Source: an uncultured Methylobacillus sp.
GTDB lineage: Bacteria; Pseudomonadota; Gammaproteobacteria; Burkholderiales; Methylophilaceae
Assembly (NCBI GenBank): GCA_946478865.1
Contig: CAMLDO010000011.1
Location: 1 to 64,000 of the forward strand
Reading direction: 5' to 3'
Length of the DNA: 64,000 bases
Of the stretch, positions 1-64,000 are shown piece by piece. How positions within the stretch are numbered: the stretch's first letter is position 1; each line of letters opens with the position of its first letter. The position numbers and the translations under genes are program-made. Under the pieces are notes generated by a model that did not search any database, was not told the origin of the DNA, and saw only the letters and a list, made by a program, of their open reading frames with translations.

Positions 1-355
1 TGCACACCAGCGCGTCGGCACAGTGCGCGTTGACCATGTATTCCACGCTGTCGGCAATGAGGTCGCGGCTAGGCAGCGAATACAGCATGCCGCCGTGGCC
101 CATGGCGATGCCGTCATCCACCGCAATGGTGTTGAATTCCTTGGCGACGCCGCCGGCCTTCTCGATCTCGCGCGCCACCAGCTGCCCCATATCCTTGAGG
201 TGCACGTGGCCCGGCACGAACTGCGTGAACGAGTTGGCGATCGCGATGATGGGCTTGGTGAAATCCTCGTCCTTCATCCCGGTGGCGCGCCACAATGCGC
301 GCGCGCCGGCCATGTTGCGGCCGTGGGTAGTAGTGCGTGAACGGTACTGGGGCAT
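1..355 (-). CDS. ilvD: Dihydroxy-acid dehydratase, N-terminal part (cut by window edge)
   Basis: The enzyme removes water from 2,3-dihydroxy-3-methylbutanoate and -pentanoate in the cytoplasm, a late step of valine, isoleucine and pantothenate synthesis. The minus-strand frame starts at ATG 355 ([20 protein letters not shown]) and stays open to the window edge, about 118 residues. The segments [30 protein letters not shown] and [14 protein letters not shown] are hallmarks of IlvD/Edd dehydratases; the [12 protein letters not shown] opening fits IlvD rather than Edd. The Fe-S cysteines further on lie outside the window, apart from the C of the [10 protein letters not shown] segment. The gene is divergent from lgt, with about 60 bp between starts. 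Confidence 0.95.
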
Positions 356-374
356 GATCAACCTCGGGAAAACG

Positions 375-380
375 TATAAT
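375..380 (+). promoter_or_regulatory. Perfect -10 hexamer upstream of lgt
   Basis: TATAAT lies 35 bp before the lgt ATG in the short ilvD-lgt divergent gap. No good -35 box is seen at 16-18 bp, so the assignment rests on the -10 alone. Confidence 0.35.
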
Positions 381-414
381 CTTGCAATTTTACCTGATTC
401 GAACGCCTAACCCT

Positions 415-1200
415 ATGCTTGTTCACCCGCAATTCGACCCTATCGCGATCCATCTCGGCCCGTTGGGCATCCACTGGTACGGGCTCATGTATCTGATCGG
501 CTTTCTGGGCGGCCTGTGGCTGGGGAAATGGCGTATCCGGCATACGGCCAACCCGGTCATGACCGAACGCGAGCTGGACGATCTGCTGTTTTATATTGCG
601 CTCGGCGTGATTCTCGGCGGACGGCTCGGCTATGTGATCTTCTACCAGCCGACCTACTTCCTGCAGCATCCGCTGGAAATCCCGATGTTGTGGCAGGGCG
701 GCATGAGCTTCCATGGCGGATTCCTCGGCGTGCTGACCGGGGTGTGGCTGTTCACGCGCAAGTACCAGAAGCGCTGGCTGCCGCTCATGGATTTTGTCGC
801 GCCGCTGGCTACCATCGGCCTTGGCGCTGGGCGCATGGGCAATTTCATCAACGGAGAACTGTGGGGCAAGCCGACGGACGGGCCATGGGGCATGGTGTTC
901 CCGCAAGTGGACAGCCTGCCGCGCCATCCGTCGCAGCTCTATGAATTCGCGCTGGAAGGCGTCGCGCTGTTCCTGCTGCTGTGGCTCTACTCGAAGAAGC
1001 CGCGCCCCGTGGGCGCCGTGTCGGCACTGTTCCTCATCGGTTACGGCGCATCGCGCTTCACGATCGAGTTCGCGCGCGAGCCGGATGCGTTCCTCGGGCC
1101 GCTGGCGCTGGGCATGAGCATGGGCCAGTGGCTCAGCCTTCCAATGATATTGATCGGCTTGTGGATGTGGCGTCGGGCGATGCAGGAAAAATTTGCCTGA
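415..1200 (+). CDS. lgt: Prolipoprotein diacylglyceryl transferase
   Basis: Lgt moves a diacylglyceryl group from phosphatidylglycerol to the lipobox cysteine of prolipoproteins at the inner membrane, the first step of lipoprotein maturation. The 261-residue protein is of family length and has about seven hydrophobic segments. The Lgt signature [10 protein letters not shown] is present with the essential Arg at residue 140, together with FHGG and HPSQLYE. ATG 415 (MLVHPQFDP) was chosen over an upstream in-frame TTG at 382, because homologues begin close to this HPQFDP segment. The window contains at least one client, the lipobox protein at 12.3 kb. It stands alone, followed by the Pho box of phoB. 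Confidence 0.97.
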
Positions 1201-1204
1201 TTTT

Positions 1205-1238
1205 TTGTCACATAATTGTCACATTGACGTCATATAGT
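1205..1238 (+). promoter_or_regulatory. Pho box plus -10 of the phoB-phoR promoter
   Basis: Three 7-bp direct repeats with an 11-bp period are visible: TTGTCAC (1205-1211), TTGTCAC (1216-1222) and ACGTCAT (1227-1233), close to the PhoB half-site CTGTCAT. Counting the first two as the 18-bp box, a -10 (TATAGT, 1233-1238) follows after exactly 10 bp, the usual PhoB-activated geometry where the box replaces the -35. This indicates positive autoregulation of phoBR under phosphate starvation. Confidence 0.85.
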
Positions 1239-1270
1239 GTGCAGCATCAGATTCCAGAAAAGGAGCGAAG

Positions 1271-1957
1271 ATGCCCGCTAACATACTGATCATTGAGGAC
1301 GAACCAGCCATTCAGGAGCTGCTGTCCCTCAACATTTCCCAGGCTGGCCACAACCCGATCCGCGCACTCAGCGTGGAACAGGGCCAGCAGCTGATGCGCG
1401 AAACCATGCCGGATCTGATCCTGCTCGACTGGATGCTGCCCGGCATGAGCGGCATCGAATTCGCGCGCCGTCTGAAGTCGGACGAATACAGCAAGAATAT
1501 CCCCATCATCATGCTGACCGCGCGCAGCGAGGAAGTGGACAAGATTCGCGGCCTGGATGTCGGTGCCGACGACTACGTCACCAAACCCTTCTCCCCGCGC
1601 GAGCTGAACGCGCGCATCAAGGCTGTGCTGCGCCGCCGCGCGCCCCAAATGACGGACGACCCCATCGAAGTGGGTTCGCTGCGTCTCGATCCGGTGACGC
1701 ACCGCGTGACCGGCAACGGCACCCAGCTCGACCTCGGCCCGACCGAATTCCGCTTGCTGCACTACCTCATGTCCAACCCCGAACGCGTGCATTCGCGCTC
1801 GCAGGTGCTGGACCGCGTATGGGGCGACCGCGTGTTCGTCGAGGATCGTACCGTGGACGTGCATATCCGCCGCCTGCGCCAGGCCCTCTCCGCCTCCGGC
1901 CACGAGGAAATGATCCAGACCGTACGCGGCGTCGGCTACCGTTTCTCGGCGAAGTAA
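1271..1957 (+). CDS. phoB: Phosphate regulon response regulator PhoB
   Basis: PhoB is the DNA-binding regulator that activates phosphate-starvation genes after phosphorylation by PhoR. The 228-residue protein has a receiver domain (about 1-120) with acidic pocket IEDE, phospho-acceptor Asp53 in LLDWMLPG, switch Thr in MLTARSEE and the conserved Lys in YVTKPFSPREL. A winged-helix OmpR/PhoB domain (about 130-228) ends in TVDVHIRRLRQAL and VRGVGYRF. The start has an AGGAG-type ribosome site 6-7 bp upstream. It sits behind its own Pho box and 67 bp before phoR. OmpR-type paralogues look similar, but the Pho box and neighbouring PhoR settle the name. Confidence 0.95.
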   Translation: MPANILIIEDEPAIQELLSLNISQAGHNPIRALSVEQGQQLMRETMPDLILLDWMLPGMSGIEFARRLKSDEYSKNIPIIMLTARSEEVDKIRGLDVGADDYVTKPFSPRELNARIKAVLRRRAPQMTDDPIEVGSLRLDPVTHRVTGNGTQLDLGPTEFRLLHYLMSNPERVHSRSQVLDRVWGDRVFVEDRTVDVHIRRLRQALSASGHEEMIQTVRGVGYRFSAK

Positions 1958-2024
1958 TCGATAATGTGCGTCCGATGAGGCTGCTCGGACGTATTTAAAA
2001 CAACAGGCAGCCTCCGAACCCTGG

Positions 2025-3335
2025 ATGCCATCCATGCATGAATTCCGTTGGCGGCTGTTATGGCTTGCCACCCCCGTAGTGCTGTTTTGCCTGATCCTCT
2101 GGCCCATTGCCGGCCTCGCCGCGGCATTGGGCGTTCTGGCACTCGCCGTCATCGCTTACCTGCTGTTTCATTTCTACTGGCTGGAGAAACTCGCCAGCTG
2201 GCTCAAGCAACCCGAGCTCTCCACCGTGCCTATCGGTTCGGGAATATGGGAGGACGTGTTTGCCGGCCTTTACCAGGAGATGCGGCGCAACGCGAGCAGT
2301 CAGACCGAACTAAGCTCCGAACTCGAACGCTTTCAGCACGCCGCGAGCGCCCTGCCGGACGGCGTCGTGCTGCTCAACAACAGCGACCAGATCGAGTGGT
2401 GCAATCCGCCGGCAGAAGTCCAGCTCGGGCTCAACCTTGAGCAGGATGGCGGTCAGCCCATCGGCTATCTGGTGCGCCAGACCGAATTCACCAACTATCT
2501 GCAGGCGCAGGACTACGCCGAACCGGTCAAGCTGCATACCCTGCGCAATCCCGATACCACGCTCGAAATCCAGCTGATTCCGTTTGGCGAGAAACAGAAG
2601 CTGCTGCTGTGCCGCGACATCACGCCGCTGGAAAAACTCGAGACGATGCGGCGCGATTTCATCGCCAACGTTTCGCATGAGTTGCGCACGCCGCTCACGG
2701 TGGTCGGCGGCTTCCTCGAAACCATGGAGGACATGAACACCGGCCTGCCGGACAGCACGCGCCACTACTTCAAGCTCATGCAGGAGCAGACCGGCCGCAT
2801 GCGTCATCTCGTGGAAGACTTGCTGACGCTGTCCCAGCTTGAGAGCAGCCAGAACGCACTCCAGGAAACGGAAATCGACGTACCCTCGCTACTGCATATG
2901 GTGCTGACCGAAGGCGAGAGTCTCAGTAATGGCCGCCATACGCTCTCACTGGATGTCGACCGCCATCTCTTCCTGAACGGTGCGACCGAGGAGTTGCACA
3001 GCGCCTTCGGCAATCTGGTGAGCAATGCCGTGCGCTACACCCCGGAAGGCGGCCGCATCAACCTGCGCTGGGAACTGCGCTTCGACGGCGCGGCATTCAG
3101 CGTTTCGGACACCGGGCCCGGCATCGAGCCGGAGCATATCAGCCGTCTCACCGAACGCTTCTACCGTGTCGACCGCAGTCGCTCGCGCGCTACGGGCGGC
3201 ACCGGCCTCGGCCTTTCCATCGTCAAGCATATCCTGACCCGGCACCAGGCCCGCCTCGAAATCCAGAGCGAAGTCGGCACAGGCAGCACCTTCAGCGTAA
3301 TATTCCCCATTGCGCGGGTAATCCGCAAACCTTGA
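2025..3335 (+). CDS. phoR: Phosphate regulon sensor histidine kinase PhoR
   Basis: PhoR is the inner-membrane kinase that phosphorylates PhoB when phosphate is scarce. The 436-residue protein has two N-terminal membrane segments (about 10-50) with almost no periplasmic loop, as in other proteobacterial PhoR. A PAS region (about 95-190) is followed by the HisKA motif NVSHELRTPLT with His218 and HATPase_c boxes (NLVSNAVRYTP, DTGPGIEPEH, GGTGLGLSIVKH). No strong ribosome site marks the start; ATG 2034 is an alternative. No phoU, pstSCAB or ppk follows; a short gene of unknown function comes 21 bp later instead. Confidence 0.94.
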   Translation: MPSMHEFRWRLLWLATPVVLFCLILWPIAGLAAALGVLALAVIAYLLFHFYWLEKLASWLKQPELSTVPIGSGIWEDVFAGLYQEMRRNASSQTELSSELERFQHAASALPDGVVLLNNSDQIEWCNPPAEVQLGLNLEQDGGQPIGYLVRQTEFTNYLQAQDYAEPVKLHTLRNPDTTLEIQLIPFGEKQKLLLCRDITPLEKLETMRRDFIANVSHELRTPLTVVGGFLETMEDMNTGLPDSTRHYFKLMQEQTGRMRHLVEDLLTLSQLESSQNALQETEIDVPSLLHMVLTEGESLSNGRHTLSLDVDRHLFLNGATEELHSAFGNLVSNAVRYTPEGGRINLRWELRFDGAAFSVSDTGPGIEPEHISRLTERFYRVDRSRSRATGGTGLGLSIVKHILTRHQARLEIQSEVGTGSTFSVIFPIARVIRKP

Positions 3336-3356
3336 TCAGTCTCAAGGAGATGGGCA

Positions 3357-3830
3357 ATGTCGCTGGAAACCTGGGAGTGGATGAGTTATGTCGTTACCGT
3401 GATTGGCCTGCCGCTGGCCATCGCGGTCTTCCTTTATGAGCAGCGCAAGGAGCGCGAAAACGAGGAAGAAGAGGTCTACCAACTGCTGTCGGACAATTAC
3501 CAGGACTTTCTCAAGGTCGCCCTGGAAAATCCGGACCTGCGGCTGTTCTCCAGCGACGAGACAACCAACCTCAATGCCGACCAGAAGGAACGCCAGCTCA
3601 TCATCTTCGTGATGCTGATGTCGCTGTTCGAGCGCGCCTATCTGCTGCTGCATGAGGACGATATGTCCGAGAAGCAGGCACGGCGCTGGAACTCGTGGGA
3701 GGACTACATGCTGGAATGGTGCAACCACCCCGATTTCCGCGCGAGCCTTCCACGGCTATTGCACGGAGAGGATCCAAGCTTCGTGCGCTACATGGAAAAA
3801 CTGGCAGCTACCGAACCTAAGCGCGCCTAG
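3357..3830 (+). CDS. Small membrane-anchored protein of unknown function downstream of phoR
   Basis: I do not recognise this 157-residue protein. It has one N-terminal hydrophobic segment (about 9-26), then a charged EQRKERENEEEE stretch, and a mostly helical acidic cytoplasmic part ending in LAATEPKRA. It resembles small uncharacterised proteins of the DUF6082/YfiR-neighbour kind only in layout, so no function is inferred. A good AAGGAGA ribosome site lies 8 bp before the ATG and the gap to phoR is 21 bp, so it is probably co-transcribed with phoBR. It converges on msrB, 9 bp away. Confidence 0.75.
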   Translation: MSLETWEWMSYVVTVIGLPLAIAVFLYEQRKERENEEEEVYQLLSDNYQDFLKVALENPDLRLFSSDETTNLNADQKERQLIIFVMLMSLFERAYLLLHEDDMSEKQARRWNSWEDYMLEWCNHPDFRASLPRLLHGEDPSFVRYMEKLAATEPKRA

Positions 3831-3839
3831 TGCCCTGGA

Positions 3840-4235
3840 TCAAGCTACTGGTGCGAAGCTCAGCGATGCCGAATTGATGCAGTAGCGCAAACCGGTCGGC
3901 GGCGGGCCATCCGGGAAAACGTGGCCGAGATGCGCATCGCACACGTTGCAGATCACCTCGGTGCGTATCATTCCGTGCGAGGTATCGCGCTTCTCGCGTA
4001 CATTTTCCGGATTGAGCGGCTTGAAATAGCTGGGCCAGCCACAGCCGGACTCGAACTTGGTATCCGATTCGAATAGCGGCGTGCCACAGCATACACAGGT
4101 ATAGATACCGTAGTCATGGTGATGCAGATAGGCTCCCGTACCCGGTCGCTCGGTCGCGGCATGGCGCGTGACTTCGTACTGGATCGGCGAAAGCTGCGAC
4201 CTCCACTCCTCATCGGTCTTTACGATCTTGGCCAT
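3840..4235 (-). CDS. msrB: Peptide-methionine (R)-S-oxide reductase
   Basis: MsrB repairs the R form of methionine sulfoxide in proteins, using thioredoxin. The 131-residue protein carries the two zinc CxxC pairs, Cys47/Cys50 (YTCVCCG) and Cys96/Cys99 ([13 protein letters not shown]), and the catalytic Cys119 in [13 protein letters not shown]. The open frame extends further upstream, but ATG 4235 ([11 protein letters not shown]) is preceded by GAGGAGAA and matches the family start. It is a stand-alone MsrB without a fused MsrA. Confidence 0.97.
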
Positions 4236-4343
4236 TGAAGTTCTCCTCGAATCACTTCTTTGAACCGCCAAAGCTCCGAGAATGCCCATGAATTTATAGT
4301 TTAAAAATGCAAGGACAGGCATTCCGGCGCTCTGACTTCCAGA

Positions 4344-7300
4344 TTACAGCAAGACTTTCTCGATACCGCCCTGGTTGGCCTTGGCCACGTAATCCTCCAT
4401 CCAGTTCGGACCGAGAATATTCTTGGCCAGCTCGACCACGATATAGTCAGCGTCAAGGCCGGTATCGTCACCATAACGCTGCAGACCCTGCAGGCAAGAC
4501 GGGCAGGAGGTCAGAACCTTCACTTCCTGTTCCGGCGCGCCGGGGGTCAGCCCTAGCTTCTTCATGCCTTTTTCCAGCTCTTCCTGCTTGCGCATCTTGA
4601 CCTGGGTCGAGATGTCCGGGCGCGCAACCGCAAAGCTGCCGGACTCGCCGCAGCAACGGTCGTTGAGCGGCACTTCCTCGCCCATGAGCGCCTGCGTGAC
4701 CTTGGCCGAGGCGTAGGTCTTCATCGGCGTGTGGCACGGCTCGTGGTACATGTATTTCACGCCGGTCACGCCTTCCATCTTCACGCCCTTCTCCATGAGG
4801 TATTCGTGAATGTCGAGCAGGCGGCAGCCGGGGAATATCTTCTCGAACTCGTACTTCAGCAGTTGATCCATGCAGGTGCCGCAGGAAACAATCACCGTCT
4901 TGATGTCGAGATAATTCAATGTGTTGGCAACGCGGTGGAACAGCACGCGGTTCTCGGCGGTGATTTCCTGGCCTTTGTCGTGGTTGCCTGCGGAAGTCTG
5001 CGGATAGCCGCAGCACAGGTAACCCGGCGGCAGCACAGTGATCGCGCCGGTTTCGTACAACATCGCCTGTGTCGCCAGGCCGACCTGCGAGAACAGTCGT
5101 TCCGAACCGCAGCCGGGGAAGTAGAACACGGCATCGGAATCCTCGTTCGCCTTCTGCGGATTGCGAATGACAGGCACCATGGTGTCGTCTTCCAGCCCGA
5201 GCAGCGCACGCGAAGTCTTGGTCGGCAGCGCCTTCGGCATCGGCCGGGTGAGGAAATGGATCACCTGCGCCTGGACCGGCGGCTTGCCGACGGTCGCTGG
5301 CGGATGCTTCTTGAAAGGACGGATCATGCCGACCTTCTTCGCAAGCTGATAACCGAAACGCTGCGCCCTGTAACCCCACTGGATCATGCCGGTGCGGAGC
5401 AGCTTGATCGTCGCCGGATCCTTGGCGTTGAGGAACGCCATCGTCGCCACGGTGCCGGGGTTGAACGATTTCTTGTCCTGCTTGCGCAGGAAGTTGCGCA
5501 TTGCAACCGATACGTCGCCGAAGTCGATATCGACCGGACACGGGTTCACACAGCGGTGACACACCGTGCAGTGATCGGCAACATCGTTGAATTCGTCGAA
5601 ATGCATGAGCGACACGCCGCGCCGCGTCTGCTCCTCATACAGGAAAGCCTCGATCAGCAGCGAGGTCGCGAGAATCTTGTTGCGCGGGCTGTACAGCAGG
5701 TTGGCGCGCGGCACATGCGTGGTGCAGACCGGCTTGCACTTGCCGCAGCGCAGGCAGTCCTTGATCGAGTCGGCGATCTCGCCGATCTCGGACTGTTCCA
5801 TGATGATGGATTCCTGCTCCAGCAGGCCGAAGCTGGGCGTGTAGGCATTGCGCAGATCGCCGCCTGCCATGAGCTTGCCCTTGTTGAAGCGACCTTCCGG
5901 GTCCACCTTGCGCTTGTACTCGGCAAAGGTGTCGATCACCGACTGATCGAGGAACTCCATCTTGGTAATGCCGATGCCATGCTCGCCCGAGATCACGCCG
6001 CCCAGCTCGGTCGCGAGCTTCATGATGCGCTCAACCGCGGCATTGGCTTCCTGCAGCATGCCGTAGTCGTCGGAATTGACCGGAATGTTGGTGTGCACAT
6101 TGCCGTCGCCTGCGTGCATGTGCAGCGCAACGAACACGCGGCTCTTGAGCACCGTCTTGTGGATCTCATCCATCTTTTCGAGGATGGGCGTGTACTCACG
6201 ACCGGTAAAAATCTGGTGCAAGGGCTTGCGCACCTCTCGCTTCCAGGACACGCGCAAATGGTGCTCCTGCACTGCGCGGAACAGCGGCAGCAGTTCGCCG
6301 AGTCCCGCCTTGGAAATCAGCTCCTGCGCCACATTGCCGAATTCATGCAGCGGCGAATCGAGGCCATTCAGAATGTTCTTCCAGTGCGTACGCGTTTCCT
6401 GGACCAACTGGATCGCCTGCTGGCGGCGTATCACCACCATTTCCGGATCGGCCTTGGTGTCTTCGTCTTCCAGCAGCGGCAGGTCGCCGTTGAGGAACAC
6501 TTCCAGCGCATCCAGCAGACGCAGCTTGTTATTGATCGACAGCTCGATGTTGATGCGTTCGATGCCGTCCGAGTAATCCCCAAGACGCGGCAGCGGGATC
6601 ACCACGTCCTCGTTGATCTTGAAGGCGTTGGTATGCGCGGCGATCGCAGCAGTACGCGCGCGGTCCAGCCAGAACTTCTTGCGCGCCTCGGCCGAGACCG
6701 CGATGAAGCCTTCGCCGCCGCGTGCGTTGGCGAGTCGCACGATTTGCGACGCCGCCTCGCCCACGGCGTTTTCGTCGTCGCTCGCGATATCCGCGATGAG
6801 CACCATCTTGGGACGTTGCGGCCGATTGGCCTTGGTCGCGTAGCCGACCGCCTTGAGGTAGCGTTCGTCCAGATGCTCCAAGCCAGCGAGGATCGCGCTC
6901 GGATGCGCGTCGAGGTAGTCCTTCACTTCCACGATCGCCGGTACCGCGAGCGCGACCGAGCCGAAGAACTCCAGGCAAATGGTGCGCACGTGCTTGGGCA
7001 TGCGGTGCAGGATGAAGGTCGCCGAAGTGATGAGGCCGTCGCAGCCTTCCTTCTGCACGCCGGGCAAGCCCGCGAGGAACTTGTCGGTGACATCCTTGCC
7101 GAGACCGGTCTTGCGGAAGTGCGGGCCGGGAATTTCCAGGATTTCCGGTTCGCCCTGCAGCGTTTTTCCGTCCGCTGCGTAGCGGTTGATGCGGAATCGC
7201 GCCAATTCGATATCGTGAATCTTGCCGAGGTTGTGATCCAGGCGTTCGACTTCGAGCCAAGTGGCGTCCGGCGTTACCATGCGCCACGAGGCGAGGTTAT

Positions 7301-8177
7301 CCAGCGCGGTACCCCACAGCACGGCCTTCTTGCCGCCTGCGTTCATCGCGACATTACCGCCGATGCAGGAAGCATCGGCCGAGGTCGGATCGACTGCGAA
7401 CTCAAGGCCGGCATCGGTCGCCGCCTCCATCACCCGGCGCGTCACCACACCAGCGCCGCAGCGGATCACCGGTACGGGTTCCGCAACGCCAGGCAGCGCC
7501 TTGTATTCGACCGCGCTCAGGCTTTCCAGCTTTTCGGTGTTGATCACCGCCGACATCTTGGTCAGCGGCACAGCGCCGCCGGTATAGCCAGTGCCGCCGC
7601 CGCGCGGAATCAACGTGAAACCGAGTTCGATACACGCCTTCACGATAGGCGCGACTTCCTCTTCCATATCCGGGTTGATCACCACGAACGGATATTCCAC
7701 GCGCCAGTCGGTCGCGTCGGTCACGTGCGAAACGCGGGCAAGACCGTCGAACTGGATGTTGTCCTTGCGCGTGATCTTGCCGAGTCTGGACAGCGTCTGC
7801 TTGCGCAGCTTCGCGGTCTGGCGGAATTCCTCCTCGAAGTCGGCCACTGCCTTGCGCGCGGCAGCAACCAGCGTATCCACCTTGCCGTTGCCGAGACTGC
7901 GCTCGTCAATCGCCTTGAGCCGATGATGCAGCGCCTCGGTAAGCGCATGCAGCCGCTTGGGATTCTCCAGCAAGTCATCCTGCAGGTAGGGGTTGCGCGT
8001 TACTACCCACAGATCGCCCAGCACCTCGAACAGCATGCGCGCGGAACGGCCGGTCTTGCGTTCGCCGCGCAGCTCGTTGAGCACACCCCAAGATTCCTCG
8101 CCGAGAAAACGCATGACGATTTCGCGGTCCGAGAAGGAAGTGTAGTTATAGGGGATTTCGCGCAGGCGAGTGGTCAT
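4344..8177 (-). CDS. DUF3683 / FAD-linked oxidase / Fe-S / CCG-domain oxidoreductase (D-lactate or glycolate dehydrogenase type)
   Basis: One 1277-residue chain joins parts that are usually separate subunits of glycolate or D-lactate oxidase. The order is an N-terminal DUF3683-like region (about 1-95), an FAD_binding_4 domain (about 155-330, [14 protein letters not shown]), an FAD-oxidase C domain (about 480-780, [16 protein letters not shown] and [13 protein letters not shown]), two 4Fe-4S motifs ([11 protein letters not shown] near 806; [12 protein letters not shown]), and two CCG domains ([11 protein letters not shown] with [18 protein letters not shown] with CPSC). It probably oxidises a 2-hydroxy acid and feeds electrons to the quinone pool; the substrate cannot be read from sequence. 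ATG 8177 or GTG 8183 could start it. An extended -10 lies just upstream. Confidence 0.93.
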
Positions 8178-8391
8178 AGACACAGAGTGGATGAGTTACC
8201 GAAAAGGATAAGATTATACCACATGCAAAGAGGAAATAACCCTTTGAAATATATACCCATTATGGGGATTCAACCTTGTTTTTCAAGAACTTTTCCCGAA
8301 TAAATTTTGCACTTCGCTCCAGCCCATTCGCAAAAATGACAAACCCCGGCGAATGGAACAAAATATCATCTGACTATCTCGAAGGTTTGCC
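8178..8391. other. AT-rich divergent intergenic region
   Basis: The 214-bp gap between the divergent FAD oxidoreductase and tlpA-like genes is clearly richer in A and T than its surroundings. It holds a perfect 8-bp inverted repeat CCATTCGC / GCGAATGG (8324-8331 and 8349-8356, 17-nt spacer) near the tlpA side. No gene is supported here. Confidence 0.6.
8213..8221 (-). promoter_or_regulatory. Extended -10 promoter of the FAD/Fe-S oxidoreductase gene
   Basis: On the minus strand the bases read TGGTATAAT, an extended -10 (TGnTATAAT), 36 bp before the ATG at 8177. No convincing -35 is needed or seen. Confidence 0.5.
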
Positions 8392-8901
8392 ATGTCCGCA
8401 TCGAATTTACGCAAGTTATTGATCCCGCTGATTTTGCTCGCCCTGGTGGGCGCACTGGTGTTTTTCGTCAGCGACAAGAATCAGGCGCCGGATGTCAAGT
8501 TCACGACACTCTCGGGGCAAGAAATCGGCATGCAGGATCTGCGCGGCAAGATTGTCCTAGTGAATTTCTGGGCGACCACCTGCCCAGGCTGCATTCAGGA
8601 AATGCCGGAACTCATCGAGACTTACAACCGCTATCGCGAGCACGGCTTTGAAGTCGTCGCCGTCGCCATGGCCTATGACCCGCCTTCGCAGGTCGCGAAT
8701 TACACGCGCAAGAACAACCTGCCGTTCCCGGTCGCGCTCGACACGCAAGGCGATATTGCCGCCGCCTTCAACGACGTCAAGCTGACCCCGACCGCCTTCG
8801 TCGTGGACCAGCAGGGGCGTATCGTACGCAACGTGGTGGGCGTGCTGGATTTCAAGGCGCTGCATTCCATGCTGGACGAGCAATTGGGGAGGAAAACCTG
8901 A
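8392..8901 (+). CDS. TlpA/ResA-family membrane-anchored thiol-disulfide oxidoreductase
   Basis: A 169-residue thioredoxin-fold protein with an N-terminal signal anchor (about 8-26) and a periplasmic TlpA-like domain. The redox motif is TTCPGC, with Cys64 and Cys67, in the context VNFWATTCPGCIQEMP. The cis-proline lies in LTPTAFVVD. Such proteins reduce or maturate thiols in the periplasm, for example apocytochrome c haem-binding cysteines. GAAGG lies 6 bp before the ATG. Its stop overlaps the start of the dinB-family gene (TGATG), so the two are translationally coupled. The exact partner is not known. Confidence 0.9.
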   Translation: MSASNLRKLLIPLILLALVGALVFFVSDKNQAPDVKFTTLSGQEIGMQDLRGKIVLVNFWATTCPGCIQEMPELIETYNRYREHGFEVVAVAMAYDPPSQVANYTRKNNLPFPVALDTQGDIAAAFNDVKLTPTAFVVDQQGRIVRNVVGVLDFKALHSMLDEQLGRKT

Positions 8902-9455
8902 TGGACTTCAAACAGCAATTCATTTACCAGATCGATTATCAACACTGGGCGAACGACGCACTATTCAACGCGCTCGACCGCCTGGACAACGAAGCGCGGA
9001 CCAGCCCGCAGAAACTCTATTCGGGCAGCATCCATAACAGCGTCGACCATTTGCTGTTCTTCTACGCCAAGTGGTTCGCCCGTCTGCGCGGAGAACATCA
9101 GACCGGCACATATGCCGAGACTGTCCACGATGACTGGCGCGAGCTGAAAAATGCGATGCGTCATGAAATCCGTGAAATGCAGCGCTGGCTGGAGCGCCAG
9201 CCGCAGGATTTTTTCGACGAACGCCTGTTCTTCAAGCGCAGCAGCAATCGCCAGGAAAGCAGCATGTGGGTCCGCGATGCGCTTACGCACGTATTCACCT
9301 TCGCCGCACTCGAGCGCGGACAGATTTCCGCAGCGGCAGCAGCCCTCGGCGCTCCTTTCCCCGACATGTCGTACTACAGCTACCGCCAGGAAATGGGCGA
9401 CCACCTGCAGAACATGCGCAAGTCGGAGCCGGCTGCCCTTGCCCACGGTAGCTGA
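8901..9455 (+). CDS. DinB/YfiT-family protein
   Basis: A 184-residue protein of the DinB four-helix-bundle superfamily. The typical N-terminus (YQIDYQHWANDALFNAL), the histidine in the SIHNSVDHLLFFYAKWF segment and a third histidine in RDALTHVFTFAALERGQ fit the three-His metal site of the family. Members act as thiol-dependent metalloenzymes or are uncharacterised; this subgroup is often annotated damage-inducible. It overlaps tlpA by one base and directly abuts hemJ, so it belongs to that operon. No LexA box was seen near it. Confidence 0.85.
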   Translation: MDFKQQFIYQIDYQHWANDALFNALDRLDNEARTSPQKLYSGSIHNSVDHLLFFYAKWFARLRGEHQTGTYAETVHDDWRELKNAMRHEIREMQRWLERQPQDFFDERLFFKRSSNRQESSMWVRDALTHVFTFAALERGQISAAAAALGAPFPDMSYYSYRQEMGDHLQNMRKSEPAALAHGS

Positions 9456-9866
9456 ATGCTCTGGATCAAGTCGCTGCATATCATTTTCGTGACCAGCTGG
9501 TTCGCCGGGCTGTTCTATCTGCCACGCCTGTTCGTCAACCACGCAATGGTGGACGATCCGGCCACGGCGGGACGGCTGCTCATGATGGAACAGAAGCTTT
9601 ACCGCTTCATGGGACCGCTGGCGCTACTCGCGCTGGCTTTCGGCCTCTGGCTATGGCTGGGCTACGGCATTAGCGGCGGCTGGCTGCATGCCAAGCTTGC
9701 CCTGGTCGTGCTGCTGATCGGCTATCATCACTACTGTGGCCGATTGCTCAAGGACTTCGCGCAAGGCCGTACCCGTCACAGCCACGTCTGGTACCGCTGG
9801 TTCAACGAGGTTCCGGTACTGGTTCTGTTCGCCGTCGTGATCCTGGTTGTCGTTAAACCCTTTTAA
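9456..9866 (+). CDS. hemJ: HemJ-type protoporphyrinogen IX oxidase (CopD/UPF0093 family)
   Basis: A 136-residue integral membrane protein with four predicted helices. The family landmarks are present: His8 in the first helix (WIKSLHIIFVTSWFAGLFYLPRL, quoted here in part) and Lys80 in GWLHAKLALV, residues thought to serve haem binding and catalysis in HemJ. The reaction is six-electron oxidation of protoporphyrinogen IX to protoporphyrin IX. Its ATG follows the dinB-like stop without a gap. HemG or HemY elsewhere in the genome would argue for another role, which cannot be seen from this window. Confidence 0.85.
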   Translation: MLWIKSLHIIFVTSWFAGLFYLPRLFVNHAMVDDPATAGRLLMMEQKLYRFMGPLALLALAFGLWLWLGYGISGGWLHAKLALVVLLIGYHHYCGRLLKDFAQGRTRHSHVWYRWFNEVPVLVLFAVVILVVVKPF

Positions 9867-9880
9867 TCGAATTTTCTCTT

Positions 9881-10609
9881 ATGCTTCATTCCAGCTGGTT
9901 ATTGCGCATGCTAGACAAGTCCGCGGACACGCCGCGCGGACGGGTTCTCGCCCTCTTCGACATCATGGCGGACTGGAATGCTGCGCCCGGGGTCAATATC
10001 TCGACCCCGGACCATCTCATGGGCAACGAGGAAGCGCTCATTGCCTACCTCACCCGGGAGCTGAACGCACTTCAGCTCAAGGAACCGGACATACTCGCGA
10101 CCCAGATTTATTTCATCGCGATGGGCGCCCTGCAAACTGCAGGAGCACAGGAAGGTGGCAACATCTTCGCTCAGGCACGGCAGGCCGCTGCCATCCTGCT
10201 GGATGCGCATCGTCCGCCGCGGCGTTTCAGGCCCGCAGCCACCGTTCTGGCTACTGCCGCGCTGGTACTGGGCTCCGCACTGCTGGTCTCGCACATTCCG
10301 CAACGCGGAATGGACCCCGTTGCCATCGCCACGCTGCAATCCAGCGTCATCACGAATAATCTGCAACCTGCTTCCGTCCGCACCAGCCCCGCACAAGTCG
10401 CCTCGCTTAACGACTCGCTGGAACGCATGCGCCGCGGCGTTTGCCAATACCCGCAGGCCCTCATGCTCGCTCCCGAAGCGCGCGCCGTGCTGATCGAAAA
10501 TGTCGTCAACGGTTCCGCACCAGTCGATGCGGACAGTCTGCGCGAAGCCCGGCGCCTGGCACAGAATGTCGAGTGCTATTACGCCCCCGTGGCGATGACG
10601 ATGCTCTGA
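9881..10609 (+). CDS. Membrane protein with a TetR C-terminal-like domain but no HTH
   Basis: No family is immediately obvious for this 242-residue protein. Residues 17-110 resemble the ligand-binding half of the TetR regulator encoded just downstream: both run TP..(K/R)...ALFD....W..AP, then EP..LA.Q......GA, then A..AA.LL..A. The first about 50 residues of a TetR (the HTH) are missing. A basic stretch (RPPRRFRP) and one membrane helix (about 118-138) follow, then about 100 residues with Cys188 and Cys232, predicted periplasmic by the positive-inside rule. It starts 14 bp after hemJ with a weak ribosome site. Function is unknown; a membrane-tethered ligand sensor is a speculation. Confidence 0.7.
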   Translation: MLHSSWLLRMLDKSADTPRGRVLALFDIMADWNAAPGVNISTPDHLMGNEEALIAYLTRELNALQLKEPDILATQIYFIAMGALQTAGAQEGGNIFAQARQAAAILLDAHRPPRRFRPAATVLATAALVLGSALLVSHIPQRGMDPVAIATLQSSVITNNLQPASVRTSPAQVASLNDSLERMRRGVCQYPQALMLAPEARAVLIENVVNGSAPVDADSLREARRLAQNVECYYAPVAMTML

Positions 10610-10642
10610 CAAACCTTTTCGATCAATGCTTTATAGCGACAG

Positions 10643-10668
10643 CGCTTGCCCGAATGACGGGGCAAGCG
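10643..10668 (+). terminator. 9-bp hairpin between the TetR-C-like gene and the tetR gene
   Basis: CGCTTGCCC (10643-10651) pairs perfectly with GGGCAAGCG (10660-10668) around an 8-nt loop. No T-run follows, so it is either a weak terminator of the tlpA operon or a DNA site upstream of tetR. Confidence 0.4.
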
Positions 10669-10673
10669 TACTA

Positions 10674-10685
10674 TACCGATCTGTA
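10674..10685. promoter_or_regulatory. Candidate TetR operator half-palindrome
   Basis: TACCGATCTGTA is palindromic at 10 of 12 positions and sits 19 bp before the likely TTG start of the tetR gene, next to a -10-like TACTAT. Related TetR regulators often bind ATACCGATCGGTAT-like sites near their own start, so autoregulation is inferred. Confidence 0.35.
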
Positions 10686-10703
10686 AACCCCAGAGAACCC
10701 TAC

Positions 10704-11267
10704 TTGTCAGTCTTACGCGAAAAAATCCTCAATGTTGCTGCGGATCTGTTCCAGACCCGCGGCATCAACTCGACCGGCGTCGATACCATCGTGGCCGAAG
10801 CCGGTACGACCAAGATGACGTTGTACAAGCACTTCCAGACCAAGGAAAACCTGATCCTGGAAGTGTTGAAGCGTCACAACCAGGAATTCCGCGACTGGCT
10901 GGCGGCAAAGCTGGGCGAAACGCCGCGCACCCCGGACAAAAAGCTGCAAGCGCTGTTCGATTACATCGAGGAATGGATGAATGCGCCGGAATTCCGCGGC
11001 ATGCCGTTCCTCAAGGCCTCCGCCGAATTTCCCAACGAAGAAAACCCGGTACATCGTCTTTCCACGGAACAAGCACGACAGTTCCGCCAGTATCTGGCCT
11101 CGCTTGCAGAAGAAGCGGGTGCTCACGAACCGCAGACTCTCGCCTTGCAACTGTCGATGCTGATCGAGGGCGCCATGCTGTCCGAACAGATGCGGCGCGG
11201 ATCAGGGGCCGCCGCTCACGCCAAGAAAGCAGCGCGCCTGCTCATCGAAGCGGCACTCAAGCGCTGA
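10704..11267 (+). CDS. TetR/AcrR-family transcriptional regulator
   Basis: A 187-residue repressor-type protein. The N-terminal helix-turn-helix reads REKILNVAADLFQTRGINSTG, then VDTIVAEAGTTKMTLYKHFQTKENL (about 5-50, quoted in pieces), and an all-helical ligand domain follows (about 76-184). TTG 10704 was chosen because the HTH begins right after it; the upstream in-frame ATG 10626 would place a hairpin and the likely promoter inside the gene. The target could be its own promoter or the neighbouring membrane protein that shares its C-terminal domain. The ligand is unknown. Confidence 0.88.
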   Translation: MSVLREKILNVAADLFQTRGINSTGVDTIVAEAGTTKMTLYKHFQTKENLILEVLKRHNQEFRDWLAAKLGETPRTPDKKLQALFDYIEEWMNAPEFRGMPFLKASAEFPNEENPVHRLSTEQARQFRQYLASLAEEAGAHEPQTLALQLSMLIEGAMLSEQMRRGSGAAAHAKKAARLLIEAALKR

Positions 11268-11334
11268 TCTCTGCCCGTTGCCCCGCTGCTCATCGGTAGC
11301 GGATAATGGCGTTTTCTCATTTTCATAAAACAAC

Positions 11335-12273
11335 ATGCAAACCCTCATCTGCGGCTCGCTCGCCTTCGACACCATCATGGTGTTCCCGGACCATTTCAAG
11401 CACCACATCCTGCCGGAAAAAATTCATATCCTGAACGTCGCCTTCCTGGTCCCGGAAATGCGTCGCGAATTCGGCGGCACCGCGGGCAACATTGCCTACA
11501 ATCTCAACCTGCTGGACGGCAAGCCGCTCATCATGGCGACCGTGGGCGATGACTTCGGGCCGTATGCAGAGCGACTGCAGACACTGGGACTCAAGGCCGA
11601 TCATGTGCGCCGCATTTCCGGCAGCTATACCGCCCAAGCCTTCATCACTACCGACCTGTCGGACAACCAGATCACCGCCTTCCATCCGGGTGCGATGAAT
11701 CATTCGCACGAAAACAGCGTGAAGGATACCCGCGACGTTTCCCTCGCCATCATCGCTCCTGACGGTCGCGACGGCATGTTCCAGCATGCGCGCGAACTGC
11801 ATGAAGCCGGCATTCCCTTCCTGTTCGATCCTGGTCAGGGCTTGCCGATGTTCAACGGCGAAGAGCTCATGCATTTCCTCGGCATGGCGGACTATCTCGC
11901 GGTCAACGACTACGAAGCCCAACTGATGCAGGAGAAAACCGGCCGCACGGTCGAGTCGCTGGCGCAAGAGGTGAAAGCGCTTATCCTCACGCGCGGCGCC
12001 GATGGCTCGATCATTTACGCAAACGGTCAACGTTTCGACATCCCCTGCGTTGAAGCAGAGGCTGTGGTCGATCCGACAGGTTGCGGCGATGCCTATCGCG
12101 CCGGCCTGGTCTACGGCATCCAGCACGGCTGGGGCTGGGAGCAGACCGGCCAGCTGGCCTCGCTCATGGGATCGATCAAGATCGCGAGCCGCGGCGGGCA
12201 GAATCACGCACCGACGCGTACAGAAATTGTCGAACGCTACAACAAGGCATTCGGTACAGAAATCGTCTTATAG
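11335..12273 (+). CDS. PfkB-family carbohydrate/nucleoside kinase (adenosine kinase-like)
   Basis: A 312-residue ribokinase-fold kinase. The N-terminal CGSLAFDTIM and REFGGTAGNIAYNL segments are substrate-binding signatures. The C-terminal PfkB signature DPTGCGDAYRAGL carries the catalytic base Asp252 and the GCGD anion hole. Betaproteobacterial relatives are annotated as adenosine or ribokinase-like sugar kinases; the actual substrate cannot be fixed by sequence. It is followed 10 bp later by the glycine-zipper lipoprotein, likely in the same transcript. Confidence 0.88.
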   Translation: MQTLICGSLAFDTIMVFPDHFKHHILPEKIHILNVAFLVPEMRREFGGTAGNIAYNLNLLDGKPLIMATVGDDFGPYAERLQTLGLKADHVRRISGSYTAQAFITTDLSDNQITAFHPGAMNHSHENSVKDTRDVSLAIIAPDGRDGMFQHARELHEAGIPFLFDPGQGLPMFNGEELMHFLGMADYLAVNDYEAQLMQEKTGRTVESLAQEVKALILTRGADGSIIYANGQRFDIPCVEAEAVVDPTGCGDAYRAGLVYGIQHGWGWEQTGQLASLMGSIKIASRGGQNHAPTRTEIVERYNKAFGTEIVL

Positions 12274-12283
12274 GAGAAGCATC

Positions 12284-12739
12284 ATGGCTACGCCTTTCCG
12301 CATCCTCACCCTCCTGTGCCTGGCCGCCTTCCTCGGTGCCTGCGCCAGCAGCAACTCCGGAGGTGCTTACACTCGCGGCCAGACCCGCCAGGTACAGACA
12401 GTCAAGATGGGCACCGTCGAAAGCGTGCGACTGGTGAAGATCGAAGGTACCGGCAGCCCGGTTGGTACCGGCGCGGGGGCAGTGATAGGCGGCGTAGCCG
12501 GTAACTCGATGGGCGGCGGCCGCGGCCGTGCAATTACCACTGTACTTGGTGCTGTAGTCGGCGGGGTAGCCGGCGCCGCAGCGGAAGAAGGCATTACCCG
12601 CAAGGACGGCTTCGAGATCACGGTACAGCTGGACAAGGGCGACATGATTGCTATCGTGCAGGAGGCCGACGAGGAATTTCAGCCCGGCGATCGCGTGCGC
12701 GTGCTCGAGGGCGGCGGCGTTACCCGTGTGACCCATTAA
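12284..12739 (+). CDS. Glycine-zipper 2TM outer-membrane lipoprotein (SlyB/Pcp-like)
   Basis: A 151-residue lipoprotein. The signal peptide ends in the lipobox LGAC (Cys20), which makes it an Lgt client. The mature part has two glycine-zipper helices: GTGAGAVIGGVAGNSMGGG and VLGAVVGGVAGAAAEEG. A C-terminal beta region (FEITVQLDKGDMIAIVQEAD) follows. SlyB-like proteins surround outer-membrane proteins and help keep the envelope stable under stress. An AGGAG site lies 8 bp before the ATG and the PfkB gene ends 10 bp earlier. Confidence 0.9.
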   Translation: MATPFRILTLLCLAAFLGACASSNSGGAYTRGQTRQVQTVKMGTVESVRLVKIEGTGSPVGTGAGAVIGGVAGNSMGGGRGRAITTVLGAVVGGVAGAAAEEGITRKDGFEITVQLDKGDMIAIVQEADEEFQPGDRVRVLEGGGVTRVTH

Positions 12740-12755
12740 TCGAAACTTCAAACAA

Positions 12756-12789
12756 CGGTAACGTCTCCGTAACACCCGCCCCCTAGAGT
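12756..12789 (+). promoter_or_regulatory. Pho-box-like promoter of olsB-olsA
   Basis: CGGTAAC (12756-12762) and CCGTAAC (12767-12773) form a 7-4-7 direct repeat with an 11-bp period. A -10-like TAGAGT (12784-12789) follows after exactly 10 bp, the same geometry as the phoB promoter at 1205-1238. The half-sites differ from CTGTCAT at two to three positions, so binding is inferred from layout and from the known PhoB control of ornithine lipid genes in other bacteria. Confidence 0.55.
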
Positions 12790-12816
12790 TGCGCCGAACA
12801 TCATTCGGAGCAACTC
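12786..12816 (+). repeat. 31-bp imperfect palindrome in the olsB leader
   Basis: GAGTTGC-G-CCGAA (12786-12798) pairs with TTCGG-A-GCAACTC (12804-12816) around a CATCA loop, giving 12 pairs with one mismatch. It overlaps the predicted -10 on one side and the GGAG ribosome site on the other. Confidence 0.75.
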
Positions 12817-12817
12817 T

Positions 12818-13573
12818 ATGCTGAATCAGCAACTTTCGGTTTCCTCAGTACAGGAACCCTCCCCCCTCTATTACAGCCTGGCCCGCAATCCGGCCGAAAT
12901 CCGCGAAGCCCAGGCCCTGCGCTACAAGGTTTTCGCCGAGGAAATGGGCGCACAGCTCTCCGGCACGGAACAACTCGACCGCGACGGCTTCGACCCGTTC
13001 TGCGACCACCTCTTGGTGCGTGAACGCGAGACTGGCAAGGTCGTCGGCACCTACCGCATTCTCAGCCCGGAAATGGCAAACGAAGCTGGCGGCTACTACT
13101 CGGCCGGCGAATTCGATCTGACACGCCTCGAGCCGCTGTTCGACCGCACCGTCGAAGTCGGCCGTGCCTGCGTACATCCCGATTACCGCACCGGCAGCAC
13201 GATCGCGCTGCTGTGGGCAGGCCTCGCACGCTATATGATCCTCAACCGCTACGACTACCTCATCGGCTGCGCCAGCATCAGCATGGCAGATGGTGGACAC
13301 CTTGCCGCCAGCCTCTATAATAGGTTGAAGGATGATTACCTCGCTCCCAACGAATACCGCGTCTTTCCGCGCTGCCCCCTGCCCCTCGATGCCCTGCAAT
13401 CCGACATCGACGCGCCCTGCCCGCCACTGGTCAAGGGCTACCTCCGTCTTGGCGCCTATGTCTGCGGCGAACCGGCGTGGGATCCCGCCTTCAACACCGC
13501 GGACCTGCTGGTGATGCTGCCTGTGTCGCGCATCAACCGGCGCTACGCCGATCACTTCCTCAAGCGGCCTTGA
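12818..13573 (+). CDS. olsB: L-ornithine N(alpha)-acyltransferase (OlsB-type GNAT)
   Basis: OlsB joins a 3-hydroxyacyl chain from acyl carrier protein to the alpha-amino group of ornithine, giving lyso-ornithine lipid at the inner membrane. The 251-residue protein has the hemolysin-like acyltransferase pattern: EIREAQALRYKVFAEEMGA, DGFDPFCDHLLVR, EVGRACVHPDYR and a GNAT-like LLWAGLARYM. A plsC-type gene overlaps its stop, reproducing the classic olsB-olsA pair. A Pho-box-like promoter precedes it, consistent with replacing phospholipids when phosphate is short. Confidence 0.88.
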   Translation: MLNQQLSVSSVQEPSPLYYSLARNPAEIREAQALRYKVFAEEMGAQLSGTEQLDRDGFDPFCDHLLVRERETGKVVGTYRILSPEMANEAGGYYSAGEFDLTRLEPLFDRTVEVGRACVHPDYRTGSTIALLWAGLARYMILNRYDYLIGCASISMADGGHLAASLYNRLKDDYLAPNEYRVFPRCPLPLDALQSDIDAPCPPLVKGYLRLGAYVCGEPAWDPAFNTADLLVMLPVSRINRRYADHFLKRP

Positions 13574-14376
13574 GTATCGCGCGAACCTCCTTGCCCATTC
13601 GAGCTTGGCGGATCGCGCGCTTGTTCGTGCATCTGTTGCAAGGAGTCGCCACAGCTGCGCTCGTTTTGCCTCGCTTATCGCCCGGACTGCGCGAGGAACG
13701 CATCCGGCAATGGTGCGTCAAGGTGCTGCGCATCCTCGGTGTGAGGGTGCATGTGCATGGCCAGAGACCGGAATCGGGAACCCAGGCCACCTTGTTCGTC
13801 GCCAATCATATTTCGTGGATCGATATCTGGGTGCTCAAGGCCCAGTTGCCGATGCGTTTCGTCTCGAAATCCGAAATACGCGGCTGGCCCGTCATCGGCT
13901 GGCTTGCGGAGCAGGCAGGCACTCTGTTCGTGACGCGGCACAAGCGGCAGGAAGCCGGGAAAACCATGAACAGCGTGGAAGAGGCTTTACGGGAGAATGA
14001 CAACCTGTGCTTTTTTCCCGAAGGTACTACCACCGACGGCACCGAGCTGAAGCCATTCAAGTCCAGCCTGTTTCAGGCGGCTGTGAACGCACGTGCGCGG
14101 GTCTGGCCGATGATGATTTTCTATCCGCATCCGCAGGGCGGCGCGAATACGGAGGTCGCCTACTACGGTGATATCACCATGCTGCAATCGCTGCGCGCGG
14201 TGTTAAGCCAGAGGGAAATCGTGGTGGAACTGGTGTTTGCGGAGCCGCTGGAAACGGAATGGAGCGAGCGCCGCCAGTTGGCGCATCAGGCTAGACAGGC
14301 CATTGCTTCCCGATGGACTCGTCTTGCGCACACGGCACCTGATACAGGCGTCGGTCTTCCAGACGCAGTGCAGTAA
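13570..14376 (+). CDS. olsA: 1-acyl-sn-glycerol-3-phosphate / lyso-ornithine lipid acyltransferase
   Basis: A PlsC-family acyltransferase of 268 residues. It carries the NHISWID (HX4D) catalytic motif and FPEGTTTDG. The N-terminal hydrophobic stretch (about 12-35) anchors it. Coupled to olsB, it most likely O-acylates lyso-ornithine lipid; it could also act on lysophosphatidate like PlsC. The open frame runs upstream into olsB, but TTG 13570 overlaps the olsB stop (TTGA) and gives a normal-length protein. Its last 86 bases overlap, tail to tail, the 3' end of apaH. Confidence 0.82.
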   Translation: MSIARTSLPIRAWRIARLFVHLLQGVATAALVLPRLSPGLREERIRQWCVKVLRILGVRVHVHGQRPESGTQATLFVANHISWIDIWVLKAQLPMRFVSKSEIRGWPVIGWLAEQAGTLFVTRHKRQEAGKTMNSVEEALRENDNLCFFPEGTTTDGTELKPFKSSLFQAAVNARARVWPMMIFYPHPQGGANTEVAYYGDITMLQSLRAVLSQREIVVELVFAEPLETEWSERRQLAHQARQAIASRWTRLAHTAPDTGVGLPDAVQ

Positions 14377-15124
14377 GCTGCCCGCCCCACAAGCAACCGG
14401 TGTCGAGCGCGATGGCATCGTCGCGTAGCACTAGCCCGAGTGCCGACCAATGGCCGAACACTACCGCCTTGTCCGTAGACTTGCGGCCCGGCACTTCGAA
14501 CCAGGGCATCAAGCCAGCAGGAATATCCGGCACCTCGCCCTTGAACTTGAAGTCCATCACTCCCGCAGCGTCGCACACACGCAGCCGGGTAAGCGCATTG
14601 GTGACAAGGCGCAAGCGGTCCATGCCCCTCAAGCCATCCTCCCACCGATCCGGATGGTTGCCATACATCCGCGCGAAGAAATCGCGGTAGTTCGCGCCGC
14701 GCAAGACCGTTTCAACCTCCTGCGCCAGCTCCAGCGCCTGCATACTGTCCCATTGCGGGAGCAGGCCAGCGTGCACCATGAGATAGTCGTCTTCGCCATA
14801 GGCCATGCGGCAATGACGCAGCCATGCGAGCAGTTCGTCGCGATCAGGCGCTTCCAGAAGAGGCTGCAATGTATCGCTGCGATGCGGCGCCACAAAGCCT
14901 TCAGCCACAGCGAGTGCGTGCAGGTCATGATTGCCCAGCACGATGCGCAGACTGGATTCGTGCTCCTTTGCCCAACGCAGCACGGCGAGCGAATCGGGGC
15001 CCCGATTGATCAGGTCGCCCACCAGCCACAAGGTATCGCGCGACGCACTGAAACCGACCTCCTCCAGCAAATGCCGGAAAGAGACAAAGCAGCCCTGGAT
15101 ATCGCCTATTGCGTAAGTTGCCAT
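14291..15124 (-). CDS. apaH: Symmetrical bis(5'-nucleosyl)-tetraphosphatase
   Basis: ApaH splits diadenosine tetraphosphate into two ADP in the cytoplasm, limiting the Ap4A alarmone. The 277-residue protein shows the metallophosphatase motifs near the start (YAIGDIQG, WLVGDLINRGPDS, LGNHDLHALA) and the C-terminal VFGHWSALGL. ATG 15124 was chosen because MATYAIGDIQG is the usual family start; the open frame continues 68 codons upstream through a terminator hairpin and is not coding there. Confidence 0.96.
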   Translation of the reverse strand: MATYAIGDIQGCFVSFRHLLEEVGFSASRDTLWLVGDLINRGPDSLAVLRWAKEHESSLRIVLGNHDLHALAVAEGFVAPHRSDTLQPLLEAPDRDELLAWLRHCRMAYGEDDYLMVHAGLLPQWDSMQALELAQEVETVLRGANYRDFFARMYGNHPDRWEDGLRGMDRLRLVTNALTRLRVCDAAGVMDFKFKGEVPDIPAGLMPWFEVPGRKSTDKAVVFGHWSALGLVLRDDAIALDTGCLWGGQLTALRLEDRRLYQVPCAQDESIGKQWPV

Positions 15125-15139
15125 GAAATTAAGACCATG

Positions 15140-15166
15140 AAAAAGCCCGCTCGCGCGGGCTTTTTT
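15140..15166 (-). terminator. Rho-independent terminator after the cytochrome c gene
   Basis: AAAAAGCCCGC pairs with GCGGGCTTTTTT around a TCGC loop. The A- and T-runs on both sides make it strong; it lies 7 bp after the cytochrome stop and before apaH. Confidence 0.85.
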
Positions 15167-15173
15167 CTGTCGC

Positions 15174-15758
15174 TTACTTGGCGGGTGCTGCTGCCGGTGC
15201 CGCTTCTGCAGCCGGAGCGGCTGCATCGCCTGCCGGGGCCTCAGCCGCCGGAGCAGCGGGTGCCGCAGGCTCCTTGAAGGAGGCGCCGGACTTGTTGGCC
15301 ATGTACACGACCGCGACGGCCACTTCATGATCGGTCAGATCAGGGCTGCCGCCACGCGCCGGCATCATGCGCACGCCTTCGATCGCATGCTTGACCAGCG
15401 TGTCGTAACCCTGGCCGATACGCGGACCCCAGGCGCTGCTATCGCCGATCTTCGGCGAACCCAGTGCACCGGAGCCGTGACAGGCCGAGCAGATCGCCTG
15501 CACCACTTGTTCACCGCTCTTCTGCTGCGCCGCACCGCCGCCAGCAGAGGCCAGATTGACTTCAGCCACTGGCTTGATGCGCTCTGCAACCGTCGCATCG
15601 GCCGCTGCCGGATCGGCATTCTCGATATGCGTCGCCTGGATACCGGCGACCAGCTTGTAGATCAGGAAGGCCACCAGTGCAGGAGCAAAGAGCCCGCCCA
15701 GCGTGGCGAGAACAAATTGCTTGACCGTGGTTTTCGGGAAGTCGTGGTGCGTGCTCAT
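15174..15758 (-). CDS. Membrane-anchored c-type cytochrome (cytochrome c5 family)
   Basis: A 194-residue protein with a cytoplasmic start, one membrane helix (about 16-38) and a periplasmic cytochrome c domain. The haem site is Cys90-SA-Cys93-His94 (CSACHGSGALGSPKIGD) and the axial Met is in GVRMMPARGG (131-132), followed by LTDHEVAVAVVYM. These are cytochrome c5 features. A flexible Ala/Pro-rich tail (about 160-194) is unusual. It probably carries electrons between the bc1 complex and an oxidase. ATG 15758 (MSTHHDFPK) was chosen over longer frames because it opens right before the membrane helix. Confidence 0.9.
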   Translation of the reverse strand: MSTHHDFPKTTVKQFVLATLGGLFAPALVAFLIYKLVAGIQATHIENADPAAADATVAERIKPVAEVNLASAGGGAAQQKSGEQVVQAICSACHGSGALGSPKIGDSSAWGPRIGQGYDTLVKHAIEGVRMMPARGGSPDLTDHEVAVAVVYMANKSGASFKEPAAPAAPAAEAPAGDAAAPAAEAAPAAAPAK

Positions 15759-15794
15759 GCCTAAGTTCCTAAAAAGGGAGGTAAAAAACCTGAG

Positions 15795-15800
15795 ATTATA
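15795..15800 (-). promoter_or_regulatory. -10 box of the cytochrome c gene
   Basis: On the minus strand TATAAT lies 37 bp before the ATG, with a poor -35-like TTATCC 17 bp further upstream. Confidence 0.45.
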
Positions 15801-15845
15801 CTGGCATCCCCCCATTTGGATAAAGCGTCGCACGGCGTCATTTGC

Positions 15846-15851
15846 TATAAT
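15846..15851 (+). promoter_or_regulatory. -10 box of the tRNA-Arg gene
   Basis: TATAAT ends 11 bp before the first base of the tRNA, a normal distance for a stable-RNA promoter. The -35 is not clear. Confidence 0.55.
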
Positions 15852-15862
15852 CCGCGCTTCAC

Positions 15863-15939
15863 GCGCCCGTAGCTCAGCTGGATAGAGTATTGGTTTCCGA
15901 AGCCAAGGGTCGTGGGTTCGAATCCCGCCGGGCGCGCCA
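15863..15939 (+). tRNA. tRNA-Arg (anticodon CCG)
   Basis: The 77-nt sequence folds as a full cloverleaf with encoded CCA. The acceptor stem GCGCCCG pairs with CGGGCGC, the discriminator is G, the D arm is AGCTCAGCTGGATAGAGT, and the T arm carries GGTTCGAATCC. The anticodon loop TTCCGAA has CCG at 15897-15899, closed by TTGGT/GCCAA. It reads CGG arginine codons. Confidence 0.97.
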
Positions 15940-15985
15940 CCTTCTCTACAACCTCGTTTCTCCCACCACCCGCTGCCTTATCGAA

Positions 15986-16011
15986 CTATTCTTACACTCA
16001 AATAAGAATAG
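15986..16011 (+). repeat. Perfect 9-bp inverted repeat between tRNA-Arg and a secreted-protein gene
   Basis: CTATTCTTA and TAAGAATAG flank an 8-nt spacer. No T-run follows on the plus strand. It may be a regulator site or weak terminator for the tRNA. Confidence 0.6.
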
Positions 16012-16083
16012 CCACGATACTGCCCGGAGAGGCCAGGCATTAACGTGTGATCTCCCGAACAATCCAATGACGAGGAGATAGAC

Positions 16084-16389
16084 ATGCACGCTTTTCCCCT
16101 ATGGAAGATCCTGCCAATTGCCGTTCTGGCACTCTGCCTGCAAGTTCCGCTTGCCATGGCGGGCGCGACCAACAGCGGTGACAATACCACCGCGACGCCG
16201 GGCGAAAACAGCAGCACGAGCGGTACGCCTTCCGCTCCCGACCCGGGTACGGACCGCCGCTCGGGCACGACCAAGACGGATGATCTGAAGTCCACCAAAG
16301 GACATCACAAATCCGGCAAGCACGGTTCGGACAAGAATTCCACGTCCGGCAGCGACTCCACCACCTCCGGCAGCGGGTCCAGCCGTTAA
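16084..16389 (+). CDS. Small secreted low-complexity protein
   Basis: I recognise no family. The 101-residue product has a clear Sec signal peptide (about 1-26, cleavage likely after AMAGA or LAMA) and a mature part of only about 75 residues, almost entirely Ser, Thr, Gly, Asp, Lys and His (GTPSAPDPGTDRR, KSTKGHHKSGKHGSDK, TSGSGSS). It lacks cysteines and is probably disordered. A strong GAGGAG site lies 6 bp before the ATG. A terminator follows directly, so it is a single-gene unit. A role in the envelope or as a metal-binding His/Asp-rich peptide is only a guess. Confidence 0.75.
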   Translation: MHAFPLWKILPIAVLALCLQVPLAMAGATNSGDNTTATPGENSSTSGTPSAPDPGTDRRSGTTKTDDLKSTKGHHKSGKHGSDKNSTSGSDSTTSGSGSSR

Positions 16390-16410
16390 GTAATCCTCCC
16401 ACCAGCATCG

Positions 16411-16467
16411 TCATCCGGGCTGCTTGCCCTTGATGCAGGCGGCCCGGGTGATTTTCGTCTTTTTACT
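16411..16467 (+). terminator. Terminator after the small secreted protein gene
   Basis: TCATCCGGGC (16411-16420) pairs with GCCCGGGTGA (16442-16451), with one G-T pair, followed by TTTTCGTCTTTTT. Confidence 0.7.
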
Positions 16468-16486
16468 ATTCAGTGACTGTCGAACG

Positions 16487-16948
16487 CTACACCACGAACT
16501 GCTGGTGATTGACCGACACGTCTTTCCCTTCGATCAGTAGTTCCGCCGCAGCGATCGGCAAGGAAAACCGGCGCGGTCCCGCGCTGCCGGGATTTACGTA
16601 AAGCACTTCACCGTGATGATGGACGTCAGGCTTGTGGGAATGGCCGGAAACGACCACGCGAATGCCCATCTGGCTAGGGTCGATGGCGAGTTGCGTCAGA
16701 TCATGCAGGACATAAATGCCGATTTCGCCAAAGCGTATTGTCGCGGTTTCGCCGAGTTTTTCCGCCCACTCGCCATGATCGTTATTGCCGCGAACGGCAA
16801 GGACCGGGGCTATCGTGGATAACGTCTCGATAATACGGGGGTCGCAGATGTCCCCAGCGTGCAGGATATGATCGCAGCCGCGCAAAAAATCCAGCACCTG
16901 CGGCCGCATCAAACCATGAGTGTCGGAAATCAGTCCGATACGCAGCAC
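16487..16948 (-). CDS. YfcE/MJ0936-family metallophosphoesterase
   Basis: A 153-residue calcineurin-fold phosphodiesterase. The metal ligands are visible in order: ISDTHG (Asp9, His11), HAGDICD (Asp33), VRGNND, and VVSGHSHKP near the end. Homologues such as E. coli YfcE split phosphodiesters in vitro, with no firm physiological substrate. It begins 9 bp after the GT9 gene and is the last gene of the likely glycan operon, so an envelope phosphodiester substrate is possible but not shown. Confidence 0.88.
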   Translation of the reverse strand: MLRIGLISDTHGLMRPQVLDFLRGCDHILHAGDICDPRIIETLSTIAPVLAVRGNNDHGEWAEKLGETATIRFGEIGIYVLHDLTQLAIDPSQMGIRVVVSGHSHKPDVHHHGEVLYVNPGSAGPRRFSLPIAAAELLIEGKDVSVNHQQFVV

Positions 16949-16957
16949 ATCTCCCCC

Positions 16958-18067
16958 TTACACCTCTATCGCTTTTGTCCTCATCGGCTTTTCGCGCCCG
17001 GCCAATAATTCCCGGATCGCCTCCATTACCGTCTGCGGCTCCAGTTGCTCCAGACAGGCATGATGCCCTTGCGGACACACGCTTTTGTAACAGTAGCGGC
17101 ATGGTACATCGTGGTAAAGCACGCGATGCTCGACCTGCCAGGGAGTATGTTGGGGGTTGGTAAGCGCATACAGATCCACAACCGGCGTGCCCACGGCCGC
17201 TGCGATATGAGCCGGACCGGTATTGTTGGAGATGATGAGCGTTGCCAGCCTGATGATGGCAGCCAGCTGACCTAGGTCGAGCGCGCCCGCGAAGGAATGC
17301 GCCGGCACGCCGGACTCGGCCATGATATCGGCGATCATCGCCGCCTCGTCGGCATCGCCCGTAAGAATAACGGGCAGGCCGATCTCCTCATGAACCTGCC
17401 GTACCAGCTGCACCCAGTGCCGCGGCGGATAACGGCGTGAAGCAGCGCTAGCGCCGGGATGCATCAATAGCCAGGGCTGGCTTGGTTCGACACCGCACTG
17501 GGCGAGCAATACCCTGACTTCCGTCAGCGCCGCCGAAGGCACATGGAACGAAAGCCGCTCATCAGCGGCTCGGCAACCCACTGCTGAAACCAGATCGAGC
17601 TGTCTCTGTACCTCATGCCGCACGCCTTGTCCGGGATCGAGATCAGTCTCAGGCAGCCAGTCGGTAAGCAGGTCATAGGGATTCTCGCGGCAATGTGCAA
17701 TGCGTAGAGGAATCCCGGCCAGGTAGCACAGCAAGGCTGCTGGCAGTGGGCTTTGGGTATAGGTGGTAAAAATCACCGCCGCATCGAAGGCGCGCTCACG
17801 CAGTTGCTCTACCATCTCCAACTGGTAGGCCGCGCCGTGTACCGCACCGTGCTTCATCCATGGCGGGCGGTAGATGATGCTATCGTCCACCTCGGGGATG
17901 AAGCGAGCAACGGCTGCGCCTATGCCGGAAGTCAACAAAGTCAGCGTTCGGCCAGCCTGTTCCTCACGCAATGCCCGCATGGCCGGAGTACACATCAGCA
18001 CGTCGCCGAGCGTATCGAGGCGTACGCAGAGTATGCGTTGCGCCCGGCTCCAATCAGCCGCGTTCAT
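16958..18067 (-). CDS. Glycosyltransferase family 9 (heptosyltransferase-like)
   Basis: A 369-residue GT-B enzyme. The N-terminal ILCVRLDTLGDVLMCTPAMRAL segment (quoted in part) and the C-terminal nucleotide-sugar motif NNTGPAHIAAAVGTPVVDLY mark the ADP-heptose:LPS heptosyltransferase family. A cysteine-rich insert HDVPCRYCYKSVCPQGHHACLEQL, typical of GT9 proteins outside the LPS inner core, may bind metal. The start overlaps the stop of the HAD phosphatase gene (ATGA), and pairing with a GmhB-like enzyme supports a heptose-type donor. Confidence 0.92.
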   Translation of the reverse strand: MNAADWSRAQRILCVRLDTLGDVLMCTPAMRALREEQAGRTLTLLTSGIGAAVARFIPEVDDSIIYRPPWMKHGAVHGAAYQLEMVEQLRERAFDAAVIFTTYTQSPLPAALLCYLAGIPLRIAHCRENPYDLLTDWLPETDLDPGQGVRHEVQRQLDLVSAVGCRAADERLSFHVPSAALTEVRVLLAQCGVEPSQPWLLMHPGASAASRRYPPRHWVQLVRQVHEEIGLPVILTGDADEAAMIADIMAESGVPAHSFAGALDLGQLAAIIRLATLIISNNTGPAHIAAAVGTPVVDLYALTNPQHTPWQVEHRVLYHDVPCRYCYKSVCPQGHHACLEQLEPQTVMEAIRELLAGREKPMRTKAIEV

Positions 18068-18645
18068 GCCTCTTCCGCCAGCCGCGCGTGTTCGGATGCG
18101 ATTTGCCGGGCGGCGCCGAGCAAATCTTCAGCCACCAGTTCAGGCATGCGCAACGGCGTCATCAGCCATTCCGTTTCGTTGCCATTGTCGACCAGAACCG
18201 CACGGCAACCCGCGCGATGCCCGGCTTCCACATCGTTGAGAATATCACCCACCATCCAGGAAGCCCCCAGATCGATCGCATGCTCGTCGGCGGCCTGTTG
18301 CAGCAGGCCGGGCTGGGGCTTGCGGCAATCGCAGTCGAGCGCATACCCCTCCACCTCGCCTTGCGGATGATGCGGGCAGAAATAATACCCTTCGATATCG
18401 ATGTCATATGGTTCCAGCAGGTAATCCAGCCGCTCCCAGACAGCATCGAGCTCACGTTCGGCAAACTTGCCGCGTGCGATGCCGGATTGATTGCTCACCA
18501 CCACCAGCAGGTACCCCAGCTGGGCGAACAGCTGGAGCCCTTCGATGGCATGCGGGTTGAACCGGATGAGCGCCGGATCGACGTTGTACGGCACGTCCTC
18601 GATCAACGTGCCGTCCTTGTCGAGAAAGACCGCCTTCCTCAGCAT
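18064..18645 (-). CDS. HAD-IIIA phosphatase, GmhB-like (D,D-heptose 1,7-bisphosphate phosphatase family)
   Basis: A 193-residue HAD hydrolase with the nucleophile motif FLDKDGTL, the VVSNQSGIARG motif II and the late MVGDILNDVEAG motif. The CPHHPQGEVEGY and CDCRKPQPGLL segments provide the zinc-loop cysteines and histidine of GmhB. GmhB removes the C7 phosphate from heptose bisphosphate in ADP-heptose synthesis. ATG 18645 has GGAGG 5 bp upstream; ATG 18657 overlaps the SDR stop but lacks such a site. The other heptose genes (gmhA, hldE, hldD) are not in this window. Confidence 0.9.
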   Translation of the reverse strand: MLRKAVFLDKDGTLIEDVPYNVDPALIRFNPHAIEGLQLFAQLGYLLVVVSNQSGIARGKFAERELDAVWERLDYLLEPYDIDIEGYYFCPHHPQGEVEGYALDCDCRKPQPGLLQQAADEHAIDLGASWMVGDILNDVEAGHRAGCRAVLVDNGNETEWLMTPLRMPELVAEDLLGAARQIASEHARLAEEA

Positions 18646-18656
18646 GCGTGCCTCCA

Positions 18657-19415
18657 TCAGGGCCAGGAGGTCTCCTGCATCGGGAGTATGGTGATTTCCG
18701 CGATCACCGAGGGCTGGATAAGCACCGAAACCACCCCACGCGCAGCGTCGAGTGGATCTTGAAGTTTGGAAGCGTCGATATCGGGGAAGCGGTCCAGCAG
18801 GAAAGGCGTACGCATCCCGCCGATCACCACGCCGGTAACCTTGATGTTGTGCGGGCGCAATTCTGAATGCATCGCGTGCGAGAAGCCGAGCAGGCCCCAC
18901 TTGCTCGCATGGTAGGCCGATGCGTTGGGCCAGGCACGCTTGGCGGCGGTGGAGGAAATATTGATGATATGGCCGGAACCGGCCTTTTTCATGACGTCCG
19001 CCGCGTACTTGGTCATGAAGAACGGGCCGTTGAGATTGGTATTGATCACGCGCAGCCAATCGTCGTTGCTCAGTTCATCGATCGGCAGCGTCTTGTCCGT
19101 GCCGGCGTTGTTGATAAGGACGTCCAGCTTGCCGAATTTCTCGACGGATTCCTGGATCGCCTGCTCCGCGGCTTGCGGATCGCCAACATCGAAGCCGATG
19201 GAATGGAAGCGGCCGCCGCCTTTGAGCGTCTCCATGTGAGCGCTCGCTTTCTCGGGACGTATGTCGCCGACAATCACGTCCGCGCCTGACTCGGCCAATA
19301 TCTGGCAAATGGCAGCACCGAGACCGCTGCCGCCTCCGGTAACGAAGACCACCTTGCCGGCGAGACCGGGGATATGTTGCAGGGCATCGTTTTCTTGCGT
19401 TTGCATCATGTTCAT
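18657..19415 (-). CDS. Short-chain dehydrogenase/reductase
   Basis: A 252-residue Rossmann-fold oxidoreductase. The cofactor motif is TGGGSGLG (about 26-33), NNAG lies near 105, and the catalytic Ser (ISSTAAKRAW) and YHASK (Tyr near 169) are intact. Asp in VGDIRPEK at the end of beta-2 suggests NAD rather than NADP preference. Its place between a GT4 gene (9 bp gap) and a GmhB-like gene suggests it modifies a sugar precursor, though SDRs in such clusters can act on many substrates. Confidence 0.88.
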   Translation of the reverse strand: MNMMQTQENDALQHIPGLAGKVVFVTGGGSGLGAAICQILAESGADVIVGDIRPEKASAHMETLKGGGRFHSIGFDVGDPQAAEQAIQESVEKFGKLDVLINNAGTDKTLPIDELSNDDWLRVINTNLNGPFFMTKYAADVMKKAGSGHIINISSTAAKRAWPNASAYHASKWGLLGFSHAMHSELRPHNIKVTGVVIGGMRTPFLLDRFPDIDASKLQDPLDAARGVVSVLIQPSVIAEITILPMQETSWP

Positions 19416-19424
19416 CGTGATTTC

Positions 19425-20717
19425 CTAACGTGTGGTGAGTTGATGGATGGGTGCCGCAGTCAGTCCGTTTTGTGCCACGACCGGCAGGAGATCGACTTCG
19501 CGCGCGGCTGCAACTTTTTCGTAAATAGTGACGACGCGTTCGGCCACGCTGTGCCAGGTGTAGAGCTTGTGCGCGCGGCGCCAGCCTTCGCGGCCAAGCC
19601 GGTGCGCATGGTCGGGATCGTTGTGCAGCAACGCAAGACGCTCGGCGAGCGCCTCTGGGTTCTTGGGCGGCACCAGGTAGCCGGTCACGCCCTCCTGCAC
19701 CGTGGTCTTGATGCCGCCCACGGCCGCGCCGATCACCGGGGTACCGCACGCCATGGCTTCCAGCGGCGTGATGCCGAACGGCTCATACCACGGCGTGGTG
19801 ACGAACACATCCGCGGCACTGTAGTAATAGGCGAGTTTCGAACGCGGCTGCTGGCCAGTGAAGTGCACTTGGTCCTGTATATCGAGCAAGTAGGTGAGCG
19901 CTCGCAAACGCGCCATTTCAGGCGCGTCGGTATCCGGATGGCCACCCACCACCAGCAGTTTGGCGAGAATGCCGAAGCGCTCGCGTAGCAACGCGAGGCT
20001 TTCGATCACGTTGTCCACGCCTTTGCGCGGCACCATGCGCCCGAGTTGCAACAGGATGAAATCCTCGGGAGCCAATCCGAGTTTGTTGCGGGCAATGTCA
20101 TGCGCCGGCCATAGCTCTTGCGGATCGAAGCCGCATGGCACGATTTCGATGCGGTCGCGACTTGCGCCATAGTGCCGCTCCATATCGAGCCTGTCTTGCG
20201 GGCATTCGGCGATGATGACGTCGGCGTCCTGCATGAGGCGCTGTTCGATGAGCAGCCGCTCCGCAGGGAAGCGGTCGGCCTCGCCCTGGGATTGCCGGCG
20301 CACCATGCCGAGTGCGTGAAAGGTGACGACATAGGGAATCTCCAGTGCGTCGCGCACGCGCTGGGCGACCAGGCCGGACATGAAGAAATTCGCATGCAGC
20401 AGATCGTAGGGGGCAGGCTCCGCCTCGGCGAAGTCGATCATGAAGCGCGCGAAGTCGTCCATCCACGGCAACATCTGCTCCTTGGGCACGAAGCTGGGCG
20501 GCCCCGCGGGGACATGAATGACGCGCACGTTGTCCACCCAGGGCTGAATTTCCTCCAACGCCGGGCTGTCGCGCCGGGTAAAAACATCAACCTCATAGCC
20601 GAGGCGCGCGAGTTCGACGGCAAGGTGCGCCACATACACGTTCTGACCGCCGCAATCGATGCTACCCGGGCTAGCCAGCGGGGAAGCGTGTTCGCTTATC
20701 AGGGCAATTTTCAGCAT
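19425..20717 (-). CDS. Glycosyltransferase family 4 (sucrose-phosphate-synthase-like GT1 domain)
   Basis: A 430-residue GT-B enzyme. The N-terminal ISEHASPLASPGSIDCGGQNVYVAHLA pattern (glycine-rich GGQNVYV) is typical of sucrose-synthase-like GT4 members, and the C-terminal domain has LLQLGRMVPRKGVDNVIES and the donor motif PWYEPFGITPLEAMACGTPVIG (quoted in part) with EPFG..LEAM. ATG 20717 was chosen: GGAGG lies 8 bp upstream, whereas ATG 20732 contains that site. It is predicted to transfer a sugar from a nucleotide donor to a membrane-linked or small acceptor; the specific sugars are not readable. Confidence 0.9.
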   Translation of the reverse strand: MLKIALISEHASPLASPGSIDCGGQNVYVAHLAVELARLGYEVDVFTRRDSPALEEIQPWVDNVRVIHVPAGPPSFVPKEQMLPWMDDFARFMIDFAEAEPAPYDLLHANFFMSGLVAQRVRDALEIPYVVTFHALGMVRRQSQGEADRFPAERLLIEQRLMQDADVIIAECPQDRLDMERHYGASRDRIEIVPCGFDPQELWPAHDIARNKLGLAPEDFILLQLGRMVPRKGVDNVIESLALLRERFGILAKLLVVGGHPDTDAPEMARLRALTYLLDIQDQVHFTGQQPRSKLAYYYSAADVFVTTPWYEPFGITPLEAMACGTPVIGAAVGGIKTTVQEGVTGYLVPPKNPEALAERLALLHNDPDHAHRLGREGWRRAHKLYTWHSVAERVVTIYEKVAAAREVDLLPVVAQNGLTAAPIHQLTTR

Positions 20718-20761
20718 GGACCTATCCTCCATTTATTCACGGTGTTATCGGGGAGCGAGCG

Positions 20762-21256
20762 TCATGCCTGCCCCAGCCATGGTTTTCCGGCCTGCTCGGC
20801 CGCGCCCTTCTTCGCCAGCGCAAACAGGAATAGCGCAATGGAGCCGGCAAACGCTTCGTCGTACCACGGGTCGGCACCGCTCACGGCGACGACAAGACCG
20901 TCGCGCACGATGCCGCCCCAGAGCAGCGAATCGTCCTGAGCCAGCAGGTGCGGATGCGATTGCTGCACGAGCCGGGTATCCAGGCCCGTGCGCCAGCTCA
21001 ACTCGGCCTTGGAACGTGCGAACGCCCCGTAATCGGCGTCCCACTTCGCCGTATCGCCGACGGCATGTTCGTAAAGGATGGAATCGGAAAAACCACCGGT
21101 CGCAGGCGACGACCCGGGCTTGAGGATGACGATGTAGAGAAAACCGCTGGCGCCGGCGACGCGGCTATCCATGGCGGCAGTAATGGTGGGAAGGCACAGC
21201 TCGACGGCTTGTTTGGCCGTATTCTGGTCGAGGAAATAGCTGGTAAAGCCCGGCAT
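20762..21256 (-). CDS. Small protein, possibly GlcG/HbpS-like, in a glycan operon
   Basis: I do not recognise this 164-residue protein with certainty. The pattern SKAELSWRTGLDTRLVQQSHPHLL, then LWGGIVRDGLVVAVSGADPWYDE, resembles the way GlcG/HbpS (haem-degrading-protein-like) domains place AK...S.RTG, GGI...G.VVGA(V)GVSG and a C-terminal helix. No signal peptide or haem motif is clear, although His-containing segments exist. It sits between two GT4 genes, 44 bp before one and 64 bp after the other, so it is co-transcribed. Its role there is open. Confidence 0.6.
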   Translation of the reverse strand: MPGFTSYFLDQNTAKQAVELCLPTITAAMDSRVAGASGFLYIVILKPGSSPATGGFSDSILYEHAVGDTAKWDADYGAFARSKAELSWRTGLDTRLVQQSHPHLLAQDDSLLWGGIVRDGLVVAVSGADPWYDEAFAGSIALFLFALAKKGAAEQAGKPWLGQA

Positions 21257-21320
21257 GGAATACTCCCGTTCATGGTGCTGTCATCGTGGAACCCCTCCAG
21301 AATGGAAAAAGAAAAGCCGT

Positions 21321-22289
21321 CTAGACGGCGCTGTAGCGCGGTGCGCTGATGCCGGTGGCTTCGGCGAACACCGCATTCCAGTCTGCGACGAAGCGCTCGA
21401 TATTGAAGCGCTCCAGCGCGCGCTGCCGCCCCTGTTCCCCGAGCCGTCGTGCCAGCTTGGGATCGCGCAGCAGGAGCTGCATGCGCTCGATCAATGTCGT
21501 TATATTGGTATCGGCAAATCCATTGCGGCCGTTCTCGATCACCGTGGCCATCTCCGTAGTGGCAAGTGCCACCACAGGAATGCCAGCCATCATGGCTTCG
21601 ATCACTGCAAGCCCGAGGCTGGTGTAGCGGATCGGATTGAAAAAGAACCGGTAGTCCGCTGCAAAACTGGCGAGCTGTCCATGCAGCACCTCGCCAAGGC
21701 CGCCGTCAGCCTCGGTGCCCATTCCCACCAGATCGAGCGGCACGTGCTGCCGGACCTGCCGGAAAATATCGCCGCCGAGGCGTCTTCCGCGTTTGCCAAT
21801 ATTATTGATGACCACAACGCCGCGCTCCCGTTCCCCACGATATTGCACTTGCGGCGCGACAACCCCATGCTCAACCACACGCACCGGCGTACTGCCGCTA
21901 TCCCACATGAGCGCATTGAAATGGGTCACGTGCACCAGCAGCGTGTCGGTATCGTCTACCGGGTGTTTCATGTCGGTGGGATGCTCACGCGGGGTATCGT
22001 GCTCGATATAAATCCGAGGCAGGCGGCGTTGCGCCGGGCTCAGGTATTCGAACTGGTCGTGCAAATACTGATGGTCGTCCTGGAACAGGATGCAGTCGAA
22101 CTGCTGTTTCGCGATATCCTCGACCGGCATGTCGAATACATTGTCGCCCCACGGCAGGTGCCCGCAGCGCCCGCCATAGCCGGGCGGCCGGCCCTCCTTT
22201 GCGACGACATGGAAATTGTGCGGGGCCTGCGTAAGGTAGAGCAGATAACTGCCGTGCGTATGCCAGGTAAGGATATTCAGGGGCCGCAT
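21321..22289 (-). CDS. Glycosyltransferase family 4
   Basis: A 322-residue GT-B enzyme, shorter than typical GT4. The start MRPLNILTWHTHGSYL and the motif IEHDTPREHPTDMKHPVDD describe the acceptor half. The donor half carries RYTSLGLAVIEAMMAGIPVVAL (E..A...G.P) and a helical C-terminus. Many GT4 proteins of this type act in capsule or exopolysaccharide assembly. It lies 40 bp downstream of the ABC exporter gene, in the same direction, and is the second gene of the presumed eight-gene operon. Confidence 0.88.
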   Translation of the reverse strand: MRPLNILTWHTHGSYLLYLTQAPHNFHVVAKEGRPPGYGGRCGHLPWGDNVFDMPVEDIAKQQFDCILFQDDHQYLHDQFEYLSPAQRRLPRIYIEHDTPREHPTDMKHPVDDTDTLLVHVTHFNALMWDSGSTPVRVVEHGVVAPQVQYRGERERGVVVINNIGKRGRRLGGDIFRQVRQHVPLDLVGMGTEADGGLGEVLHGQLASFAADYRFFFNPIRYTSLGLAVIEAMMAGIPVVALATTEMATVIENGRNGFADTNITTLIERMQLLLRDPKLARRLGEQGRQRALERFNIERFVADWNAVFAEATGISAPRYSAV

Positions 22290-22329
22290 GCGGTTCCTTT
22301 CTCGTCATAACCCCGGAATAGTGGTCGCG

Positions 22330-24177
22330 CTAGGGCGTGGAGGGAGGCATGGTCGCACTGACGGCGTCGCTCTCCTTGTCCATGCGCTGCTGCAGCAGCC
22401 ACAACTGTGAGTATATGCCGCGCAGCTTCATCAATTCGGTGTGGCTGCCGCGCTCGACGATACGGCCGCGGTCCAGCACCATGATTTCGTCGGCATCCAC
22501 GATGGTGGATAGCCGGTGTGCAATGATGAGAGTGGTCCGGTTGACGGAAAGTTTGTTCAGTTCGCGCTGAATTGCGCTTTCCGAGTTGGAATCGAGCGCG
22601 GACGTGGCTTCGTCGAAGATCAGGATAGGCGGGTTCTTGAGCATTGCGCGCGCCACGGCAATACGCTGGCGCTCGCCGCCCGAGAGCTTGACACCGCGCT
22701 CGCCTACCAGCGTCTCGTAGCCTTCGGGCTGCGACTGGATGAAATCGTGGATATGCGCGGCTTTCGACACCGCCACGATCTCGTCCATACCCGCCCCAAC
22801 CCGACCGTAGCCGATGTTGTAGGCGATGGTTTCGTTGAACAGGATGGTGTCCTGCGGCACCACGCCGATCGCTCGCCGCAGAGAATCGGTACGCACTTGC
22901 GCAATATCCTGCCCGTCCACCAGCACGCGGCCCTGGATGGGGTCGTACAGGCGCAGCAACAGTCGCGCCAGGGTGGACTTGCCCGAGCCGCTGCCGCCTA
23001 CTACCGCGAGCGTCTTCCCCGGCGGGATGCGAAAACTCACGTCATGCAGAATGGGCCGCTCCGGCTCGTAATGGAAATTCACATGCTCGAACACCACCTC
23101 GCCGCCTTCCACCTTGAGCGGCGGCAGCGAGGGCGGCTGGGCGATCTCGGGCTGCAACCGCAGCAGCGTGAACAAGCGCTCCACGTTGACCCAGGCATCG
23201 CGCACCTCGCGGTATGCAAAGCCGAGCGCATTGAGCGGCAGGCACACCTGCAGCATATAGGCGTTGATAAGCACCAGGTCGCCCACCGTCATGGTGTTGC
23301 GCCACACCTCGTAGCCCGCAAGCAGCATGACAGACCCCAGCCCCAGCGCAATGATCGCGCTCTGCCCCACGTGCAGGATGAACAGCGCTTTCTGGTTGCG
23401 CACTGCGGCTTCGGCCCAGTGGCCCATAGTGCCCTTGAAGCGCTCGGCTTCGAGTTTTTCGTTGGCGAAGAATTTGATGTTGTCGGCATTGATGAGGCTG
23501 TCCGCGAGATGGCTCTTGGCCTGCGAGTCCAGCTTGATCACCCGCCGCTGAAAGATCGCACGCCGGTTGGTGAAATACAACGTGAACGCGGAATAGGTAA
23601 CGAAGGTGACCGCGATGAGCGCCGCATACCAGCCGTTATAGCGCGCGAGCATGATGGACAGCACCATGCCGATCTCGACCAGGATGGGCACCAGCGTGAA
23701 CAGCCCCGTGCCAAGCAGGAAGGCGATGCCTGCGGTACCGCGGTCGATGTCCGGCAACAGTCCGCCCGTGCGCCGCGTGGAGTGAAAGCGCGCGCCCAGC
23801 GAATGCAGGTGGGCGAAGGTTTTTTCCGCGTAGGTCGCTACCGTGGTCTGTGCAACGCGCGAAAACAGCAGGTCGCGCAACTCGTTGAACAGCGTGCTCG
23901 AGAAGCGCACGAGCGCATACGCCACCAGCAGCCATAGCGGCCACATCGCGAGCTGCTCGGGACGCGACAGGTCGTCGATGATACGTTTGAGGATGAGCGG
24001 CACTACCACCGTCGCCACCTTGGCGAGCAGCAGAAACGCCGTCGCAATTACGATACGCCAGCGATAAGCCGCGAGCAGTTGCCACAAATCGTAGGCGATA
24101 TCGCCCGGACGCGGGCGCAGCCGATGGCGCCACCAGGGAGAGGCCGAGGTTTGCAGAGCTTGGTTGCCGTGTTGCAT
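22330..24177 (-). CDS. Fused-permease ABC exporter (ATM1/HMT1-type)
   Basis: A 615-residue half-transporter. The transmembrane domain (about 30-330) is of ABC-type-I exporter form. The nucleotide-binding domain follows with VVGGSGSGKST (Walker A, about 392-401), LSGGERQRIAVARA (signature), ILIFDEATSALDS (Walker B) and AHRLSTI (H-loop). It looks like the mitochondrial ATM1 class exporting glutathione- or persulfide-type compounds, but beside glycosyltransferases it could also export lipid-linked material. It is the first gene of the minus-strand glycan set and diverges from a GT9 gene. Confidence 0.9.
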   Translation of the reverse strand: MQHGNQALQTSASPWWRHRLRPRPGDIAYDLWQLLAAYRWRIVIATAFLLLAKVATVVVPLILKRIIDDLSRPEQLAMWPLWLLVAYALVRFSSTLFNELRDLLFSRVAQTTVATYAEKTFAHLHSLGARFHSTRRTGGLLPDIDRGTAGIAFLLGTGLFTLVPILVEIGMVLSIMLARYNGWYAALIAVTFVTYSAFTLYFTNRRAIFQRRVIKLDSQAKSHLADSLINADNIKFFANEKLEAERFKGTMGHWAEAAVRNQKALFILHVGQSAIIALGLGSVMLLAGYEVWRNTMTVGDLVLINAYMLQVCLPLNALGFAYREVRDAWVNVERLFTLLRLQPEIAQPPSLPPLKVEGGEVVFEHVNFHYEPERPILHDVSFRIPPGKTLAVVGGSGSGKSTLARLLLRLYDPIQGRVLVDGQDIAQVRTDSLRRAIGVVPQDTILFNETIAYNIGYGRVGAGMDEIVAVSKAAHIHDFIQSQPEGYETLVGERGVKLSGGERQRIAVARAMLKNPPILIFDEATSALDSNSESAIQRELNKLSVNRTTLIIAHRLSTIVDADEIMVLDRGRIVERGSHTELMKLRGIYSQLWLLQQRMDKESDAVSATMPPSTP

Positions 24178-24431
24178 GGAGACTCCTAGAACCCCGTGTC
24201 AGTAGTATCCATATTCGCGCTGCGGCCTGAGTGCCCGGTGATCGGACTGCCATGTCGGAACTATTTTTTTGCAGCGAGGTTCAGACTTGAGCAGGCGGTG
24301 GTGGACAGATGTCCCTGGCCCGGTAACGGCTACAGTCATCGCGCCGGGCCATGGTAAAAAGTTTCAGGTGTGACACGCATCTCTTCGCGCCGGTTCATCC
24401 GGCCGCCATTCCGCACTACTCAGGAGTCCCT
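24178..24431. other. Divergent intergenic gap, no gene or firm site seen
   Basis: The 254-bp gap between the ABC exporter and the plus-strand GT9 gene is of ordinary composition. I found no strong promoter boxes, hairpin with T-run or repeat. Confidence 0.4.
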
Positions 24432-25454
24432 ATGCCACCCGTTCAGCTGTTGCAACGCTCTGATATTGCCTCCGTCGTCGTGTTTCGTGCCTTGCAGGTG
24501 GGCGACATGCTCTGTGCCGTGCCGGCGCTGCGTGCCTTGCGCGCCGCATTGCCGCAGGCGCGCATTACCTTGGTCAGCCTACCGTGGGCGGCCCAGTTTG
24601 CGAGCCGCTTCGATGCTTATATCGATGAGTTCGTCCCCTTCCCCGGCCATCCACGCCTGCCGGAGATTCCCGTCCAGCGCGAAAAACTACCCGGTTTCTA
24701 CGAGGACATGCGTAGCCGGCACTTCTCGCTCGCGCTGCAATTGCACGGCAGCGGCGAGATCAGCAACGGCGTAGTCGCGGAATTCGGGGCTGAGCGCATC
24801 GCAGGCTATGCACCCGCCGATTCCAGCCAGTGGGACGGTCTTCATTTCTTTCCCTACCCCGACAGCGGCCCCGAACCGTTGCGCCTGCTCGGCTTGCTGC
24901 GGCAGCTGGGAGCGCCGGAGTCCGGTACGCATCTCGAATTCCCGCTCACGCCGCTCGACTGGGCGGAGCTGGAACAAAGCGGGCTGGGCAAAGGTCTGGT
25001 AGCGAACAACTATGTCTGCATCCACCCCGGCGCACGCTTCCGCGACAAATGCTGGCCGCCGCAGCGCTTCGCACAAATCGCGGACCGCATCGCACTGGAG
25101 TTCGGGCTCACTATCGTCATTACCGGTTCCGGCCAGGAATACGATCTCGCGCAAGCCGTCATGGATTGCATGACGACCGAGGCGATCAACGCTGCCGCCC
25201 CGATTTCGCTAGGCGCCATGGCTGCGCTCATGAGCCGTGCCCGCCTGCTGGTATGCAACGACACCGGCGTCTCGCATATCGCCGCCGGGCTCAAGTTGCC
25301 GAGCGTGGTGATCTTCAACAAGGCCGACATGGAGCGCTGGGCCCCGCTCGACCATCATCTGCACCGGACTCTCTGGGATCCGGCGGCGGAAGGCCTGGAG
25401 GAAGCCTGGGCGATGGCGCGCACCCTGCTTTCCAGTGGCGCTCAAGTCACCTGA
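24432..25454 (+). CDS. Glycosyltransferase family 9
   Basis: A 340-residue heptosyltransferase-like GT-B enzyme. It begins VVVFRALQVGDMLCAVPALRALRAALPQA (in part) with the GD...A.PALR motif. The donor half shows HPGARFRDKCWPPQRF and CNDTGVSHIAAGLKLPSVVIF. ATG 24432 has CAGGAG 5 bp upstream; an upstream in-frame start at 24351 has none. It is the only plus-strand gene here and ends 13 bp inside the tail of another GT9 gene on the other strand. The sugar is not known; a heptose fits the GmhB-like gene nearby. Confidence 0.9.
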   Translation: MPPVQLLQRSDIASVVVFRALQVGDMLCAVPALRALRAALPQARITLVSLPWAAQFASRFDAYIDEFVPFPGHPRLPEIPVQREKLPGFYEDMRSRHFSLALQLHGSGEISNGVVAEFGAERIAGYAPADSSQWDGLHFFPYPDSGPEPLRLLGLLRQLGAPESGTHLEFPLTPLDWAELEQSGLGKGLVANNYVCIHPGARFRDKCWPPQRFAQIADRIALEFGLTIVITGSGQEYDLAQAVMDCMTTEAINAAAPISLGAMAALMSRARLLVCNDTGVSHIAAGLKLPSVVIFNKADMERWAPLDHHLHRTLWDPAAEGLEEAWAMARTLLSSGAQVT

Positions 25455-26512
25455 GCGTAGAGCTCCAGCGCGAGCGCCATCACCTCCTCGGTCGTCACGT
25501 CATCGACGAAGCACACATCGTGCGGGCAGCGCGACTTGCGGTTGTCCTGTCCGCAAACCGGGCAATGCGTCTGCGTCGACATGGCGGCGCGCAGCAAGGC
25601 CGGCCGCAGCGGGCTCGCCTCCAGCACGTTGGTCAACCAGTAAATGCCGACAGCGGGCGTATTCAGCGCAAAGGCGAGGTGGATCGGCCCGGTATCGTTA
25701 GACACCAGCATCACGGCCCGATCGAGCATTCCGCAGAGACCGGAGAGTGACATGCGCCCGGTAAAGTCGAGCACCGGATGACGCATGTGCTTGCCTATGG
25801 TTTCCGCGAGATGCGCTTCGGCGGCGGTCGCGCTGATCATAATGGTGGCACCGCGGCTCGCGAGCGCATCGCCCACCTCGGCAAAGCGCTCGGCCGGCCA
25901 GTGACGCCTTACATCGCTCGCACCCGGATGCAGAATCACGATGCGCTCGCCCGGCACAGGCGGCAGTAGCCGAGCCGCTTCCTCGCGATCGCGCGCGACC
26001 ACTTCGATTTCCCGTTCCAGCAGCGGCGGTACAGCCCCGACAAGCGCGGCTACCTGCAGCAGCTCCAGTCGCCGATTGACGAAGGCGCCGTACGGCAGCC
26101 AGCGATCGAGCGGAGCCGCGTCTGGAGTCTTGAGGCCGATGGTGAGCCTGGCGCCGAGTTGATTGATGTAGGAGTTGGAATAGCGGCCGCCGCCATACAT
26201 CTGGATCGCGAGGTCGAACTCCTTCGCACGCATGCGTTCGATGAACGCCTGTCCTTCTTCATCCGGAAGTGCCTCCGGCGGCGCGCCCACTCCAGGTACG
26301 GGAGGCATGATGACGACTTCATCCACGGGAGCTGGGCGATCTTTTAAAAACTCCGCATGCCACGGCTTGCCGAGAAAAACGATACGCGCTTCGGGATAAG
26401 TGTGACGCAGTGCATGCAGCGCAGGCAGCGCGAATACGAAATCGCCGACGGCATTGGGGCGTAATACCAGAATCTTGCGAATGCCGGGTTCGACCGGATA
26501 CGCAATCCTCAC
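25442..26512 (-). CDS. Glycosyltransferase family 9
   Basis: The third GT9 gene in this region: 356 residues, N-terminus ILVLRPNAVGDFVFALPALHAL (in part), donor half VILHPGASDVRRHWPAERFAEVG and SNDTGPIHLAFALNTPAVGIYWL. A late Cys cluster, HCPVCGQDNRKSRCPHDVCF, resembles that of the GT9 at 17 kb. GTG 26512 overlaps the stop of the upstream GT2 gene (GTGA), so translation is coupled; the longer upstream frame is an artefact of GT2 in another frame. Its last 13 bases overlap the GT9 gene on the plus strand. Confidence 0.88.
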   Translation of the reverse strand: MRIAYPVEPGIRKILVLRPNAVGDFVFALPALHALRHTYPEARIVFLGKPWHAEFLKDRPAPVDEVVIMPPVPGVGAPPEALPDEEGQAFIERMRAKEFDLAIQMYGGGRYSNSYINQLGARLTIGLKTPDAAPLDRWLPYGAFVNRRLELLQVAALVGAVPPLLEREIEVVARDREEAARLLPPVPGERIVILHPGASDVRRHWPAERFAEVGDALASRGATIMISATAAEAHLAETIGKHMRHPVLDFTGRMSLSGLCGMLDRAVMLVSNDTGPIHLAFALNTPAVGIYWLTNVLEASPLRPALLRAAMSTQTHCPVCGQDNRKSRCPHDVCFVDDVTTEEVMALALELYAQVT

Positions 26513-27363
26513 GGCATCCCCGCCGGGGCTGCCTGTGTCAGTACCTCTGTCTGCGGCGGCGACCAGAGGAGGTAAGGAGCATCGACCCGCCTTTCCTTCA
26601 CCGTCGTCGGCAATTCCATGTGATAGGCGCCCGAAGGAATGATGCCGCAGCCGCCGAAACGCTGCATCACGCGCAGTTGGGCCAGCACGTCCTCGCCGCA
26701 GTGATCCGCTGGCAGTTGCGACCAGAAATCGAAACCGCCTGCTTCGCGCAGCTTGGCCGTATCGAACAGCACGCAACCGCCTATCCAGGCCACGCGATAC
26801 AGCCGCGTTTGCTGCGATGTAAGCCCCAGCTTCTGCTGGACATGGTAGAGATTGGCAGCGCTGTGCAAATGATGACGGCCCCAGGCCGGCGTATCCGGCG
26901 CGATATGCTCCGGCGCGACCGGCCCCTCCCAGAACTCGATATTCTGCTGATGCGGGCGCACATCCTCGCTATAACTCAGCCCGTGCAACGCGCTGCCGAC
27001 GAAGCCGCACCGCTGTTCGTAGATTGCGCCCAACAGCCGTTCGACCAAGTCGTTTTCCAGCAGCACGTCGTCATCCAGAAACAGGCAATACGGCGCAGTG
27101 ACTTGCGACAGAAGAAAGGCACGCTGTTCCGCCATGCCGAGTCGCGGCAGGTGATGATGTGTGTCGACCCTATGGCCAATAGCGCGCAGGAAGCGCAGCG
27201 CGGCCTGTATCTCGGGCAGACAGAGCACTCCTTCGCCATCCGACTGATCCGAAATCACGATGCGCAATTCCGGGACCGTCTGCGCCGCCAGCGAAGCCAG
27301 TGTCATCGCCAGTGCGCCGGAGCGATTGCAGGTCGGCACGAGAACATCGACTGGCGTGCTCAT
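26509..27363 (-). CDS. Glycosyltransferase family 2
   Basis: A 284-residue GT-A enzyme. It opens VDVLVPTCNRSGALAMTLASL, has the metal-binding LDDD motif in APYCLFLDDDVLLENDLV (about 99-102), and a late GEDVLAQLRVMQRFG region (ED) like the catalytic-base motif. It should add a sugar from a nucleotide donor to a growing glycan. It overlaps DUF4254 upstream (ATGA) and the GT9 gene downstream (GTGA), so the three are one tightly coupled unit. Confidence 0.9.
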   Translation of the reverse strand: MSTPVDVLVPTCNRSGALAMTLASLAAQTVPELRIVISDQSDGEGVLCLPEIQAALRFLRAIGHRVDTHHHLPRLGMAEQRAFLLSQVTAPYCLFLDDDVLLENDLVERLLGAIYEQRCGFVGSALHGLSYSEDVRPHQQNIEFWEGPVAPEHIAPDTPAWGRHHLHSAANLYHVQQKLGLTSQQTRLYRVAWIGGCVLFDTAKLREAGGFDFWSQLPADHCGEDVLAQLRVMQRFGGCGIIPSGAYHMELPTTVKERRVDAPYLLWSPPQTEVLTQAAPAGMP

Positions 27364-27980
27364 CGCGTACCCTGGCGGGTGGCAGTCTGCGCAGCATAAA
27401 GATAAGGATTCAAGGCAGGATCGTTGTACATCTTGAACTGGCGATAGACCTTGAAATAGGCCTTCCCTTCTTTTGCTTCACGCAATAGCCGGTCGAGGCA
27501 GGATGCGAGATCCTGCCGTTGCAACGTGAGCCGTTCCAGCTTGGCGCGGCATGCTTCGATGTGATCGGGCGCAGCGTCCTTGCGCTCGGTCTGCTCGAGC
27601 ATGTGCTGGATCTTGAGCGCGAGGATGGAAAGCCGATCTATCATCGCGCCGGCCGTCTCGCTGTTGAGACGAGCGTCGGCGGTATGTGGCGTATCCATGA
27701 GCTCGCTCAGGATCGCCTCATCCAGCGCCTCGACGGCATCGTTGCGCTTCTGGTTGTACTGGTCGATCAAACGCTTGCTGGCTGCGATTTCGGCAGAATC
27801 GACGTCGGTACGGCGCGCCTTGTCCTCCTCGTCCCAGAGCAGGCTGTTGTACTGGTGATTGGCGGCCACCCAGCGCCACGGATCCGGTCCTTCGGGGCCT
27901 GGATGTGGCTGCGGCATGGCTTCCTGGAGTGCACGATCGTGATATTCGATAATCGATTTTGCGGTCAATTCGCTCAACAT
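27360..27980 (-). CDS. DUF4254 domain protein
   Basis: A 206-residue, mostly helical, cytoplasmic protein of the uncharacterised DUF4254 family. Recognisable segments are IIEYHDRAL, WRWVAANHQYNSLLWDEEDKARR (in part), and LNSETAGAMIDRLSILALKIQHM. Genes of this family are commonly found beside glycosyltransferases; that is known only by context. ATG 27980 has GGGAG 6 bp upstream and is preferred over ATG 27995, which overlaps that site. It leads the DUF4254-GT2-GT9 unit. Confidence 0.87.
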   Translation of the reverse strand: MLSELTAKSIIEYHDRALQEAMPQPHPGPEGPDPWRWVAANHQYNSLLWDEEDKARRTDVDSAEIAASKRLIDQYNQKRNDAVEALDEAILSELMDTPHTADARLNSETAGAMIDRLSILALKIQHMLEQTERKDAAPDHIEACRAKLERLTLQRQDLASCLDRLLREAKEGKAYFKVYRQFKMYNDPALNPYLYAAQTATRQGTR

Positions 27981-28191
27981 TTCGGTCTCCCTCATGCGTC
28001 GGTATCAACCAATAATGATGGCTTCGCGCATCGAGAAGTTCCTCCTGCCGAGCTTGCTCCCGCACTTCATCAGGGAACCGGCGGAGCAGAAATGTTGCAG
28101 TTTTCTTGAAGCGTCCGGGCTTAAGTGCTAGGCTTCCAAGCCAATAAAACTCTAACAATAATCAAGGCTTGACTGCTTATAAGGGGTAGGA

Positions 28192-30783
28192 ATGCAAGGC
28201 ATATCCGCATTGTTCACGCTGATGGATCCGGCGCCCATGGCGACGCTTTTCGAAGGTGCGGCCGGCATACTTTATCTCTACGCACTGGCAGACTTCCTCA
28301 TCCTGCTTTCCTGTTACGCCATCCCTCTCGCGTTCGCCTATTTCGTCTGGCACCGCAAGGATTTGCAGCATCGCTGGATATTCCTCGTTTTCAGCATCTT
28401 CATCCTGTCGTATGGCATGTCGCATCTGCTTTCGCTCGTGCTGCTGTGGAAACCCATCTATCACTATCATCTGGCAATGAAAATCCTCACCGCGCTGGTT
28501 TCGGCAGGAACCGCGTACATGGTATTTCGCATCATTCCGCATGCGCTCAAGATCCCCAATCCCACCAAGCTTGCGGCCGAAGTCGAGGCGGAAATCCAGG
28601 AGCGTCGCGAAGCATTTGTCGCGCTGAAAACGACGGAAATTTCGCTGCGCGAATCGCGCGAACAATTGCGCAAGGCCAACATGGAGCTGGAAGCGCGTGT
28701 GCAATCGCGCACCGAGGAACTCGGGCGTCAGACCGCAGTGCTGCGCCGCATCATCGACTCCATTCCCGACTTCATCATTCTCAAGGATACGAACAGCGCC
28801 TACCTCGGCAGCAACAAGGCGTTCGAGGAATTCACGGGCAAGTCCGAACAGGATCAAATCGGCAAAACCGACTACGACCTGTTCGACTCCAACCTCGCCG
28901 TGACCTTCCGCAGTCTGGATCGACAGATTCTGGAAACCGGCCAGACTCATAGCCAGGAAGAATGGGTCACTTACCCGGATGGACGGCAAGCCCTGCTCAG
29001 TACGGTCAAGACCCCGTTCTATGGCCCTAATGGCGAAATTCTCGGCCTGGTCGGCATCAGCCGCGACATTACCGACCGCGTGGCTGCGGAAAATTCGCTG
29101 CGGCAGGCCGCGACCGTGTTCGAAAGCACGCGCGAAGGCGTGATGATCACCGATGCGGACAAGTACATCTTCATGATCAACCGTGCCTTCACCGAGATGC
29201 TGGGTTACACCGAGGAGGAGGTGCTGGGGCGTTCCACCGACATCCTGCAATCGCCGCGCCACGACAAGGAATTCTTCCGCCGCATGTGGACGGAAATCAA
29301 GACCGTCGGCCACTGGCAGGGCGAAGTCTGGAACCGCCGCAAGGACGGATCGGAGTTCCCGCAACTGCTCAGCATCAGCGCGGTAAAGGACAACGAGGGC
29401 AAAGTCACGCAGTACGTCAGCGTGTTCACGGATATTTCCAAGATCAAGGAAACCGAAGCCGAACTGGAATTCCTCGCCCATCACGACCCGCTCACGCGCC
29501 TGCCCAACCGTCGGCTGTTACTTGCGCGTATTCGTCATGGCATCGAAACCGTAAAACGCGATGGCGGTTTGCTGGCCCTCCTCATGCTCGACCTCGACCG
29601 CTTCAAGGACGTCAACGACAGCTTCGGCCACGCCACGGGCGACGAACTGCTGCAACAGGTCGCCGACCGCCTCACCAAACGGCTGCGTACGGTGGATACG
29701 CTGACGCGCCTGGGCGGCGACGAATTCACCGTTCTGCTGCAAGGCATCACCCACAAGGAAGATGCCGGGCGCGTAGCGAGCGAGATCGTCGCCATGCTGG
29801 GCGAGCCATGGTTCCTGTCCAATGGTTTCGAAGTACGTATCGGCTCCAGTGTCGGTATCACGCTCTATCCGGACCACTGCAATACCGCCGAGGAAATGCT
29901 GCAGCAGGCCGACACCGCGCTGTATCAGGCCAAGGAAGAAGGCCGGGGGCGCTTCAAATACTTCAGCGAGGATCTCACCCAGGCCGCGCGCGAGCGGATC
30001 GCGCTGGAAGCCGCGCTACGTCGCGCCATCACCGAAAACGAGCTGCGGGTGTATTACCAGCCGCAGGTGGATATCGCTACCGGCAAAATAGTGGGCGCCG
30101 AAGCGCTGCTGCGTTGGCAGCACCCCGAAGACGGCATGATGCTGCCCAGCAAATATATTGCCGTGGCGGAAGAAACCGGGCTGATCGGCGCCATTGGCGA
30201 CTGGGTGCTAAAGCAGACCTGCCTGCAGGGCAAGAAATGGCTGGACGCCGGATTCAAACCGATCACCCTGGCCGTCAACCTGTCACCGCAGCAATTCCAT
30301 CACAAGGATATTGCGGCTACGGTAGCCAGCACACTGGAGGAAACAGGTTTCCCGCCCGAACTGCTGGAACTGGAGCTGACCGAGACCATCCTGATCAAGC
30401 GCGAACATGATGCCGTCGCAAAGATGGATATCCTGCGCCAGCAAGGAATTCGCCTCGCCATCGACGATTTCGGTACCGGCTACTCGTCATTGTCCTATCT
30501 CAAGCGCTTCCCGCTCGACGTGCTCAAGATCGACAAGAGTTTCGTGGATGAGATTCCGGATCAGCGCGACGACATGGAAATTGCCAATACCGTCATTGCC
30601 ATAGGCCACACGCTGGGCTTCAAGGTGCTGGCCGAAGGGGTGGAAACCGAGGATCAGCTGGCGTTCCTGAGCAAGCAAGGCTGCGACCTGTATCAAGGCT
30701 ATCTGAAGAGCCCGCCTTTGCCGTCCGAAGAATTCGAGAAGCTGCTGGCGAACGAATCGACCTCCCACGCCCAGGCTGCCTGA
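28192..30783 (+). CDS. Ethylene-receptor-like sensor with PAS-PAS-GGDEF-EAL (c-di-GMP turnover)
   Basis: An 863-residue membrane sensor. Residues 28-120 hold three membrane helices that align, ungapped with an offset of 9, to the ethylene-binding domain of ETR1 (Asp34=Asp25, Pro45=Pro36, Arg61-Trp62=Arg52-Trp53, His78=His69), but residue 74 is Tyr where ETR1 has the copper ligand Cys65. A coiled coil (about 130-185), two PAS domains (about 185-300 and 305-425), a GGDEF domain (from about 431; GGDEF 508-512, RxxD inhibitory site RTVD five residues before) and an EAL domain (EAL at 637-639, DDFGTGYSSLSYL, NLSPQQF) follow. Both enzyme motifs look intact, so it could make and break c-di-GMP. The ligand is unknown. 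Confidence 0.93.
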   Translation: MQGISALFTLMDPAPMATLFEGAAGILYLYALADFLILLSCYAIPLAFAYFVWHRKDLQHRWIFLVFSIFILSYGMSHLLSLVLLWKPIYHYHLAMKILTALVSAGTAYMVFRIIPHALKIPNPTKLAAEVEAEIQERREAFVALKTTEISLRESREQLRKANMELEARVQSRTEELGRQTAVLRRIIDSIPDFIILKDTNSAYLGSNKAFEEFTGKSEQDQIGKTDYDLFDSNLAVTFRSLDRQILETGQTHSQEEWVTYPDGRQALLSTVKTPFYGPNGEILGLVGISRDITDRVAAENSLRQAATVFESTREGVMITDADKYIFMINRAFTEMLGYTEEEVLGRSTDILQSPRHDKEFFRRMWTEIKTVGHWQGEVWNRRKDGSEFPQLLSISAVKDNEGKVTQYVSVFTDISKIKETEAELEFLAHHDPLTRLPNRRLLLARIRHGIETVKRDGGLLALLMLDLDRFKDVNDSFGHATGDELLQQVADRLTKRLRTVDTLTRLGGDEFTVLLQGITHKEDAGRVASEIVAMLGEPWFLSNGFEVRIGSSVGITLYPDHCNTAEEMLQQADTALYQAKEEGRGRFKYFSEDLTQAARERIALEAALRRAITENELRVYYQPQVDIATGKIVGAEALLRWQHPEDGMMLPSKYIAVAEETGLIGAIGDWVLKQTCLQGKKWLDAGFKPITLAVNLSPQQFHHKDIAATVASTLEETGFPPELLELELTETILIKREHDAVAKMDILRQQGIRLAIDDFGTGYSSLSYLKRFPLDVLKIDKSFVDEIPDQRDDMEIANTVIAIGHTLGFKVLAEGVETEDQLAFLSKQGCDLYQGYLKSPPLPSEEFEKLLANESTSHAQAA

Positions 30784-30806
30784 GCACAAGCGGTCGATAG
30801 AAAAGG

Positions 30807-30830
30807 AAAAGCCCCGCTACCGGGGCTTTT
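30807..30830. terminator. Bidirectional terminator between the GGDEF-EAL gene and secA
   Basis: AAAAGCCCCG pairs perfectly with CGGGGCTTTT around a CTAC loop. It is positioned to stop both convergent transcripts. Confidence 0.88.
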
Positions 30831-30842
30831 CTGTTTTGAGGC

Positions 30843-33563
<2,721 letters not shown>

Positions 33564-33611
33564 AAAAGGATCGATCTGCCGCCGAAGCGGAATTGAGAAT
33601 TTAAATGGTGA

Positions 33612-34505
33612 TTAAGACTGAGCTTGGCCGTTATTGTTCTGCAGGTATTTACGCGGGTCCAAAGGGACGCCGTTCAGGCGCACTTCATAATGCAAATGCG
33701 GCCCGGTCGAGCGGCCGGTACTGCCTACTTTAGCGATGGGCTGGCCTTTGCTCACCCGGTCGCCCACCTTGACCAGAAACTCGGACACGTGCGCATAACG
33801 CGTATCCAGTCCGAACCCGTGATCAACGCGCACGATATTACCATAGTCCGGCACTCTTTCCGCTTGCGCCACGATACCATCGGCGGCGGCGTATATCGGC
33901 GTACCGCTTTCGGCAGTGAAATCCAGCCCGCGATGGAAAGCCTTCTGGCCAGTAAAGGGGTCAGGCCGCCAGCCGTAGCTGGAAGAGTTGTAGGCCACCT
34001 CAATGGGGGCGCCGGAAGGAAAAGTACTTTTCTTGAGATTCTGCTGCAATAGCTCCATGCTGATCGCATCGAGGTGCTCGGAGCGCGCCTCCAGCTCGGC
34101 CAGTAATCTCGATACTTCGGCATCGAGATCGGCCGCGGAAAGAGGCTGAACCAGCTCCAGCGGACCACCTTGCCCCGGCTGTGCGGCGGGTTCCTGCGCC
34201 TTGACTCCGGCCATTTCTGCGAGGCGTGCGCTCAGAGCGTCCAATCGCATGATGCGCGCCTGGATTTCACCCAGCTGCTGCGCAAGAGCTTCCATATTCT
34301 GCTGCTGGTTGTGCCGCACAGCTTGCAGCAATCGTACCGGCAGCGATGGCGGTTCACCTTGGTTGCGGCTGTCCGGCTGTGGCAGAATAAGGGCGGCGGT
34401 AATCAACGGAGGCACTATGACCAGGATCGCCAGCAGCAACGCAAACTGCGGCAATGACAGCGTCCTGGCTTTCGCCATGTTGTTCGATACGAAAATGATA
34501 TTCAC
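33612..34505 (-). CDS. M23-family (LytM-like) peptidase
   Basis: A 297-residue envelope protein with an N-terminal membrane helix (about 18-40), a helical coiled-coil middle (about 60-150) and a C-terminal M23 domain. The zinc ligands are in AFHRGLDF and HLHYEV, with YGNIVRVDHGFGLDTRYAH between them. Such proteins cut peptidoglycan cross-links or, with inactive sites, activate amidases; the ligands here look intact. It lies next to secA and diverges from a DUF721 gene 38 bp away. Confidence 0.92.
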   Translation of the reverse strand: MNIIFVSNNMAKARTLSLPQFALLLAILVIVPPLITAALILPQPDSRNQGEPPSLPVRLLQAVRHNQQQNMEALAQQLGEIQARIMRLDALSARLAEMAGVKAQEPAAQPGQGGPLELVQPLSAADLDAEVSRLLAELEARSEHLDAISMELLQQNLKKSTFPSGAPIEVAYNSSSYGWRPDPFTGQKAFHRGLDFTAESGTPIYAAADGIVAQAERVPDYGNIVRVDHGFGLDTRYAHVSEFLVKVGDRVSKGQPIAKVGSTGRSTGPHLHYEVRLNGVPLDPRKYLQNNNGQAQS

Positions 34506-34543
34506 ACTTTCCCCTTTTCAAGGATGGTCCCGAAGAGGCGCAT

Positions 34544-34999
34544 ATGGCGCCCCGATTCGGACGGCATCCCCGGACTCCCGTCATGCGGCGCCTTAAAGCG
34601 CTTTTCAGGGATCATGCCGAGTTGCATGCTCTGGCGGATGCAGCCGGAAAATACACCGGCTTGCAGAATGTGTGGGAAGGGATCGTGCCCGAGGCACTGC
34701 TGCCCTATACCCGCGCGGGGAGCGTCAAGCACAGGCGTCTGACAGTGTTTGCCGATAACGGCGCCGTCGCGGCCAAGCTCAAACTGCTCTCGCCCAACCT
34801 GCTAAAAAACTTGCAAAACAAGGGGCTAGAAGTTACTTCAATTCGTATCGAAGTGCAAGTGCAATCGAAGCGCCGCGCTCGGCCGGCCGCTGCCAGAGAG
34901 CTTAGCAACCAAGCCGCGACCAGCCTTGCACAATTTGCAGAGCAGCTACCGGATTCGCCCCTGCGCGATGCCTTGCGTCGTCTAGCCGGACGACGCTGA
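34544..34999 (+). CDS. dciA: DUF721/DciA-family protein
   Basis: A 151-residue basic protein of the DciA family. The first half carries the family core (LHALADAAGKYTGLQNVWEGIVPEALLPYTRAG, in part), with hydrophobic ADNGAVAAKLKLLSPNLLKNL. DciA is the helicase loader or assistant in many bacteria lacking DnaC, working with DnaB. GAGG lies 5 bp before ATG 34544; ATG 34583 is an alternative. Position next to the M23-secA pair is typical. TauE follows 2 bp later. Confidence 0.85.
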   Translation: MAPRFGRHPRTPVMRRLKALFRDHAELHALADAAGKYTGLQNVWEGIVPEALLPYTRAGSVKHRRLTVFADNGAVAAKLKLLSPNLLKNLQNKGLEVTSIRIEVQVQSKRRARPAAARELSNQAATSLAQFAEQLPDSPLRDALRRLAGRR

Positions 35000-35001
35000 A
35001 C

Positions 35002-35793
35002 ATGGAGTGGCTGCTTTACCTCGCGACCGGCTTCTGCGCCGGCCTGCTCTCCGGAATGTTCGGTGTCGGCGGCGGGATTATCGTGGTGCCGATACTGGCG
35101 GTAATCTTCGCCGGCCTGCATTTTCCGCCCGATCATCTCATGCATCTCGCCATCGGCACCTCGCTCGCGACCATCATCGTCAACTCCATTGTCTCGACCA
35201 GGGCACACCATCGGCACGGCAACGTCAATTGGTGGATCTTCCGCTACATGGCTCCGGCCGGGGTCGTGGGCGCAATCCTGGCAAGCTGGCTGGCCTCCCG
35301 CATCCATAGCGACGGCTTGCAGCTCATTTTTGCGATCTTCGAATGCGCGGTCGCGGTTCACCTGTTCTGGGGCAAGCTGCCGCACAAGCACCAGGAATTC
35401 ACTTCGCGGTTGCTCCTGTCCTCATTTGGCACCGTGGTCGGCTTTACCTCCAGCCTGCTGGGCATCGGCGGCGGCACGGTGTCCGTCCCCTTCCTCATTT
35501 ACGGTACGCGCGACATGCGGGCCGCCATTGGTACTGCCGCAGCCATCGGGTTACCGCTGTCGGTCGTGGGAACGATAGGATATGTGGTGGCAGGAGCTCA
35601 TGTGAACGGATTGCCCGCGCCCAGCCTCGGCTACGTTTATTTGCCTGCCGCGGCGGGCATCATCGTGACCGGCATTTTCGGTGCACCACTGGGGGTCAGG
35701 CTTGCGCAGCGGCTGCCGATTCCCGTACTGAAAAGATGCCTCGCCGTGCTGCTGTTCCTGCTCGGGGTGAAAATGGGGTGGAAGCTGCTATGA
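35002..35793 (+). CDS. TauE/SafE (TSUP) family permease
   Basis: A 263-residue membrane protein with about eight helices in two repeated halves, seen as GMFGVGGGIIVVPIL near residue 19-33 and SSLLGIGGGTVSVPFLIYG near 149-167. These double GxGGG..VP motifs define the TSUP family, which carries sulfite, sulfoacetate or other small organic anions. The substrate is unknown here. It starts 2 bp after dciA, and its last 6 bp overlap the tail of cca on the other strand. Confidence 0.92.
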   Translation: MEWLLYLATGFCAGLLSGMFGVGGGIIVVPILAVIFAGLHFPPDHLMHLAIGTSLATIIVNSIVSTRAHHRHGNVNWWIFRYMAPAGVVGAILASWLASRIHSDGLQLIFAIFECAVAVHLFWGKLPHKHQEFTSRLLLSSFGTVVGFTSSLLGIGGGTVSVPFLIYGTRDMRAAIGTAAAIGLPLSVVGTIGYVVAGAHVNGLPAPSLGYVYLPAAAGIIVTGIFGAPLGVRLAQRLPIPVLKRCLAVLLFLLGVKMGWKLL

Positions 35794-37002
35794 CTTCGGC
35801 AGCTGCGCCACGGCCTCGACCCGCGCCTTGAACACGGCCTCCCGGATCTTTTCGGGCTGATCCAGGCTTCGGGCGATCGCGCCAGCATCGACTGCCAGCG
35901 CCGCCGCGAGCGCCTGCTTAAGATAATCTGCCTCGGGGAAAGCACGGGTCTCGAATCCCGGCCGACCGCGCAGATCGCTTTCGCAGGCTTGCAGAAACGC
36001 TGTAAACCGCTCGGGTTGGCGCAGTGCATCGGTATCGTGCAGCAGTTGCACCACGGTATCGGACCGCATTTCCAGAGCGCGATACGCCTTGCCGTGGTAA
36101 TGGGCAGTTATGACGCCAAGATCACGGCAGTCGTTAGGTACGCGCAGCCGCTTGCACAACTCCTTGACCAGCCCGACGCCGCGCTCCTCGTGACCGATGT
36201 GGCGCGGCAGCATGTCCTTGGGTGTCGTGCCCTTGCCCAGGTCATGGGTCAAGGCGGCGAAACGTACCGCCAGCGCAAATCCCTGCGAGGCCGCGTAGTC
36301 CAGCACCAGCATGACATGCACGCCGGTATCGACTTCCGGGTGATGCTGCGGCGGCTGCGGCACGCCGAACAGACGATCCACTTCCGGCAGAACTTTCTTC
36401 AGCGCATCACATGCGCGCAGCACCTCGAACATGCGTGAAGGCCTGGCCTCCATGAGCCCTTTCGCCAGCTCCTGCCACACACGCTCGGGTACCAGCGCAT
36501 CCACTTCGCCGCTTTCGACCATCTCGCCCATGAGCGCCATCGTTTCATCGGCCACGGTAAAATCGGGGAAGCGCGCGGCAAAGCGCGCCAGCCGCAGAAT
36601 CCGCACCGGGTCCTCGATGAATGCCGGTCCGACATGGCGCAGGATTTTCGCTTGCAGGTCGGTCACGCCATTGTGTGGGTCAATCAGCTTCCCGCTGGCA
36701 TCCCTTGCTATGGCATTGATGGTCAGATCGCGCCGTTCCAGGTCCTGCTCCAGCGTCACATCCGGTGCCGCGTAGACCTGAAACCCCTTGTAGCCTTTAG
36801 CGGTCTTGCGCTCGGTGCGAGCGAGCGCATACTCTTCCTGCGTTTCAGGGTGGAGAAAAACGGGGAAATCCTTGCCTACCGGCCGGTAGCCCAGTTGCGT
36901 CATCTGCTCCGGCGTGGCGCCCACCACCACCCAATCGTGATCCTGCACGGATCGCCCGAGCAGTTCGTCCCGCACCGCACCGCCGACACAGTAAATCTGC
37001 AT
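35788..37002 (-). CDS. cca: Multifunctional CCA tRNA nucleotidyltransferase
   Basis: The enzyme adds or repairs the CCA end of tRNAs. The 404-residue protein has the class II nucleotidyltransferase motif GGAVRDELLGRSVQDHDWVVVG (in part), the neck motif ERRDLTINAIARD, and a C-terminal HD domain (AALTHDLGKGTTP, HEERGVGLVKELCKRL) that gives the phosphatase and cyclic phosphodiesterase functions of the long type. tRNA-Arg at 15.9 kb has an encoded CCA, so repair is likely a main task. Confidence 0.96.
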   Translation of the reverse strand: MQIYCVGGAVRDELLGRSVQDHDWVVVGATPEQMTQLGYRPVGKDFPVFLHPETQEEYALARTERKTAKGYKGFQVYAAPDVTLEQDLERRDLTINAIARDASGKLIDPHNGVTDLQAKILRHVGPAFIEDPVRILRLARFAARFPDFTVADETMALMGEMVESGEVDALVPERVWQELAKGLMEARPSRMFEVLRACDALKKVLPEVDRLFGVPQPPQHHPEVDTGVHVMLVLDYAASQGFALAVRFAALTHDLGKGTTPKDMLPRHIGHEERGVGLVKELCKRLRVPNDCRDLGVITAHYHGKAYRALEMRSDTVVQLLHDTDALRQPERFTAFLQACESDLRGRPGFETRAFPEADYLKQALAAALAVDAGAIARSLDQPEKIREAVFKARVEAVAQLPKS

Positions 37003-37005
37003 CGG

Positions 37006-37962
37006 CTATTGCTCTCTTCCGGCCTGGGTGCGGAATTTCAGGTAGGCATTGCGCGGCGTATCGTCAGCCAGATACTCGGGCACGACGGCTTCCAGCGCCG
37101 TCGGCTGGAGATGGAAGATTTCGGGGAAAGGGCAGTCGCACACGCTATCCACCTTCATCGAATAATAGTTGTCGCGCGTCATGAGTTTGACGGGTAGCAA
37201 CTCCATCGCCCAGGCCTGCAGATAGGACAGACGGTCGTTCAGGCCGACGATGCAGCGCCGCAGCTTCAATGTATCGACCACGTACCGCACCAGTTCGCGC
37301 AAGGTATAAACGCGCGGCCCGCACAGGTTGTATATCTCTCCGAACGTATCAGGATTTTCCACACTGGCGACAAACGCCTGCGCGACATCCTCGACGAATA
37401 CCGGCTGGAAGCGCGCTGCGGGCCTGGCCAGCACGATGACGGGCATCAGCCGGGAGATCTGCGCGAACAGATTGAGGAAACTGTCCCCTCGGCCGAAAAT
37501 CACCGAAGGGCGAAAAATCGTGACCTTGAGGGATTCATGCGCCGCTTGCATCACGGCCGCTTCGCCGCGCGCGCGGGAACGCAGGTATTTGCTGGGGGCG
37601 CCTTCGGAAGCCTGTAGCGCGCTCATTTGCAACAGGCGCGGAATGCCGGCTGTCTGGCAAGCGGTCGCGATTCGGCGCGGCAGGTCCGCATGGATTTTGT
37701 CGAAGCTGCGACCATGGGATTCCTGCAGGATGCCGATCAGGTTGATCACCGCATCGCACCCAGTCAGCGCACGTTGAAGCGCGGCGTCGAAAAACACGTC
37801 GCATTCCTCGACCTGCACATTGGGCAGCAGGATCAGATGTTTTGCACGCTCCCGGCGACGCGTGAGCACCTTGACCTCATAGCCGGCCGCGCTCAGGCGC
37901 TGAACGATATGACTGCCGACGAATCCCGAGCCTCCCAGAACGCAAACTTTTTTTATTTTCAT
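37006..37962 (-). CDS. NAD(P)-binding protein, complex I NDUFA9-like
   Basis: A 318-residue atypical SDR/NmrA-like protein. The N-terminal KVCVLGGSGFVGSHIVQRL motif binds the cofactor, and the DAVINLIGILQESHGRSF and IFRPSVIFGRGDSFLNLFA segments match bacterial proteins related to the NDUFA9 subunit. Its function in bacteria is poorly known; quinone or NADPH binding is inferred. ATG 37962 (MKIKKVCV) was chosen as in homologues; ATG 37977 overlaps the slt stop (ATGA), and GTG 37968 lies 10 bp after GGAGG, so the start is uncertain by 5 codons. It lies 3 bp before cca. Confidence 0.85.
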   Translation of the reverse strand: MKIKKVCVLGGSGFVGSHIVQRLSAAGYEVKVLTRRRERAKHLILLPNVQVEECDVFFDAALQRALTGCDAVINLIGILQESHGRSFDKIHADLPRRIATACQTAGIPRLLQMSALQASEGAPSKYLRSRARGEAAVMQAAHESLKVTIFRPSVIFGRGDSFLNLFAQISRLMPVIVLARPAARFQPVFVEDVAQAFVASVENPDTFGEIYNLCGPRVYTLRELVRYVVDTLKLRRCIVGLNDRLSYLQAWAMELLPVKLMTRDNYYSMKVDSVCDCPFPEIFHLQPTALEAVVPEYLADDTPRNAYLKFRTQAGREQ

Positions 37963-37973
37963 GAACACAGCGA

Positions 37974-39929
37974 TCATTCCTCCGACGTTGCTGTTTCCGC
38001 AGCCGGAACTGCTTCCGCCGCGGTTCCGCTGCCGGCGATCAGTCCCAGCCGCTGCTTGATGGTCTTGACCTGCGTGCCTAGCCGATGCGCGTAGAAATAG
38101 GCGTTGCTCATCACCTTCTGCACATAGTTGCGCGTCTCGCTGAAAGGGATGGTTTCGGCATAGATCGCGCCCTCCATCGGCTCTTCCTGCGCCCAGCGCA
38201 AAGCACGGGTCGGCCCGGCATTGTAGGCCGCTGTCGCCATCAACGGCTGGCCGCCCATCTTGTCGAGCGCATAGCGCAGGTAGTGCGTACCGAATTGTAT
38301 ATTGGTATCGAGCTGATTGATCATGCCCTGATTGTAGCCATCCATGCCCAGCCGTTTTGCAATCCATTTCGCGGTGGCCGGCATCACCTGCATCAGACCG
38401 GACGCCCCTACACCGGACCGGGCATAGCTGATAAATCGGCTTTCCTGACGGATGAGACCGTAGACCCAGGCCTCGTCGAGGTCGTTTTCGCGCACGTAGG
38501 TATCCATGACGTCACGATATGGCGTCGGATAGCGCATCACGAAATCGTGCGTCACCTTGGTCTTCTCCGCTGTATTGATCGCGATGTCATACCACTCCTC
38601 GCGGAAGGCGACTTCGGCCGCGGCGATAAGCTGTTTGTCGTCCAGGTTCTGCATGGCCTTGGCCCATTCGCTGCGCGACTCCCAGCGCATATCCAGGCGA
38701 TGCAGTTCCAGCGCGCGCTGAACGCCGGGAATAGTTTGCGCGGCGCTCATATCCTGAGACGTGGCCTTGTACGACACTGGCGGAGCGCTGATGATCTCCC
38801 CCAGTTCCTCCTCTGCCAGCAGCCCGTAATAGGTACGCTCGCGGGAAAGCGGCAGCCATATCCTGTTGGCCTGCACGATCTGCCCTTTTTCCTTGAGCAC
38901 GCGACCATACCAGTATTGCCAGGACTGCTCGTCGCGCATGTCCGCCGGCATTCCCTCGATCACCTCTCTGAGGGCTTCCCAGTTCTTGACGCGCAAGGCA
39001 GCACGGGCTTTCCAGGCAATCTGGTCCCGGCTCAGCTCGGTATTCCGTGCGTAACCGAACCAGTCCAGCGCCAGCGGATCGTGGCGACGCGCAGCGTGCA
39101 GTGCCATGCGGCCCCACAGGTACTGCTGATCCTTCTCGCTGTAACCGGACTTCAGCTCCTGCCATACCTTGAGCGCCAGTTCCGGCTGACTGCGTGAAAT
39201 CCGCTCGATCGCGTACAGATTCAATTCTTTTCCAAGACGGGTCTTGGTTGTGAAGGTCTTTTTCTCCAGCACACGCTGCGGATTTTCGTACACCGTATCG
39301 AAAAACTTGAGGCTGGACGTTTCGAATTGCGGCAGACGCTGCGCCACTGCCTTGGCTACCGTGACCTTGCCTTCTCCCAAGGCGAGACGGACACGCTCCC
39401 AGATATCGTCCGCCGTAAGTTCGCCTGCCTTGATCATGGCATCGTAAAGCGCATTGCAGCTATCGGGCTGCATGTTGGGGGAGAACCATAATGGGCGGGC
39501 GGCATTAAACGCCTTGCTGTCACCCGAGGCTGCCCTGCCCAAGGCGGCATAACAGCTGACCGCCGCATCCTCGCCCGTCATGCGCGGCAGTTCCTCGAAA
39601 AAGATTTGCCACTCGCCGCGCTTGCCCAGTTTCTTCAGCCATTCGATGCGCACCCGATTAGCGAATGGGAATTCGTCATAGCGCGTCAGAAAATCGCGTA
39701 CCTCATCAGTGGAGGCAGTTTCGAGCAGGAGAAGAATTCGCCAGTAATCGACGTAAGGCGCCAGGATGTAATTCTGGCCGTGAAGCTGGGAGGAGTATTG
39801 GTCAAGAGCAGCCGCGTCACGCTCGTTATAGGCTTGCCGCGCTGCGACAAAATCGTCCTGAGGACTGTCCGCCCAGGCCGGGCTGACCACGAGAAATGCG
39901 ACCCCGAGTAACCACCAAGCGCGCTGCAT
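37974..39929 (-). CDS. Soluble lytic murein transglycosylase (Slt70-like)
   Basis: A 651-residue periplasmic enzyme that cuts the MurNAc-GlcNAc bond of peptidoglycan with 1,6-anhydro product formation. It has a signal peptide ending in PAWA (about 1-20), a long alpha-superhelical region (to about 470) and a C-terminal SLT domain. The catalytic Glu496 is in LIRQESRFISYARSGVGASG (in part), then GLMQVMPATAKW and AAYNAGPTRALRW. ATG 39929 was chosen; GTG 39938 is an alternative. Confidence 0.92.
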   Translation of the reverse strand: MQRAWWLLGVAFLVVSPAWADSPQDDFVAARQAYNERDAAALDQYSSQLHGQNYILAPYVDYWRILLLLETASTDEVRDFLTRYDEFPFANRVRIEWLKKLGKRGEWQIFFEELPRMTGEDAAVSCYAALGRAASGDSKAFNAARPLWFSPNMQPDSCNALYDAMIKAGELTADDIWERVRLALGEGKVTVAKAVAQRLPQFETSSLKFFDTVYENPQRVLEKKTFTTKTRLGKELNLYAIERISRSQPELALKVWQELKSGYSEKDQQYLWGRMALHAARRHDPLALDWFGYARNTELSRDQIAWKARAALRVKNWEALREVIEGMPADMRDEQSWQYWYGRVLKEKGQIVQANRIWLPLSRERTYYGLLAEEELGEIISAPPVSYKATSQDMSAAQTIPGVQRALELHRLDMRWESRSEWAKAMQNLDDKQLIAAAEVAFREEWYDIAINTAEKTKVTHDFVMRYPTPYRDVMDTYVRENDLDEAWVYGLIRQESRFISYARSGVGASGLMQVMPATAKWIAKRLGMDGYNQGMINQLDTNIQFGTHYLRYALDKMGGQPLMATAAYNAGPTRALRWAQEEPMEGAIYAETIPFSETRNYVQKVMSNAYFYAHRLGTQVKTIKQRLGLIAGSGTAAEAVPAAETATSEE

Positions 39930-40010
39930 GAGAAACACCTACGGACTGCTATTGAGTGGGAAGAATAGCACAGGGCAAAGAGTCGGTGAATCGGTGCTTC
40001 GTCCCCGACC

Positions 40011-40226
40011 TTATTTGCCGCGCAACAACCATCTGTAGAAGCGATGGGCAGTCCAGACAGGCAAGGCGATGACGGTCGTCCACCCCATCGCCAGCACAAG
40101 GATTTCCGCCCACTCGGGCAAGAGACCGGCATGCGGGCCGGCCAGCACGATGACGATGAGAAATGCTAGTGCAGCAACGACCGCCAGCGACACGAGATAG
40201 ACAAGTACCGCCAGCAGGTACCGCAT
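40011..40226 (-). CDS. Small two-helix membrane protein
   Basis: No family is recognised. The 71-residue product has two hydrophobic stretches (about 5-30 and 42-60) and a basic end (HRFYRWLLRGK). It lies 13 bp after another tiny membrane protein gene, in the same direction. Coding is suggested by uninterrupted membrane-type composition and the compact arrangement; it could still be a false call. Confidence 0.55.
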   Translation of the reverse strand: MRYLLAVLVYLVSLAVVAALAFLIVIVLAGPHAGLLPEWAEILVLAMGWTTVIALPVWTAHRFYRWLLRGK

Positions 40227-40239
40227 GCCTGATATGAGC

Positions 40240-40422
40240 TTAGAACAGAATGATCCGCCCTATCGCCCAAGCCACCATCACGATAACGAAGACGATCAGG
40301 ATCAGTTTGGAAATCTGCAACGCAAAGCGCAGATAGCGCTTGTCGCGAGTAAAAAGATAGACGCCGAAAGTAACGGCGATGGCAATCGCTCCGAGGATGA
40401 GCATGAAGCGGAGTACAAGCAT
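40240..40422 (-). CDS. Small two-helix membrane protein
   Basis: A 60-residue product with two hydrophobic helices (about 3-24 and 33-58) separated by the charged loop TRDKRYLRFALQISK. Short proteins of this form are common next to lpxC in betaproteobacteria and are unnamed. It starts 17 bp after the lpxC stop, so it may be the last expressed gene of the dcw transcript together with the 71-residue protein. Function unknown. Confidence 0.6.
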   Translation of the reverse strand: MLVLRFMLILGAIAIAVTFGVYLFTRDKRYLRFALQISKLILIVFVIVMVAWAIGRIILF

Positions 40423-40439
40423 TGCTTGACTCCGCTAGC

Positions 40440-41357
40440 TCATGCGGCCAATTGAGGTTGCAGCGGGAGGAAGACGCTGGGCGCTTCCGCTTCCTGCTCG
40501 AAGGTCGCGTATTCCCACGCTTCCGCGTCGGCGAGCAGCGCGCGCAATAGTTTGTTATTGAGCGCGTGGCCGGACTTGTAGGCGTAGAAGGCGCCGATGA
40601 TCGGATGACCCAGGATATAAAGGTCACCGATCGCATCCAGCACCTTGTGTTTCACGAACTCATCCTCGTAGCGCAGTCCTTCGCTGTTGAGGATGCGGTA
40701 CTCGTCGAGTACGACTGCGTTGTCGAGGCTGCCGCCACGGGCAAGGCCCATGTTGCGCAGCATCTCGACCTCGTGCATGAAGCCAAAGGTGCGAGCGCGG
40801 CTGATTTCGCGGATATAGGAATCGACCGCGAAATCGATCGTGACGGTCTTGCCCGTGTGCTCGATCACGGGATGGTCGAAATCGATGCCGAATTCGATCT
40901 TGAACCCGTGGTACGGCTCGAAGCGCACCCACTTGTCGCCGTCCTGCACTTCGACAGTCTTCTTGATGCGGATGAACTTCTTGGGCACCGGCTGTTCGAC
41001 GACCCCTGCAGATTGGATCAAATAGACGAACGGACCGGCACTGCCATCGAGGATGGGCACTTCGGAGGCGGTGAGGTCGATGTACGCATTATCGATGCCC
41101 AGGCCAGCAAGGGCAGACATCAGATGCTCGACCGTGGCAACGCGTACGCCATCGACATCCAGCGTGGAGGAGAGCCGGGTGTCCTTGACGAGATGCGGCA
41201 GGGCCTTGATTTCTACGGGATGTTCGAGGTCGACCCGGCGAAAAACGATGCCGGTATCGGGCGCAGCCGGGCGCAAGGTGATCTTCACCTTGTCTCCGGT
41301 ATGCAAGCCCACGCCCGTGGCGTGGATCACCTGTTTCAACGTGCGCTGTTTCAACAC
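40440..41357 (-). CDS. lpxC: UDP-3-O-acyl-N-acetylglucosamine deacetylase
   Basis: LpxC performs the committed step of lipid A synthesis. From GTG 41357 the protein is 305 residues, the same as E. coli LpxC, and starts [21 protein letters not shown] (in part). The zinc ligands are His78 ([10 protein letters not shown]) and the pair in [14 protein letters not shown]; the catalytic region SGHALNN is present. Longer in-frame starts are less likely because GGAA sits 8 bp before the GTG. It has its own extended -10 and lies 124 bp after ftsZ. Confidence 0.97.
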
Positions 41358-41390
41358 CCGAACATTTCCTTTATTAACCAATCACCTGCA

Positions 41391-41399
41391 ATGATAGCA
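41391..41399 (-). promoter_or_regulatory. Extended -10 promoter of lpxC
   Basis: On the minus strand TGCTATCAT (TGnTATnAT type) lies 33 bp before the GTG. It gives lpxC a promoter separate from the dcw transcript. Confidence 0.5.
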
Positions 41400-41430
41400 C
41401 GAACCATGCCTCATTAGCCTCCAAAGTACT

Positions 41431-41447
41431 GGGCGAGCGTTTCGCCC
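41431..41447 (-). terminator. Hairpin between ftsZ and lpxC
   Basis: GGGCGA and TCGCCC form a perfect 6-bp stem with a 5-nt loop, 35 bp after the ftsZ stop. No U-run follows, so read-through is likely; its role is uncertain. Confidence 0.3.
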
Positions 41448-41481
41448 GCTTCAGCCTCAGGTATGACAACCAGATGACGAA

Positions 41482-42648
41482 TTAGTCCGCCTGCTTGCGC
41501 AAAAACGCCGGAATATCGAACTCGTCCATGCCGGTGTTCTTCATCGCCTCGACCTGTGCGCGACGTGCGTTCGGGCGGAACGCGGCCGGCTCGTCGTCGT
41601 CGATGGAACCCATGAACATCGGCTGGTTGGTCGTACCGTTGAGCAGCGGCGACATCACCTTGAGCTCAGGCTTCTGCTGGCGGCGTGCGGCACCGCCTGC
41701 CAGACCGGTCGCAACCAGGGTAATGCGCAGGTCGTCGCCGAGCGATTCGTCGAACACGTTACCGAAGAACACCGAAGCGTCTTCCGCCGTGAAGGACTTG
41801 ATCGTGTTCATCACTTCGTAGAACTCGTCCATGGTGAAGGTATCGGCACTGGAGGTGATATTCACCAGAACGCCGCGTGCGCCTTCCAGGTTGACGTTTT
41901 CCAGGAACGGGCTGTTGACGGCCTGTTCAGCGGCGATACGTGCACGGTTATCGCCGGAAGCGACCGCGGAACCCATCATCGCCATGCCGTTTTCGGACAT
42001 CACGGTACGCACGTCGGCGAAGTCGACGTTCACCATGCCTTCGCCGTTGATAACCTCGGCGATGCCGGCAACGGCGTTATGTAGCACGCCGTTGGCGGCG
42101 CGGTAGGCTTCCTTGACGGTGATCTTGCCGCCCAGCACCTGAATCAGCTTCTCGTTAGGCACCACCAGCAGCGAATCGACGTGCTTGGTGAGCTCGGCCA
42201 CGCCTTCGTCGGCCAGCTTCATGCGCTTGTTTTCGAAGCCGAACGGCTTGGTGACGACGGCGACGGTCAGGATGCCCAGTTCCTTCGCGACTTCCGCCAC
42301 CACCGGTGCAGCGCCGGTACCGGTACCGCCACCCATGCCGGCGGTAATGAACAGCATGTCGGCGCCGTCGATGATCTCGGCGATACGCTCGCGGTCTTCC
42401 AGCGCGGCTTCGCGGCCCATTTCGGGACGGCCGCCAGCGCCCAGACCACGGGTCAGCTCCGCGCCCAATTGCAGCTGGATCTTGGCACGGCTCTTCTTGA
42501 GCACCTGCATGTCAGTGTTGGCGACGATGAACTCGACGCCGTTCACGTTGTTGTCGATCATGTGCTCGATTGCATTGCCGCCGCAACCGCCCACGCCGAT
42601 TACCTTGATGACCGCTTCTTGCGAATCACGATCCATGATTTCAAACAT
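41482..42648 (-). CDS. ftsZ: Cell division protein FtsZ
   Basis: FtsZ is the tubulin-like GTPase that forms the division ring. The 388-residue protein has the nucleotide-binding start VIGVGGCGGNAIEHMI, the tubulin signature GMGGGTGTGAAPVVAE, NVDFADVRTVM and a C-terminal FtsA/ZipA-binding tail EFDIPAFLRKQAD. ATG 42648 has AAGGAGG 8 bp upstream and gives the normal MFEIMDRD start; a longer frame is not needed. A variable Ala/Asn linker lies between about 320 and 370. Confidence 0.99.
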   Translation of the reverse strand: MFEIMDRDSQEAVIKVIGVGGCGGNAIEHMIDNNVNGVEFIVANTDMQVLKKSRAKIQLQLGAELTRGLGAGGRPEMGREAALEDRERIAEIIDGADMLFITAGMGGGTGTGAAPVVAEVAKELGILTVAVVTKPFGFENKRMKLADEGVAELTKHVDSLLVVPNEKLIQVLGGKITVKEAYRAANGVLHNAVAGIAEVINGEGMVNVDFADVRTVMSENGMAMMGSAVASGDNRARIAAEQAVNSPFLENVNLEGARGVLVNITSSADTFTMDEFYEVMNTIKSFTAEDASVFFGNVFDESLGDDLRITLVATGLAGGAARRQQKPELKVMSPLLNGTTNQPMFMGSIDDDEPAAFRPNARRAQVEAMKNTGMDEFDIPAFLRKQAD

Positions 42649-42709
42649 TTGGCTTCCTCCTTTGTCTGCCGTCTGCAACTAAATAACTACTAACGATTAC
42701 TCTTCCAGG

Positions 42710-43945
42710 CTAGAAATTGCCCTGGAACCAACTCTTCATTTTTTGCCAGATCAGTTCGAGCGAATTCGACTCCAGTTGGCCCTGGATGTGACGCTCGATC
42801 TGCTGTTTGCCCATCAACACCAGCCCCACGCCGGTGGCGTAGCGCGGATTCCCGACCACTTCGGACAGCCCGCCCACATAGCGCGGAAGCCCTTGGCGTA
42901 CCGGCATGTGGAAGATTTCCTCGCCCAGCTCCACCATGCCCTTCATCATGCTGCTGCCGCCGGTGATGACGATGCCGGAGGCGATCATCTCTTCCATGCC
43001 GCTGCGGCGCAGCTCGTTTAATACGAATTCGTACAACTCGACCACGCGCGGCTCGATTACCTCGGCCAGCGTCTGTACCGACAGCTCGCGCGGATCGCGG
43101 CCATCCACACCCGGCACCTCGACAATCTCCTTGGGGTCGGCCAGCTGACGCAGCGCGCAGCCGTGCTTGACCTTGATGTCCTCGGCCGACTGCGTCGGTG
43201 TGCGGAACGCGACGGCGACGTCGTTGGTAATCTGGTCGCCGGCGATGGGGATCACCGCGGTGTGGCGGATCGCGCCCTGCTTGAACACGGCGATATCGGT
43301 CGTACCGCCGCCGATGTCCACCAGGCACACGCCCAGCTCCTTTTCGTCCTCAGTCAGTACCGCGACGCTGGATGCGAGCGGTTGCAGCACGAGGTCGGTC
43401 ACTTCGAGGCCGCAGCGCTTCACGCACTTGACGATGTTCTGTGCGGCGGAGACGGCGCCGGTAACGATGTGCACCTTCACTTCCAGCTTCATGCCGCTCA
43501 TGCCGATCGGCTCGCGCACGTCTTCCTGGCCGTCGATGATGAATTCCTGCGTGAGGATGTGCAGGATCTGCTGATCGGTCGGCAAGGCGATGGCACGCGC
43601 AGTCTCGACCACGCGGTCCACGTCCATCTGCATCACTTCGGCGTCCTTGATCTTCACCATGCCGTGCGAATTGAGGCTCTTGATGTGGCTGCCGGCAATC
43701 CCGGTGAACACGCTGCTGATCTTGCAGTCCGCCATGAGCTCGGCTTCTTCCAGCGCGCGCTGGATCGCCTGCACCGTGGAGTCGATGTTGACCACCACGC
43801 CTTTTTTCAGCCCACGTGACGGATGCTGTCCGAGGCCGACGACTTTCAGATTTCCGTCAGCCTGCAACTCGGCCACGATGGCGACGATCTTGGAGGTACC
43901 AATATCCAGACCGACGATCAAGTTTTGTTCCCTTATCCTGCTCAT
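42710..43945 (-). CDS. ftsA: Cell division protein FtsA
   Basis: FtsA is the actin-like membrane tether of FtsZ. The 411-residue protein shows LIVGLDIGTSKIVAIVAE (phosphate 1), VDIGGGTTDIAVFKQGAIRH (phosphate 2), and VITGGSSMMKGMVEL (adenosine) segments, and ends in an amphipathic helix-like tail WQKMKSWFQGNF. It lies 61 bp before ftsZ and 21 bp after ftsQ. Confidence 0.98.
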   Translation of the reverse strand: MSRIREQNLIVGLDIGTSKIVAIVAELQADGNLKVVGLGQHPSRGLKKGVVVNIDSTVQAIQRALEEAELMADCKISSVFTGIAGSHIKSLNSHGMVKIKDAEVMQMDVDRVVETARAIALPTDQQILHILTQEFIIDGQEDVREPIGMSGMKLEVKVHIVTGAVSAAQNIVKCVKRCGLEVTDLVLQPLASSVAVLTEDEKELGVCLVDIGGGTTDIAVFKQGAIRHTAVIPIAGDQITNDVAVAFRTPTQSAEDIKVKHGCALRQLADPKEIVEVPGVDGRDPRELSVQTLAEVIEPRVVELYEFVLNELRRSGMEEMIASGIVITGGSSMMKGMVELGEEIFHMPVRQGLPRYVGGLSEVVGNPRYATGVGLVLMGKQQIERHIQGQLESNSLELIWQKMKSWFQGNF

Positions 43946-43966
43946 ATCTTCTCCATCAGGCGGCGA

Positions 43967-44710
43967 TCAGGCCGCTCCCGTTTTCTTTGCCGGTGCCGCG
44001 GATTTGTTCTCCGTCTTTACCGGTCGGCGTACCGCGAACCCGTTGGGGTACCGCAGGTCGGCGTACGCCACTTTCACATTCAGGCTGCCCAGCGTCTTGG
44101 GCCAGACAGCGGCAAACTTCGTCAACCGCGCTTCCGTCCGCTCGCGTCCGAGCTGGATCACCATGCCGCTGTCCGTACCGATTTCCCACGCCCGTCGCGG
44201 CGAGAGCGAGAGCTGCATCACTTTCATGCCGGTCGGCTGCAGCAGCTGACTGAACTTGCCGTACTGCTGCGCCACTTCATCCACGCCGTCACCCGGTCCA
44301 TAGAACACCGGCAACTCGCTGTCCGAGGCCGCGTGGAACAGCTCGCCGTAGGTATTCACCAGCGCGATGTTGCCCCAGCGCGCAAGCTCGCGATGCTCTT
44401 CCACCGTTACTTCCAGCTTGTCCGGCCAGCGCCGGCGTACGCTCACGTTGCGTACCCACGGCAACTTCTGGAAGGCGTGACGCGCCTGCACCAGATCCAG
44501 CGTGAAGAAGTTGCCGCGCAAGTGGCGGTCGACAATCAGCTTGATCTGGTCGCGTGTCACGTGATTCAACGTGCCTTCCACCTTGACTTCCTTCAGCGGA
44601 AAAATCGGCAGGTGGATCACCACGAAGAACACCGTGTACAGCAACAGCACGGCCGCCAACGCATACAGGAAGTTGGCGAACCAGAGCATGGCCTTGGGCC
44701 TATCCCACAT
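43967..44710 (-). CDS. ftsQ: Cell division protein FtsQ
   Basis: FtsQ links early and late divisome proteins. The 247-residue protein has a cytoplasmic start, one membrane helix (about 10-30), a POTRA domain (FPLKEVKVEGTLNHVTRDQIKLI, in part) and a beta domain with WPDKLEVTVEEHRELARWG. The C-terminal Ala/Lys tail is low complexity. It lies 41 bp downstream of ddlB. Confidence 0.95.
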   Translation of the reverse strand: MWDRPKAMLWFANFLYALAAVLLLYTVFFVVIHLPIFPLKEVKVEGTLNHVTRDQIKLIVDRHLRGNFFTLDLVQARHAFQKLPWVRNVSVRRRWPDKLEVTVEEHRELARWGNIALVNTYGELFHAASDSELPVFYGPGDGVDEVAQQYGKFSQLLQPTGMKVMQLSLSPRRAWEIGTDSGMVIQLGRERTEARLTKFAAVWPKTLGSLNVKVAYADLRYPNGFAVRRPVKTENKSAAPAKKTGAA

Positions 44711-44751
44711 GGCTGCCGCTCCCGTTGTGCATCGTTCGTTTCATTCCTTTT

Positions 44752-45678
44752 TTATTCACCCTTGCGTGGCTCGGCGACCGTTGCCATGCCCAGCACCTTC
44801 AATACCAGCTCGTCGAACGAAATTCCTGCCGCCTTCGCGCCCATCGGCACCAGGCTGTGGTCGGTCATGCCTGGCGACATGTTGGCTTCGAGGAAGTAGT
44901 GCTTGCCGGCCTCATCCATGAGGAAATCCACGCGTCCCCAGCCGCGGCCGCCGAGCACACGAAAAGCTTGCAGCGCCTGCGCACGGATTGCGCGCTCCTG
45001 CTCTTCCGGCAAGCCGCACGGGCACAGGTAACGCGTGTCGTCGCGAATGTATTTCGCTTCGTAGTCGTAGAACTCGTTGGCGGGCACGATGCGGATCACG
45101 GGCAGGACCTGGTCGCCGATAACGCCCACGGTGTACTCGCCGCCGCCGACGAATTTCTCGGCGATCACGAGCGGGTCGTATTGGGCGGCTTCTTCATATG
45201 CCGCCTTGAGACCGCCCGCGGCCTTCACCTTGCTGATGCCTATGCTGGAACCTTCATTAGCGGGCTTGACGAAGATCGGCAAACCGAGGCGTTTTTCCAC
45301 CGCGGCGAAATCCGTCTCGGCGGTCAGCAATTCGAATTCCGGCGTGGGAATGCCCGCCGCTTGCCACAGCAGCTTGGTGCGCCATTTGTCCATGCCCACG
45401 GCCGCCGCCATCACACCGCTGCCGGTATAGGGGATGCCCATCAGTTCCAGCGCGCCCTGGATCGTGCCGTCCTCGCCGAAGCGACCGTGCAGCGCGATGA
45501 ACACGCGATCGAAGCCTTCCAGCTCGTGCAAAGGACGTTCCGCCGGGTCGAATGCATGCGCATCCACACCGCCGCGCTTCAGCGCCGCCAGTACTGCATT
45601 GCCGCTGTTCAGCGATACCTCACGCTCGGCGGAGCGTCCGCCCAGCAATACCGCCACTTTTCCGAAACCTGCGCTCAC
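44752..45678 (-). CDS. ddlB: D-alanine--D-alanine ligase
   Basis: Ddl joins two D-alanines for the peptidoglycan pentapeptide. The 308-residue ATP-grasp enzyme has [21 protein letters not shown] (in part), [25 protein letters not shown], the lid [10 protein letters not shown] and the metal-binding [15 protein letters not shown]. It overlaps murB by 4 bases (ATGA), which couples their translation. Position inside the dcw cluster identifies it as the ddlB form. Confidence 0.97.
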
Positions 45679-46550
45679 AGCTTCTCTCCAATAATCTTCA
45701 CTTCGCGCTGCAAATCCACGCCCTGCTGCTGCAGGACGGTGTCGTGCATGTGCGCGATCAATCGCTCGATGTCGTCCGCCGTGGCTTCGCCAAGGTTGAC
45801 GACGAAATTCGCATGCTTCTCCGATACCTGAGCGCCGCCGATGCGGTAGCCCTTCAAGCCGCAGGCTTCAATCAGCCGCGCCGCGTGGTCGCCTTCCGGA
45901 TTGCGGAAGGTGGACCCGGCGTTGGGCAGATTGAGCGGCTGCGTCGCAAGCCTCTTCGCCAGCAGCGTCTTGATCTTTTCCTCAGCCACGCTTGCCTCGC
46001 CCGCATGCAGCTGGAACCATGCGGCGACGAACCACTCCTCGCCCGGCAGCGCCACATGGCGGTACCCGACCTCCACATCCACCTGGCTGCGCTCGTGCAC
46101 TTCGCCATGGCGGTCGATGGTGATCGCGCGGTTCACGATGTCCCAGGTTTCGCCGCCGTGGCAGCCCGCATTCATCGCCAGCGCACCGCCGACTGTGCCC
46201 GGCACCCCAGCCAAGAACTCTGCGCCGTGCAGATGCTCGCGCGCGGCGAACTTGGCCAGCTTGGCGCAAGTGAGTCCAGCCTCGGCATATACCGACGTTC
46301 CTTCGAAGCGCAATTCGGTCAACGCATCGTGCATGAGCACCACCGTGCCGCGCACACCACCATCGCGTACCAGCAGGTTGGAACCCAATCCTACGAAATG
46401 CACCGGCTCGCCGGGCGGCACGCTGCGTAAGAACTGCTGCAGATCGGCCAATCCGGACGGGATATAGAGCCGGTCAGCCGGGCCGCCGACACGCCAGCTG
46501 GTATAACGGCGCATCGGCTCGTTCAGCAGAAGTTTCCCGGCAGTCGTCAC
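45675..46550 (-). CDS. murB: UDP-N-acetylenolpyruvoylglucosamine reductase
   Basis: MurB reduces UDP-GlcNAc-enolpyruvate to UDP-MurNAc with FAD and NADPH. The 291-residue protein is of the short (type II) kind, as expected for many betaproteobacteria. The FAD-binding [14 protein letters not shown] and [13 protein letters not shown], the [18 protein letters not shown] loop and the catalytic Ser in [12 protein letters not shown] are all present. It overlaps murC upstream and ddlB downstream by 4 bases each. Confidence 0.97.
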
Positions 46551-47941
46551 TGCGCTGCCTCCCGGGTTCTCGCCGCCACCTGGCCGATGGAGCCTGCACC
46601 CATCACGATCACCACATCGCCGTCCTGGGCGATACCAAGAATCGCCTCCGGCAACTCAGCCGGCGTCTCTACGAACAGCGGCTCGACCTTGCCTGCGACA
46701 CGCACCGCGCGTACCAGCGTGCGACCGTCAGCGGCAACGATGGGCGGCTCGCCGGCGGAATACACCTCGGTCAGCACTACCGCGTCGGCGGTGGAAAGCA
46801 CCCTTACGAAATCCTCGAAGCAGTCGCGCGTCCGTGTGTAGCGGTGCGGCTGGAACGCCAGCACCAGCCGGCGGCTGGGGAATGCCCCGCGTGCGGCGTT
46901 GATGACCGCCTGCATTTCCACTGGGTGGTGGCCGTAGTCGTCGATCAGCGTGAAATGGCCGCCATTGCGTGCCGGCACTTCGCCGTAGCGCTCGAAGCGG
47001 CGACCCACGCCCTTGAATTCGCGCAGTGCCTTGATGATTGCGGCGTCCGGCACATTGAGCTCGCTTGCCACGGCGATCGCCGCCAATGCGTTCTGCACGT
47101 AATGCATGCCGGGCAGATTGAGTGTGACGTCGAACTCGGTCACCTTGCCGTTGATGCGGCGCACGGTGAAATGCATCTGGCCAGCCTCGGCGCGCACATT
47201 GATCGCGCGTACCAGCGCGTCCTCGCTGAAGCCGTAAGGTGTCACCGGCTTGCTGATGCGCGGCAGGATGGCGCGCACATTGGGATCGTCCACGCACACC
47301 ACCGCCATGCCCCAGAACGGCAGGCACTGCAGGAACTCGACAAAAGCACCCTTGAGCTTTTCGAAGTCGTGCTCATAGGTATCCATGTGGTCCTGGTCGA
47401 TGTTGGTGACCACGGAAATCACGGGCGACAGGTGCAGGAAGGAGGCGTCGGATTCGTCTGCCTCAGCCACGATGTATTCGCCCTGCCCCAGACGCGCATT
47501 GGTACCGGCCGCTTCGAGGCGCCCCCCAATGACGAAGGTCGGGTCCATGCCGGCCTCGGCCAGAATGCTGGCAATGAGACTGGTCGTCGTGGTCTTGCCG
47601 TGAGTACCGGCAATCGCAATGCCCTGGCGGAAGCGCATGAGCTCGGCCAGCATCATCGCGCGCGGGATGATGGGAATCTTGCGTTCACGCGCGGCCACGA
47701 TTTCCGGATTGGTTTCGTCGATCGCAGTCGACACCACCACGACATCGGCCACCGCGAGATTTTCGGTCGCGTGCCCCTTGCGCACAGTCGCCCCCAGGGT
47801 AGCGAGACGACGCGTCACTACGTTTTCCGCGAGGTCGGAACCGCTCACGGAGAAGCCCAGATTGAGCAGCACTTCAGCAATGCCGCTCATGCCTGAACCG
47901 CCGATCCCGACGAAATGGATATTCTTTACTTTATGTTTCAT
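46547..47941 (-). CDS. murC: UDP-N-acetylmuramate--L-alanine ligase
   Basis: MurC adds L-Ala to UDP-MurNAc. The 464-residue Mur ligase shows [20 protein letters not shown], the ATP loop [25 protein letters not shown], the Lys region and [14 protein letters not shown]. It overlaps murG by 4 bases. The order murG-murC-murB-ddlB-ftsQ is the classic cluster order. Confidence 0.98.
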
Positions 47942-48999
47942 CGCGCCATCTCCTTGCAGACGTTCGCCACCGTCGCGGTTGCCTGCGGCTTGCCCAGTGC
48001 CCGCGCGCGTTGCGCCATGGCAAACAGCGCTTCTCGGTCGAAGCCTTGTATCTTTTGCGCCAGCTTTTCCGGCGTCATCTCGTTTTGTGGCAGCAGGACA
48101 GCCGCACCGTTGTCCGAGAGGTAGCGCGCATTGAAGGTCTGGTGGTCGTCCACCGCATGCGGGAACGGCACCAGCACGCTCGCCACGCCTGCCGCCGAGA
48201 GCTCGGCAATCGTGAGTGCGCCTGCCCGGCAGACAACCAGATCGGCCCAGGCATAGGTCGCCGCCATGTCCTCGATGAACGCGCGCGTTTCGGCCTTGAC
48301 GCCCGCCTTGCGATAATTCGCATTCAGCACGTCAATATGCTTTTCACCGGCCTGATGGATGACTTCGGGACGCATATCCGCGGGAAGCATCGCCAGCGCC
48401 TGCGGCACCATTTCGTTGAGCGCCTGCGCTCCCAGACTGCCGCCCACAACCAATAGACGGATCGGCCCGATACGACCCGCAAGACGCTGCTCGGGAGCTA
48501 GCACGGCAGCGATTTCGGCCCGTACCGGATTGCCCACCAGCTCGGCCTTTGCACCGAATGCCGACGGGAAGGCCGCCAATACCTTGCCTGCGAAATGCGA
48601 CAGCACGCGATTGGTCAATCCGGCGATGGAATTCTGTTCATGGATCACTAGCGGGCGGCGCAGCAGCCACGCGGTCACGCCGCCGGGGAATGCGGCAAAT
48701 CCGCCCATGCCAAGCACAACATTTGGTTTGTGCGCACGCATCGCCTTGAGACTTTGCAGGCACGCCATGAACACCTGTACCGGCGCAAGCAGTTTGCGCA
48801 GCAAACCCTTGCCGCGTACGCCGCGCATGCGAATCACTTCGACCGCATAACCCTTGCCTGCGATAAGACGGTTTTCCATGCCGCCCTCAGTCGCGAGCCA
48901 GACGATGTTCCAGCCCTCGGCCTTGAGGTGATCGGCAACGGCTACAGCCGGATAAACGTGCCCGCCGGTGCCGCCTGCCATGACCATGAGGGTGCTCAT
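47938..48999 (-). CDS. murG: UDP-GlcNAc:undecaprenyl-pyrophosphoryl-MurNAc-pentapeptide GlcNAc transferase
   Basis: MurG makes lipid II from lipid I at the inner face of the membrane. The 353-residue GT28 enzyme has the N-terminal glycine loop [21 protein letters not shown] (in part), the [12 protein letters not shown] segment, the [11 protein letters not shown] loop and the donor motif [20 protein letters not shown] lies 8 bp before ATG 48999, inside the preceding 36-codon ORF, whose stop overlaps this start. Confidence 0.98.
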
Positions 49000-49106
49000 G
49001 CGAGAGCCTCCAGTCTGTGATTTTGGCTACGGCCGGCCCGAAGGGCCTTAACCTGCTGAAGCAGGTTAGCCTTCGCCGAAACAGGCGCTTGTCTAACCAT
49101 CATCAT
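48996..49106 (-). CDS. 36-codon ORF bridging ftsW and murG
   Basis: The frame starts at ATG 49106, overlapping the ftsW stop (ATGA), and ends at TGA 48996-48998, overlapping the murG start (ATGA). The predicted peptide is [16 protein letters not shown], then [12 protein letters not shown] and NHRLEALA, basic and without a membrane segment. It contains two tandem hairpins (49035-49047 and 49049-49068). No family is known to me. It may be a real leader-like peptide that carries ribosomes across the gap, or a repeat element that happens to keep the frame open. Confidence 0.45.
49035..49068 (-). repeat. Two tandem palindromes between ftsW and murG
   Basis: GGCCC-GAA-GGGCC (49035-49047) is followed by TAACCTGCT-GA-AGCAGGTTA (49049-49068, 9-bp perfect stem). 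They sit within the 36-codon ORF. Confidence 0.8.
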
Positions 49107-50263
49107 GCAGGCACCCCTTTCGCCAAGCGCCTGTTTTCCCAATCGATCCGCAACAGGATCGCCAGCGCGATGCAGTTCGCCACGATCGCGCTGCCGCCGA
49201 ATGACAGCAGCGGCAGGGTCAGGCCCTTGGTGGGGAGCAATCCCATGTTCACGCCCATGTTGATGATGGCCTGCACGCCGATCCATACGCCTATGCCTTG
49301 TGCCAGCAACGCGGAAAAATGGCGCTCGTAGGCCACGGCTTCCTTGCCGATGGCGAAGGCGCGCATCACGATCCAGGCGAACATCAGCGCTACTGCGGCC
49401 ACGCCGATGAAGCCGAGCTCTTCGGCGATCACGGCCAGCAGGAAGTCGGTGTGCGCTTCCGGCAGGTAGAGCAGCTTTTCGACGCTGGCGCCCAGTCCGA
49501 CGCCCAGCCACTCGCCGCGGCCGAAAGCGATCAGCGCATGCGACAACTGGTAACCCTTGCCGAACGGATCGGCCCACGGGTCCATGAAGCCGACAATGCG
49601 CTGCAGCCGGTAGGGCGAGCTCAGGATGAGCCCGATCACGCCGATGACCAGCAACACGATGAGGCCTGCAAAAATACGCGCGTTGATGCCGCCCAGCCAC
49701 AGCACGGAAATCGTGATCGCAGCAATCACTGCGAACGCGCCGAAATCCGGCTCGCGCAGCAGCAGGAAGCCAACCACCAGCATCACCGCCAGCATCGGCA
49801 GGAAGCTTTTGGTAAAACTGTCCATGAACGCTGCCTTGCGCACGGTGTAATCGGCGACATAAATAGTTGCGAACAGCTTCATGAGTTCCGATGGCTGCAA
49901 ATTGGCGAAGCCAAGCGGAATCCATCGCTGACTGCCATTGACCTGCCGGCCGATGCCAGGAATAAGCACCAGCACCAGCACCACCAGGCCAATCAGGAAG
50001 AGATACGGGGCTACCTGCTGCCAATAACGCGTCGGCACCTGGAATGTAACCAGGCCTGCAAACAGCGCGATCATGAGATAGACCGCGTGGCGCACGGCGA
50101 AATAGGTCGATTGATGGCCTGTCGCCTTGTCGGCCTCGGCCAGCGCGATGGATGCGGAATACACCATCACCAGCCCGAAGCCGAGCAGCATAAGCACGAC
50201 CCACAGCAAGCCCTGGTCATAGGTCGGTGCGGTAATCTTGTCGCGGTTGCTGAGCATGTACAT
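49103..50263 (-). CDS. ftsW: Peptidoglycan glycosyltransferase FtsW
   Basis: FtsW is the SEDS-family polymerase of septal peptidoglycan, paired with FtsI. The 386-residue membrane protein has about ten helices and shows [20 protein letters not shown] (in part), the REPDFG motif, [20 protein letters not shown] and [21 protein letters not shown] 50263 overlaps the murD stop (TGATG) with GGAG 8 bp upstream; the longer frame runs into murD. Confidence 0.97.
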
Positions 50264-51618
50264 CAGTTCAGCTCCTTGACCGCGTTGATGAATACTTCGG
50301 CGCGATGCGCGTAATTGCGGAACATGTCCCAGCTCGCGCATGCCGGCGACAGCAGGATGACGTCGCCCGGTTCAGACAAGGCGTAGGCCAGTTGTACTGC
50401 CTGATCCATGCTCTCGGCACGCTCCACACGGCACGCGCCGGCAATGGCGCCCTCGATCTGGGGACCGTCACGGCCGATTTGCACTACGGCACGCGTTTTC
50501 GCCACGGCGTCGCGCAGCGGCGTAAAGTCCTGGCCCTTGCCGTCGCCTCCGGCGATGAGCACCACCGGCTCGGCAAAGCCTTGCAGCGCTGCCGCGGTAG
50601 CGCCAACATTAGTGCCCTTGGAGTCGTCGTAGAACTTGCGGCCATCGACCTCGGCGACAAACTCGACGCGATGCGAGAGCCCCTTGAAGGTACGCAATGC
50701 CGCTAGCAGCGGCTCATACGGCAGCTCGATGGCCCGGCACAATGCAAGCGCGGCCAATGCGTTGGCGGCGTTGTGCAGACCGGCAATCGGTAGCTCATCG
50801 ATGGGAAACAGGCGTTCGGCGCCCTTGCCCAGCCAGCGGCGGCCGTCGTGCTCGAGCAGCCCCCACTCGGACGCATTCGCTTGCAGTCCAAAGGTCTGCA
50901 CTTCGGCATCGTCGTGCCGCATCGCCAGAGTCATGGCATCGTCGCGATTCAGCACCTGCACCTTGCAGCCGGCGAAAATGCGCTCCTTGGCCTTGGCATA
51001 GTCTTCAAGCGACGCATAGCGGTCCATGTGATCCGCAGAAATGTTGAGCACGGTCGCGGCATTGGCCTGGAGGCTGCGCGTGGTTTCCAGCTGGAAGCTG
51101 GAAAGCTCCAGCACCCAGACGTCCGGCGCCTTGCCGGCGTTCTCGCGCTCCGCAAGCGCGTCCAGCACCGGCAGGCCGATATTTCCCGCAACTACGGTAT
51201 CGAGGCCGGCACCAGCACACAGATGGCCGACCAGACTGGTTACGGTACTCTTGCCGTTGGAGCCGGTAATCGCGATCACCTTGGCGTCGCTGCCCGCGAT
51301 TGCCTGAGCGAACAGCTCGACATCGCCCACCACCGGGATGCCGCGCTGGATTGCACTCTGCACTTGCGGCTCAGCCAGAGGCACACCCGGGCTGGCGACT
51401 ATCAGTTGCGCGCGCTCGAACACTTCGGAGCTGAACGGCCCGAGATGGATGGGCATGCCGTGGAATTCACGCTCCACCGTCTCCAATCCCGGCGGATGCG
51501 CACGGGTATCGGCGACGGACAGGCGCGCGCCCTTGCGCTTCAGCCAGCGCAAGGCCGAGAGGCCGGTGTCACCCAGCCCCAGTACCAGCACCTGTTTGTC
51601 TTGCAAATCCGGTTTCAT
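50263..51618 (-). CDS. murD: UDP-N-acetylmuramoylalanine--D-glutamate ligase
   Basis: MurD adds D-Glu to UDP-MurNAc-L-Ala. The 451-residue protein starts [23 protein letters not shown] (in part), has the ATP loop [24 protein letters not shown] and [19 protein letters not shown] 51618 overlaps the mraY stop by 4 bases. The upstream continuation of the frame is mraY in another frame. Confidence 0.98.
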
Positions 51619-52718
51619 CTGAGTTTCAGCGTCGAGAGTCCAAGCAGTACCAGCATCATGGTGATAATCCAGAAACGGACGACCACCTGGGTTTCCTTCC
51701 AGCCCTTCTGTTCGTAGTGATGGTGCAGCGGCGCCATGAGGAAGATGCGGCGACCGGTGCCGTATTTCTTTTTGGTGTAGCGGAAATAGCTCACCTGGGC
51801 CGCGACCGACAGCGTCTCCACCACGAATACGCCGCCCATGATGAACAGCACGATTTCCTGACGGACAATCACGGCCACCACGCCAAGCGCGGCGCCGAGC
51901 GCCAATGCGCCGACGTCGCCCATGAATACTTCCGCCGGATAGGCGTTGAACCACAGAAAGCCGAGCCCGGCCCCCGCCATCGCGGTGCAGAACACTGCGA
52001 GTTCACCCGCTCCAGCCACATAGGGAATGCCCAAATACTTGGAGAAATAGAGATGGCCGGCGACATAGGCAAACAGCGCCAGCGCGCTCGCCACAAGGAC
52101 GGTCGGCATGATCGCGAGGCCGTCCAGACCGTCGGTGAGATTGACCGCATTGCTGCTGCCGACAATGACGAAATAGGTCAGCACGATGAAGCTGACCGCC
52201 CCCAAGGGCAGCGCCCAGTGCTTGAAGAACGGGAAGATCAGCGTGGTTTGTGCCGGCAGCGTAGAGGTGTAGAACAGATAGGCCGCGGCGCCCAGGCCGA
52301 TCAATGATTGCCAGAAGTATTTCTCCTTGGCGGAAAGCCCCTTGGGATTGCGATGCACCACCTTGCGCCAATCGTCCACCCAACCGACGATGCCAAAGCC
52401 TAACGTGACGATGAGCACCACCCATACGTAACGGTTGGTGAGATCTGCCCACAGCAACGTGGCAATCGCGATCGAAATCAGGATCAGCGCGCCGCCCATG
52501 GTGGGCGTGCCGGCCTTGATCAAATGCGTTTGCGGACCATCGTCGCGTACCGCCTGCCCGACCTTGTACTCGGTCAGCTTGCGGATCATCGTCGGTCCGA
52601 CCAGGAAGGAAATCCCGAGCGCGGTCAGCGTCGCCAGCATCGCCCGCAAGGTGATGTAGTTGAAAACGTTGAACCCGCGAATGTCGTGCGCCAGCCAGCG
52701 CGCCAGTTCAAGCAGCAT
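51615..52718 (-). CDS. mraY: Phospho-N-acetylmuramoyl-pentapeptide transferase
   Basis: MraY attaches the Mur-pentapeptide to undecaprenyl phosphate, forming lipid I. The 367-residue protein has ten predicted helices, with [16 protein letters not shown], the [14 protein letters not shown] catalytic region, [18 protein letters not shown] and [17 protein letters not shown]. It overlaps murF by 11 bases and murD by 4. Confidence 0.98.
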
Positions 52719-54090
52719 GCTTGCCTCCCTTGTCGTTGTCGTCCGCGAGCAGCAAATTCACCACACGCTCCATGCGCATGAAGCGCGAGCCTTTCACCAA
52801 TACGGTGGTGTCCGCGGACAGTTGTTTTGCGAGCGTCTCAACCAATGCCTCGGGCGACTCGAAATGTTGTGCGCCGCCGCCGAAGCCGGATGCCATCTCT
52901 TGGCTAAGGTCGCCCAGCACCAGCAGAGTGCCCAGGCCCGCAGCCTTGGCATAGGCTCCGATTTCGCGATGCATTCCAGCTGCATCCGCACCCAGTTCAC
53001 CCATGTCGCCCAGTACCAATACGCGCTTGCCGGGGCAAGCCGCGAGCACATCGATCGCAGCGCGCATCGATGCCGGGTTGGCGTTATAGGTGTCATCGAT
53101 GATGGTGGCGCCCTGCTTGCCGGCCTTGCGCTGCAACCGTCCCTTCACGCCGCCATAGGTCTGCAGCCCGGCAACGATGGCGCTGATGGACGCGCCCATA
53201 GCAAGCGCTGCCGCGCTTGCGGCCAATGCGTTGCGCACGTTATGCAGGCCCGGCACAGTAAGACGCAGCGAAGCGTTGCCCTGCGGGGTTTTCAATGCAA
53301 TCTCGCTGCCGTCGGCCTCAAGACGATAGTCGGCACTCACGTCAGCCGAAGCATTCAGGCCGAAGGTCATGATCTTGTGCTGTGCTGCGAGCTGCTTCCA
53401 CAGCGGGGCAAACGCATCGTCCGCATTGATGATCGCCGTGCCGTCATCCGCGAGGCCTTCGAAGATCTCGCCCTTGGCATGGGCCACGGCCTCGACGCTG
53501 CCGAGACCTTCCAGATGCGCCTGCAGCGCGTTGTTGACGAGAGCGACATCCGGTTTGGCGAGACGAGTGAGATAGGAGATTTCGCCCGGGTGATTCATTC
53601 CCATCTCGATCACTGCATAGCGATGCAACTCCCGCAGCTTGAACAACGTCAGCGGCAGCCCGATGTCGTTGTTGAGGTTGCCTTGCGTTGCCAACACCGC
53701 GTCTTCGGCGCTGTTCGCACGCAGGATCGCGGCGAGCATTTCCTTCACAGTGGTCTTGCCGTTGCTGCCCGTAATGGCTGCGACGGGAATACGGAATTTG
53801 CTGCGCCAGTAGGAAGCAAGCGCTCCCAACGCCAGACGCGTATCCTCGACCACCAGCAACGGACCGGCAGTGCCCGCATTCCATTGGGTGTCCACCAGAG
53901 CCGCAGCCGCGCCGCGCTGCAGGCAATCAACAACGAAATCGTGACCGTCGAAGCGCTCGCCGCGCAGGGCGACGAACAGGTCGCCGGGCTGGATCGCGCG
54001 GCTGTCGCTGGAGACGGCAGCGAAAGCGATGTCGGCGCCGACCACGCGGCCATTCACCGCTTGCGCCGCTTCGGAAAGGCGCAGCATCAT
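52708..54090 (-). CDS. murF: UDP-N-acetylmuramoyl-tripeptide--D-alanyl-D-alanine ligase
   Basis: MurF adds the D-Ala-D-Ala dipeptide made by Ddl. The 460-residue Mur ligase has the N-terminal substrate domain [28 protein letters not shown], the ATP loop [14 protein letters not shown] and [19 protein letters not shown]. It overlaps murE by 4 bases. Confidence 0.97.
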
Positions 54091-55511
54091 TTGCGCCCCT
54101 CCAGCACGCGTTTTGCGACCTCGCGGTCGTCGAACGGGTATTTCACTCCTGCAATCTCCTGATAATCCTCATGCCCCTTGCCAGCAATCAGCACAATGTC
54201 TCCAGCCAGCGCATCCTGGAGCGCGAGATCGATGGCAGCGGCGCGGTCGAGCTCCGCTTCGTAATGGCCGCTCATACCTACCAGCACCTGATCGATGATG
54301 TCCTGGGGATCCTCGTTACGCGGGTTGTCTGAGGTCACTACGACGCGGTCTGCGAGTCGCGAAGCCGCCTCGCCCATGAGTGGGCGCTTGCCCTTGTCGC
54401 GATTGCCGCCACAGCCGAACACGCAAATCAGCTTGCCGCGAGCCTGCTCGCGCAAGGCCGCCAGAACTTTTTCCAGCGCGTCAGGCGTATGCGCATAATC
54501 GACGACGACCAGCGGCAACTCTCCGCCGCCCAGCGTCTGCATGCGTCCTGCGACCGGTCGCATGTCCTTGAGCACGTCAATCGCATCCTTCAGCGGTACA
54601 TCGCTGGCCAGCAGAGCCGCCAGCACCGCGAGCAGGTTGTAGGCATTGAAGCGGCCCATAAGGGCGGCCTCAAGCCGTGCATTGCCGGCCGGCGTGACGA
54701 TATCCATCGCCAAACCGTCGCCGTGCAGTTCCAGGTGATGGCCACGCACATCGCCACTATTCAAACCGTAGGTAATCACCCGCAGGTCGCGTCCTTCGGC
54801 ATCCTCCGCGAGCTCGGCGCCGAAATCGTCATCGGTATTGACCACCATGCACTCGAGGCCGGGCCAGTAGAACAGCTTGCGCTTGGCATCAGCGTAGGCC
54901 TTCATGTCACCGTGGTAGTCGAGATGATCGCGCGACAGATTGGTGAGCACGGCGACATTGAAGGCCACGCCGTTAACACGCCCTTGTACCAGTCCGTGCG
55001 ACGAGACTTCCATTGCCGCCCCTTGCGCCCCTTGCTTGAGATAGTCGGCCAGCATGCCGTGCAGCAGCACAGGATCGGGCGTGGTATTGACTGCTTCCGA
55101 CAGCGCTCCGGGGAAACCGTTGCCCAGCGTGCCGATGGCCGCCGTCTTGCGACCAAGCCTGGTCAGCGCCGTTGCGAGCCAATGGCTGCATGAGGTTTTG
55201 CCGTTGGTGCCGGTGATGCCGATCATGTGCATCTTTTGCGAAGGCCGGCCGTGAAACTCGCTTGCAATGTTGCCCGCTTCAGCCCGCAGATTCGCCACCG
55301 GGACATTGGGCACGGCCCACTCGTCCGTCCAGGAAAAACCTTCCTGCTCCCACAGCACGCCGGACACGCCTTGTGCCACTGCTTGGGGAATGTATTTGCG
55401 GCCATCAGAGCTCTCGCCGGGATAGGCGAGGAATATGCTGCCCGGGCCGGCCTTGCGGCTGTCGGTCGTGAGCTTTTCCGCGCGGATGTCGAGTTGTAGG
55501 AGTGCGCTCAT
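54087..55511 (-). CDS. murE: UDP-N-acetylmuramoyl-tripeptide synthetase (meso-DAP adding)
   Basis: MurE adds the third amino acid of the stem peptide. The 474-residue protein shows TTDSRKAGPGSIFLAYPG, the ATP loop GITGTNGKTSCSHWL, MEVSSHGLVQGR, and the TSDNPRNEDP motif, in which DNPR is diagnostic for meso-diaminopimelate over lysine. It overlaps ftsI by 4 bases. Confidence 0.97.
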   Translation of the reverse strand: MSALLQLDIRAEKLTTDSRKAGPGSIFLAYPGESSDGRKYIPQAVAQGVSGVLWEQEGFSWTDEWAVPNVPVANLRAEAGNIASEFHGRPSQKMHMIGITGTNGKTSCSHWLATALTRLGRKTAAIGTLGNGFPGALSEAVNTTPDPVLLHGMLADYLKQGAQGAAMEVSSHGLVQGRVNGVAFNVAVLTNLSRDHLDYHGDMKAYADAKRKLFYWPGLECMVVNTDDDFGAELAEDAEGRDLRVITYGLNSGDVRGHHLELHGDGLAMDIVTPAGNARLEAALMGRFNAYNLLAVLAALLASDVPLKDAIDVLKDMRPVAGRMQTLGGGELPLVVVDYAHTPDALEKVLAALREQARGKLICVFGCGGNRDKGKRPLMGEAASRLADRVVVTSDNPRNEDPQDIIDQVLVGMSGHYEAELDRAAAIDLALQDALAGDIVLIAGKGHEDYQEIAGVKYPFDDREVAKRVLEGRK

Positions 55512-57229
55512 ACGACTTCCTTCACTTCCGGCGCATTCTCGGGCGGAATCACGACGTTGTCGCTCGGCGCATCCTGCGGTACGGCAAGCTGGCGCAGCGC
55601 GCCGGACATCACGTTGCTGAATACCGGGGCTGCCACGGTGCCGCCGTAATACTGCCCATTGCTCGGCTCATCGATCATCACGGCGATGATGAGGCGCGGA
55701 TTGGAGGCTGGCGCCATGCCGACAAAGGACGATACGTAACGGTTCGCGGCATAGCCGCCCACATCCAGCTTGTGCGCGGTACCGGTTTTGCCCGCCACGC
55801 GGTAGCCCATGACTTGGGCGCGCGGCGCCGTTCCGCCGGGCTGAGTCACCGTCTCCAGCATGTCGCGTACGCTGCGCGCAGTGTCCGCTGAAAATACCTG
55901 CTGCCCCACCGGCGACTCCTTGAGCTTGAGCAGCGACACCGGCTTGATCTCGCCGTCGTTGGCGAACACGGTGTAGGCGCGCGCAAGCTGCAACAGGCTG
56001 AGGCTGATCCCGTGGCCATAGGACATGGTCGCCTGCTCGATGGGACGCCAGCTCTTGTAGGGGCGCAGCTTGCCCGCGGCCTCGCCCGGGAAGCCGATGT
56101 TGGCCGGGCTACCGAATCCCATTTGGTTGAACACGGTCCACAGATGCTGCGGCGACATGCTGAGCGCCATCTTGGCCGCCCCCACATTGGAAGACTTCTG
56201 GATCACTTGCGACACCGTCAGCAGTCCTTGCGGGTGCGCATCGTGAATAGTCGCGCTGCCGATGCGCATGTAGCCCGGCGCGGTTTCGATATGCGTGTCG
56301 GGCTTGAACTGGCCGGACTCGATCGCAGCCGCCGCAGTAATGGGCTTGAGCGTCGATCCCGGCTCGAAAATGTCGACAATCGCGCGGTTGCGCGATTTTC
56401 CGGCGATCTTGACCGGATTGTTGGGGTTGTAGACCGGTTGGTTGGCCATCGCCAGCACTTCGCCAGTCTTGGCGTCCATGACGACGATAGCGCCCGCCTT
56501 GGCCTTGTGCTCTTCGATTGCGCGTGCGAGCTCGCGATGGGCGAGATACTGGATATTGCGGTCGATGGACAGCGCGAGGTCGCGCCCGTCCTGCGGAACC
56601 TTGACAGTTTCGAGGTCCTCGATGATGTGTCCGCTACGATCCTTGAGCACATGGCGGCTGCCCGGCCTGCCCGACAGCCAGTTCTGGAACACCAGTTCCA
56701 TGCCTTCCTGACCCTTGTCTTCGATGCCGGTAAAGCCCACGATGTGAGCCGTCACTTCTGCTGCAGGGTAGTAGCGGCGATACTCCCGCTGCATGAAAAT
56801 CCCCGGTACATCCAGCTGCATCACCTTCGCCGCATCGGGCGGCGGCAGGCGACGCTTGAGGTAAACGAAGTTACGATCCTTGGACAGTTTTTTCTGCAGA
56901 TCGGCCTGCTTGACGCCCAGCAGTTCCGACAATTTCTTGAGTTTGCTGCCATCGATTTCGACATCCGGCGGGCTCGCCCAGATGGATTCCACCGGCGTGC
57001 TGATCGCAAGCGGCTCGCCGTTACGATCGGTGATCATGCCGCGATGGGCAGGCAACGTGAGTGTGCGGCTATAGCGCGCATCGCCCTCCTGCTGCAGGAA
57101 ATCGGTATGCATCGCCTGCAAGTAAACCGAGCGCCCAAGCAGCACCGCAAAGCCGCTCAGCACGCTGAGCAGCAGCACCCGGCGGCGCCAGGAGGGAAAC
57201 TTGATCGGGAGACGGTTAGCGCGGTTCAT
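55508..57229 (-). CDS. ftsI: Peptidoglycan D,D-transpeptidase FtsI (PBP3)
   Basis: FtsI cross-links septal peptidoglycan. The 573-residue class B PBP has a short cytoplasmic start and one membrane helix (about 15-33), a pedestal domain with RGMITDRNGEPLAISTPVESIWA (in part), and a transpeptidase domain with the active Ser in EPGSTLKPITAAAA (near 293), KSSNVGA and KTGTAHKLD. It overlaps ftsL by 4 bases. Confidence 0.97.
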   Translation of the reverse strand: MNRANRLPIKFPSWRRRVLLLSVLSGFAVLLGRSVYLQAMHTDFLQQEGDARYSRTLTLPAHRGMITDRNGEPLAISTPVESIWASPPDVEIDGSKLKKLSELLGVKQADLQKKLSKDRNFVYLKRRLPPPDAAKVMQLDVPGIFMQREYRRYYPAAEVTAHIVGFTGIEDKGQEGMELVFQNWLSGRPGSRHVLKDRSGHIIEDLETVKVPQDGRDLALSIDRNIQYLAHRELARAIEEHKAKAGAIVVMDAKTGEVLAMANQPVYNPNNPVKIAGKSRNRAIVDIFEPGSTLKPITAAAAIESGQFKPDTHIETAPGYMRIGSATIHDAHPQGLLTVSQVIQKSSNVGAAKMALSMSPQHLWTVFNQMGFGSPANIGFPGEAAGKLRPYKSWRPIEQATMSYGHGISLSLLQLARAYTVFANDGEIKPVSLLKLKESPVGQQVFSADTARSVRDMLETVTQPGGTAPRAQVMGYRVAGKTGTAHKLDVGGYAANRYVSSFVGMAPASNPRLIIAVMIDEPSNGQYYGGTVAAPVFSNVMSGALRQLAVPQDAPSDNVVIPPENAPEVKEVV

Positions 57230-57486
57230 GGGGCCACGATCTGGATGCGGGCCGGTTCCGGCACCTGCATGTGCAAATGATTGATAGCGATCTGCTCGAT
57301 GCGCGAATGCATGGCCCAGGTGCTTTGCTCAAGTTGAAGCTGGCCCCACTCGATGTCGTACTGCTTGGCGAGATCCTGCTGTTGCTGCAACTCGATATAG
57401 AGCTTGCGCGCCTTGTGCTGGGAGGTGATGGTACCCATGGCGCACGCGAGCAGCGCGGCGAACAGGATCAGGTTAAGCTTGGTCAT
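57226..57486 (-). CDS. ftsL: Cell division protein FtsL
   Basis: FtsL is the small bitopic divisome protein that works with FtsB and FtsQ. The 86-residue product has an N-terminal membrane helix (about 3-20) and a periplasmic leucine-zipper-like coiled coil ([29 protein letters not shown], in part). Identity is supported more by position between rsmH and ftsI, with 4-bp overlaps at both ends, than by sequence. Confidence 0.93.
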
Positions 57487-58448
57487 GCCGCCTCCGTGCG
57501 TTCAGCCACGCGCAGGACCGCGCTGCGTGAGCGCGGATTGGCCGCGATTTCAGACTCGGACGGGCGGACGGCCTTGCCGACCGCCATCATGCGGGACGGC
57601 GGCAGTTCACTGGCACGCACCGGGAACCGCGACGGCAGGTCGTCACGATCCTGCTGCTCGCGGATGAAGCGCTTGACGATGCGATCCTCCAGCGAATGGA
57701 AGGCGATCACGGCCAGACGCCCATGAGGCGCGAGCATGTCGGCGCATTGGGGAAGCGTCAGCGACAATTCCTCAAGCTCCTGATTGACGAAAATCCGTAG
57801 AGCTTGAAATGTGCGCGTCGCCGGATCCTGACCTGGCTCGGTTTTATGGACCGCGCCTGCCACGATCTGGGCAAGCTGTCGGGTAGTGCGGATGGCATTC
57901 CCCCCATCGCGTGCCGCAACAATCGCCCTTGCAATCTGTTTAGCAAACCGTTCTTCACCATATTCTTTAATGACCTCCCTGATTTGTTGTTCAGTCGCGG
58001 TCGCCAGGAAATCCGCCGCGGTTTGCCCCTTGCTCTGATCCATGCGCATATCGAGCGGCCCCTCGAAACGGAAGCTGAAGCCCCGCTCCGCCTCATCGAT
58101 CTGCGGCGATGAAATGCCGATATCCAGCAGAATGCCGTTCACCTTGCCTACCCCAAGGTCGCCCAGCACATCTTTCATCCGGGAAAAGCCGCTGTGCACC
58201 AGCGTGAATCGCGCATCCTGTATCGCCTTGCCCGCTTCGATCGCGGCCAGGTCGCGATCAAGCGAAATCAGCCGCCCATGCGCGCCCAGTTTTGCGAGGA
58301 TCGCGCGACTGTGGCCGCCCCGGCCGAAGGTACCGTCCACATAAATGCCATCCGGCTGTATGTTCAGCGCGTCGACAGCTTCTTGCAGCAAAACCGGGAG
58401 ATGGGTGTATTCGGCGGTTGCGGGCGCTTGGCGGTTGCCAGCGCTCAC
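57483..58448 (-). CDS. rsmH: 16S rRNA (cytosine(1402)-N(4))-methyltransferase
   Basis: RsmH methylates C1402 of 16S rRNA in the decoding centre. The 321-residue protein shows [34 protein letters not shown] (in part), [20 protein letters not shown] and a C-terminal [19 protein letters not shown]. It overlaps mraZ by 4 bases and ftsL by 4. Confidence 0.97.
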
Positions 58449-58891
58449 AATGAGAAGCCTTCCAGCTCGGAGGGCAATGCCATGTCATCGCCCGCCATCG
58501 CTTGCTCCAGCTGCTTGCGCCAGCCCTCCATGCTCCACAGCTCGAAATGGCTGCCTTGCCCGACCAGCATTGCCTGCTTTTCCAGCCCGGCAAACTCACG
58601 CAATACGGAAGAAACCAGCATGCGCCCAGCACTGTCGAGTTCGACGTCTTCCGCATAACCCACCAGCAGACGTTGCATCTTGCTGGACTGCGGATCGAAG
58701 CTGGACAGCCCCATGATCTTGGCCTGGATCGGCTCCCAGGCAGGCTGAGGATAGAGCAGGAGGCAACGGTGCGGGTGCGCGGTCAATACCAGATGGCCGG
58801 CGCACTGGGACAAAAGGGCGTCGCGATGCTTGCTTGGTACACCAAGCCGGCCCTTTGCATCCAGATTCAGTGATGTCGCACCGCGAAACAT
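58445..58891 (-). CDS. mraZ: Transcriptional regulator MraZ
   Basis: MraZ is a SpoVT/AbrB-fold protein that represses the dcw promoter in E. coli. The 148-residue protein has two similar halves with [27 protein letters not shown] (in part) and [22 protein letters not shown]. It heads the dcw cluster, and four MraZ-type repeats lie 60-100 bp upstream, as expected for autoregulation. Confidence 0.96.
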
Positions 58892-58953
58892 GAAGTCCTC
58901 TTAATGAAATAGGAGGGGGAATTGCCAGTCGCCCTTAGCATCAACCAGCAATC

Positions 58954-58988
58954 CCCACAAAAACCCACATTCCTCCACTGCCGCCCAC
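58954..58988 (-). promoter_or_regulatory. Four MraZ-box repeats upstream of mraZ
   Basis: On the minus strand GTGGG, GTGGA, GTGGG and GTGGG occur at 58984-58988, 58974-58978, 58964-58968 and 58954-58958, exactly 10 bp apart. This matches the TGGGN direct repeats with 5-bp spacers bound by MraZ. A -10-like TATAGT (minus strand, 58987-58992) overlaps the outermost repeat. Confidence 0.85.
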
Positions 58989-58999
58989 TATAGATAAAA

Positions 59000-59024
59000 A
59001 AAAAGCCAGTTGCAAGGGCTTTTT
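59000..59024. terminator. Hairpin with flanking A/T runs upstream of the mra promoter
   Basis: AAAAAGCC pairs with GGCTTTTT around a 9-nt loop and both ends have A/T runs. No gene ends here, so it would stop antisense or stray transcription entering the dcw promoter from either side. Confidence 0.6.
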
Positions 59025-59260
59025 GGTGATTTTTCCTTTAGAAGTCAAAGAGTTACGTCATTTTATCTGGAAAATTTTTATCCTTTAAAATTAATGAGAT
59101 AGAAAATTAACTGAAAGTAAGTTGTCAGCAGTCTCCCGCATCCCTTTAAATTGTCTGACCCCACCCATTTGGGGTATACGCTGCTCGCATAAAGTGACTT
59201 GCCACACCTCTTTTTCAGCGGTTTAATCGGGACCTTGCCGATGCAACGAGGAGAAGGAAA

Positions 59261-60274
59261 ATGCCGGAAAACGAAACCCTGCGCTGGGGCATCCTCGGGG
59301 CCGCTCGCGTCAACGAGCGCCTGCTTCCCGCGATTGTGGAAGCGCGCAACTCCCGCCTTGTCGCGATCGCCAGCCGCCGCCCCGGCGCTGCCGCCGAAAC
59401 CCTGCGCAAGTATGCCCCCGGCCTTGCTGGAGTGACCGAGCACGATACGCTTGAGGCGTTGCTGGACGACAGCAATGTACAGGCCGTGTATCTGCCGATG
59501 GCGAACCATGAGCATGCAGAATGGGCGCTGCGCGCGATCGAAAAAGGCAAGCACGTCCTGATCGAGAAGCCGATGGCATTGTCTGTCGCCGACATCGACA
59601 ATATCGAACAGGCAGCAAAGAAAGTGAACGTGACCGTGATGGAAGGCTTCATGTACCGCTTCCATCCGCAGCATGCGCGCGTCAGAGAAATCATAGCCTC
59701 CGGCCAGATCGGCGAGATTCGCACCGTACACGCGCACTATTCCTTCATGATGCGACCGGCCCGCATGTATCGCCTCGCTCTTGATGCAACGCTGGGCGGC
59801 GGCGCGATGTGGGATATCGGCCCTTATGCCGTCCACTCCTCCCGTCTGTGGTTCGACACTCCGCCCCAAGCCGTGACGGCGATCGCAAAATATGTCGACA
59901 GTGGCGCCGACATCACCACCAGCGGCATCATCGATTTCGGCGACGGCCGCCACGCACGCTTCGATGTGAGTTTCGAATGCTCGCGCCAGTCCGAATACAC
60001 CATCATTGGCACCAAGGGCGGCATCAAATGCCATGCGGCATGGCAATTGCCCGGAGACGTGCCCTTCATCTCCTGGTGGACGGATGACGGCCAGAACTGC
60101 ACCGAGAAGCTGCCGGTGGCGAACCACTTCAACCTGGAGATCGAGCACTTCGGCGACTGCGTTCTGAATGGCGAGGCGCCATTGCTGAGCTTTGACGATG
60201 CGAGGGATAATTGCCGCACAATCAATGCAGCGTTGCAATCGGCCAGCGAAGGAAAAACCATTTTCCTTCGCTGA
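59261..60274 (+). CDS. Gfo/Idh/MocA-family oxidoreductase
   Basis: A 337-residue NAD(P)-dependent sugar or cyclitol oxidoreductase. The Rossmann start WGILGAARVNERLLPAI, the AVYLPMANHEHAEWALRAIEKGKHVLIEKPMAL region with the catalytic EKP, and GGGAMWDIGPYAVHSSRLW with conserved Asp and His are visible (quoted in pieces). The substrate is not predictable. GAGGAGAAGG precedes the ATG. It stands apart from the glycan genes; the coiled-coil/AsmA gene follows 42 bp later. Confidence 0.9.
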   Translation: MPENETLRWGILGAARVNERLLPAIVEARNSRLVAIASRRPGAAAETLRKYAPGLAGVTEHDTLEALLDDSNVQAVYLPMANHEHAEWALRAIEKGKHVLIEKPMALSVADIDNIEQAAKKVNVTVMEGFMYRFHPQHARVREIIASGQIGEIRTVHAHYSFMMRPARMYRLALDATLGGGAMWDIGPYAVHSSRLWFDTPPQAVTAIAKYVDSGADITTSGIIDFGDGRHARFDVSFECSRQSEYTIIGTKGGIKCHAAWQLPGDVPFISWWTDDGQNCTEKLPVANHFNLEIEHFGDCVLNGEAPLLSFDDARDNCRTINAALQSASEGKTIFLR

Positions 60275-60316
60275 TGAACGACATAACATACGCAGCATCA
60301 AGGAGCGACTAACGGC

Positions 60317-63115
60317 ATGGACCTGAGCAAAATCTACAGCAAGACCGGCAAGGGTACTCGTGCGTTGTCCGCCAAAGCCAAGGAGTTGCCCAAGCATGCA
60401 CTCAAGGTGTTGCCGCTTATCGACAGTACCACCAGCGTACGCGACATCCTCGCAAAACTCGGCAAATTCAGCGAAACCGACCTGCACATAGTCCTGACCC
60501 AGCTTGAAAGTGGCGGCTACATTCGCGCCCTGCAGGACGACAATTGGGATGCCGACAGCGCCCAGCCCGCCAACGCCTCCTCTATCGTCGTCGAGGAAGT
60601 CAGCCACGAAGACTTTTTCCGTATCGCGGATGAGCCGCCTTCCCCAACCCCGACCGAGCCTCCGCAGACCGAACCGGAAGCCGAAGACGCCGCCCTCCAG
60701 CAAGCACAACGCGTTTATCAGGAGTTCGCCGAACGCCTCGCCAAGGAAACGCAGAAACAGACCGAACATGAAGCGCAGATAAAAGCGGTGGAAGCCGAGC
60801 GCAAAGCGCGGGAAGAAGCTGAAAGGAAGGCGACGGAAGAACGGAGCAGAATGGAAGCGGAAGCCGCCGCTGCGCGTGAGGCAGAGCGGCTCGTCAAGGC
60901 TGAAGAAGCACGGCAGGCCGAACTGGCAAAAATCCTGTTCGAAGCGGAACATGCCGCCCGGCTCGAGGCAGAACGCGTCGCACGAGAGAAAGCGGAGCGT
61001 GCTGCACGGCTGGCGGAGGAATCCCGACGGCGCATAGAGGCAGAGGCCAAGGAAGCTGCAGAAAAACTTGCGCTGGAAGAAGCGAAACGCAAGCTGCGCG
61101 AAGAGGAAGAGGCACGCAAGCAGGCCGAAGCAGAGCGCAAAGCGCGCGAAGCCGCCGAGAAACAAGCAAAAAAGGAAGAAGAGGCACGGCTCAAGGCCGA
61201 AGCCAAGGAAAAGGCGCGACTGGAAAAAGCGGCAAAAGAAGAGGCCGAGCGACAAGCGCGCGAAGAAGCGAAACAACGTGCACGAGAAGAAGAGGATGCA
61301 CGCCGAAAGGCAGAAGCGGAACGCCTAGCCAGAGAGGAAGCCGAACGGCAGGCACGGCAGGAAGAGGAAGCCCGGCTGAAAGCTGAAGCCAAAGAGAAGG
61401 CACTGCTTGAGAAAGCGGCACAAGAGGAAGCCGACAGACTGGCGCGCGAAGAGGCAAGGCAGCGCGCGCAGGAAGAAGAGGAAGCTCGCCGCAAAACGGA
61501 AGCGGAGCGGATCGCCAAGGAAGAATCCGAACGGCAGGCGCGGCGGGCAGAAGAGGCTCGGCTGAAAGCCGAAGCCGATGCACGCGCCGAAGCGGAAAAG
61601 CAGGCACGGCTGGCGGTGGAAGCACAGGCCAGAGCAGAAGCAGAGCAACGCGAACGCGAAGAACGGGAAGCCGCGCGCAAAGCGGAAGCCGAACGCAAAG
61701 CGCAACAGGAAGCGGAGCTTCAGGCACGCAGGGCAGAAGAGGCGCAGCGCAAGGCGGAAACCGCCGAAGCCAAGCGGCTGGCCAAGGAAGAGGCGCGCCG
61801 CGAAGCAGAAGCTCGCGCTCAATTAAAGTTGGAGCAGAAAGAGCGGGCACGCGCCGATCGAGTTGCAAGGAAAATAGCTGCCTCCCGGCAAAGAAAACGC
61901 ACTTCAGAAGCAGGCAGCGGCCTCGCCAAGCTGGCCAAAGCAGTCCTGCTCTATCTGCCGCTCACTCTGGTATTGCTGATCGTCGCCTTGCACTTCGTCA
62001 ACCTCGCCCCTTTTGCCGCTCCCGTCGAGAGGGCTGCGTCCACAAGCCTGGGCGAGCCGGTGCGTTTTGGCGAACTGCATGCCTCGCTGTTGCCGCAGCC
62101 CGAACTGCGCCTGACCGATGTACAAGTCGGCCAGGACAACGCGCTCCAATTCGGTACTGTTCACATCGAATTTGCGTTAGCCACCCTGTTCGAACCCACC
62201 CGCAGCGTGAACCGCCTGGAAATCGAGAATGCCTCCCTGAGCGCGGCCGAGTTCGAACGTCTTCAACGCTGGTTCCACACATCGAGCAAGGCCCGGAAAG
62301 TCGAGATTTCCAACATTGCTTTCAAGAACATTACCTTCGCGGTACCCGACCTCAAACTCCCGGCCCTCTCTGGAAAAATCGCGCTCGCGCCGGACGGCAG
62401 CTTTGGCACAGCCGATCTGGAAACGCAGGAAGGGAATTTGTCCCTGAAACTGCAACCCGACAACGGTTTCTGGAAATTCTCCATGGATGCGCGCGCATGG
62501 CAGCCGCCTCTGCGTACAGCCCTGAAATTCGATGAATTCCGTGCCGAAGGCATACTGCGAGGCCAGACTGCCCAACTGGAAACCATGGAAGGCAGCATTT
62601 ATGCAGGCACATTCAAGGGCAGCAGCATGATTGCGTGGAAGGATCGTCCTCGCATCACGGGACGTTTCGTCACAGAGAATATACGCCTGGAACAGGTAGT
62701 CGCCGCAGATGGCAACCCCCTAGGCATTGAAGGCGCGTTATCCGCCGACGTCACATTCAGCAGCGCCAGCGAGGATGTGCAAGGGCTGGCCGAATCCGTC
62801 GTCGCTAATGCGCGATTTACCGTGTCGGACGGCAAGATTCAGGGTATCGACCTGTCCAGCAGCATGCTCCCTGCGAATCGCGAAAGAAGCACGCGCTTCG
62901 ACAAGCTGACCGGCACGCTACAGTCGGATGCCGTTACGGCGCATCTCCGGCAACTCGTGCTCGAAAGTCCGCAGCTACGCGCACGCGGTCAGCTGGACGT
63001 AGGCAACAACTACGAAGTCAACGGCAAGGTGATGGCGGAACTGATGATTCCATCGCGCCGCATGCAGGCCAGTTTCGGCCTTGGCGGCAAGGTGGGAGAT
63101 ATGTGGATTAAATAG
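60317..63115 (+). CDS. Long charged coiled-coil protein with membrane helix and AsmA-like C-terminal domain
   Basis: A 932-residue protein of unusual build. Residues 1-75 look like a small winged-helix region (LPLIDSTTSVRDILAKLG, then LTQLESGGYIRAL). A Pro/Thr linker follows, then about 400 residues (about 125-521) made of Glu, Ala, Arg and Lys in irregular EAER(K)A(R)EEAE-type repeats, like the TolA arm. One membrane helix (about 540-560) leads to a periplasmic AsmA-like domain: ASTSLGEPVRFGELHAS, LPQPELRLTDVQVG, GKIQGIDL and KVMAELMIPSRRMQ. AsmA-like proteins act in outer-membrane lipid or protein assembly. The long arm is predicted cytoplasmic, unlike TolA. Function unknown. Confidence 0.82.
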   Translation: MDLSKIYSKTGKGTRALSAKAKELPKHALKVLPLIDSTTSVRDILAKLGKFSETDLHIVLTQLESGGYIRALQDDNWDADSAQPANASSIVVEEVSHEDFFRIADEPPSPTPTEPPQTEPEAEDAALQQAQRVYQEFAERLAKETQKQTEHEAQIKAVEAERKAREEAERKATEERSRMEAEAAAAREAERLVKAEEARQAELAKILFEAEHAARLEAERVAREKAERAARLAEESRRRIEAEAKEAAEKLALEEAKRKLREEEEARKQAEAERKAREAAEKQAKKEEEARLKAEAKEKARLEKAAKEEAERQAREEAKQRAREEEDARRKAEAERLAREEAERQARQEEEARLKAEAKEKALLEKAAQEEADRLAREEARQRAQEEEEARRKTEAERIAKEESERQARRAEEARLKAEADARAEAEKQARLAVEAQARAEAEQREREEREAARKAEAERKAQQEAELQARRAEEAQRKAETAEAKRLAKEEARREAEARAQLKLEQKERARADRVARKIAASRQRKRTSEAGSGLAKLAKAVLLYLPLTLVLLIVALHFVNLAPFAAPVERAASTSLGEPVRFGELHASLLPQPELRLTDVQVGQDNALQFGTVHIEFALATLFEPTRSVNRLEIENASLSAAEFERLQRWFHTSSKARKVEISNIAFKNITFAVPDLKLPALSGKIALAPDGSFGTADLETQEGNLSLKLQPDNGFWKFSMDARAWQPPLRTALKFDEFRAEGILRGQTAQLETMEGSIYAGTFKGSSMIAWKDRPRITGRFVTENIRLEQVVAADGNPLGIEGALSADVTFSSASEDVQGLAESVVANARFTVSDGKIQGIDLSSSMLPANRERSTRFDKLTGTLQSDAVTAHLRQLVLESPQLRARGQLDVGNNYEVNGKVMAELMIPSRRMQASFGLGGKVGDMWIK

Positions 63116-63123
63116 AGTAAGAA

Positions 63124-63411
63124 AGAAGCTGGCCGGTAAGCCGGGTTCTGTCGTGGACAGTCATTCCTCTAGGCCTGCGGTTACCTGCAGGCTCAAGCAA
63201 CCTACCCGCTGGCAGCGCGAGCCACGCCATTGCCAGCCTATTTGGTCTTGCTCCGGATGGAGGTTACCGCGTTTCACCGTAACTTAATACGCTCGTCTCT
63301 GTGGCCCTATTCCTCGCCTCACGGCGTACGGCCGTTAGCCGTCATCCTGCTCTGCGGAGCCCGGACTTTCCTCCCCCCGCTTGCGCGGGCGGCGACTGTC
63401 TGGCCAGCTTC
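63124..63411 (-). ncRNA. rnpB: RNase P RNA (type A, compact)
   Basis: The minus-strand sequence begins GAAGCTGGCCAGACAGTCGC and contains GGAGGAAAGTCCGGGCTCC, the CACAGAGACGAG and GGTGAAACGCGGTAACC segments, GGAGCAAGACCAAATAGGC, GCTTGAG, CCTAGAGGAATGACTGTCC and ACAGAACCCGGCTTACCGGCC. These are the conserved P4, J and 3'-end elements of type-A RNase P RNA. At about 288 nt it is shorter than the E. coli form (377 nt); the ends are placed by the P1 pairing and may be off by a few bases. Confidence 0.95.
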
Positions 63412-63428
63412 GCCGCTATTTTAACAGC

Positions 63429-64000
63429 TTAGGCAGCAGCGTATGCGCGCTCGGCAGCATTAACCGAAACACCCGCCTCCACTTTGCGGCCCTGTGCGGC
63501 CAGCACGGACTCCAGCGCCTTGAGGCAAGCCTTCACGTTTTCCGGTGTGGAGCTGGTGCCCATGAGGCCGATGCGGAAGATCTTGCCCGCGAGATCGCCC
63601 AGGCCGGCACCAATTTCGATGCCGTGAATATTCAGCATGTCGGCGCGAACTTGCGGTTCGCTGATGCCCTCCGGCACGACCACGGCATTGAGTTGCGGCA
63701 GACGGGATTTCTCCTCGACCAGCAGTTCCAGCCCCAGCGCCTGCAAGCCAGCCACCAGCGCGAGGTAATTGCGGCGGTGGCGCGCCCAGGCAGCCTCCAG
63801 CCCCTCCTCGGCCAGCATCACCAGCGACTCGTGCAGCCCATATAGCGCATTGATCGGCGCGGTGTGATGATAAGTGCGCTTGGCATCGGACCAGTAGCCC
63901 AGTACCAGATTGAGGTCCATGAACCAGCTTTGTACGGGCGTGCTGCGCGCCTTCAGCTTGGCAACAGCGCGTTCGCCGAACGACACCGGTGACAGGCCAG
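63429..64000 (-). CDS. Class V aminotransferase, alanine/serine--glyoxylate type (5' end beyond window)
   Basis: The C-terminal about 190 residues of a PLP enzyme that moves an amino group between alanine or serine and glyoxylate. The frame is open to the window edge and reads GLSPVSFGERAVAKL, then WFMDLNLVLGYW, YHHTAPINALYGLHESLVML, and GIEIGAGLGDLAGKIFRIGLMG, all typical of this family. The PLP-binding lysine lies outside. The tail ends 17 bp before the rnpB 5' end in the same orientation, so the two could be transcribed in series. Confidence 0.93.
   Translation of the reverse strand, partial: GLSPVSFGERAVAKLKARSTPVQSWFMDLNLVLGYWSDAKRTYHHTAPINALYGLHESLVMLAEEGLEAAWARHRRNYLALVAGLQALGLELLVEEKSRLPQLNAVVVPEGISEPQVRADMLNIHGIEIGAGLGDLAGKIFRIGLMGTSSTPENVKACLKALESVLAAQGRKVEAGVSVNAAERAYAAA

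What the first reader, a model, noticed from the sequence alone, without database searches (positions are those of the whole stretch)
28192..28560. Natural Cys-to-Tyr change at the copper site of an ethylene-receptor-like sensor
The membrane sensor of the PAS-PAS-GGDEF-EAL protein aligns to Arabidopsis ETR1 without a gap at an offset of 9: Asp34, Pro45, Tyr50-Phe51, Arg61-Trp62 and His78 match Asp25, Pro36, Tyr41-Phe42, Arg52-Trp53 and His69. At residue 74 the codon is TAT (Tyr) where ETR1 has Cys65, the Cu(I) ligand. The same change (C65Y) is the classic etr1-1 mutation that abolishes ethylene binding. Moreover residue 41 is Cys where ETR1 has Tyr32, so Cys and Tyr appear exchanged between two helices. 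Either the domain lost ethylene/copper binding and senses something else, or the thiol was moved to another helix facing the same pocket. The ETR1 alignment is from memory.
Basis: partly seen in the sequence, partly recalled or inferred. Interest (0 to 1): 0.72.

Follow-up and report, generated by a model that had tools for sequence, protein, structure and literature searches.

The report
Ethylene-type sensor with relocated cysteine
A group of bacterial membrane sensors, one of them from a Methylobacillus, has the plant ethylene-receptor fold, but the cysteine that normally holds copper sits on the facing helix, having swapped places with an aromatic residue, which suggests a rebuilt gas-sensing site that controls the messenger c-di-GMP.

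Summary
The 863-aa protein has a Pfam ETR1_N domain (E 1.5e-26) and aligns without a gap to AzoEtr1, a bacterial ethylene receptor: Tyr74 faces its copper-ligand Cys, Cys41 its pocket Tyr. Of 229 distinct domains read, 18 have Cys41, Tyr/Phe74 and His78; the other 211 have Tyr41 and Cys74. With the trait columns left out, the 18 form one clade (100/100). Cys41 is the only sensor cysteine in 18 of 18 proteins. Modelled helices put Cys41 and Tyr74 at equal depth; in a published LeETR2 model both equivalents touch ethylene (PMC8879215, passages). Best reading: the thiol hopped from TM2 to TM1 and, with His78, still holds a soft metal, probably Cu(I); output is a GGDEF-EAL c-di-GMP module. Metal and ethylene binding are inferred, not shown. 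Against: Asp34 is replaced in 6 of 18, the N-terminal His/Cys motif is absent from all 18, and the pocket is not significantly more conserved than other columns (P 0.104). A new metal-free sensor remains a strong rival.

The parts
28192..30783 (+). 863-aa membrane sensor protein: ETR1_N, two PAS, GGDEF, EAL
   Evidence: ORF; Pfam hits
28261..28353 (+). transmembrane helix 1, residues 24-54
   Evidence: AlphaFold2 monomer and DSSP, mean pLDDT 90.0; transmembrane nature by homology
28372..28443 (+). transmembrane helix 2, residues 61-84
   Evidence: AlphaFold2 and DSSP
28459..28548 (+). transmembrane helix 3, residues 90-119
   Evidence: AlphaFold2 and DSSP
28291..28293 (+). Asp34 (AtETR1 Asp25); D in 12, H in 5, N in 1 of 18 variant domains
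28312..28314 (+). Cys41 (TGT; AtETR1 Tyr32): the relocated and only sensor cysteine, 18 of 18 variants; Tyr in 211 of 211 canonical
28369..28371 (+). His60 (AtETR1 position 51 by the same offset), 18 of 18 variants; Phe or Tyr in 199 of 204 canonical
28411..28413 (+). Tyr74 (TAT; AtETR1 Cys65): Tyr 15, Phe 3 of 18 variants; Cys in 211 of 211 canonical
28423..28425 (+). His78 (AtETR1 His69), the retained copper-ligand position, 18 of 18 variants
28480..28482 (+). Lys97 (AtETR1 Lys91, proposed partner of Asp25); K in 14 of 18 variants
   Evidence: PMC11819568 passages
28756..29082 (+). PAS domain 1, residues 189-297
   Evidence: Pfam PAS_4
29113..29436 (+). PAS domain 2, residues 308-415
   Evidence: Pfam PAS
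29476..29949 (+). GGDEF domain, residues 429-586, with GGDEF motif and RxxD motif
   Evidence: Pfam; motif scan
30010..30717 (+). EAL domain, residues 607-842, with EALLR and DDFGTG motifs
   Evidence: Pfam; motif scan
30843..33563 (-). secA-like neighbour (family name recalled, not scanned); the sensor gene lies beside its counterpart also in Methylobacillus sp. MM3
   Evidence: 90.5% identity over 909 aa to the L001 counterpart

Best explanation
This is a derived, fixed subfamily of the ETR1-type membrane sensor. In one ancestor the thiol of the metal site moved from TM2 (AtETR1 position 65) to the facing position of TM1 (AtETR1 position 32), and an aromatic residue took its old place. The retained TM2 His78 and the new TM1 Cys41 then most likely hold a soft metal, probably Cu(I), between two helices instead of on one, and a small gas (ethylene or another ligand that binds Cu(I)) shifts TM1 against TM2. 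The movement passes through TM3 and the linker to the PAS-PAS-GGDEF-EAL module and changes c-di-GMP. Shown: the swap, its fixation in one clade, its position in the domain, and the intact output motifs. Inferred: metal binding, the ligand, the helix movement and the direction of the output.
For: Exchange without exception in what was read: 18 of 18 variants C41 with Y/F74 and H78; 211 of 211 others Y41 with C74. Among the columns filled enough to compare, 41 and 74 are the only two with no residue shared between the classes. One clade at 100/100 with columns 16, 19, 41, 60 and 74 left out. Cys41 is the only sensor Cys in 18 of 18 proteins, and it never drifted while neighbouring columns did. 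Depth: Cys41 is 13 residues above the cytosolic end of TM1, Tyr74 13 above the start of TM2, His78 17 (helices); an idealised hairpin gives 4 to 10 A between points 41 and 78 over the nine settings tried (feasibility only, since the helices were turned to face each other by assumption). In the published LeETR2 AlphaFold/MD model the equivalents of positions 41, 71, 74 and 78 all touch ethylene (PMC8879215, passages). Pocket residues Ile44 18 of 18, Pro45 17 of 18, Phe70 18 of 18 are kept. The sensor (24-121) is under purifying selection, dN/dS about 0.1. GGDEF and RxxD motifs in 17 of 17 full-length proteins. In Azospirillum ethylene lowers c-di-GMP (PMC11819568, passages).
Against: No binding data. 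Asp34, which sets affinity in ETR1, is His or Asn in 6 of 18 variants, and Lys97 is changed in 4 of 18. The N-terminal His16 and Cys19 of canonical domains (each in 200 of 204) are absent from all 18. The seven pocket columns are not significantly more conserved in the variants than random columns (P 0.104), whereas in canonical domains they are (0 of 20,000 draws). The sensor changes faster than the rest (dN/dS 0.105 against 0.027-0.063), and residues 1-23 faster still (dN 0.53, dS saturated). The clade's stem is long (0.49). All this rests on one evolutionary event. The models are monomers and gave no coordinates, so the Cys41-His78 distance was not measured.
Confidence: 0.48

Rival explanations
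1. Copper and ethylene binding were lost and the same three-helix scaffold was re-used for another signal, for example a thiol-reactive or hydrophobic small molecule detected by Cys41 and His78 without metal. In a methylotroph a carbon-one metabolite would be a natural guess, but nothing here points to a particular ligand.
For: Loss of Cys65 (here Tyr, as in etr1-1) together with loss of the N-terminal His/Cys motif in 18 of 18 and replacement of Asp34 in 6 and Lys97 in 4 of 18; long stem branch 0.49; faster-evolving sensor and pocket conservation not above that of other columns.
Against: His78 stays in 18 of 18, and the new Cys stands at the one TM1 position that holds the invariant pocket Tyr in the other 211, at the depth of position 74; Ile44, Pro45 and Phe70 are kept.
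Confidence: 0.36
2. The sensor is a locked or degenerate membrane anchor: like etr1-1 it cannot bind ligand, and regulation comes from the PAS domains alone.
For: Position 74 is the residue of the etr1-1 lesion; the PAS region is much more conserved than the sensor between window and MM3 (dN/dS 0.027 against 0.105).
Against: dN/dS of the sensor is still about 0.1; 32 of 98 sensor columns are invariant in the 18 variants, among them Cys41, His60 and His78, which a mere anchor would not need.
Confidence: 0.13
3. Sequencing error or misalignment.
For: None found.
Against: Same residues in 17 other proteins and in MM3 with the same codons; gapless alignment to AzoEtr1.
Confidence: 0.01

Closest known systems
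AzoEtr1 of Azospirillum brasilense (L129), canonical bacterial ethylene receptor
   Same: Three-helix ETR1_N domain, gapless alignment at 40% identity; Asp, His and Lys of the site match.
   Different: AzoEtr1 has Tyr42 and Cys75 (C75 aligns with the copper ligand; D35A and C75A were made as predicted non-binders, PMC11819568 passages) and a histidine kinase output; here Cys41 and Tyr74 and a GGDEF-EAL output.
Canonical ETR1_N proteins of about 840 aa in genomes of MM3's family (L034, L035, L027, L039, L040) and an 835-aa protein of a Methylovulum MAG (L003/L007)
   Same: ETR1_N at the N-terminus of a protein of similar length; the linker/PAS query matches right behind the domain in all five family genomes at 39-41%; L003's protein shows PAS-, GGDEF- and EAL-like sequence by eye (not scanned).
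   Different: All six have Tyr41, Cys74 and the N-terminal PHGxC.
Arabidopsis ETR1 and its etr1-1 (C65Y) mutant
   Same: Tyr at the copper-ligand position in etr1-1; His69 equivalent kept.
   Different: etr1-1 keeps Tyr32 and gains no Cys there (recalled); the bacterial clade has the reciprocal change and lacks the N-terminal cysteine.

Membership tests
Pfam PF25487 ETR1_N | profile score over the curated cut-off | tested here: met
   92.9 bits against cut-off 27, residues 26-121
Functional ethylene receptor (copper-dependent) | Cys at AtETR1 position 65 on TM2 | tested here: not met
   Tyr74 in the window; Y/F in 18 of 18 variants
Functional ethylene receptor (copper-dependent) | His at AtETR1 position 69 | tested here: met
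   His78, 18 of 18 variants
Functional ethylene receptor (copper-dependent) | Tyr at AtETR1 position 32 | tested here: not met
   Cys41, 18 of 18 variants
Functional ethylene receptor (copper-dependent) | Asp at AtETR1 position 25 | tested here: met
   Asp34 in the window; kept in only 12 of 18 variants
Functional ethylene receptor (copper-dependent) | Ile35, Pro36, Ile62 equivalents | tested here: met
   Ile44, Pro45, Ile71 in the window; 18, 17 and 13 of 18 variants
Functional ethylene receptor (copper-dependent) | N-terminal cysteine (proposed dimer disulphide) | tested here: not met
   0 of 18 variants, 200 of 204 canonical
Functional ethylene receptor (copper-dependent) | binds Cu(I) and ethylene | not testable with these tools
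   needs protein and ligand assays
GGDEF-EAL c-di-GMP enzyme | GGDEF active-site motif, EAL motif and DDFGTG motif | tested here: met
   GGDEF, EALLR, DDFGTG in the window; GGDEF and DDFGTG in 17 of 17 full-length proteins, the EAL pattern in 16 of 17; activity not testable here

The most novel reading that the evidence does not exclude
A natural ligand hop in a membrane metal sensor: the Cu(I) thiolate crossed from TM2 to TM1, so that copper is clamped between Cys41 (TM1) and His78 (TM2) and the ligand acts directly on the packing of the two helices. This would be a second design for sensing ethylene or a like gas, and an evolutionary restraint on the helix 1 / helix 2 register that structural work on ETR1 has not settled.
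Probability: 0.4. Interest if true: 0.82.

Novelty: new variant of a known kind. Interest (0 to 1): 0.63.

Why it matters
No high-resolution structure of the ethylene-binding domain exists, and the ab initio and AlphaFold models disagree (PMC13012798, section 6 read); EPR suggested that helix 2 is displaced (PMC8982231, passages). A natural reciprocal exchange between one TM1 and one TM2 position is independent, if single, evidence that these two positions are neighbours, and it can be tested by building the swap in a known receptor. If the site still binds copper, the TM2 Cys/His pair is not the only way to make such a sensor; if it does not, this is a natural case of an ethylene-receptor scaffold turned to a new signal. 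The publication searches made here (seen as listings, with passages of the papers named) showed no description of this variant; that library lacks most subscription journals, and some central papers on bacterial ethylene receptors were not in it or not read.

Tried and rejected
Sequencing error or frameshift at the TAT codon: rejected. Another cysteine filling the site: rejected, none in the sensor. Foldseek search of solved structures: nothing useful, best E 1.5, 0 matches at E 0.001 or better. PDB sequence search: no relative at E 10 or better. Measuring the Cys41-His78 distance in the model: not possible, no coordinates are handed out; replaced by residue-depth arithmetic from DSSP and an idealised hairpin that assumes the pocket faces meet. 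Stronger conservation of the pocket than of other columns in the variants: tested, not significant (P 0.104). Wider genome sampling at phylum level: not completed. The genome-contig scan gave only 3 loci, one of them a variant.

Limits of the counts: the 229 domains are those of at least 85 aligned residues among fetched loci and listed proteins, found with a profile seeded from 18 variants and one canonical protein; shorter rows were dropped, as were rows under 95 residues for the 222. Distinct means different letters, so near-copies count apart. In one search only the best 120 of 1303 hits were listed. In one search, 32 of 187 genomes matched and the domain was read in 31 (G063, a broken copy, was not; nor was a second copy in G037). 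In one search, 73 of 151 genomes matched and only 30 loci were given. Of 17 plasmid records, 7 were fetched. Genome names behind G handles are not told; that the 187 genomes are Methylophilaceae follows from MM3 being one.

Full report
WHAT IS THERE. The ORF 28192-30783 (+) encodes 863 aa. Pfam finds ETR1_N at residues 26-121 (E 1.5e-26, 92.9 bits against a cut-off of 27), two PAS domains, GGDEF and EAL. Tyr74 is TAT at 28411-28413, Cys41 is TGT at 28312-28314. ETR1 itself was not at hand, so I used AzoEtr1 as the anchor. A plasmid record of Azospirillum brasilense holds a 525-aa ORF (L129), the length given for AzoEtr1, whose first 130 residues were shown to bind ethylene and whose D35, C75, H79 and K98 the authors equate with AtETR1 D25, C65, H69 and K91 (PMC11819568, passages). 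The window protein aligns to it without a gap over residues 3-123, 40% identity: D34-D35, C41-Y42, Y74-C75, H78-H79, K97-K98.

NOT A LONE MUTANT. A search of predicted proteins with the sensor region gave 18 proteins; 17 (P0002-P0018) share Cys41, Tyr or Phe74, His60 and His78, and the 18th (P0019) is canonical. A second search with a distant variant (P0016) added no further variant. None of the 229 has a Cys at both positions or at neither. In the 222 longer domains, and among the columns filled enough to compare, 41 and 74 are the only two with no residue shared between the classes. Next come His16 and Cys19 of the N-terminal PHGxC motif (200 of 204 canonical each; neither in any of the 18 variants), His60 (18 of 18 variants; F or Y in 199 of 204 canonical) and Phe48 (18 of 18 variants, 1 of 204 canonical). 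Cys41 is the only cysteine before residue 550 in the 17 full-length proteins; three more, in the output domains, are also kept in all 17.

ONE ORIGIN. A tree of 117 domains, with columns 16, 19, 41, 60 and 74 left out, puts the 18 variants on one branch (100/100; 100% of 200 bootstrap trees), inside a set of 35 with canonical domains from genomes of MM3's family and of the order of the Methylovulum MAG (99/97); the nearest set of 27 is weaker (94/74). The stem is 0.49 changes per column, so the swap came with much other change. The midpoint root is for drawing only, the bootstrap had not fully settled, and 117 columns are few.

WHERE. The gene lies beside the secA-like gene (name recalled) both in the window and in Methylobacillus sp. 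MM3 (L001): that neighbour is 90.5% identical, the whole sensor protein 86.6%, its sensor domain 68-69%. Methylobacillus belongs to Methylophilaceae, so the window is most likely from a relative of that genus; no whole genome is held for it. MM3 carries no other ETR1_N match. Among 187 genomes of its family 32 have ETR1_N; the domain was read in 31, and MM3 alone has the variant. A linker/PAS query found a close match only there (90%; next 43%). In 399 genomes of the order MM3 scores 1.6e-67 and the next 3.7e-34; all 26 matches were read and the other 25 are canonical at 41 and 74. In 151 genomes of the order of L003's genome the best score is 6.0e-38, and the domains read there (30 loci of the matches in 73 genomes) are canonical. 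The variant is rare among the genomes searched; the organisms behind P0002-P0018 are not told.

SHAPE. AlphaFold2 models the window domain (monomer, 74-row alignment of variants and canonical domains) with mean pLDDT 90.0 (TM1 24-54, TM2 61-84, TM3 90-119) and the closest canonical one (L007, 60 rows) with 86.5 and the same plan. Cys41 is 13 residues above the cytosolic end of TM1 and Tyr74 13 above the start of TM2; His78 is 17 and Asp34 20 above. At 1.5 A per residue (textbook) Cys41 and Tyr74 are level, His78 is about one turn and Asp34 about two turns further out. In the LeETR2 model ethylene touches Y31, F60, I61, C64 and H68, the equivalents of window positions 41, 70, 71, 74 and 78 (PMC8879215, passages). 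So the thiol appears to have crossed the TM1-TM2 interface at constant depth. An idealised hairpin gives 4 to 10 A between positions 41 and 78, depending on settings; this shows that it can be so, not that it is. No coordinates of the models are available. The arrangement of these helices is itself disputed: EPR fits the ab initio model better than AlphaFold and suggests a displaced helix 2 (PMC8982231, passages; PMC13012798, section 6), so a depth read from an AlphaFold model should be taken with care.

SELECTION. Window against MM3: dN/dS 0.105 in the sensor (24-121), 0.027-0.063 in linker, PAS, GGDEF and EAL; residues 1-23 differ most (dN 0.53, dS saturated). dS is near saturation throughout, so these are rough. 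The sensor is constrained but looser than the rest. In canonical domains the seven pocket columns (34, 41, 44, 45, 71, 74, 78) are far more conserved than random columns (0 of 20,000 draws as low); in the variants they are not significantly so (P 0.104): Asp34 (12 D, 5 H, 1 N), Ile71 (13 of 18) and Tyr74 (15 of 18) vary while Cys41, Ile44 and His78 do not. An Asn at the Asp25 site is not fatal in ETR1: it lowers affinity about 100-fold but leaves a functional receptor (PMC13012798, section 6).

HOW IT MOST LIKELY WORKS. I favour relocation with the site kept: Cys41 on TM1 and His78 on TM2 as a soft-metal pair, the aromatic ring at 74 filling the space the old thiol left, and output through PAS-PAS to a GGDEF-EAL module whose motifs are intact in 17 of 17 full-length proteins, save that one (P0015) does not match the EAL pattern. 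Only the sequence part of this is shown. The main rival, a new metal-free sensor on the old scaffold, explains the lost N-terminal motif and the relaxed Asp34 better, but does not explain why the new Cys sits exactly at the pocket Tyr and why His78 never changed. A locked or dead sensor is the least likely of the three, given the purifying selection and the strict Cys41, His60 and His78.

KNOWN AND NEW. By profile it is an ETR1_N protein. By the residues that define a copper-dependent ethylene receptor it is not a canonical member: Cys65, Tyr32 and the N-terminal Cys were tested and not met. I therefore call it a new variant of a known kind and do not name it an ethylene receptor. The literature searches made showed no report of it in the library held.

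Noticed in passing
28369-28371 (His60): His60 at the cytosolic start of TM2 is fixed in 18 of 18 variants but Phe or Tyr in 199 of 204 canonical domains; role unknown.
   Followed up: partly
28192-28257 (residues 1-22): The N-terminal PHGxC motif of canonical domains (His16 and Cys19, 200 of 204 each) is absent from all 18 variants read, so the dimer disulphide suggested for cyanobacterial receptors (PMC6682694, passages) cannot form there.
   Followed up: partly
16487-27995: About 12 kb, much of it glycan-type genes (GT9, GT1/GT4, GT2, HAD hydrolase, ABC transporter, DUF4254), lies between the cytochrome c-like gene and the sensor gene, while in Methylobacillus sp. MM3 (L001) these two are nearly adjacent: a stretch gained, lost or moved.
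   Followed up: partly
L013, L067: Two ETR1_N domains keep Tyr41 and Cys74 but have Gln or Phe in place of the copper-ligand His; L013 is on a long branch beside L009 of the same genome, which keeps the His.
   Followed up: no
genome G063, C1:1407225-1407508: An ETR1_N gene in a genome of MM3's family matches in two overlapping pieces in different frames, one with a TAA, so it looks broken.
   Followed up: no
P0015: One variant protein does not match the EAL-motif pattern (AESLLRW in its sequence), so its phosphodiesterase may differ.
   Followed up: no
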